Source: an uncultured Acetobacteraceae bacterium
GTDB taxonomy: Bacteria > Pseudomonadota > Alphaproteobacteria > Acetobacterales > Acetobacteraceae
Assembly (NCBI GenBank): GCA_946476985.1
Contig: CAMKWS010000012.1
Location: forward strand, 1 to 35,867
Direction of reading: 5' to 3'
Length of the DNA: 35,867 nt
The notes below the pieces were generated by a model, which saw only the letters and a list, made by a program, of their open reading frames with translations, was not told where the DNA came from and ran no database searches. Both the position numbers and the translations under genes were made by a program. Below, in pieces: positions 1 through 35,867 of the stretch (positions are counted from its first letter, which is position 1; each line of letters opens with the position of its first letter).

Positions 1-38
1 GAAGCTAGATAGGTAATCGCTGAATCAGATGCCTACTA

Positions 39-78
39 CCTTTCTCCCCTTTGCTTATGAATTGTGAGGGGAGAGAGG
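39..78. terminator. Imperfect hairpin downstream of the pirin gene
   Basis: The arms at 39-50 (CCTTTCTCCCCT) and 67-78 (AGGGGAGAGAGG) pair over 12 bp with one T-G wobble. The short outer pair CTAC/GTAG (33-36 and 82-85) may extend the stem. It lies just past the stop of the minus-strand pirin gene. There is no long T-run on either strand, so it could be a terminator for that gene or for a gene left of the window, or just an RNA-stabilising hairpin. Confidence 0.45.
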
Positions 79-96
79 TTTGTAGGGTAGGGAAGA

Positions 97-798
97 TCAA
101 GCAGCCGTATCAACGAGGACGATCTCACTATCTTCAATGGCGTGGATAGTGAGTGTCTCTGTCTCTGAGATAGCAGCACCATCTTGCTGGCCAACAAGTT
201 CTCCTTGAACCTTTACTGCACCTGCGGCGAGAACAAGATAGGCAAGCCGTTCTTTGCCCAAAGCATAGTCAAGTGTTTGACCTTTTCTGAGTGTCGCTCC
301 AATGACGCGGGCTGGGGTGTGAATGCGCAGAGCGTCTGTGTCTTCTTCATACCCAGAAGCGAGAATAACAAATTGCCCACTACGCTCTCCTTTGGGAAAA
401 GTTTTGGTCCCCCATGAAGGGGCATGACCTTGTTGGTTAGGCCTAATCCATATTTGGAAGATCTTAGTTGGGATGGTTTCATGGTTATATTCGCTATGGA
501 AAATCCCTGTACCAGCGGACATAACTTGTACATCGCCAGCTTCGGTACGACCTGTGTTACCGAGGCTATCTCGATGCGTTATGGCTCCCTGGCGTACATA
601 GGTGATAATTTCCATGTCGCGGTGAGGGTGGGTGTCAAAACCTGTCCCAGGGGCGATGGTATCGTCATTCCAGACGCGAAGTTGCCCCCACTGCATACGC
701 TGAGGATCAAAATAATTCGCAAAAGAAAAATGATGCTTCGCAGTAAGCCATCCATGATCGGCAGCGCCAAGTTCCGCATATGAACGAACAGAAATCAT
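97..798 (-). CDS. Pirin family protein (YhaK/quercetinase-like bicupin)
   Basis: This is a cytoplasmic cupin metalloprotein of 233 aa, the usual size for bacterial pirins. The N-terminal cupin carries the four expected metal ligands: His57 and His59 in HPHRDMEIITYV, and His101 and Glu103 in SAGTGIFHSEYN. The C-terminal cupin (about 130-230) lacks them, as is normal. Some family members have quercetin 2,3-dioxygenase activity and others are redox cofactors of transcription; the sequence does not decide between these. The start is supported by AAAGGAG seven bases upstream. The gene is divergent from a LysR regulator across a 182-bp gap, the typical layout of a LysR regulator and its target, so regulation by the neighbour is an inference. 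Confidence 0.93.
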   Translation of the reverse strand: MISVRSYAELGAADHGWLTAKHHFSFANYFDPQRMQWGQLRVWNDDTIAPGTGFDTHPHRDMEIITYVRQGAITHRDSLGNTGRTEAGDVQVMSAGTGIFHSEYNHETIPTKIFQIWIRPNQQGHAPSWGTKTFPKGERSGQFVILASGYEEDTDALRIHTPARVIGATLRKGQTLDYALGKERLAYLVLAAGAVKVQGELVGQQDGAAISETETLTIHAIEDSEIVLVDTAA

Positions 799-980
799 AA
801 GATTTCTCCTTTATGAATGATTATTATGCGGTATTTTAAAAAGAGGTATTACGTTCTTATATAGAAATAATAGAAAGCTATTGTTTCCTTTTTTATGCTT
901 TATAGGGCTAGGAGGACTTGGAGAGGGCTATAGACACACCATTGTATAGTGGGCGAAGTGCTTTTCTCGGAGATTACACC

Positions 981-1898
981 ATGAGACTGCCAGATTTTGA
1001 AGCGTGGGCTATTTTTGCAAAAGTAGCAGAGCATGGCTCTTTTGCTCGGGCAGCTGATGAGCTTCATCTTTCACGACCAACGATATCGAAGGCGGTGGGA
1101 CGACTGGAGATGTCTCTAGGGGTGTCTCTTTTTTCACGAAATTCCCGACAACTTTCGGTGACAGAGACTGGACGCTTGTTGTTAGGACGAGCACAGCGCA
1201 TTTTATTAGAAGCAGAGTTAGCTGAAGGGGAAGCGCGTGGAGGTAAAGTGAAACCTTCAGGGCTTATCCGCCTTACGGCACCGATGACATTTGGGGTTCG
1301 CCATTTATCACCTATTTTACCTGCGTTTTTAGAACAATATCCTGAGATTGATCTTGCTGTGAATTTTAGTGATTCTTTGGTGGATCTGGTGGCAGAAGGG
1401 TACGATCTTGCTTTGAGGATCTCCTCTTTGGGGGATTCATCTTTGCGGGCGAGGCGTTTATGTACGGTGCCGTTACATCTTGTGGCAGCGCCTGTTTATT
1501 GGGAGCGTATAGGTCGGCCGCAGCACCCACGGGACCTCAAAGATCATAAAAGTTTCGTGTATATGAATGGTGCTGCAACAGGAATGCTTCGTTTTCAGAA
1601 ACATGGGACAAATGAGGAATATCTCTTGTCTCAATCATCACGCTTTCAGGCGGATAATGCAGAAGCTTTTTTACCCGCTTTAAATGCGGGTTTAGGTTTT
1701 GGTGTTTTCCCGCAATTTATGGTGGATGATGGGTTGAAGAGTGGCCGTTTAGAGCGGGTTCTGCCGGAATGGGAAATGGCAGAGATTGGTTTATATCTTG
1801 TCACTCCCAGCAGTACGTTGAGGCCGGTACGTGTAACATTACTGCTAGATTATCTGACTCAAATATTCAGCCAGCCGCATTTAGACACAGCTTTATAA
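981..1898 (+). CDS. LysR family transcriptional regulator
   Basis: This DNA-binding regulator has 305 aa from the chosen start. The N-terminal winged helix-turn-helix spans about residues 5-65, with the recognisable stretch FARAADELHLSRPTISKAVG, followed by a linker helix. A LysR substrate-binding domain spans about residues 90-295. I chose ATG 981 over the upstream in-frame TTG at 918. GGAG sits eight bases before 981, while the TTG has its Shine-Dalgarno only two bases away and adds 21 residues that LysR proteins do not have. The effector is unknown. Because it is divergent from the pirin gene, it probably controls that gene and itself. Confidence 0.93.
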   Translation: MRLPDFEAWAIFAKVAEHGSFARAADELHLSRPTISKAVGRLEMSLGVSLFSRNSRQLSVTETGRLLLGRAQRILLEAELAEGEARGGKVKPSGLIRLTAPMTFGVRHLSPILPAFLEQYPEIDLAVNFSDSLVDLVAEGYDLALRISSLGDSSLRARRLCTVPLHLVAAPVYWERIGRPQHPRDLKDHKSFVYMNGAATGMLRFQKHGTNEEYLLSQSSRFQADNAEAFLPALNAGLGFGVFPQFMVDDGLKSGRLERVLPEWEMAEIGLYLVTPSSTLRPVRVTLLLDYLTQIFSQPHLDTAL

Positions 1899-1910
1899 AT
1901 AAGAGTGTCC

Positions 1911-1943
1911 GCCCGCTTGGATGAGGGGAGTGTGCAAGCGGGC
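1911..1943. terminator. Hairpin between convergent lysR and DUF1460 genes
   Basis: A perfect 9-bp inverted repeat, GCCCGCTTG (1911-1919) and CAAGCGGGC (1935-1943), encloses a 15-base loop. It occupies the 52-bp gap between two convergent genes. It lacks a clear T-run, so termination strength is uncertain, but the position suggests a shared bidirectional terminator. Confidence 0.6.
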
Positions 1944-1950
1944 AGATGCT

Positions 1951-2865
1951 TTAGATGAGGCGATAAATGGTAATGCCTTGGCGGTTATGCTCTTGCAGAT
2001 ATGACACAAGTGGCGTGTCGATCACATAACGATGCTCTTTCAAAGAAGAGGCATTGCGGAAATAGAGTTCTCCCTTTTCCCAAATAGCAAAGCCTGTGTG
2101 GGAGACGTCTAGCCCGATGAGAGGGCTATAGATACCTATGATATCGCCGGTTCTAATTTTGCAGGCTAAAGCAGCTTTATCAGAACTTTTAGCCGCAAGA
2201 GCCTGTGTTGGAAGATAGTGGATACACCGTTTTTTAACGGGAATATTCGGCACATAATAGCCAGTATTATTGGGTTTGAGGTTAAGCTTTTTCTTTGTTT
2301 TCTTGGCAAGAGGTCCGAACCTGCAGCTTACATCACGGCAGAGGCGTGGTGAGCCGGTGAGCCAATCACTTAAAAAGTGGCGACGTTCTGCAAATTGTAC
2401 ATGATGATGGAGATAACGTGTTGAGATAAGCTCTTTTAGAAAGCTCGTTTCATCGTGGCTTGCGCTTAAGGCAACAACAAGCTCGACAAATGTCATGCAG
2501 TTGACCCCTGTAAGGGAGAGGGTGAGCTGCTCTTTAACTGTGGGCGAGCCGATGAGGGGGATATCTTTATAGGGCGTGCCCAGCATAGCATGTGAGATAA
2601 GAGCAATGCGTTCTGAACGTGTTTGATGCGGCCCTAAGCTTGTGAGTTGCTGGATGAGAGTACGCTCGTCTTGAGTGGCGAGCGTAGTGGCGGCTGAAAA
2701 GACGCTGCTTTTAGCAGGAGTTGGGGGCGGCCCCTCCTGGGGAAGAAGAGGAGGGGGAGCAGAGCTTTGCGCTTGCGTGGAGGTAGCTGCAGCGGCTGTG
2801 GAGAAAGCGTAAGAGAGGAGCCCCAATTCGGCCCCAATACCTGCAAGGAAGAGACGCCTTTTCAT
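1951..2865 (-). CDS. Secreted DUF1460 protein (NlpC/P60-like amidase fold)
   Basis: This 304-aa exported protein starts MKRRLFLAGIG and has a hydrophobic segment ending in an Ala-rich stretch near residue 27, consistent with a signal peptide. A Pro/Ser-rich linker follows (about 36-60). The DUF1460 domain runs from about 65 to 300. Its catalytic-type cysteine is Cys123 in TGVNCMTFVE and its histidine is His256 in DVSHTGFAIW. Characterised relatives are N-acetylmuramoyl-L-alanine amidase-like cysteine hydrolases acting on cell-wall fragments, so a role in peptidoglycan turnover is inferred. It lies 23 bp downstream of the phosphodiesterase gene on the same strand, so the two are probably co-transcribed. 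Two extra cysteine pairs (Cys176/Cys181 and Cys214/Cys235) could form disulfides in the periplasm. Confidence 0.85.
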   Translation of the reverse strand: MKRRLFLAGIGAELGLLSYAFSTAAAATSTQAQSSAPPPLLPQEGPPPTPAKSSVFSAATTLATQDERTLIQQLTSLGPHQTRSERIALISHAMLGTPYKDIPLIGSPTVKEQLTLSLTGVNCMTFVELVVALSASHDETSFLKELISTRYLHHHVQFAERRHFLSDWLTGSPRLCRDVSCRFGPLAKKTKKKLNLKPNNTGYYVPNIPVKKRCIHYLPTQALAAKSSDKAALACKIRTGDIIGIYSPLIGLDVSHTGFAIWEKGELYFRNASSLKEHRYVIDTPLVSYLQEHNRQGITIYRLI

Positions 2866-2888
2866 AGAGGGTGTACCTTTGCCATGAG

Positions 2889-3908
2889 TTAGACAAGATA
2901 ACGTGCGCTTTGCTCTGCCATTATAAAGTGAATCCCAATGTCATTTCCATCCTGAAGATTATGATAGATCTTCCGGGTGTTATCGGTATTGCTCTCGAAT
3001 GTTTCTTTCACATGGGTGACAAGTACCTGCAGGCCGCGGATGTAATGGCGTCCCCCACATTCATGCCCGAGGTCACGCAATGCTTGGAGAAGATCTTTAG
3101 GGCGCATATGACCGAAGAGAGCATTATCTGCACGGCCATCAGGATAGGTTGCTTCCATAATAATGGCTTTTAGCTTGCCTTCTTTTACAAGAGGAGCAAT
3201 GGCCTGCCAGACGGTATTTAGATGTGCTTTGCCTTCTTCTGTGTTGGCTTCCGTATCGCCCATATACAGCACAGCATGGTCATTATGTTTGATGAGAAAG
3301 GCTGTTGAGGTTGTGTTGCCATGGGCAAGAGGCCACGCTGTAATATCCAATTGAGTATGAGTGATGCGCTCAGTCTGGCCGGGTGTCATATCCTTATAGT
3401 GATATTTACCGATGTGAGGCTCAGCCCCTTGGTTGCCCATATTCCCCCAAACGCGGTTGTTGAAGAGGTGCTCGGAGAGGATCTCACGTGTTTGGGGGAA
3501 AGCGTAAATGGGTTTAGCTGTGTCATCTGGTGAAGAGAGAACAAGGCCTGCAACATGGTCGAGATGTGCATGGCTAATGAGGTAGGCGCGGATTGTTTGG
3601 TGTAAGACAAGTCCAGCACGGGTGAGAGAGGGATCCAAGTCTACAGGGATATCATTAAGGATGTGTTTTTTCTCAGCGCGTTTTAGCCCGTTCCCTAATG
3701 TACCGGCATCACATAGGACAGCCTCATTCGTGCCAAGTGGGCGGATCATATAGGAGGACATGTTGCCATCTAATACGCCACTGCGTGCCCCTAGGGCGAT
3801 GATCTCAAAGCTAGGGTTACTATGGGCAAAAGTGATGGGAGCTTCTGCCGGTTGTGCGCTAAGGCTAGAGAATTTCTTTTTAAGAGCGTTTAGAGTTTGA
3901 ATCGGCAT
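2889..3908 (-). CDS. Class II 3',5'-cyclic-nucleotide phosphodiesterase (metallo-beta-lactamase fold)
   Basis: This 339-aa enzyme would hydrolyse cAMP or cGMP to the 5'-monophosphate. The class II signature HxHLDHxxG is present as SHAHLDHVAGL, with His113, His115, Asp117 and His118. Further ligands are likely His196 (LAHGN) and Asp218 (YMGDTE), and a THVK motif sits near the C terminus. It resembles the family of yeast PDE1 and Vibrio CpdP. No clear signal peptide is seen, so a cytoplasmic location is likely, although CpdP-type enzymes can be periplasmic. It is the first gene of a probable two-gene unit with the DUF1460 protein. An AGGA ribosome-binding site precedes the ATG. No cyclase or CRP gene is in the window. 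Confidence 0.9.
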   Translation of the reverse strand: MPIQTLNALKKKFSSLSAQPAEAPITFAHSNPSFEIIALGARSGVLDGNMSSYMIRPLGTNEAVLCDAGTLGNGLKRAEKKHILNDIPVDLDPSLTRAGLVLHQTIRAYLISHAHLDHVAGLVLSSPDDTAKPIYAFPQTREILSEHLFNNRVWGNMGNQGAEPHIGKYHYKDMTPGQTERITHTQLDITAWPLAHGNTTSTAFLIKHNDHAVLYMGDTEANTEEGKAHLNTVWQAIAPLVKEGKLKAIIMEATYPDGRADNALFGHMRPKDLLQALRDLGHECGGRHYIRGLQVLVTHVKETFESNTDNTRKIYHNLQDGNDIGIHFIMAEQSARYLV

Positions 3909-4102
3909 GGTCTCTTTTTCCTAATAACTAAAGGAACGAGGGCTCCTAGAGGTGTGGTCCACATGTTGAGGACGTGTTTTGATAAGATAGGGCTTCGGCG
4001 CTAAAAGCGATTAGAATTGCCTTGGGGCTGTATCCCTATTAATGGTTTCTCAAGTTTAGAATACTCTCACCTTGGGAACAGGGAAAGAGGAAAGGAAAAT
4101 CC

Positions 4103-4615
4103 ATGCGGTTTTTACCCCTTAAGATGATGGTACGCATGATGGGTGCTGTGTTTGGTCTTGCCCTAGTTGGGCAGGAGGCCGCCACCGCGGCAGGGGCCCC
4201 ATATGGTGCTGAAATGCCGGCCCAATGTGATAATGCGCGATTTGTAAAAGATCAGGCTCAATATGATCAGCGTTTTAGCGCACGTCCTGTCCCATATGGG
4301 CAGCATCTAGATTTGCCTGAACATATCTGCGGCAAAGTAATCCGTGTGTATCGATCACGTCATACACGTAGTGGTTGGCATGGGTATTTTTTGATGTCTG
4401 TTTCTGGGGGAGCCCCTCTACGCATCGTCTCGAATTTAGATGAGATGTCTGCCCCGGCGTGGCCATGGGTAAAGGTAGGTGACCAGGTCGAGGTGCAGGG
4501 GCGTTATTATTATGATGGCCCCCACCGTCAGGGCTTAGACTGGACACATCACGGAACAAGCCGTCGTTGGCCATGGGCGGGATTTGTGAGTGTAAACGGC
4601 CAGCGTTACCAGTAA
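4103..4615 (+). CDS. Secreted DUF3465 domain protein
   Basis: This small exported protein has 170 aa. A basic, Met-rich N terminus and hydrophobic segment end near TAAGA (about residue 31), a probable signal peptide. The mature part matches the DUF3465 pattern. A cysteine pair (Cys42 and Cys76) comes first, then HGYFLMSVSGG, IVSNLDEM, VKVGDQVEVQGRYYYDG and LDWTHHG, where the family has an HNID-like segment, a GD-V-G-Y strand pair and a WTHHD motif. The fold is expected to be a small OB-like beta barrel. No biochemical function is established. It is a single-gene unit with a GGAAAGG-type ribosome-binding site and a strong terminator directly after it. Confidence 0.78.
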   Translation: MRFLPLKMMVRMMGAVFGLALVGQEAATAAGAPYGAEMPAQCDNARFVKDQAQYDQRFSARPVPYGQHLDLPEHICGKVIRVYRSRHTRSGWHGYFLMSVSGGAPLRIVSNLDEMSAPAWPWVKVGDQVEVQGRYYYDGPHRQGLDWTHHGTSRRWPWAGFVSVNGQRYQ

Positions 4616-4622
4616 GTGATAT

Positions 4623-4663
4623 CTTACCCCCGTAGAGTATATCAGGCGGGGGTAAGTTTTTTT
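4623..4663 (+). terminator. Factor-independent terminator of the DUF3465 gene
   Basis: The perfect 10-bp arms CTTACCCCCG (4623-4632) and CGGGGGTAAG (4647-4656) are followed directly by seven T (4657-4663). This is a textbook intrinsic terminator on the plus strand. Its right arm and T-run lie inside the last codons of the convergent clpA, whose stop is in the loop region at 4642-4644. Confidence 0.92.
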
Positions 4664-6969
4664 GAAGAGTGAGAGTTGGTCTTTACAGGTCGGCTTGACG
4701 CTGCCGTGATATGGAAAGTTAATTTATCATCACGGGCCCCAATTTTTACGGTACCCCCCTCAGTTAAACGACCAAAGAGAATCTCCTCAGCCAATGGTTT
4801 TTTGATGTGCTCTTGGATCAAGCGCCCCAGAGGGCGGGCTCCATTGATGCGGTCATAACCGTGTTCGGTCAGCCAGTTACGGGCTGTTGTAGTGAGTTGT
4901 AGAGAAATATGCTTCGCCTTAAGCATCTCCTCTAGTTGGTGTGTAAATTTGCTTACAATATGACGCACAACATCTGGTGAGAGTGGTGCAAAAGGGATGA
5001 TGGCATCTAGGCGGTTGCGGAACTCTGGCGAAAAGAGACGTTTAATGGCCTCTTCATCGTCACCAGAGCGAGTGGTGCGCCCAAAGCCTATAGCTTCCTT
5101 GGAAAGGTCGCTTGCGCCTGCATTGCTGGTCATGATGAGGATAACATTGCGGAAATCGACTGTTTTGCCGGTGTTATCTGTTAGCTTTCCATGATCCATT
5201 ACTTGAAGGAGGATATTGAAAAGGTCGGGGTGGGCTTTTTCAATTTCATCTAACAGTAAGACGGCATGGGGAGTTTGGGCGATGGCACTTGTGAGGAGGC
5301 CTCCTTGTTCAAATCCAACATAGCCGGGTGGTGTACCGATAAGCCGAGAGATGGAGTGTGCCTCCATATATTCAGACATATCAAAGCGAATTAGTTCAAT
5401 CCCTAAAGATTGGGCTAATTGTCGTGCGGCTTCTGTTTTGCCAACCCCCGTAGGGCCGGAGAACAAATAGCTGCCGATTGTTTTCTCACTATCACGCAAC
5501 CCAGCACGGGAGAGCATAACAGCAGAGGCAAGAGCATTTAGAGCATCATCCTGCCCATAGACAGCACGGCGCAGATCTCCTGGTAAAGCACGAAGGGCTG
5601 TGCGGTCATCTGTGGAAAGATGGCGTGGCGGGATATGTGCAATCCGAGCAACGGTTGCTTCAATATCTTTAACGCCAATTGTACGGCGCTTGCGACTATC
5701 GGGGAGCAGGCGGCAGGCAGCCCCGGCTTCATCGATAATATCGATCGCTTTATCTGGTAGTTTACGGTCGTGGATATAGCGGGCAGACATCTCCACTGCG
5801 GCTTTAATCGCAGGGTCGGTAAAACGGATATCATGATGTTTTTCGTAGCGCTCTTTTAATCCACGAAGGATACGGATTGTGTCTTCTTGAGAGGGCTCCG
5901 TGACATCGATTTTTTGAAAGCGCCGGGTTAAAGCGTGGTCTTTTTCAAAATGCTGGCGGTATTCCTGATATGTGGTGGAGCCGATGCAATGCAGTTTCCC
6001 TGCAGCAAGGGCTGGTTTGAGTAGATTGGAGGCATCCATAGAGCCATTTGTGGTTGCGCCGGCTCCGATGAGCATATGAATTTCATCAATAAAGAGCAGG
6101 CTGTCAGGGTGCTGCTCAAGTTCATTCATAATAGCTTTTAAGCGTTCTTCGAAATCTCCACGATAGCGGGTTCCTGCCAGAAGGCTACCAAGGTCGAGAC
6201 TATAGATGTGAGCGTCCTTGAGGATGGCGGGGACACGGTTTTGAATAATGCGGCAGGCGAGGCCTTCTGCAATAGCTGTTTTCCCAACGCCCGGTTCGCC
6301 CACAAGGAGAGGATTATTTTTTGTGCGGCGGCATAAAATTTGTATCACGCGTTCGACTTCTTCTTCACGGCCAATGAGGGGGTCGATCTTATTCTGTGTG
6401 GCGCGCTGATTCAGGTCCGTGCAGTAGGTGCTGAGAGCTTCTTTGGTATTTGCATCAGAAGATTCGTTTGTTTCTGCACTGTCGTTATGTTTTGTCCGTC
6501 CTTTTTTAGAGGAGCGTGCGTCATGGCGTGTGGCGCTGGTAGCTTCATGATGCTGCATACTATGGATGGCATCTAAGCGTGTGAGGCCTAATTGTTGGAG
6601 GAAGAAAACAGCATGACTTTCTTTTTCTGCGAAAAGAGCAATGAGAACATGCGCGCCTGTCATCGTAGAGCGGCCTGCACTTTGGATATGGATGGCTGCG
6701 CGCTGGATAACTCTTTGGAAAGCTGCCGTAGGTTGAGGAGCTTCTTCTTGGTCTGTGGTGGTAATACTTTGTTGTTCGGTTAGGAGAAAATGCTCTAGGT
6801 CGTGCTGCAATTGGAGCACGTCTGTCCGGCAGGCTGAGAAAATGGCCATAGCATCGCTATCTTCGCAGAGAGCGAGAAGGAGATGCTCGAGCGTGATAAA
6901 TTCGTGATGATTCTGCCCGGCGATCACAAGGGCGCGTTGGAGCGTCTGTTCTAATATGGAAGACAACAT
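4642..6969 (-). CDS. clpA: ATP-dependent Clp protease ATP-binding subunit ClpA
   Basis: This is the AAA+ unfoldase that feeds substrates into ClpP, 775 aa, close to E. coli ClpA. Two N-terminal Clp repeats cover about residues 1-145, then a charged linker (about 146-180). D1 has Walker A GEPGVGKT at 224-231 and Walker B LLFIDE at 291-296. D2 has Walker A GPTGVGKT at 505-512 and Walker B LLLDE at 571-575. The ClpP-docking tripeptide Ile-Gly-Phe is at 627-629 (SKEAIGFG), so interaction with ClpP is expected. There is no ClpB-type middle domain. AAGGAG stands eight bases before the ATG. It follows clpS by 98 bp on the same strand. clpP is not in the window. The C-terminal tail is basic and low in complexity. 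Confidence 0.97.
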
Positions 6970-7067
6970 GAGGGCGCTCCTTATGGCACGAAGATATGTC
7001 AGAGTGACGAAACGGCGTAAGGGAAGACCAGTAGAAAGAACGTGCTTAGAACAAAATGGAGATGTTC

Positions 7068-7412
7068 TTACGCTTTCTCAAGGGTGCATTGCAGTGGGTG
7101 ATGATTTTTATGCGCTAAATCCATCACGAGGCCGACCTTTGTCTCTGCAATTTCATAGGTAAATACGCCACAAACGGCGCTACCATGGTTATGGACCTCG
7201 AGCATAATAGCATGGGCTTCATCATGATTTTTATTAAAGAAGTTTTCTAGAATAAACACAACGAAATCCATGGGGGTATAGTCATCATTTAGAAGCAATA
7301 CCCGATACATAGAAGGGTAAGAGATCTTGGTTTTCTTACTTGTTAAGGTATCGTTCTGTGCGGTTATATCATCACGTGGGATGGTGGGGTGGCTGATACC
7401 CAGATGCGTCAT
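7068..7412 (-). CDS. clpS: ATP-dependent Clp protease adaptor ClpS
   Basis: This is the N-degron adaptor that binds the ClpA N-domain and delivers proteins with bulky N-terminal residues, 114 aa. The core begins near residue 35 with [17 protein letters not shown], where Asn42, Asp43 and the MDFV segment match the binding pocket. [11 protein letters not shown] follows at 72-82, with His74 at the conserved histidine position. The first 34 residues are a polar, flexible extension of the kind that engages the ClpA pore. The start is supported by AGAGGA a few bases upstream. clpA follows 98 bp downstream, the common proteobacterial order. Confidence 0.96.
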
Positions 7413-7764
7413 GCTATCCTCTCTTACCGTAGTGGTATGTGCCTAAGCTAGGTTGTGCGAGCTAAAGCGTATGGCAGCCATTCGCTTTACAGTAAGTTTA
7501 TGTCTCTAACTTATATATGGCGTGTGTTCCACTTAGGTGGGATGCGCTGTTATTAGAACCATACTTAACAGATGGTATCATATAACAGATCTTCTCTTAT
7601 TGAAGAGGGATATTATCAATCTTGTTAAAGAAATTATTAAAGAGAAACTTAAAAAGTCACATTTTGTTGAATGTAAGGACTGGAAGTACCTAGACATTGC
7701 TGTTGCGAGGATTCTAAAGTGCGGCCACCAGCCTTTTGATTCGCCAGTAGGGAAGCCTTTTTTA
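7413..7764. promoter_or_regulatory. Long AT-rich divergent intergenic region between clpS and the D,D-carboxypeptidase gene
   Basis: These 352 bases contain no convincing gene. An open frame runs in phase into the carboxypeptidase from 7537, but it has no ribosome-binding site, odd composition and no family resemblance. Visible signals are a 27-bp near-palindrome (7463-7489), an inverted repeat TAAGTT/AACTTA (7493-7498 and 7508-7513) and an AT-rich block from about 7560 to 7660. The region should hold promoters for both divergent genes, but I cannot place them with confidence. Confidence 0.5.
7463..7489. repeat. 27-bp near-perfect palindrome upstream of clpS
   Basis: The left arm (7463-7475, T then AAAGCGTATGGC) and right arm (7477-7489, GCCATTCGCTTT then A) are inverse complements around one central base, with a single mismatch at the T/T pair. 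It lies 51 bp before the clpS start codon and 276 bp before the divergent gene. It could be an operator or an RNA hairpin in the clpS leader. No T-run follows. Confidence 0.6.
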
Positions 7765-8745
7765 ATGCGCTCGCTTGTAAGCCGTGCCTTGTTTTCTGCC
7801 ATTTTTTGTATGGCACTATTTTCCGGTACGGCACGGGCGCAGTATGTCGGTCATGTATCATCTGTTGTCTTAGATGCACGGACAGGGGCGATTCTCTCAG
7901 AAGATAATGCCGACTTACAGCGTTATCCGGCCTCTTTAACGAAGATGATGACGCTTTATATGGCGTTTCAAGCTTTAGAGCAGGGGCGGATTACCTTGCG
8001 TGATCAGATGCCGGTATCGCTTCATGCGTCTTTGCAGCCGCCTTCTAAATTGGGAATGCGTCCGGGGACGCATCTTTTAGTAGAGAAAGCGATCCTGGCG
8101 TTAGTGACGAAATCTGCCAATGATGCAGCCTCTACATTGGGGGAGTATCTAGGCGATGGGGATGAGGAACGTTTTGCTGAGCGCATGACATTCCAAGCGC
8201 GGAGCTTGGGTATGGAAAGTACAACATTCCGGAATGCTTCCGGCTTGCCAGACCCAGACCAAATCACCACCGCACGGGATCTTGCTGTACTTGCACGTGC
8301 ATTGCTGCATGATTACCCACAATATTACCATTATTTCGGGGTGAAGCGTTTTTTCTTCCGCCGTCATATGATTGAGAACCATGACCCTCTTCTTGGCCTT
8401 TATGAAGGGGTTGATGGGTTTAAAACCGGATATACAGACCTTGCAGGTTATAACCTGGTGAGCTCTGCTCAGCAGGGAGGGGTGCGTTTAGTAGGTGTTG
8501 TGTTGGGTGCGGAGACGAACGAGCAGCGCATCAATACAATGGTTCCCCTACTTAATCAGGGTTTTATGAGCATGGGATTGGCTCCTTTGCCATATATTGC
8601 TCCCCGCATTACACCGCGGCGGCGTTTTATGCAGCCTCATCATATGCGGCGCGGTGTTGTATTGGTGGCGTATCAACCTCGGTTTGGGGGAGTGCGTCAT
8701 ACAGCGCATATGTGGGCTTCACGTCGTGGGCACCACCGTTCGTAG
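7765..8745 (+). CDS. Serine-type D-Ala-D-Ala carboxypeptidase (peptidase S11, DacF/PBP5-like)
   Basis: This periplasmic enzyme removes the terminal D-alanine from peptidoglycan pentapeptides. It has 326 aa from ATG 7765. A signal peptide ends at GTARA (residue 25). The active-site motifs are SLTK (Ser57-Lys60), SAN (117-119) and KTG (220-222), in the right order and spacing for S11. The usual C-terminal PBP5 domain and amphipathic anchor are missing. Instead the last 45 residues are rich in Arg and His. I chose ATG 7765 because the signal peptide starts there and GGAAG lies nine bases upstream; the frame is open back to 7537 but that part does not look coded. Confidence 0.92.
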   Translation: MRSLVSRALFSAIFCMALFSGTARAQYVGHVSSVVLDARTGAILSEDNADLQRYPASLTKMMTLYMAFQALEQGRITLRDQMPVSLHASLQPPSKLGMRPGTHLLVEKAILALVTKSANDAASTLGEYLGDGDEERFAERMTFQARSLGMESTTFRNASGLPDPDQITTARDLAVLARALLHDYPQYYHYFGVKRFFFRRHMIENHDPLLGLYEGVDGFKTGYTDLAGYNLVSSAQQGGVRLVGVVLGAETNEQRINTMVPLLNQGFMSMGLAPLPYIAPRITPRRRFMQPHHMRRGVVLVAYQPRFGGVRHTAHMWASRRGHHRS

Positions 8746-8924
8746 TTCATCATAAGTCGGTTAAGATGTTGTAATGATTGCGTCCACCTGTGTGGGGAGG
8801 CGTTGCGTCATTATGGGATATCTATTTTCACTTCATATGAGGTCTTGCTTTGGTGGTTGGCGAGGCGCATCTTGCCAAGACTATTCAATATCATTGTGTT
8901 CATAAAACAGGACGATAACGCTTT

Positions 8925-9725
8925 ATGGCTTCTCATAACGACCGCAGTATTCAGCATTATACGCCAGAGGATTTTAAACATCTTCGGGCGGCGGGGCAGC
9001 TTGCTGCGGCAACATTGGATATGATCACCGAGCATGTGCGCCCGGGTGTCACGACTGATGAACTTAATCAGATTGTTCATGATTATACACTCGCCCATGG
9101 GGCAACCCCTGCGCCTTTGAATTATCATGGTTTTCCCAAATCATGCTGCATCTCGCTAAATCATGTGGTGTGTCACGGTATCCCAGGAGAGCGTCGTCTG
9201 CAGGAGGGGGATATCCTCAATATCGATGTGACCTCCATTCTAAATGGGTGGTATGGCGATACATCCCGTATGTATGTTGTCGGTAAGCCACCTCGGAAGG
9301 CCGAGAAGCTGATTGATCTGACATATCAAGCGATGATGCTAGGAATTGAGCAGGTCCGCCCCGGGGCTACATTGGGTGATATTGGTCATGCTATTCAAAG
9401 TTTTGCGGAAAAGAATCGTTTAGGTGTTGTGAGGGATTTCTGCGGCCATGGTATTGGGCGGAATTTCCATGAAGCTCCAAGTGTGCTGCATTATGGTAAG
9501 CCCGGCCAAGGGACAGTCCTAAAGCCTGGTATGGTCTTCACCATTGAACCAATGCTGAACCTAGGTCGCCCGGACGTAAAAGTCCTCGCTGATGATTGGA
9601 CAGCTGTAACGCGGGATCGTTCGCTTTCGGCACAGTTTGAGCATCAACTTGGTGTAACAGAAGATGGGTACGAGATTTTTACCCTATCTCCTAAAGGGCA
9701 CACAAAACCGCCTTACTCTTTGTAA
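8925..9725 (+). CDS. map: Type I methionine aminopeptidase
   Basis: This enzyme removes initiator methionine from nascent proteins. At 266 aa it is the usual length. The five dinuclear-metal ligands are all visible: Asp101 (NIDVTS), Asp112 (YGDTSR), His175 (GHGIGRNFHE), Glu208 (TIEPM) and Glu239 (FEHQLGVTEDG). The substrate histidine His84 is in CHGIPG. There is no N-terminal zinc-finger extension. AGGAC stands about nine bases before the ATG. It is plus-strand, 179 bp after the carboxypeptidase and 70 bp before ggt, so it may be its own unit or co-transcribed with ggt. Confidence 0.97.
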   Translation: MASHNDRSIQHYTPEDFKHLRAAGQLAAATLDMITEHVRPGVTTDELNQIVHDYTLAHGATPAPLNYHGFPKSCCISLNHVVCHGIPGERRLQEGDILNIDVTSILNGWYGDTSRMYVVGKPPRKAEKLIDLTYQAMMLGIEQVRPGATLGDIGHAIQSFAEKNRLGVVRDFCGHGIGRNFHEAPSVLHYGKPGQGTVLKPGMVFTIEPMLNLGRPDVKVLADDWTAVTRDRSLSAQFEHQLGVTEDGYEIFTLSPKGHTKPPYSL

Positions 9726-9795
9726 GAAGTCTTTACTTAAAGGGTGTATGTGCGTTCTGGACTGATAGCATCATGATGAGAGAGGAGCCGCAGAG

Positions 9796-11604
9796 ATGAC
9801 AAAACATTTCAGGCATAAACTGGGTGTTGGGCTTGCGATAAGCCTCTCTTTTATCAGCACAGGAGCCATAGCAGAGCCGCTAAGTGCGGCTCATGACCCT
9901 TTGGCCTACGGGCCAGATACTTTACGCCCGGGGAGGCTCGTTGCAGGGCATCGGGGGATGGTTGTGTCTGCTCAGCATCTTGCCTCAGAAGCCGGAGCGC
10001 GTGTCCTGCGTGAGGGCGGTAATGCGGCTGATGCTGCTGTAGCAGTGGGTTATGCGTTGGCTGTTGTGTATCCTGCTGCAGGTAATTTGGGCGGGGGTGG
10101 TTTTATGACACTCAAGCCAGCTCATCGCCCTGCGATTTTTATTGATTTCCGTGAAAAAGCACCGCTTAAAGCGACAGAAACAATGTACTTAGATAGTACA
10201 GGTAAGGTGCAAGCAGGATTGTCTACCATTGGGTGGAAGGCGGTAGCTGTACCGGGAACGGTTGCGGGGTTAGAGGCTGTCCGTCAACGTTGGGGGCGGT
10301 TGAGCCGCAGGCAGGATATGGCTCCGGCGATTGCTTTGGCACGGGATGGCTTTGTGTTAGAGGAAGGTGATGTGGAGCTCTTGCGGACTTCGACATCATT
10401 TTTCCAGCAGGATAAGTATGCTCGGCCTATCTTTTTGCGTCCCGATGGGAGTGAGTTAGAGGTAGGAGATCGCCTTATCCAAAAGGATTTGGCGCATACA
10501 TTGGAGCTCATTTCTAAGAATGGAGCGAAGGCTTTTTATCAAGGGAAGATTGCTTCAGAGCTTTTGCGTGTAAGTCAGCAAGGGGGTGGTTTGCTCTCGG
10601 CTGAAGATTTGCGTGCGTATAAGCCTCGGTTTATGGCGCCTGTGCAGTGCCATTATCGAGGGTATCAGATTGATACAGCACCTCCACCAAGCGGTGGTGG
10701 GGTGGCTTTATGTGAAATTCTAAACATTTTATCAGGCTATGATATGGGGCGGCTGGGGCTTCATAGTGCGGCATCTGTCCGTGCAGAAATTGAGGCTATG
10801 AGGCATGCGTATTCAGATAGGCGTGACCTTGGAGACCCCGCTTTTGTTAAAAATCCTCTCTCACATTTTTTAGACCCTGCCTATGCAGCGCAAATTCGGG
10901 CTGCCTTGCCACAGGGGCGTGCTGTGGCATCTGAGGCGTTAGTGGTAGGTGTAGCCCAGCCGGGAGACGTAAAAGCAACTGCCCCGGTGCGTGAGGAAAA
11001 GCATGAAACAACGCAGTTTTCTGTGATCGATAATGAAGGTATGGCTGTCTCTACTACCTATACGTTGGATGGGTGGTTCGGTGCCGGGGTGATGGCAGGT
11101 CATGCAGGTTTTTGGCTGAATGATGAGATGGATGATTTCTCTATCAAGCCAGGTGAGCCGAATATGTTTGGGATTGTAGGCTCACGTGCGAATGCCATTG
11201 CACCAGGCAAAACGCCGTTATCTTCTATGACGCCGAGTATTGTGAGTCGAAATGGTCATGCTGTGATGGTGACAGGGAGCCCAGGAGGCTCTCGTATTCC
11301 TACGATTGTGTTATCGAGTCTACTTGGTGTGGTGGATTATGGACTTGATCTTGCGCAGGCGGTGGATTTGCCACGAATACATGAGCAATGGCAGCCCGAT
11401 GGGGTGGAGGTAGAAACTGGTGCGTTATCTACCGAAGTACAAAAGCAGCTCGAAAATGAGGGGTACCATTTTATCGCTCATCGCCCGTGGGGGATTACGG
11501 AGGCAATTTTAGTTGGTGGGCCACGTTTAAAAGGGCCTCAAACGGGATTGTTCTATGGTGTGGCTGACCCTCGCCACCCGGGTGGAGGAGCTGTCGGACC
11601 ATAA
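9796..11604 (+). CDS. ggt: Gamma-glutamyltransferase (glutathione hydrolase), periplasmic
   Basis: This enzyme transfers or hydrolyses the gamma-glutamyl group of glutathione and related peptides. It has 602 aa with a signal peptide ending near TGAIA (about residue 26). As in the family, the precursor should self-cleave before the nucleophile Thr405 in HETTQFSV, giving a large and a small subunit. Other family motifs are GNLGGGGFM (97-104), DFREKAP (117-123), NDEMDDFS, and the oxyanion-hole segment GSPGGSRI in the small subunit. A GAGAGGAG ribosome-binding site is present. It is followed by the SRP RNA gene. Confidence 0.96.
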   Translation: MTKHFRHKLGVGLAISLSFISTGAIAEPLSAAHDPLAYGPDTLRPGRLVAGHRGMVVSAQHLASEAGARVLREGGNAADAAVAVGYALAVVYPAAGNLGGGGFMTLKPAHRPAIFIDFREKAPLKATETMYLDSTGKVQAGLSTIGWKAVAVPGTVAGLEAVRQRWGRLSRRQDMAPAIALARDGFVLEEGDVELLRTSTSFFQQDKYARPIFLRPDGSELEVGDRLIQKDLAHTLELISKNGAKAFYQGKIASELLRVSQQGGGLLSAEDLRAYKPRFMAPVQCHYRGYQIDTAPPPSGGGVALCEILNILSGYDMGRLGLHSAASVRAEIEAMRHAYSDRRDLGDPAFVKNPLSHFLDPAYAAQIRAALPQGRAVASEALVVGVAQPGDVKATAPVREEKHETTQFSVIDNEGMAVSTTYTLDGWFGAGVMAGHAGFWLNDEMDDFSIKPGEPNMFGIVGSRANAIAPGKTPLSSMTPSIVSRNGHAVMVTGSPGGSRIPTIVLSSLLGVVDYGLDLAQAVDLPRIHEQWQPDGVEVETGALSTEVQKQLENEGYHFIAHRPWGITEAILVGGPRLKGPQTGLFYGVADPRHPGGGAVGP

Positions 11605-11655
11605 GGGGAAAAGAAGGGCTTGCCTGCCCCCCCTGTTTCTGTGCTAGAAGCCGAG

Positions 11656-11752
11656 CTGGGAGATCGGCCCTGGGCGGTTGACTTGCAAACCCGGTCAGGT
11701 CCGGAAGGAAGCAGCCGTAGTGAGTTCAATCGGGTTAGGTGTCCGGTCTCCT
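11656..11752 (+). ncRNA. ffs: Signal recognition particle RNA (small bacterial type)
   Basis: The invariant SRP RNA apical-loop segment GGTCAGGTCCGGAAGGAAGC spans 11693-11712 and is followed by AGCC. The closing stem is visible: GGAGATCGG near 11659-11667 pairs with CCGGTCTCC near 11743-11751. This RNA binds Ffh for co-translational membrane targeting. Its place between ggt and dnaX fits the frequent ffs-dnaX linkage in alphaproteobacteria. The ends are accurate to about ten bases. Confidence 0.94.
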
Positions 11753-11854
11753 CATCGCCATATTGAGGCCTCTGGAGGCAGAGACCGAGGCAGCCATATT
11801 TACTGTCTGAATGGTCCTTCCAGTTTGTGATTATGCGGGAGGAGCGTTACCTTC

Positions 11855-14044
11855 GTGACTGATGACGAAATTCCTCTCCCGCCGGAAACAGGCGGTGGTT
11901 TTTTTTCTGATCCTTTAGCCGATAATTCTGCTACTCAAGTAAACACCACATCGGGCACGAAAGCTGATGCTGGTGAATATCGTGTTTTAGCGCGTAAATA
12001 TCGTCCTCGTACGTTTGATGATCTTATTGGCCAAGAAAGCCTAGTACGGATTTTACGCCGAGCTTTTAGCATTGGCCGTGTGGCCCATGCTTTTATGCTG
12101 ACAGGTGTACGGGGGGTCGGGAAGACAACCACAGCTCGCATTATTGCCCGTGCGTTGAACTGCACAGGGGAAGATGGCAATGGCGGCCCCACAGCAGATC
12201 CATGCGGGGTATGCCCGAATTGTAAGGCTATTTTAGCAGACCGCCACCCTGATGTGCTTGAGATGGATGCTGCCTCACGTACAGGTGTGGATGATGTGCG
12301 TGAGATTATTGAGGCTTCTCGTTTCCGTCCTATGCAGGCACGGATGAAGGTCTTTGTCATCGATGAAGTGCATATGCTTTCACGCAATGCGTTTAATGCG
12401 TTGTTGAAAACTCTTGAAGAGCCGCCCGCACAGGTCACGTTTATTTTCGCAACGACAGAGCTTCGTAAAGTGCCGGTTACGGTGTTGTCTCGTTGTCAGC
12501 GTTTTGATTTACAGCGTGTGCCACAAGATATGTTGGCAGCGCATTTCGCCTCTATTGCTCAAAAGGAAGGAGCAACTTTAGAGGATGGCGCATTATCGTT
12601 AATTGCACGGGCTGCGGATGGCTCAGTGCGTGATGGATTATCTTTGCTTGATCAAGCGATTGCTCAAGGGGCTGCAGATACAGCGAGTGTTGCTGATATG
12701 CTGGGGCTGGCAGATCGCGGCATGGTATTTGATCTCCTAGAGGCTGCGCTGCGTGGGCAGGTTGCACAAGTATTAGAGATCGCAGGCAAGGCTTATGCAC
12801 GTGGGGCAGACCTCGGTGTGTTACTTGCCGATATAATGGATGTTCTGCATCTTTTATCACGTATTAAAGCGTTGCCTCAGCTACGTGAAGGACACGAGCT
12901 ACCAGAGATTGAGCGTGTGCGTGGCGGAGAGATTTCTGAGCATATCAGTATGGCGGTGCTGGGGCGGGCATGGCAGTTGCTTTTAAAGGGGCTGCCAGAA
13001 GTTGATATGGCTCCTAATCGTCAACAAGCGGCAGAGATGGTGTTAATACGCCTCTGTCACGCGAGCATGTTGCCAACGCCTGATAAATTAATTCGTCAGC
13101 TCCAAGCAGCGCCTACGAGTGGTGAAGGGGGAGGTGAAGCTTCTACAGGTGGAGCTTTGCCTTTTGCACCTTCCCCGGGAGGTTCTAGAGGATTCCAGAA
13201 TTTTACAGCGCCTAATGGAGGGGGGGGCTCTAGTTCTTCACCAAGCAGTTCTGATGGGACACCTCAGGCACGCCGTATGGGGGAGGTATCTCAAGCGCTG
13301 TCCTCTGGAGGGAGGGAGACCATCAATCGTGGGGGTGTTGTTTTAGAATGTGTCCCCCAATCTGAGCCGCTTTCTTCTGAGGAGGTCCATGCTCAGATAG
13401 CTCAGCGTAAGCAAGAGGCGGCAACGTCTGATACAACATCATCTGCCTTGCGTTTGGTCACAGAAGATGGTGAGCGTGTAGATGATATTCAGGCCATAGC
13501 TGAGTCATCGCCGCAGAAGACAGGGCAAAACGAGGCTGCTGCCGCTGAGGCTATAGTGCCTCCCATGCCGAGAAGTTGGCGTGAAGTGGTGGCATTAGCT
13601 AAGCAGCAGCGTGAAGTTCGTCTGCATGGTGTGTTGCGGCTCGCCGGGCATGTAGTGGTGTTTGATCCGCCTCGTCTGGTGGTACGGATAGATGATACAC
13701 CAGCAAATCAGCGGCGGGCGTATAAAGAATTATCCGCAATGTTGGAAAGGTTATATCCCGGCCAATGGCAGGTAGAGCCTTCTACAGAGCAGGGTGAGCC
13801 GAGTCTTGATGAACAAGGGGCGGAGCTAGTTGCCGCGAACCAAGCTAGGGTGCGGGAGAATCCTCTGGTGAAGGCGATTTTGCAGAGATTCCCTAGAGCG
13901 GAGATCGGCGAGGTAACGGATCATTCCCTCGATGATTATGGTCTGCCTCCTGAGGAGATTACACCTTTGGGTGAGGATGTTCCACCGGATTGGGAGTTTG
14001 CGCCAATTGATGCAGATTCCATAGAAGAAGATGATCTTGATTAA
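11855..14044 (+). CDS. dnaX: DNA polymerase III subunit tau/gamma (DnaX)
   Basis: This is the clamp-loader ATPase, 729 aa, and the full reading frame is tau-like. Walker A is GVRGVGKT (84-91). Zinc cysteines are Cys103, Cys117, Cys120 and Cys123. Walker B is VFVIDEVH (166-173), and the SRC motif is in LSRCQRF. AAA+ domains I-III cover up to about residue 400. A Gly/Ser/Pro-rich linker (about 420-480) precedes the tau-type C-terminal region, with a clear domain at about 570-690. Translation starts at GTG 11855 with GGGAGGAG ten bases upstream. The linker codes through eight consecutive G (13220-13227), a possible -1 slip site that leads straight to TAG and a 459-residue gamma-like form. ybaB follows 51 bp downstream, then recR. 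Confidence 0.96.
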   Translation: MTDDEIPLPPETGGGFFSDPLADNSATQVNTTSGTKADAGEYRVLARKYRPRTFDDLIGQESLVRILRRAFSIGRVAHAFMLTGVRGVGKTTTARIIARALNCTGEDGNGGPTADPCGVCPNCKAILADRHPDVLEMDAASRTGVDDVREIIEASRFRPMQARMKVFVIDEVHMLSRNAFNALLKTLEEPPAQVTFIFATTELRKVPVTVLSRCQRFDLQRVPQDMLAAHFASIAQKEGATLEDGALSLIARAADGSVRDGLSLLDQAIAQGAADTASVADMLGLADRGMVFDLLEAALRGQVAQVLEIAGKAYARGADLGVLLADIMDVLHLLSRIKALPQLREGHELPEIERVRGGEISEHISMAVLGRAWQLLLKGLPEVDMAPNRQQAAEMVLIRLCHASMLPTPDKLIRQLQAAPTSGEGGGEASTGGALPFAPSPGGSRGFQNFTAPNGGGGSSSSPSSSDGTPQARRMGEVSQALSSGGRETINRGGVVLECVPQSEPLSSEEVHAQIAQRKQEAATSDTTSSALRLVTEDGERVDDIQAIAESSPQKTGQNEAAAAEAIVPPMPRSWREVVALAKQQREVRLHGVLRLAGHVVVFDPPRLVVRIDDTPANQRRAYKELSAMLERLYPGQWQVEPSTEQGEPSLDEQGAELVAANQARVRENPLVKAILQRFPRAEIGEVTDHSLDDYGLPPEEITPLGEDVPPDWEFAPIDADSIEEDDLD
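13220..13233 (+). other. Candidate -1 frameshift/slippage site in dnaX
   Basis: Eight G at 13220-13227 followed by C read in frame as GGG GGG GGC. The last seven bases form the heptamer G-GGG-GGC, which fits the X-XXY-YYZ pattern. After a -1 shift the next codons are CTC (13228-13230) and TAG (13231-13233), so the protein would end one residue past the slip, as E. coli gamma does. Use of the site is an inference; transcriptional slippage on the same run would give the same frame. Confidence 0.5.
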
Positions 14045-14095
14045 GCAAGATAGCGTTTTTGGTGTCTGCTCAAGAATGAAGATGGGAGAGAATAT

Positions 14096-14419
14096 ATGAA
14101 AAATCTTGCAGGTATGATGAAGCAAGCCACGCAGATGCAGGCTCGCATGAAAGAAGCCCAAACACGTTTGGCGTCGATGGAGATTGAGGGTGAAGCGGGC
14201 AATGGTCTTGTGCGTCTGCGTTTGACAGGTAAGGGCGAGATGAAGGCGATACAGATTGACCCTAAACTGGCAGATCCCGAAGATATGGAAACATTGCAGG
14301 ATCTCGTCTTAGCAGCTTTTGCCGATGCGAAGAAAAAGACAGAAGAGGTCAGTTCTGAAGAAATGAAGAAGGTGACTGGTGGTTTAAAACTCCCACCAGG
14401 GATGGACCTACCTTTCTAA
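14096..14419 (+). CDS. YbaB/EbfC family nucleoid-associated protein
   Basis: This small DNA-binding protein has 107 aa and is homologous to E. coli YbaB. It starts [20 protein letters not shown], with the amphipathic N-terminal helix typical of the family. The central strand segment is [20 protein letters not shown], and a KLPPGMD-type end follows. It forms a dimer with a tweezer shape that binds DNA. Position between dnaX and recR is the conserved order across many bacteria. A GGGAGA ribosome-binding site precedes the ATG. Confidence 0.95.
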
Positions 14420-14451
14420 AAGAATCTCTTTATATAACGGTAGGATAAAGC

Positions 14452-15048
14452 GTGCATATTAGCCCCGAGATTGAAGCTTTGATTGCTCGTCTAGCGCGGT
14501 TGCCCGGGTTAGGGCCGCGTTCGGCGCGGCGTGCCGCTTTGGCGCTGCTGCAAGAGCCGGAGAGTCGTTTGCGCCCCTTGATAGGGGCCATGCAGGAGGC
14601 GGCACGCAATATCCATACCTGCCCAAAATGTGGCAATCTTGATAGCCTCAGCCCATGTACAATATGTGCAGACACGCAGCGTGACCCTACGGTGATTTGT
14701 GTTGTCGAGAATGTTGGAGACCTTTGGGCGTTAGAGCGCTCTGGCGTGCATCGGGGGCGCTATCAAGTTTTAGGAGGAGTGCTTTCGGCTCTCTCGGGCT
14801 TTGGGCCGGATGATCTTAACCTGACAGGGCTGCTTGAGCAGGTGCAGGCGGGAGAGGTTAAAGAAGTTATTCTGGCATTAGGAGCAACTGTTGAAGGCGC
14901 AACAACAGCACATTGGTTGCAAGAAAAGCTTTCATCTTACGATGTGCCTGTAAGCCGCCTTGGTCACGGTGTGCCCATTGGTGGTGCGTTGGATGTGTTG
15001 GATGAAGGTACTCTGGCTGCAGCATTATCCTCTCGCCGGGCTTTATAA
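14452..15048 (+). CDS. recR: Recombination mediator RecR
   Basis: RecR works with RecF and RecO to load RecA on gaps. At 198 aa it is standard length. The helix-hairpin-helix is LARLPGLGPRSARRAAL (14-30). The C4 zinc finger has Cys57, Cys60, Cys69 and Cys72 (CPKCGNLDSLSPCTIC). The Toprim domain runs from about residue 80, beginning VICVVENVGD with Glu86. The start is GTG 14452, with GGTAGGA eight bases upstream. It is the third gene of the dnaX-ybaB-recR run and ends two bases before the SDR gene. Confidence 0.97.
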   Translation: MHISPEIEALIARLARLPGLGPRSARRAALALLQEPESRLRPLIGAMQEAARNIHTCPKCGNLDSLSPCTICADTQRDPTVICVVENVGDLWALERSGVHRGRYQVLGGVLSALSGFGPDDLNLTGLLEQVQAGEVKEVILALGATVEGATTAHWLQEKLSSYDVPVSRLGHGVPIGGALDVLDEGTLAAALSSRRAL

Positions 15049-15050
15049 AA

Positions 15051-15800
15051 ATGCTGCCTATTTCCTCTCACATTCCCCGTGTTGCACTGGTAACAGGCGG
15101 TGCGCGTCGTCTAGGGCGTGCTATGGTGGAGATGCTGGCCTCTGAGGGGTTTAAAGTAGCGATTCACTATCGCCGCAGTGCAGATGAGGCGCATGAGCTT
15201 TTAGAGAAAATTGGCGGCAAGGGCTGCATTGTCCATGCGGATCTCGCAGAAGAGGCCGCTTTATTGCCTTTGTTAGCAGAGGTGCAAGAGCAGCTTGGCC
15301 CTATTGGCGTGCTTATTAATAATGCTTCTGTGTTCCAGCGGGATGAGCTTGGCTCAGTCACACGGCAAAGCTGGGATGAGCATATGGAGCCGAATTTAAG
15401 GGCGCCTTTTGTTTTGTCCCAAGCGATGGCGGAAGCCTTACCTCAGCAGGCGCAAGGGGTGATTCTTAACATGCTCGACCAACGTGTATGGAATCTAACC
15501 CCACATTTTGTCAGCTATACCGTGTCTCGTTCGGCCTTATGGAGTCTGACACAAAGCATGGCACTGGGGCTTGCGCCGCGTATTCGGGTTAATGCCATAG
15601 GGCCTGGGCCTGTTTTGCCGGCTTCAGGTCAGTCGGATGAGCATTTTGAAGCGATGTGCCGTAAGACGCCGCTGCAATCAGGCGCGTCTCCTGAGGAAAT
15701 TGCTGCAATTGCCCGTTTTTTTCTTATGGCACCGTCTGTTACGGGGCAGATGATCGCCCCTGATGGTGGGCAGCATTTAAATTGGTCCCCTGCCCCATAA
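15051..15800 (+). CDS. SDR family oxidoreductase, pteridine-reductase (FolM/PTR1)-like, with Arg in place of catalytic Lys
   Basis: This is a Rossmann-fold NADP(H)-dependent reductase of 249 aa. The nucleotide motif is TGGARRLGRA (15-24), with the arginine typical of pteridine reductases instead of the usual TGxxxGxG. NNAS is at 90-93. The DQRVWNLTP segment (143-151) has Asp143 where classic SDRs have the catalytic Ser, again as in PTR1/FolM. The active-site Tyr156 is present, but the YxxxK motif reads Tyr-Thr-Val-Ser-Arg, with Arg160. A PGP motif follows (NAIGPGPVLP). Reduction of dihydrofolate or dihydrobiopterin is the best guess. It begins two bases after the recR stop, so it is translationally linked to the dnaX block. 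Confidence 0.85.
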   Translation: MLPISSHIPRVALVTGGARRLGRAMVEMLASEGFKVAIHYRRSADEAHELLEKIGGKGCIVHADLAEEAALLPLLAEVQEQLGPIGVLINNASVFQRDELGSVTRQSWDEHMEPNLRAPFVLSQAMAEALPQQAQGVILNMLDQRVWNLTPHFVSYTVSRSALWSLTQSMALGLAPRIRVNAIGPGPVLPASGQSDEHFEAMCRKTPLQSGASPEEIAAIARFFLMAPSVTGQMIAPDGGQHLNWSPAP

Positions 15801-15893
15801 GGGGAGAGGTCTGCGCTGGGCAGTAGCCTTTGGCGATCTGCATAGATGTGCAGCTTGAGAGCGGAGATGTGTTTATCTCTAGCCAGCTCATGA

Positions 15894-15910
15894 ATGTTAT
15901 ATTATAACAT
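15894..15910. promoter_or_regulatory. Putative Zur operator upstream of the TonB receptor gene
   Basis: The perfect 17-bp palindrome ATGTTATATTATAACAT has two 8-bp arms around a central T. It coincides with the core of the Zur box described for proteobacteria (half-site GAAATGTTATA mirrored about one base), and the upstream flank GA also agrees. It ends 31 bases before the ATG and abuts an AT-rich block (15911-15933) that probably contains the -10 element, so bound repressor would block transcription. Confidence 0.78.
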
Positions 15911-15941
15911 AAATTATATTTTAATATTTCTGTGAGGGGCT

Positions 15942-18713
15942 ATGCCGCTTATCCGACAGGGCCGCACTGCTCTACTAGGCATTGGGCTGTTTTTAATATG
16001 GGCTGTACCATCGGCATTGTGTGCAGAAGAGACTGCTCCGCCTGTAGAGCAAATAACGGTGACAGGCTCGCTGCTCAAAGGAGGACGGAAGACCTCGCCT
16101 AATTCTGTGCAGGTCATTACGAGAAAAGAGATTCAACAAAGCGCTGTAACATCTTTGGGTGATTATTTGCAGCAACTCCCTTCTATTGGGTCGTCTGGTT
16201 CCCCTAACAGTATGACGAATGGCGGGAAGGGGGCGTCTTGTACGGATTTGCGCAATCTCGGCCAAGGGCGTGTCCTTGTGTTGATTGATGGCCGCCGTGC
16301 GCCCCTAAATGCGGGGTCTGAATGTGTGGATCTTAATACAGTACCGCGTGAGCAGATTGAGAAAATAGACATTTTAAAAGATGGTGGTTCTGGCCTTTAT
16401 GGGGCAGATGCCATGGCGGGTGTGATTAATATTCATCTTCGGCATAATCTTACAGGCAGCCATATAACGTTGCGTGGGGCGATTACGCAGGTAGGCGATG
16501 GGCGTGGTGGTGAGATATCGGCATATCATGGGTTTAATTTTGACCATGAGCGTGGGAATCTCACAATCTTTGGCAGTTATGGCACAACGGGGCCTATTTA
16601 TAACCGCGATCGCTCATGGGCGGCTTTGCCTCAAAATGATAACCCCGCTACAGGGAGTCCGAGCTATGGGTCGTCCATCATTCCTTCAGGGGTGCTGATA
16701 AACCCGCAGACAGGCCAAAAGATGGTGCCGGATGGTGCTGGGGGCTTTCGGTCTTTCATGGCGTCTGACCGGTATAATTTTGCTCAATATTCAACCATTA
16801 TGAATCGCCATGATAATGCTGCGTTTTCGGTAGATGCGCATGAGCGTTTTTCTAAATTTATCAGCCTATATGGGGTGGTGCGCTATAGCCACACACTGGT
16901 AGGGCGCACGCAATCACCTGCACCTATTCAAGGGAGTGTGCCGCCATCCTCTCTTTTGTCATCATGGGTGCTACCGGCCGCCAACCCGTATAACCCTTGG
17001 GGAGAGGATGCTGCGCTGCTCAAGCGTGCGGAGGATATTGGCCCGCGTCGGAACAACATCACTACCGATACATGGACCTTCCTGCCCAGTATAAAGGGAG
17101 AGCTGGGTGCTGGATGGGATTATGAAGCTTCTTTTACTTATGGAAAGAGTCATCTCTCGTCTCGTACAGAGAATATGGTGAATTATCGCCATTTGTTAGA
17201 GACAACAGGTACGCGCCAACTTGATGGGGAAAATACGCAGAGTGCGGTGATATATGACCCCACGATATGCTTGGCGGAGAGCGGCTGTGTGCTGCAAAGC
17301 CCTTTTGCACCATATAGCGAGCAGGCGAAGAATTATGTGCGTTTTACGCAGCACGACCAAGCAAATTACCAGTTGCGGGATACATTGCTGCGCTTTCGCA
17401 ACGCACATTTATGGGCCTTACCGTGGCGCCATGCGGGGGCGTTAGGGCTTGTTGTGGGGATGGAACATCGAGGCGAGCAGCTGAGTTATTATCCTGATAC
17501 TGTTGTCGTACGGGGAGAATCTACAGGGGCGGCGGGAGCATATACGGGAGGGGGCTTCCATGTCACAGAAGGCTATGGCGAGTTGCAGCTTCCTCTCTTG
17601 CGGCATGCACCTTTTACGCAAGATTTAACAGTGAATCTCCAAGGACGGGTTTCGGCATATAATCGGTTCGGTACGACTCTGAATTGGAAAGCGGGCCTAC
17701 ATTGGGCCCCTATAAAAGATATCGCCTTCCGCGCGACATTAGGAACATCATATAGACAGCCGGGGTTATATGACCTCTATGGGGGGCGCACATTAAGCTA
17801 TGCTTCAGCGTCTGACCCTTGTGCGTATGTATCCTCTTATGGCGTGCAGGCGACAGCCGTTGCGGCGCGTTGCCGAGGAGAGGGGATTGATCCTGCCCAT
17901 TTTGCGTCATCCCTTGTAGGGCAATTGCCGACATTGACAGGCGGTAATACGGCTCTCAAGCCTGAGCAGGGGCGCACGGTGACATTGGGGGTGGATCTTA
18001 CGCCGCGCTTTTTAAAAGCTGTGCAGGTCTCAGTGGATTATTGGCATTATAGCCTCAGTAATATGATTACGACCTTGAGCACGCAGACATTGTTAGATGG
18101 ATGCTATACAGGCAGTGAGACGAGCTTTTGTTCGGCCATATTGCCGCGCTCTAATAGCGGTCAAATTACAGCGATTGAGGCGCTCCCACAGAATATTGGG
18201 GCCTTAAAGACGGATGGTTTAGATGTCACGGCGCATTATACAACAGAGCTGACAGCAAAAGACCGTCTTATTTTTTATGGCAATATGCAATATCTTTTGA
18301 ACTATCAGCAGCGTTTTAGCCAATATAGTGGGTGGCAAAATTATGCAGGTCGGCTGCTATATTTGGCAGGAACAGGGCGCCCCCGCCAGCAAACATCACT
18401 GAGTGCAACATGGCGGCACGGGGCTGTTAGTGTGATGTGGATGTCCCGTTTTGTAAGTGGGATGCGCCTTAATGATGGTTTGCATGATCTCTCCCCTGCG
18501 ACATCTGGTCGTACCCGTGTGGGCGGGACAGTGCTGCATGATGTCACTGTGAGCGGGCATGTGCGCGGCCTACAAGTGATGGGCGGGGTGAGCAACTTAT
18601 TTAATCGTCGCCCGCCCTTTGTGCCGGATGGGGCGTTTAATACGGCGTTTTCTCAATATGCCGGCTATATTCAAGGGCGCAGTTTTTTCGTGCAAATGGG
18701 GATGGATTTTTAA
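15942..18713 (+). CDS. TonB-dependent outer-membrane receptor, probably zinc-regulated
   Basis: This 923-aa outer-membrane importer has a signal peptide ending near SALCA (residue 28). A TonB-box-like segment EQITVTGS (36-43) precedes the plug domain (about 50-170, with VLVLIDGRRAP and GLYGADAMAGVINI), and a 22-strand barrel ends in the terminal Phe of VQMGMDF. Cysteine pairs appear in the plug (CTDLRNLG and ECVDL) and in predicted loops. There is no His-rich loop of the ZnuD type. The Zur-like operator immediately upstream suggests import of zinc or a zinc-metallophore complex; the substrate cannot be read from sequence. It is a single-gene unit, and its stop overlaps the stop of the convergent gene. 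GAGGGG lies four bases before the ATG. Confidence 0.93.
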   Translation: MPLIRQGRTALLGIGLFLIWAVPSALCAEETAPPVEQITVTGSLLKGGRKTSPNSVQVITRKEIQQSAVTSLGDYLQQLPSIGSSGSPNSMTNGGKGASCTDLRNLGQGRVLVLIDGRRAPLNAGSECVDLNTVPREQIEKIDILKDGGSGLYGADAMAGVINIHLRHNLTGSHITLRGAITQVGDGRGGEISAYHGFNFDHERGNLTIFGSYGTTGPIYNRDRSWAALPQNDNPATGSPSYGSSIIPSGVLINPQTGQKMVPDGAGGFRSFMASDRYNFAQYSTIMNRHDNAAFSVDAHERFSKFISLYGVVRYSHTLVGRTQSPAPIQGSVPPSSLLSSWVLPAANPYNPWGEDAALLKRAEDIGPRRNNITTDTWTFLPSIKGELGAGWDYEASFTYGKSHLSSRTENMVNYRHLLETTGTRQLDGENTQSAVIYDPTICLAESGCVLQSPFAPYSEQAKNYVRFTQHDQANYQLRDTLLRFRNAHLWALPWRHAGALGLVVGMEHRGEQLSYYPDTVVVRGESTGAAGAYTGGGFHVTEGYGELQLPLLRHAPFTQDLTVNLQGRVSAYNRFGTTLNWKAGLHWAPIKDIAFRATLGTSYRQPGLYDLYGGRTLSYASASDPCAYVSSYGVQATAVAARCRGEGIDPAHFASSLVGQLPTLTGGNTALKPEQGRTVTLGVDLTPRFLKAVQVSVDYWHYSLSNMITTLSTQTLLDGCYTGSETSFCSAILPRSNSGQITAIEALPQNIGALKTDGLDVTAHYTTELTAKDRLIFYGNMQYLLNYQQRFSQYSGWQNYAGRLLYLAGTGRPRQQTSLSATWRHGAVSVMWMSRFVSGMRLNDGLHDLSPATSGRTRVGGTVLHDVTVSGHVRGLQVMGGVSNLFNRRPPFVPDGAFNTAFSQYAGYIQGRSFFVQMGMDF

Positions 18714-19390
18714 GGAGAGAACGGTTTTGTTTTCGGTAGCAAAGCCGCCCTTGTGTAGCGTTCTATTAAGAAAGAAAAAGGTTGCTTAGTATCGCGGCGA
18801 TATAAAACAGCACGATTTTCTAGCACGATCCCAAAGGGAAGATTATGAAAGCGGCTCTGTAAGCGGTGGCGCTGAAAAAAGCTTTCCCCCAAAGCGCGTC
18901 CGAAAGGAATATGCCCTCTTGCTAAGCGTTGTCGTGCTGTGGGGAGGAGAAGAGCAGGGATATAAATGTTCCAAGCCTCTGATAACAGGATATTGCGGCA
19001 GAAGAGCTGCACATGGCGTGTTGTAATAGCCGTATGCGCCTTTAGCGAGAGTAGTTGACGTGCATCATGTACGAGTTGTGGTGGGCTTACAGTATCAATT
19101 AATTTTGCTGTGATCGGGGCTGAGCAGGTTTCTTGTAAAGCAGCAGTGGCGCTGTCTCGTGCTTCTAATCGTGCGGCAAGTGCAGCTGTAGCTGCGGGAA
19201 CTGTAAGAGTGTGGGAGAAAGGCGAGGGCTCTGCCGCAATAGCAGGGGGCTGAATGTGAGGAGGTGCTAATGTCAGGGCGGTGAGCCCTAATGTTGTTTT
19301 AAAATGAGAGCGATGTTGGCATAAAAAAAACCGTACCCCTTGTGAGGCACGGTTTTTAAAAGAGGGGGAGCCACTTGTGGTTTTAGCCAT
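18710..19390 (-). CDS. Exported protein with a chorismate-lyase-like domain
   Basis: This 226-aa protein is not firmly identified. The region 120-215 resembles the chorismate lyase-like (UbiC-like) family found in alphaproteobacteria: RHVQLFC (125-131), LLSEAWNIYIP (135-145), IPFGRAL (161-167), VLENRAVL (189-196) and PFSFLIERYT (204-213). Residues about 33-53 are hydrophobic and end in AIAA, so export or membrane anchoring is likely, which is odd for a ubiquinone-pathway enzyme. I chose ATG 19390 because AGGGAGAG precedes it; a GTG at 19411 would lie before that site. A factor-independent terminator lies inside codons 12-23, and no in-frame ATG, GTG or TTG occurs after it. It is convergent with the TonB receptor gene and the two stops interlock. 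Confidence 0.62.
   Translation of the reverse strand: MAKTTSGSPSFKNRASQGVRFFLCQHRSHFKTTLGLTALTLAPPHIQPPAIAAEPSPFSHTLTVPAATAALAARLEARDSATAALQETCSAPITAKLIDTVSPPQLVHDARQLLSLKAHTAITTRHVQLFCRNILLSEAWNIYIPALLLPTARQRLARGHIPFGRALGESFFQRHRLQSRFHNLPFGIVLENRAVLYRRDTKQPFSFLIERYTRAALLPKTKPFSP
19323..19357 (-). terminator. Intrinsic terminator on the minus strand, inside the start of the chorismate-lyase-like gene
   Basis: On the minus strand AAAAACCGT (19357-19349) pairs with ACGGTTTTT (19334-19326), with an additional CC/GG pair inside a one-base mismatch and an 8-base loop. The 3' arm runs into eight T. It lies about 90 bp past the stop of the TIGR02300 gene and is probably its terminator, but it also covers codons 12-23 of the next gene. 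Confidence 0.8.
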
Positions 19391-19445
19391 AGTCAGTCTC
19401 TCCCTACACACAAGTCATACGCTTATATAATGCGCTATGTCGTGC

Positions 19446-19760
19446 TTAGTTATCGTCACGATCGTCTTTATCTGTCGTCACTTCGATATCGTTGCTGATA
19501 TCGTCGTCATCATCCAGAGTATCATCGTTTAGATCATCGTCATCTGTATCGGTGTCGAGATCTACATCATTTTCGTGCTCATCCTGAGAAAGGTTTTTCT
19601 CTTTCTCATCTGCCAGCTCCTCATCCTGCTTCAGCTGGGAGAGGTTTGTTGGCTGTGTCGTCCCGCATTTAGGGCAGACAGCTGGCACGCGAGTGAGATC
19701 GTAAAAGCGTGCGTTACAATCAACGCATGTCCGTTTCAGACCGAGTTCTGGTTTAGCCAT
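19446..19760 (-). CDS. TIGR02300 family zinc-ribbon protein with acidic tail
   Basis: This 104-aa protein is conserved in alphaproteobacteria next to aroA and has no established function. The N-terminal half is a small zinc ribbon: Cys12, Cys15, Cys29 and Cys32 (RTCVDC and VCPKCG) around the family motif FYDL. From about residue 45 the chain becomes highly acidic, with long Asp/Asn stretches, probably disordered. I chose ATG 19760 because family members start MAKPELG. A longer frame to 19940 is open but lacks resemblance. The gene is divergent from aroA across 240 bp. Confidence 0.9.
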   Translation of the reverse strand: MAKPELGLKRTCVDCNARFYDLTRVPAVCPKCGTTQPTNLSQLKQDEELADEKEKNLSQDEHENDVDLDTDTDDDDLNDDTLDDDDDISNDIEVTTDKDDRDDN

Positions 19761-19778
19761 GATATTGGAAGCCCGTAC

Positions 19779-19965
19779 TGCCACAAAAAGAAGTGTTTGG
19801 GCCATGCCACTGAAAAGGCCCTCTGTCAAATATTTCTCATTTTTTATGATTCGGCAATGAGGTGCCTGAACTCTATAAACTGTGAGGGGACATATTGTGG
19901 CAGATCGTGTTTTTACGACATTTAGGGGACAGACTTTCACCGTTATATGCGATAATGTGCCACAA
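19779..19965. repeat. Three copies of TGCCACAA in the TIGR02300-aroA intergenic region
   Basis: TGCCACAA occurs at 19779-19786, inverted at 19895-19902 and again direct at 19958-19965. The 8-mer AGGGGACA is also repeated at 19885-19892 and 19924-19931. The region is a divergent promoter region, so these may be regulator sites, but the matches do not extend beyond the cores. Confidence 0.35.
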
Positions 19966-20000
19966 CTAGCGTGAGAAACTCATTGATATTGTAAAGCAGG

Positions 20001-21332
20001 ATGATGACAGAACAACGCCCTTTGACAGTCTCTTCCGCGCCGACCGGGCTTTCGGGGCGTGTGAGTGTTCCTGGTGATAAATCCATTAGCCATCGTGCAT
20101 TGATGTTTGCTTCTTTGGCTGAAGGCACAACGGTCATTACCGGTCTGCTGGAGGGGGAGGATGTTCTCCGCACAGCAGGAGCAATGCGTGCTTTAGGTGC
20201 AAAGATTGTTCAAGAAGCAACAAAATGGGTTGTTGAAGGTTGTGGCGCTGCTGGGCTTAAAGAGCCGGAAGATGTTCTGGATATGGGAAATTCCGGCACA
20301 GCAGCACGTTTGCTTAGCGGTGTTTTAGCAACGCATCCCTTTATGAGCGTCATGACAGGTGATGCCTCTTTGCGGAGCCGCCCAATGGGGCGTGTAAGTG
20401 TACCTTTGGCAGGGACAGGGGCGCGATTTGTCACTCGTGCTGGGCAAAAATTACCGATGGCAGTAGAGGGTACAGGTGAAGGCAAGGCGCTGCATTACCG
20501 CTTGCCGGTGGCCTCTGCTCAAGTGAAATCTGCTGTTCTTTTGGCTGGGTTAAGTTGCCAAGGTGAAACAGTGGTTGAAGAGCCAGTGCCCACACGTGAC
20601 CATACTGAAAATATGCTGCGCCATTTTGGGGCGGATGTAGAGGTTACCGCCCTGCCAGAAGGCGGGCGCCGCATTGCAGTGCAAGGACCTGCATCTCTTA
20701 AAGCGCGTGATGTTGTTGTGCCGGGGGACCCTTCTTCTGCAGCGTTCCCGGTGGTGGCAGCGTTGTTGGTGCCGGGGTCTGAGATTGTTGTGTCTGCTGT
20801 AGGCCAGAACCCTTTGCGGACGGGGTTGTTTAAGACCTTACGTGAGATGGGAGCTTCTCTAGAGCTGCGCGATGAGCGAGTAGAAGGTGGTGAGGTTATT
20901 GGAGACCTCTATATCCGTGCAGGGCGCTTAAAAGGGGTGGATGTTCCTGCTGAGCGTGTGCCGTCCATGATTGATGAATATCCCGTTCTTGCTGTGGCAT
21001 GTGCCTTCGCTGACGGCGAGTCTCGTTTGCGTGGGTTAGCTGAGTTGCGGGTGAAAGAAAGTGATCGTCTCGCCTCCACAGTCGCTTTGCTTGAAGCTAA
21101 TGGCGCAGATGTGCGTGTTGAGGGTGATGACTTGATTATTCAAGGGCAGGCTTCTCTTCCAGGAGGAGGCACTGTCTGCACACATATGGATCATCGCCTT
21201 GCCATGAGCGCTGTGGTTCTTGGTCTTGCAGCAGAGAAGCCTGTTAAAATTGATGACACCGCTTTTATTGAAACGAGCTTCCCAGGTTTTGTTGAGCTTA
21301 TGAACAGCCTTGGTGCGGGGCTTGCAGCGTGA
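20001..21332 (+). CDS. aroA: 3-phosphoshikimate 1-carboxyvinyltransferase (EPSP synthase), class II-like
   Basis: This enzyme joins shikimate-3-phosphate and PEP in aromatic amino-acid synthesis. It has 443 aa. Active-site motifs are PGDKSISHRA (24-33), MGNSGTAARL (95-104), SAQVK (172-176), RDHTE (199-203) and ELRVKESDR. The pattern GLLEGEDVLRT, SAQVK and RDHTE resembles the class II group that includes the CP4 enzyme, but the loop keeps glycine in NSGTAAR, where CP4 has alanine, so high glyphosate tolerance cannot be assumed. Two adjacent ATG codons (20001 and 20004) leave the start ambiguous by one residue. The stop overlaps the start of cmk by four bases. Confidence 0.96.
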   Translation: MMTEQRPLTVSSAPTGLSGRVSVPGDKSISHRALMFASLAEGTTVITGLLEGEDVLRTAGAMRALGAKIVQEATKWVVEGCGAAGLKEPEDVLDMGNSGTAARLLSGVLATHPFMSVMTGDASLRSRPMGRVSVPLAGTGARFVTRAGQKLPMAVEGTGEGKALHYRLPVASAQVKSAVLLAGLSCQGETVVEEPVPTRDHTENMLRHFGADVEVTALPEGGRRIAVQGPASLKARDVVVPGDPSSAAFPVVAALLVPGSEIVVSAVGQNPLRTGLFKTLREMGASLELRDERVEGGEVIGDLYIRAGRLKGVDVPAERVPSMIDEYPVLAVACAFADGESRLRGLAELRVKESDRLASTVALLEANGADVRVEGDDLIIQGQASLPGGGTVCTHMDHRLAMSAVVLGLAAEKPVKIDDTAFIETSFPGFVELMNSLGAGLAA

Positions 21333-21982
21333 GTAAGCGAAAAATGAAACATCTTATTATTGCGATTGATGGCCCGGCTGCTGCGGGCAAAGGGACATTA
21401 GCGCGGCAATTAGCTGAGACGCTGGAGCTGCCTTATTTGGATACAGGTTTGCTGTATCGTGCTGTAGCACGCCGGGTGTTGAATGCAGGGGGAAACCCGG
21501 AGATAGATGGGCCAGAACATGCGCAACAGCTTCTTCCCGAGGATTTGCACCGGGATGATTTGCGTGTGCCAGAAGTTGATCGTGCAGCATCGCTCGTTGC
21601 ACGGGATGCAGAGGTGCGCTCTGCTCTATTAGAGCGGCAGCGAATCTTTGGCCGTGCGCGGGGTGCTGTGGTGGATGGAAGAGACATTGGCACAGTCGTG
21701 TTTCCAGATGCTCATGCCAAGTTTTTTATTACAGCCTCTCCGGAAGTACGCGCACAACGGCGGTATGAGCAGCGCCATGGAAGCGCTTGCGCCGATTCTA
21801 ACGCATTGGCAAAAGAAATTGCGGCTCTGAATGCACGGGATGAGCAAGACGCCTCCCGTGCAACGGCACCTTTACGGCCAGCTGAAGATGCTGTGAAAAT
21901 TGTTACAGATCATTTGGACGCCGCATCTGTTTTGGCAAAAGTATGCCAGATTTTGCAGGAACGTGGCCTCATCCGCATTTAA
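21329..21982 (+). CDS. cmk: Cytidylate kinase
   Basis: This enzyme phosphorylates CMP and dCMP with ATP, 217 aa. The P-loop is GPAAAGKGT (15-23), followed by YLDTGLLYRA, the CMP-binding DGRDIGTVVFP segment and the lid region KFFITASPEVRAQRRYEQ. The GTG at 21329 overlaps the aroA stop by four bases and has GGGGC upstream. An ATG five codons later (21344) is an alternative start. The overlap indicates translational coupling with aroA. The aroA-cmk-rpsA order is widely conserved in proteobacteria. Confidence 0.96.
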   Translation: MSKRKMKHLIIAIDGPAAAGKGTLARQLAETLELPYLDTGLLYRAVARRVLNAGGNPEIDGPEHAQQLLPEDLHRDDLRVPEVDRAASLVARDAEVRSALLERQRIFGRARGAVVDGRDIGTVVFPDAHAKFFITASPEVRAQRRYEQRHGSACADSNALAKEIAALNARDEQDASRATAPLRPAEDAVKIVTDHLDAASVLAKVCQILQERGLIRI

Positions 21983-22037
21983 AACGCATCTTCCCTGTTG
22001 ACAGCCCCCCCTTTGTGGGTGTTGGTGAAGGGTCTAT

Positions 22038-22088
22038 CCCTTTGCACAGCCGCAAGGGGAAGGGGTTATGCCATGTGGCATAACTTTT
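22038..22088 (+). terminator. Tandem hairpins after cmk, the second a factor-independent terminator
   Basis: The first hairpin pairs CCCTTTGC (22038-22045) with GCAAGGGG (22052-22059) with one wobble. The second has perfect 8-bp arms GTTATGCC (22065-22072) and GGCATAAC (22077-22084), a four-base loop, and TTTT directly after. It would end the aroA-cmk transcript or attenuate entry into rpsA. The remaining 145 bases to rpsA contain no gene and should hold the rpsA promoter and leader. Confidence 0.75.
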
Positions 22089-22233
22089 GGATTCTTTAAT
22101 GATGACTTCTGCCTTGGCTGTGAGGGGGAAGGAGACGTTGTTTTTTCGAAGCTCCGATAAGGAGAGAAAAAGCAGCGCAAGGCTGGGTGTTGGGTTGTCT
22201 GCAACCTAAAACACTCTGGAATGCTGGAATTAC

Positions 22234-23943
<1,710 letters not shown>

Positions 23944-23948
23944 TAGCG

Positions 23949-24022
23949 CACTTTAAGATGCGGGAGCGCCCTCGCTCTCGTTAAAGTGATAAAAGGGTGG
24001 CCATTTTATGGCCGCCCTTTTG
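23949..24022 (+). terminator. Two hairpins after rpsA, the second an intrinsic terminator
   Basis: CACTTTAA (23949-23956) and TTAAAGTG (23981-23988) form an outer stem with an internal GAGCGCCCTCGCTC structure. Directly after, AAAAGGG-T-GGCC (23991-24002) pairs with GGCC-G-CCCTTTT (24010-24021) around a seven-base loop, with GTTGTTTT following. Strong termination after rpsA is expected. Confidence 0.88.
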
Positions 24023-24125
24023 TTGTTTTAGGGGGGGATGGTAGGTAGATTTGAAGAGATAACCTTGAGGTAGTTGTTACGATTATATTAGCATTGTGTT
24101 ACATAAGGCGTAACTACAGCATGAT

Positions 24126-24131
24126 TATAAT
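24126..24131 (+). promoter_or_regulatory. Possible -10 element for the glycosyltransferase operon
   Basis: A consensus TATAAT lies 37 bp before the first glycosyltransferase start, in an AT-rich 145-bp stretch. No good -35 hexamer is visible at 16-18 bp. An inverted repeat GTAGTT (24070-24075) and AACTAC (24112-24117) lies upstream and might be a regulator site. Confidence 0.35.
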
Positions 24132-24168
24132 GTTGTGAGAAAATACATGGTTGCATACGGGGTAAAGA

Positions 24169-27100
24169 ATGGCCGTTATTTATAATACTAATTATACACA
24201 TAACCCCAACGCTTATCTAACACTGGCTATTCAAAGAGCTGCTGAGGCGTTATTTGGTAAGGAAAATATCGTCCTTGCTGATAATATGTCATTAGGGGAG
24301 GCTGCAGCCTCTGGTGAGCATGACACTTTATTATGTATTGACGGTCAGAGACTAAATCAGGCTCTTATTCGCCGTATTCGTCCTGCTTTTAAGACTTTGA
24401 TTCTTTGGACATTTGAAGACCCTTTCATGGGGGAATTAAATAGCCAAGTCTCCCCATTATTTGATTATATCTTTACCAACGATCCTTCGTCTGTTGAGAC
24501 ATACCAAGGCAAAGGGCATTATCTTCCATTGGCGGCAAGTCAATGGCTGCATGAGCGCCCCGTACGCACCGCGGGGACGTATGATTACGATCTCTTTTTT
24601 GCGGGAACTATGTGGCCAAACCGTGTGCAGACACTGCGCCGTGTTTTGACAAGCTTTCCAGATGTTCGCCTTAAACTGGTTTGCCCAAGTAATGAGTATT
24701 TGCCTCCATTACCAGACGATATTGCTGCTTTAGCGTTACAGCGCCCTGTTAGCCATGAGGCGTTTATTGATTTTGCCAATGCAAGTGCCGTTACTCTGAC
24801 AATGTTTCGCAATTATGCGGGGCATGGGGATGTGAGCCAAGCAACGGCACCTGGGCCTCGCTTCTTTGAGCTAGGTTTGGCAGGAACGGCACAGGTGGTT
24901 GAAGTCGCTCCAGGGATGGACTTAAGCCACTTCAAAACAATTGATGGTGTGCAGCTTGCCCATAATGACGATGAAGTTGTTGAGGGTATTTCTCGTCTAT
25001 TGAGTAATGGAAATTTACGCCGTCGTTCTGCCATAGCATCTCAAAAATCTGTTGCGAAACAACATTTGTATGAACATCGCCTGCAGGTGATTCGTGATGT
25101 TACAAAAGCAAATTTTGCCCGGCGTGCGCCAACTGAAGTTGTGGTACCTGTACGGCGTAATCGTTTGCGGGTGCTGATGTGCACACACTCCACCATTCAT
25201 GAGCAAGTATGGGGAGGCGTTGAGGTTTATCAGAGAGAGCTTTGCTCGTCTTTAGGGCGTGATGTGGAGTTCTTCTTTTGGTTACGTCGTGGGACATCAT
25301 GTCGCTTGTTATCTGCCAATGGGCAAGAGTTAGAGCATTTTGATGTCACAGAGCGGGATTGGCAGGATGTTGTTTGTGATGCCGCTGAGGAGACAGCTTT
25401 CTCCAGTGTTTTGAGCCAATATAATATTGATGTTGTTCACTTCCAACATCTGGGACATCATGCTCTTTCCTTACCGCTCATCGCGAAGGCGAATGGGACA
25501 GGTGTTCTATTCTCTGCTCATGACTTCTGGCTTGTATCCTCACGCTATAATCTCCTGAATCAAGATATGCGGCATGTAGAGGGTGAGTTCACCTCCGTAT
25601 TGGGGATGGATATCATGCTCAAGTTAGCTGAGGGTGTGGAGTATGGCGGGGAGCAAACGCGCCGCGCCTTTATCGACCGGATGTTGCATCATGTTGACGC
25701 GATTATGTTCGGGACGCAGCATTCTCGGGATTTATTACATAAGATTTATCCAGTGCTGGATCGTAAGATCAGCCTAGTTAATGGGATCCCCAGCCCAGAT
25801 ACAACTGTACCGGTTGTGCCCAACAGCTATAAGCCTCTTAAAGGGCGGCCATTAGGGGTGGTGATTGCCGGAAACTTTGTGCGAACAAAAGGGGCGGATA
25901 CGATTCTAGCCCTGATTGAGGCAGCTCATCCTGATTATTTTCATTTCCATATTCTTGGATATGTCCACCCAGATTATCAGCCTGTCCTAGAAAATATGAA
26001 GCGGCCAAATGTGACTGTACATGGTCGTTATGATGTAGGCAGCACAGATGTGATGAAGCAGGCTGATGTTGCGCTGTTCCTTTCTATATGGCCCGAGACA
26101 TATTGTATCTCGCTCTCAGAAGCTTGGCAGTATGGTCTGGTCCCCATTGTGACAGATGTGGGAGCCTTGCATGATCGTGTGGATGACGGCGTAAATGGCT
26201 TTAAGGTGCCGATCAGCCGCCCAGATATTGTGTTGGAGCGGTTGGAGCTTTTACGCTCTTCCGAAGATATTCGGCAGAAGATGATGTCGGCTATTACACC
26301 GGCTCTATGGACGCATGAAGGGGAATATGCTGCAGGCTTGCTGAAGCTGTATCATGACCTTGCGCCACGGACACAGTTAGGTGTTTCAGAGCTGATGTTT
26401 GATGCAGGGCAGGTGCATCTATTGCCGATTAGCTCTTGGAAGAACCAAGCTCCACCAAGGCATATTTTTGATCCACCACTTACGCGCGATCTTTCGATCT
26501 GCTTGCCTGCGCATATTAATGATTGGTTCGCTATTCAGGGTGCGAATTGTTATGTGGATGACATTTGTCATCATGTGCTTACAGAAGGAGCAGAGAAGAC
26601 CTTTAAGTCTTCTGATGAGTTCCACCTTAGAGGATGGATGTTCTTACCGGAGGTTAGTACCTCTGGTCAGGTTTACGTTGTGCTGATTAATGAGGATACG
26701 GCTAAGCCGTTAATCTTTATGAAGGCCGAGCGTGAAATTCGGACCGATATTTCCGAATTGTTTGGAAGTGATGTTCCTCGTCGTTCTGGTTTCTCGGTAC
26801 GGGCTGCTTTGCGTGGAACGTGGTGTGAAGGTAAGTACCGTATAGGGACAATCAACATCATTAATGGGCGTGGCGCATTCCAGTTGCTGCATCATGGTGT
26901 GGAGGTTGAAGGGGCAAAGGTTAAGGCTATCCGTTCCCTTAAGCCTGATAATGGTACGATCTTGGCGGATTTCGCACGGGTGTTGAATAGTGATACTCTG
27001 CTTAGAGATACGCCATTGGCACGTTTCCCAAGGGGGCGGTTCTTCCCTCATGAGCGTGGTGAATTGCTGTACTTCATTGACCAATTTGAGTGTGTCACGG

Positions 27101-27549
27101 TTGATAAGAAAGACACCTCTAAGGACGTTAAGGAAGATGAAGGAGCATTGGTACTGCGCGGGTGGACATTCCTAAGCGGGTTGGGGCGTTCTGGCGTGGC
27201 GTTTGTCGCGATGGTTCATGAGAGCGAAGATGACGTTGTGCTTTTCGCTGTAGAGCGGTTCGCGCGGAATGATGTGCAGGTTGTCCATCGGGATGCTCCT
27301 TTGTGCTCGGGCTTTAATGGTCTCTTGCGGCCATGGAAGGGGCAGCTCAATTCCAAGGATGGCTCTTGGCGTTTAGCTCTTGTGAGTATTGTGGGTGAAA
27401 CATTCGGTATCACCGCAACTGATTTATGTGCTCAAATGAAGCAAGGTCGTGCTGAGGCTGTGCAGAATAAGAAGCCGACAGCACAGCAGGCAGAGCGTAT
27501 GAAAAAGTTGGTCACACAGCTGGCGGATTATCAGATAATTCATGGCTGA
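24169..27549 (+). CDS. Multidomain glycosyltransferase: CgeB-like + GT4 + two C-terminal beta-type repeats
   Basis: This 1126-aa protein is probably cytoplasmic and acts on a cell-surface glycan. Residues about 1-320 are CgeB-like, with ILWTFEDPF (83-91), YLPLAA, DYDLFFAGTMWPNR and PGPRFFELGLAGTAQVVEV. Residues about 330-730 form a second, GT4-type transferase (GT-B fold) beginning LRVLMCTHSTIHEQVWGGVE, with VVIAGNFVRTKGAD and SLSEAWQYGLVPIVTDVG near the donor site. Residues about 790-915 and 965-1090 are two copies of an unassigned module starting LRGWMFLPEV and LRGWTFLSGL. No transmembrane segment is seen. The start has GGGGT five bases upstream. The stop overlaps the next gene by eight bases. 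Donor and acceptor are unknown. Confidence 0.85.
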   Translation: MAVIYNTNYTHNPNAYLTLAIQRAAEALFGKENIVLADNMSLGEAAASGEHDTLLCIDGQRLNQALIRRIRPAFKTLILWTFEDPFMGELNSQVSPLFDYIFTNDPSSVETYQGKGHYLPLAASQWLHERPVRTAGTYDYDLFFAGTMWPNRVQTLRRVLTSFPDVRLKLVCPSNEYLPPLPDDIAALALQRPVSHEAFIDFANASAVTLTMFRNYAGHGDVSQATAPGPRFFELGLAGTAQVVEVAPGMDLSHFKTIDGVQLAHNDDEVVEGISRLLSNGNLRRRSAIASQKSVAKQHLYEHRLQVIRDVTKANFARRAPTEVVVPVRRNRLRVLMCTHSTIHEQVWGGVEVYQRELCSSLGRDVEFFFWLRRGTSCRLLSANGQELEHFDVTERDWQDVVCDAAEETAFSSVLSQYNIDVVHFQHLGHHALSLPLIAKANGTGVLFSAHDFWLVSSRYNLLNQDMRHVEGEFTSVLGMDIMLKLAEGVEYGGEQTRRAFIDRMLHHVDAIMFGTQHSRDLLHKIYPVLDRKISLVNGIPSPDTTVPVVPNSYKPLKGRPLGVVIAGNFVRTKGADTILALIEAAHPDYFHFHILGYVHPDYQPVLENMKRPNVTVHGRYDVGSTDVMKQADVALFLSIWPETYCISLSEAWQYGLVPIVTDVGALHDRVDDGVNGFKVPISRPDIVLERLELLRSSEDIRQKMMSAITPALWTHEGEYAAGLLKLYHDLAPRTQLGVSELMFDAGQVHLLPISSWKNQAPPRHIFDPPLTRDLSICLPAHINDWFAIQGANCYVDDICHHVLTEGAEKTFKSSDEFHLRGWMFLPEVSTSGQVYVVLINEDTAKPLIFMKAEREIRTDISELFGSDVPRRSGFSVRAALRGTWCEGKYRIGTINIINGRGAFQLLHHGVEVEGAKVKAIRSLKPDNGTILADFARVLNSDTLLRDTPLARFPRGRFFPHERGELLYFIDQFECVTVDKKDTSKDVKEDEGALVLRGWTFLSGLGRSGVAFVAMVHESEDDVVLFAVERFARNDVQVVHRDAPLCSGFNGLLRPWKGQLNSKDGSWRLALVSIVGETFGITATDLCAQMKQGRAEAVQNKKPTAQQAERMKKLVTQLADYQIIHG

Positions 27550-30541
27550 TCTTGCACCACATAGCGAGGATGTCGTGAGCGATACAGGATGTAAACCGCG
27601 TTGGTTGGGGTTTGATGAGTGCTGGTATCGCTTGCGCTATCTCGGTGTGCAAGATTTGATGGAGCAACATGGCTATGAAGATGCCGAATTGTTCTATCAA
27701 GAGGTAGGGTGCCATCGAGGGCACTCGCCTAATCGGTATTTTGATGAAGTCTGGTACCGGCAAAGATATGCCGATGTCCGCCGTGGGATTATTGAGCGGC
27801 GTTGGCGGTCTGGATTTGAGCATTATTGTAAAGAAGGTTATAGCCGTTACGCACCGCATTGGTTGTTTGATGAGGTAGCGTATCGCCGCCGTTATGTGCA
27901 GCTAACGTCTCAAGCTTTAGAGCGAGATGGGTACAAAAATGGGTATGACCATTATCTGTCTTACGGTGAGGCACGTGGCTTTCAGCCTGGGCCGTTTATT
28001 GATACGCAGCTCTTACAACTCATGGCGCAACAAGAGCGTAAATGGTTTGGTGAAGAAGGGCTTTTAGCTTCATGGCTCGCATTATCGCAGGTTGTTGCGG
28101 ATGCTATGCCATCTTCATGGTATTTTGACCCTGTATGGTATTTGGACACATATCCGCAAGTACAGGTTGAGATTGATGAGGGGCGATATAGCAGTGCGCT
28201 TCATCATTATTTAACGAATGATACGCCTAGTGAGTTTAATCCCTCGCCGTGGTTTGATGAGCAATATTATCGTCAAAATTCACAGGATATTATCCCGACT
28301 TTAGATGCGGGGAGATTGCGTAATGGGTATGAGCATTTTGTGCGGTTTGGAGCGCATGAGGGGCGTAGTCCGATCGAGGGGGTGGACCTTTCGCAGTATA
28401 AGCAGAATGCCATTGTGAGGGCGGAATGTGAAAGTGGGCTTTATGATAGCCCCTTTACACGTTTTGTTGCTGAAAAGGCAGGATCTGCTGAGCCTGTTTA
28501 TAGTGATCTATCATGCGTCAGTGAGGAACAATCTCGTCAATTATTTCGAGATGATGCAGCGCTATTCCTGCAAACGATTGCACGCCATCCGTTAGATTTT
28601 CGTGTGCGTGGCATGGCTGAGGTGAGTGTGATCATGGTGGTGCATGATCAGTTTGACTTAACACTACAAGCTTTGGCGTCATTACGGGCAAATTATAACG
28701 GTGCGATTGAGCTTGTTTTGGTAGATTCTGGCTCGTGCGATGAGAGTTCTCGTTTGGAAGGGCTTGTCCGAGGGGCGAAGATCATCCGGCATGTGACGAA
28801 TATTGGGTATTTGATGGGCTGTAACGAAGCCCTTTCTCATGCCACTGCCCCTGCTGTGTTGTATCTGAATAATGATGTACGGTTGTACCCTAATGCGCTG
28901 TATCATGCGTTACGGCGTTTATACCGGGAGGATACAACCGGTGCCGTGGCTGCCAAATTGGTAAGAACAAATCTCTTTTTACAAGAGGCTGGGTCCATCA
29001 TATGGCGTGATGGCACAACATATGGTTATAGACGACAGGATGACCCTAATATTCCTGAAGCGAGCTTTAGCCGTGAGGTAGATTATGGCTCGGCGGCTTT
29101 TTTGTTGGTTCGAGCCGGGTTGTTACACCGTTTGGGGGGATATGATACTGATTATCGCCCAGCGTATTTTGAAGATACAGATTTATGCGTACGTTTGCAG
29201 AAAACGGGGGCGCGTATTGTATATGAGCCTTTGGCGATGGTGGAGCATTTGGAGTTTGGAAGCTCTGGGCAGGAGGGATCGCATCGGCTCATTCAAAAAC
29301 ACTGGAAAGTGTTTGCGCATAAACATTTAGAGTTTTTACGCCACCAACAGCCACAGCATATTCGCAATGCTTTGCTGGGACGTGAGAGGCGGCGTCCAGG
29401 GCGTCAGCGTGTCCTCTTTATTGAGGACAGAATTCCTTTGCGTGGTCTTGGTTCAGGGTATGTCCGCTCGAATGATATCGTCCGTGCTTTGGTGGCATTG
29501 GATTATCACGTGACGGTCTATCCCGTCATGAGAGAGAGGACCCCATCTTTTCTGTTATATCGGGACTTTCCTGAGGAGGTAGAACTGGTATGGGATCAAG
29601 ATGTAGCTTCGCTTCCTGCCTTTTTGGAAGAACGCGCTGGATATTATGATCTGCTTTGGGTCGGGCGTACGCATAATATGGCGCAGCTTTTGCCCGTTCT
29701 AAATGAGGCGAGTCGTTTTCTTCCCCATTGCGGTGCTGTGTTGGATACAGAGGTTGTTGCAGCTCCGCGTACTCTTTTAGAGGCAGAATTTATGGGGCAA
29801 CAGGCTGATGCGGAGACAGAGCAGAAGACTTTAGATGAACTGCTCGTGGAGGAGCTCCAATCTGCTCATTACTGTCAGCAAATTGTGGCGGTGACAGAGC
29901 ACGACGCAGGGCTCATCCGGCGGGCGGGATATCCTAATGTTATGGTGTTAGGGCATAGCATGGCACCTAATCCAACGATGCGGGCTTATGAGGAGAGGAA
30001 GGATATTCTCTTCTTAGGGGCATTCCATAGTGAAAGATCTCCAAATTATGACAGTATGGTATGGTTTGTGGATGAGGTCTTACCTCTTTTAACAAGCCTC
30101 AATGATGAGATTACACTGCATATCGCTGGATATGTGCACCCCTCGGTGGATATGACCTTATTAGGACAACATCCACGTGTTGAGATTCTTGGTCCAGTTG
30201 ATGACCTAGAGGCGCTGTTTAATCAGTATAGGGTTTTTGTAGCTCCAACGCGTTTTGCAGGAGGGCTTCCCTTTAAGGTGCAAGAGGCTGCTGCACGGGG
30301 GCTGCCTATTGTGGCGACATCCCTTTTAGCTGAACAGGTGGGGTGGTCCTCTGGGAAGGAGTTACTTGCAGTGTCATCTGATGATGCGGAGAGTTTCGCT
30401 CTTGAGGTAGAGCGGCTCTATAGTAATGAGGCATTATGGCAGTCTATACGTCAAAATGCCTTAGAGGCCATAAAACGAGATACTGATCCTGATAGCTTCA
30501 AAAATAATTTACAAAGTATTGTCAAAGCATCGTTGAACTAA
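27542..30541 (+). CDS. Multidomain glycosyltransferase: WYR-type N-terminal repeats + GT2 + GT4
   Basis: This protein has 999 aa. Residues about 24-280 hold six repeats of about 43 residues, each starting like FDEVWYRQRYADV and containing GFEHYxxxG. The clearest start at 24, 67, 109, 194 and 238, and the copy at about 153-193 is degenerate. Residues 361-600 are a GT2 (GT-A fold) transferase with VSVIMVVHDQ, LVLVDSGS, YLNNDV (DxD-like, 441-446) and PAYFEDTDLCVRL (540-552). Residues about 622-990 are a GT4-like domain with GLGSGYVRSND, LFLGAFHSERSPNYDSM and FKVQEAAARGLPIVATS. The ATG lies inside the end of the preceding gene (ATGGCTGA), implying translational coupling. Two active sites suggest transfer of two sugars; specificity is unknown. 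Confidence 0.87.
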   Translation: MADLAPHSEDVVSDTGCKPRWLGFDECWYRLRYLGVQDLMEQHGYEDAELFYQEVGCHRGHSPNRYFDEVWYRQRYADVRRGIIERRWRSGFEHYCKEGYSRYAPHWLFDEVAYRRRYVQLTSQALERDGYKNGYDHYLSYGEARGFQPGPFIDTQLLQLMAQQERKWFGEEGLLASWLALSQVVADAMPSSWYFDPVWYLDTYPQVQVEIDEGRYSSALHHYLTNDTPSEFNPSPWFDEQYYRQNSQDIIPTLDAGRLRNGYEHFVRFGAHEGRSPIEGVDLSQYKQNAIVRAECESGLYDSPFTRFVAEKAGSAEPVYSDLSCVSEEQSRQLFRDDAALFLQTIARHPLDFRVRGMAEVSVIMVVHDQFDLTLQALASLRANYNGAIELVLVDSGSCDESSRLEGLVRGAKIIRHVTNIGYLMGCNEALSHATAPAVLYLNNDVRLYPNALYHALRRLYREDTTGAVAAKLVRTNLFLQEAGSIIWRDGTTYGYRRQDDPNIPEASFSREVDYGSAAFLLVRAGLLHRLGGYDTDYRPAYFEDTDLCVRLQKTGARIVYEPLAMVEHLEFGSSGQEGSHRLIQKHWKVFAHKHLEFLRHQQPQHIRNALLGRERRRPGRQRVLFIEDRIPLRGLGSGYVRSNDIVRALVALDYHVTVYPVMRERTPSFLLYRDFPEEVELVWDQDVASLPAFLEERAGYYDLLWVGRTHNMAQLLPVLNEASRFLPHCGAVLDTEVVAAPRTLLEAEFMGQQADAETEQKTLDELLVEELQSAHYCQQIVAVTEHDAGLIRRAGYPNVMVLGHSMAPNPTMRAYEERKDILFLGAFHSERSPNYDSMVWFVDEVLPLLTSLNDEITLHIAGYVHPSVDMTLLGQHPRVEILGPVDDLEALFNQYRVFVAPTRFAGGLPFKVQEAAARGLPIVATSLLAEQVGWSSGKELLAVSSDDAESFALEVERLYSNEALWQSIRQNALEAIKRDTDPDSFKNNLQSIVKASLN

Positions 30542-30578
30542 CAGGAATAAATAGGGTTATTAAGGGAGAAGAGAACAC

Positions 30579-31613
30579 ATGGCGGGCGTAGAAGAGAAGC
30601 AGGATAAGATGAAAGACGGAAAGTCTAAAGATACAGATATTTCAAATCCAGGCAGAAAAGTACTTTTATGCAGTGGTGGCCGTTATGAGAGCCAAGCGAA
30701 TGCGCAGGTTCGTGCCACGATTATGGAAGGGCTTGAAGGCTGCTTTGGAAAAGGAAACGTTGTTTCTGTGCATATCACAGCAGCGGCAGCGGCGATTAAA
30801 ACATTGCGTCCTGTTTTGGTCTTTGCAACAGGCTCTTATCTGCCTGAAAGCACCTATTTTGGTGAGGTATCCCGTGAGGCTCGTAAGATTGGAGCCGTGA
30901 CTACCTTTTGGGCTACGGAAGATCCTTATGAGCAGGATGCCCACTATCAAATCGCTAATGATTTTGATGTGATCTTCTCTTGTGATCGTTGGGGGCATAA
31001 TTTCTATCAACGCGATCGTGTGTTCCATCTCCCATTAGGCGCGTGCCCAACCCTTCATTATATGCCGATTGATGAAGGAACAGAAAAAACAATCGATGTG
31101 TTGTTCTGTGGTGTGGCGTTTAGCTCCCGTAAGGAAGTAGCACGCAACTTAATGCCTGTTTTGCAGAAGCTGAATATACGTTTCATTGGCCCAGGTTGGG
31201 GGGAGATGGGGATTGGCTTTTCCGACAATCGGATTGAGAAAGACCAGCTCATCAAGCTTTATAGCCGTTCACGCATTGTGTTGAATTTGGGGCGTTCTCT
31301 CCATTTTGAGAATAAACGTTTCATGATTTCTCCTTCTACGCCAGGTCCCCGCACTTTTGAGGCTGCCTTGGCGGGTGCTTTCCAAGTGTTCCACGAGGAA
31401 ACATATGAATTGCGGCGTTATTATGATGCTGATGAAATTCCTGTTTTCTCTAATCGGGAAGATTTCGAGAGGATTATCGATAAATATCTGGCCGATGATG
31501 CTCTACGCTTGCGGATGAGTAAAAAAGCGCAAGAACGCACAATGAGAGAGCATCTCTATGTGCATCGTATTCGACAAGCGGTTGATTACTTAAAGGCTGA
31601 AAAACTGCTCTAA
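30579..31613 (+). CDS. CgeB-family glycosyltransferase-like protein
   Basis: This 344-aa single-module relative of the N-terminal part of the first gene in this operon has matching blocks: TFWATEDPYE against ILWTFEDPFM, IDVLFCGVAF against YDLFFAGTMW, and PGPRTFEAALAGAFQVFHE against PGPRFFELGLAGTAQVVEV. A charged 25-residue N-terminal extension rich in Lys and Asp precedes the domain. GT-B fold transferase activity is inferred from the CgeB family, whose biochemistry is poorly known. GGGAGA precedes the ATG, 37 bp after the previous gene. It is the last gene of the run and is followed by a strong hairpin. Confidence 0.85.
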   Translation: MAGVEEKQDKMKDGKSKDTDISNPGRKVLLCSGGRYESQANAQVRATIMEGLEGCFGKGNVVSVHITAAAAAIKTLRPVLVFATGSYLPESTYFGEVSREARKIGAVTTFWATEDPYEQDAHYQIANDFDVIFSCDRWGHNFYQRDRVFHLPLGACPTLHYMPIDEGTEKTIDVLFCGVAFSSRKEVARNLMPVLQKLNIRFIGPGWGEMGIGFSDNRIEKDQLIKLYSRSRIVLNLGRSLHFENKRFMISPSTPGPRTFEAALAGAFQVFHEETYELRRYYDADEIPVFSNREDFERIIDKYLADDALRLRMSKKAQERTMREHLYVHRIRQAVDYLKAEKLL

Positions 31614-31642
31614 GACTGGGTAGATTGAATTGTAGGGTATGT

Positions 31643-31674
31643 AAAAAGGGCACTCTTCTATGAGTGCCCTTTTT
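31643..31674. terminator. Perfect 13-bp terminator hairpin closing the glycosyltransferase operon
   Basis: AAAAAGGGCACTC (31643-31655) and GAGTGCCCTTTTT (31662-31674) pair perfectly around a six-base loop. The A and T runs at the two ends allow action in both directions, suitable between the convergent operon and the M16 peptidase gene. Confidence 0.93.
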
Positions 31675-31688
31675 ATATGGTGGCAGGG

Positions 31689-31714
31689 AAGAAGGCCGGT
31701 AACGGCCTTCTTTT
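31689..31714. terminator. Second hairpin at the same convergent junction
   Basis: AAGAAGGCCG (31689-31698) and CGGCCTTCTT (31703-31712) form a perfect 10-bp stem with a GTAA loop and further T at 31713-31714. It lies immediately past the stop of the M16 peptidase gene. Confidence 0.8.
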
Positions 31715-31715
31715 G

Positions 31716-34466
31716 TTAGTGAATGGTAGGTGTCTGTGGTGATGGGCCAAGGATGATACGTGCCATATCCGTCGGGCGCACCCATTTTGCGAATGCTTTT
31801 TGAACATCCTCCGCTTGGAGTGTGAAAATAGCTTGAGCGGCTTGATCTAGACTATCTAACGGGAGGCCTAGCTCAATGAGAGAGAGCCAAGTTTCTGCAA
31901 GGGAGCTAAAGCTTGCACGGCCCATAGGAAAGCTCCGTAACAGGCTGGCCTTGGCGAGGTTAAGCGTTGTGTCGGAGACAGGGGCCTGCTGTAGGGAGAT
32001 TATATCCTTAAGGGCAAGTGCCTGTGCAGCCTCTACTTTTGCAGGGTCCGCCCCAAAGGAGATAGAAAAACTGCTGCGCGTGCGGGAGTAGTTGAAGGTG
32101 CTGCCAACACCGTAAACATAGCCTGTACGGACACGAAGGTCTTGCATGAGGAGAGATGAGAATCCATCACCTAAAATAGTATTGCCAACGGCCAAGGCGT
32201 GGCGGTCTGGATTGGTGACGTTGAGGCCTAATGTTTCAATTAAGCTGACTTGGTCCTGTGAGCGACCAGGGTCGGCTACGACAGCTTGGCTCGCACGGCT
32301 TAGGGGGAGTGGTGGCAGGTCCAGCTTTGGAACAGGGCCTTTGGCTTTCCAGTTCCCAAAGTAAAGCTCAATATTTTTACGAGCCGTCTCGGGGGTGATA
32401 TCTCCGATAATAACAATGGTTGTGAGGTCTGGCCGATATGTTTTTTCATAATAACGGCGGACATCATTTAGGGTTAATTTACGAATAGATTCTGGTGTGG
32501 CCTCCCGTAGGCTTGGGTCATTCGCAGGGGCGAGGGCCTTCTTTGTGGCGCGCCCGAAGCGATATGCAGGAGAGTGTAAGGTTCCTTTTTGTGTGCGGGC
32601 TTCTTGCTCTCGCGTAATGGCAAATGCTGTGGCAGGGAAGGCGGGGTGCAACTCATGCTCTGCAAGGAGAGAGAGGCCTTTGCTGAAAGAGCCTTTTAAG
32701 GTGCTCAGCCGGAAAGTAGAGCCAGCTTCTTCATCTGCGGAGATCTCATCTAGGGCACGGGCGAGGGCAAGTCTGTCATGGCGCAAGCTACCGTAAAGGA
32801 AGAGTCTGTTTGTTAGTGAGGCAACGCCCTCTTTCCCTTTGGGTTGTTCAAGAGCAGAATTTTGACGAATAGCACCAAATAGCTCAATTGTACGGCTAAC
32901 ATGCTCCGGTTGGACAATGAGGCGAATGCCATTGGCTAGGGTTGTGGCATATGGTTGTGGTGAGGCAGGGGGAAGTGTGAGCCGTGCAAGAGCATGCTCA
33001 GCCCAGTCCGGGAGGGTGACATGATTGGTAGGAGGGTTTGTAAAAGACTCTGCTCCGCCAAAGCCTTTGTCGGCAAGTGGTTTACCCGAGTTACTTGGGG
33101 TTAGCGTAGCTGTGATTGCTTGCTGAGGGGCGAGCCATTCTTTTGCGAGGGCGTCAATATCGGCCTTAGAGACTTTCTTAAAAGCAGCGATCATATCTCG
33201 TGGGCTTGTGAGATGCTGAATTGCCACGGCTTGGGACCAGCTTTCAGCTAGCCCACTAATGCTATTGGCATTAAATTCGAGAGCTGCAATTTCACGACGG
33301 CGGGCAGCCTCTATGAGGTCGCTTGGGAGGCCATCTGTACGGTAATGCTCAATAATTTTTGTTAGCTGAGCTTGTAGTGGCGCAGGATTTGAGCCTTGGG
33401 GGAAAGCCGCAAATGCGGTGGCAATACCGCCTTGGGCCTCGGGGTCGTACATAAAGCTAGCTTCTAACGCTTTTCCTGCAGGAACTAGAGAGAAAAGGGC
33501 CCCTCTCTGGCTGGCAAGAACATCTGCCAGTAAAGTTGCAGCAGCGTAGCGTGGGTCACGCTGGCCGGGGAGCCGCCATGCCATGGTTACTAGGCCAACG
33601 GGGAGGTCTGTTGGGAGTGCGAGTTGTTGTGGTTGCTGTAGGGGCCGAGGTGTAACCGTGGGGCGGTTGGGCAATGGCCGTGCGGCAAGCCCTCCAAAAG
33701 CGGCTTCGACTTGTTGGAGTGTTTTTGTTGGTTCCACGTCGCCCGTAATAATGAGGACGGCGTTGTTGGGGGCGTACCAGCTTTTGTAGAAGTCCTTTAA
33801 CTGTGAGGTTGTTGTGGCATCAAAAGAGGAACGACTACCAAGGGCGTCATATTCATAGGGAGTATCTTTATAGAGGCGAGCCCGGACCTGGGAGAGATAA
33901 CGGTATATAGGGCTTGAGAGGTCTCGTGAGACTTCTTGTTCAATCGCACCACGCTCGTGGGACCATTCTGCATCTGTAAGAGTGAGGCCTTCCATACGGC
34001 CTGCCTCTATGCGGAGGAGGAGATCGAGGTCACTTGCGGGGGCTGTAAAGAAATATTGTGTTACGTCGGCGGTCGTGTCGGCATTATCATTATTCCCGAG
34101 ACGTGCGCTAAGGGTAGCGAGTTGGTCTCGGCTGAGGGATTGAGAGCCATTGAACATCATATGTTCTAAGGCATGGGCCATGCCGGGAAAGCCCTGCGGC
34201 GCATTAACAGAGCCAACCTCATAATTCAGCATAGTCTGCACAACAGGGGCGAGGCGGTCTTCTACAATGATAACACGCAGTCCATTTTTAAGTGTAGCCC
34301 GTGTTACATGAGCTGCCTCCTGTAGGGCCTGCTTATGTTGAGTAGAACCGCTTGATTGTGTTGGTGCAGGGGGAGCTGCATGTGCTGGTAGAGCTACAGA
34401 CAGTACGCCAGTAAGAAGAGAGGCCGCGAGAAGGGCTGGGCGCAAGAAGGAAGAGGGCTGTTGCAT
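31716..34466 (-). CDS. M16 family zinc metallopeptidase (pitrilysin-like), exported
   Basis: This periplasmic peptidase has 916 aa. A signal peptide ends at LPAHA (residue 30). The inverted zinc motif HxxEH is His98-Ala-Leu-Glu101-His102, and the third ligand is Glu178 in AIEQEVSRD, 76 residues after His102 as in the family. The chain is a single polypeptide with two M16 halves: the catalytic half is about 50-480 and the inactive half about 500-900 ([17 protein letters not shown]). It probably degrades short peptides in the envelope. AAGGAC stands seven bases before the ATG. It is divergent from a small membrane-protein gene across 158 bp. Confidence 0.94.
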
Positions 34467-34624
34467 GAGGGTGCGTCCTTGTCGTCCAGTAAAGTTGTGT
34501 GAGCAGGAGGGAAATCTTCCCTTTATATGCAGAACGTGCTGCGGATATCGCCATGTTGTGTTTTTTGGTATGATACTGGCCTATACTGAAACGATCGGCA
34601 AGCGTAAGGAGGGAAGACGGCAAG

Positions 34625-35155
34625 ATGAAGGCAGGCTTTGTTCAAGCTTTTGATGATTTTATTCTCGATAGGTTGTTCCAGCCTGTGGCAGATCGTCTGC
34701 CAGAGCCTATGACGGCGTGGTCTGTAGGGATTAATTTTCAGCTTGGTTCTGTTATTTTGCAGGCGGCTTGTGCGTTGCTCCCTCTTTTGTTGAATGGTGC
34801 TTCTTTCAGTGAGAGTGTGCAGACAGTGCTGGTGTTGTTATGCAGTGTCGTGCTGTTTGCTGGCTTTTTACGGTTTCGCCCTCTTGTTCGTCCTGAGACG
34901 ATGAATCCTTTACGCCCGATGATGCGGAGCTTACGTCTCATTTGCTTAGGTTTTCTTGTTTATGAGGCGTTTTCTGTTTTTGGTGCGCCAGCTGGACAAG
35001 GAGGGTGGCTGTGGAATCGGATTGCTTTGTTATCGCAACTTGCATTTGTGACAGGCTTGTATTTCATGGCGTGTCAGCCACGTCCTCCTCGGTCTCAACG
35101 TTGGGTAAATGAGCGCACCTCAGTAGGGCCTATTGTGCCAGATAATATAATGTAA
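34625..35155 (+). CDS. Hypothetical membrane protein
   Basis: I do not recognise this 176-aa protein. It has about four predicted membrane segments: roughly residues 38-57, 64-82, 102-120 and 129-149. It begins with an amphipathic stretch (FDDFILDRLFQPVADRLPEP) and ends in a polar tail after QPRPPRSQ. AAGGAGGG lies 11-12 bases before the ATG. It is divergent from the M16 gene, and an MliC-type gene follows 77 bp later, so the last two could be one unit unless the palindrome between them marks a separate promoter. Confidence 0.75.
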   Translation: MKAGFVQAFDDFILDRLFQPVADRLPEPMTAWSVGINFQLGSVILQAACALLPLLLNGASFSESVQTVLVLLCSVVLFAGFLRFRPLVRPETMNPLRPMMRSLRLICLGFLVYEAFSVFGAPAGQGGWLWNRIALLSQLAFVTGLYFMACQPRPPRSQRWVNERTSVGPIVPDNIM

Positions 35156-35194
35156 TGAGCATGTATCATCTGTGGGGTTGGGCTACCCTATAGA

Positions 35195-35211
35195 TGCATT
35201 ATTATAATGCA
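35195..35211. promoter_or_regulatory. 17-bp perfect palindrome before the MliC-like gene
   Basis: TGCATTATTATAATGCA has two exact 8-bp arms around a central T. It lies 21 bases before the ATG of the next gene. The TGC...GCA ends and AT-rich centre resemble Fur-superfamily operators in form, but it is not the same sequence as the Zur-like site at 15894. No T-run follows it, so a terminator is unlikely. Confidence 0.5.
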
Positions 35212-35232
35212 GTTCAGGGAAATAAGTTTTTT

Positions 35233-35867
35233 ATGAAAGTACCTCTCCATTATTCCAAAATTAGGAGCAGTATATTGGCCTTGTTGGTGTCTATTTGTGG
35301 CCAGCCTGCTTATTCTGCGGGAGAGGTTACAGTACCAGCAGGTCAGAACGCTTCTTCTTTAAATATGTCTGCAAGCTCGGCCCTTTCTAGCAATGTCGCT
35401 ACATTGCCAAGTAAGGAGGCCTCTGCTGCATCTAAGGGAATGTCGTCATCTAGCGGAGTGGCGCTGGGGCAGGGTAGCAAGCAGGCAGCTCCATTACATG
35501 GAAGTACCATAAAAATGGGTGAGAATCATCTTCTCATTCCTCTGCCGCAGGAAGAAACGGTGGGGCGGCAGGATATAGAATATCTATGCCGTCTTGATGA
35601 TAACAAAGCGAGTGAAGCAGAGAAGTCTCTACGAGCATCTCTGCCAAATGGTGTTTTTACGGCAACCTATTTTAGTGCAGATGCTATGGCGTTGGTTGTG
35701 TTGCCAGTGGATGGTCGCGTGATGGTATTTGCAAATGTTGTTGCAGATTCTGGCTCTAAATATGTGGGTGACCGTTATACATGGTGGGCTAAAGGTAGTG
35801 ACGTTATCTTCTCCCGTATAGATAAGGGGGATGCTGAAATTGCCTGTCATGTTGAAGCATCAAGCCA
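35233..35867 (+). CDS. Exported protein with MliC-like lysozyme-inhibitor domain (5' part)
   Basis: The frame opens at ATG 35233 and runs off the window after 211 codons without a stop. A signal peptide ends near PAYSA (about residue 29); there is no clear lipobox. A Ser/Ala-rich linker covers about 36-90. From about residue 115 it matches the MliC pattern: YLCRL with Cys119, then a strand region, DSGSKYVGDRYTWWAKG (172-188) with the conserved SGxxY and WWxKG, and AEIACH with Cys205, the likely disulfide partner. MliC/PliC proteins block C-type lysozyme. This role is inferred from the motifs. The ribosome-binding site AGGGA is rather far (about 12 bases). Confidence 0.78.
   Translation, partial: MKVPLHYSKIRSSILALLVSICGQPAYSAGEVTVPAGQNASSLNMSASSALSSNVATLPSKEASAASKGMSSSSGVALGQGSKQAAPLHGSTIKMGENHLLIPLPQEETVGRQDIEYLCRLDDNKASEAEKSLRASLPNGVFTATYFSADAMALVVLPVDGRVMVFANVVADSGSKYVGDRYTWWAKGSDVIFSRIDKGDAEIACHVEASS

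Follow-up and report, generated by a model that had tools for sequence, protein, structure and literature searches.

A putative Zur operator, conserved across three genera, in front of a TonB-dependent receptor gene of an uncultured Acetobacteraceae bacterium

TonB-dependent outer-membrane receptors of the ZnuD type, as in Neisseria, are under Zur and carry a His-rich loop. TonB receptors subject to Zur occur in a wide range of bacteria, including ZnuD of Pseudomonas aeruginosa as well as pseudopaline-type zincophore receptors (PMC6103462, available part). In the alphaproteobacterium Caulobacter crescentus, the available part of the report describes repression by Zur of znuGHI, an ABC-2 type system, together with three TonB receptors, ZnuK, ZnuL and ZnuM, of which ZnuK and ZnuL are required for growth under zinc starvation; the promoters were bound by Zur in gel shifts, and the site predicted at znuK is GATGTTATATCATAACAAT (PMC4176598). 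A related 15-bp motif is used by the Zur protein of Paracoccus (PMC5387054, available part).

The stretch of 35,867 nucleotides analyzed here (the window) comes from an uncultured Acetobacteraceae bacterium, probably an acetic acid bacterium. It corresponds to contig C12 in an assembly of 27 contigs and 1.88 Mb and shows a G+C content of about 50%. It contains the putative Zur box ATGTTATATTATAACAT in front of a gene encoding a TonB-dependent receptor, TBDR-A (Table 1). As claimed in the initial annotation, this box is a perfect 17-bp palindrome ending 31 bases upstream of the ATG at position 15942. It closely resembles palindromic Zur sites of Caulobacter such as the one at znuK, and both systems also combine an alphaproteobacterial Zur with a zinc ABC importer, znuGHI in Caulobacter versus znuABC here, and with several TonB receptors that Zur controls in Caulobacter and would control here (PMC4176598, available part). 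An A/T-rich stretch follows the box also in the seven other genomes of the genus carrying TBDR-A, and a simple sigma-70 scan of positions 15750-15990 did not find a promoter. The gamma-proteobacterial Zur consensus includes the half-site GAAATGTTATA. The initial annotation called the box near-canonical in this gamma-proteobacterial sense, but outside the 17-bp core agreement is limited to a single base in the left flank, and the exact half-site occurs at the znuA site of the same genome instead of at 15894-15910. No gene besides TBDR-A is likely to be under the box, as the next frame lies on the opposite strand.

Table 1. Features at the TBDR-A locus, in positions of the window.
Feature	Position	Strand	Details
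Putative Zur box ATGTTATATTATAACAT	15894-15910	.	perfect 8-1-8 palindrome, 17 bp
A/T-rich leader, box to start codon	15911-15941	+	31 bases; purine run GAGGGG at 15934-15939
TBDR-A, TonB-dependent receptor	15942-18713	+	923 aa; plug at residues 50-161, barrel match at residues 369-886
Open reading frame	18710-19411	-	233 aa; convergent with TBDR-A; without a match in Pfam or NCBIfam at E 0.001

The Zur-box reading is strengthened by the genomic context, that is, by zur-like and znu genes and by the motif recurring at znuA and at a second TonB receptor gene. Two Fur-family genes are present in the genome. The zur-like one, on whose presence the initial annotation had made its proposal depend, encodes a protein with two CxxC pairs and has the Zur model as its best NCBIfam match (5.7e-32, 110.8 bits, below the curated cut-off of 167). 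Contig C6 carries a cluster of znuA, znuB and an ATPase gene interpreted as znuC, and the suggested search for the palindrome upstream of znuABC or zur returned a related site here, ATGTTATATAGTAACAA preceded by GAA, 30 bp before the start of znuA and three mismatches away from the palindrome. All 28 motif places in the other genomes of the genus were fetched, with overlapping matches merged, and assigned by position and tblastn, resulting in 10 before znuA, 10 before the second receptor gene (TBDR-B), seven before TBDR-A and one elsewhere. Hence, with the own genome included, the motif precedes znuA (at three mismatches in the own genome and at one to two in the 10 others) and TBDR-B in 11/11 genomes and TBDR-A in all eight carriers, there at zero to one mismatches, and the three genomes of the genus without TBDR-A are also without the third box. 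TBDR-B itself (L005:7689-9935, on the own contig C4) has the exact palindrome in front and is followed by an EamA-type transporter gene (L005:10007-11002) in 11/11 genomes of the genus; in other genera, searching the flanks of 27 TBDR-B loci over up to 1.5 kb did not reveal the latter gene. As EamA proteins include metallophore exporters, a link of this gene to a zincophore is possible. In genome G150, the zur match (G150:C5:366744-367209) consists of two overlapping pieces with stops, though the three boxes are present, reflecting either decay or a sequencing error.

For scoring sites beyond the genus, a matrix was derived from the znuA and TBDR-B sites of the genus only (maximum 30.0 bits), leaving the TBDR-A sites unseen. 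Control values from 3000 stretches were 10.6 bits at the 99% level and 19.6 bits at maximum, while a stricter A/T-rich random control gave 15.2 bits. The eight TBDR-A sites of the genus score between 24.6 and 30.0 bits, and four orthologues from two other genera (61-62% identical) are preceded by boxes of 22.1-24.5 bits. An earlier view, based on 150 genomes of the family, that the boxed receptor is restricted to the genus was thus abandoned when 397 genomes gave these orthologues. In the sister clade of nine genes at 51-52% identity, values do not exceed 3.0 bits (0/9 above the 99% control). Among 45 further homologues, including the own paralogue on contig C2, one is marginal at 10.7 bits and none passes the A/T-rich control, and 13 more homologue places remain at or below 8.6 bits, although for L248 and L045 the upstream sequence was confined to 49 and 110 bases, respectively. 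When scanning from the frame start, the 99% control is exceeded by 2/61 homologues without a box (L031 at 13.6 and L029 at 10.7 bits) and 15.2 bits by 0/61; for 14 distant homologues from other parts of the class, the highest score is 8.8 bits. Two genomes, G604 and G705, each hold a boxed orthologue plus an unboxed paralogue, the paralogues being among the 13 places and scoring 0.9 bits each. The family search in the 397 genomes scored two candidates per genome, so that more paralogues may exist, and a search among contigs of named relatives gave only remote Tamlana receptors.

The same matrix was applied to the other presumptive targets. In 18 genomes of other genera, picked for holding TBDR-A homologues, znuA is found in 18/18 and a Zur relative in 17/18, with zur as divergent neighbor of znuA in 12 (one of these, G126, has its zur match in two parts). 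The znuA boxes exceed the 99% control in 16/18 genomes and the A/T-rich control in only 6/18, and are therefore individually weak; for one of the two misses (L133), the match is partial and the contig short. For TBDR-B, considering the 27 best-scoring genes of other genera with a fetched locus, 24 boxes lie above the 99% and 19 above the A/T-rich control. With boxes before 24/27 homologues elsewhere, TBDR-B looks like the older Zur-controlled receptor of these bacteria.

In a tree of 67 proteins, computed with a quick method without bootstrap and containing some long branches, the 12 boxed TBDR-A genes fall on one side of a branch with an SH-aLRT value of 100, and the label boxed/unboxed changes once. 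Conservation of the palindrome before orthologues, the lack of which had been named as speaking against the initial annotation, is found in 12/12 orthologues from three genera. The neighborhoods of these genes differ (names outside the window are read from translations). In the window, the neighbors of TBDR-A are a short-chain dehydrogenase gene and recR. In a congener (L076), the gene is flanked by a membrane-protein operon on one side and a lipid-kinase-like gene on the other, in one further genus it comes after a fumarase-like gene and in the other further genus it adjoins a tyrosyl-tRNA-synthetase-like gene. Moreover, none of six flanking genes of the window was found in the loci of seven congeners, which cover about 4 kb upstream of the box and little past the gene end. 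The boxed genes hence occupy at least four neighborhoods, and the fact that the box stayed with the gene despite these relocations speaks for a function. With 12 boxed genes in one clade and in at least four neighborhoods, Zur control was probably gained once in this clade and then retained.

From these sequence comparisons, 15894-15910 is probably a Zur operator and TBDR-A a receptor made on zinc starvation that would import zinc, likely as a complex. For its separate parts, putative control of TBDR-A by Zur appears highly probable, while zinc or a zinc complex as cargo, which we infer from the regulation, is likely. By analogy with Caulobacter, zinc-bound Zur should block transcription of TBDR-A and release the site upon starvation. 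In zinc-replete cells, zinc-loaded Zur would bind the palindrome near the gene start and shut off the gene, whereas under starvation Zur would leave, allowing TBDR-A to be made along with ZnuABC and TBDR-B. The receptor would then bring zinc across the outer membrane with TonB energy and hand it over to ZnuA, the zinc most likely being bound to a ligand that is environmental or foreign. This suggests that TBDR-A helps the cell to scavenge scarce zinc.

The receptor protein itself shows the plug (PF07715, 1.4e-20) and beta-barrel (PF00593, 7.2e-30) domains but reaches none of the NCBIfam receptor cut-offs. In line with the initial annotation, it is without the His-rich loop of ZnuD, as no HH pair is present in any of the 12 boxed proteins, the densest 30 residues hold three to five His (at most three in TBDR-A of the window) and no His-rich cluster is seen. 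It further differs from ZnuD by four conserved cysteine pairs (100/128, 443/449, 627/644, 721/730). The idea that these pairs are a zinc feature, already proposed in the initial annotation, had to be rejected, since all eight cysteines are invariant in the unboxed relatives (41/41, then 55/55 of those on the tree) and thus belong to the whole receptor group; they probably form disulfides. Residues specific for the boxed clade were inspected as well. Invariant there and present in at most 10% of the other proteins are 24 residues, including E127, which neighbors C128 in the plug stretch aligned with BtuB, D233, H290 and H587. Potential zinc ligands make up 4/24 of these residues when considering all 12 boxed genes, and H, D and E account for 12/81 clade-specific residues in the genus clade compared with 4/53, 15/94 and 5/50 in three unboxed clades. 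As these counts are not clearly above composition or the unboxed clades, enrichment was dropped as an argument for zinc, and the four residues are candidates and not evidence. An AlphaFold2 run on the single window protein gave a pLDDT of 30.6 and no usable structure.

A true Zur operator might also govern a receptor for cargo other than zinc which would help the zinc-starved cell, for example, a cobalamin-like cofactor enabling the replacement of a zinc enzyme. The nearest solved structure by sequence is the plug of BtuB, plus weak barrel pieces, the best NCBIfam match is TIGR01779 (TonB-B12), and most homologues found are unboxed and presumably serve other cargo. However, the B12 model matches residues 24-177 only, at 89.8 bits far under its cut-off of 599.7, and the same box marks znuA and TBDR-B, so that we consider this explanation rather unlikely. 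As unboxed homologues are common, the original cargo of the receptor group was probably not zinc. One might tentatively envisage, below even odds, a single switch to Zur control in a clade of large four-cysteine-pair receptors with relatives for other cargo. This clade would thereby have turned into a new importer class for zinc complexed by a foreign ligand, the source of which might be plants, insects or other microbes, and H290, H587, E127 and D233 would be candidates for the residues determining specificity.

Alternatively, the palindrome might be the operator of another Fur-family regulator and TBDR-A a receptor for iron or manganese uptake. The genome encodes a second Fur-family protein, iron is the substrate of most TonB receptors for which the cargo is known, and a heme-receptor model matches TBDR-A weakly. 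Against this, the motif occurs at znuA throughout the 11 genomes of the genus (in the own genome with the three mismatches mentioned) and, above the 99% control, before znuA in 16/18 genomes of other genera, including 12 with a divergent zur, and it closely resembles the Caulobacter Zur sites (PMC4176598, available part), which together render another regulator very improbable. Control by Zur also has points against it, namely, the own znuA site at three mismatches, which chance matches at other places of the genome attain as well, the Zur protein below the curated cut-off and the boxes kept in G150 despite the split zur match.

Symmetry alone is not significant, as about 0.55 perfect 8-1-8 palindromes are expected in the window with equal bases and a second one is indeed present. 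The latter, TGCATTATTATAATGCA at 35195-35211, overlaps the start codon of a frame running off the contig end. Allowing up to three mismatches, the window gives three matches versus 0.07 expected, two of the three being the 15894 site on both strands. Genome-wide, exact matches are confined to two loci, 15894-15910 and C4:87657, whereas with mismatches the real pattern and the reversed control hardly differ (11 versus 11 at up to three and 3 versus 2 at up to two), so that weak matches within a single genome carry no weight. With symmetry and weak matches indecisive, the case rests on identity, position and conservation. At up to two mismatches, each of the 11 genomes of the genus, among them the own one, contains the pattern, with a forward sum of 37 (overlapping matches counted) versus a control sum of 3. 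A chance A/T-rich palindrome, for which the second one in the window might speak, can practically be dismissed, as the same 17-mer with at most one mismatch precedes all eight genus orthologues and strong boxes precede 4/4 orthologues in two other genera versus 0/9 sister genes.

Compared with BtuB, TBDR-A shares the plug domain, its best match among solved structures, and differs in matching only this part plus weak barrel pieces, far under the TonB-B12 cut-off. As in pseudopaline-type systems, a TonB receptor would be under Zur (PMC6103462, available part). Genes for zincophore synthesis or transport were not recognized beside TBDR-A in the flanks read. Whether TBDR-A represents a new receptor type, as initially put forward, can be answered in part: this is plausible as no ZnuD-named chain is among the matches listed in PDB sequence searches, but Zur control of TonB receptors as such is not new, with three cases in Caulobacter alone (PMC4176598, available part). 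What seems new is the receptor clade and its recruitment into the Zur regulon, ZnuK, ZnuL and ZnuM being compared by description only. Among the titles listed from open-licence literature on Zur and TonB receptors with acetic acid bacteria, Acetobacter/Gluconobacter or Acetobacteraceae, none is on such a Zur-controlled receptor. This bacterium with its small genome may have a three-target zinc regulon consisting of znuA, TBDR-B and TBDR-A.

To our knowledge, cargo other than iron or B12 has been assigned to few TonB receptors. The boxed clade, with 12 genes found, and its close sister clade, with nine unboxed genes found, seem to be set apart by a single regulatory gain, and the two genomes with boxed and unboxed copies side by side offer a compact natural comparison for a change in receptor cargo. 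The own genome holds an unboxed paralogue of TBDR-A as well, at 47% identity (match C2:80041-82653, L183, G000:C2:71000-90000; scored at locus L100), the cargo of which would make a useful contrast.
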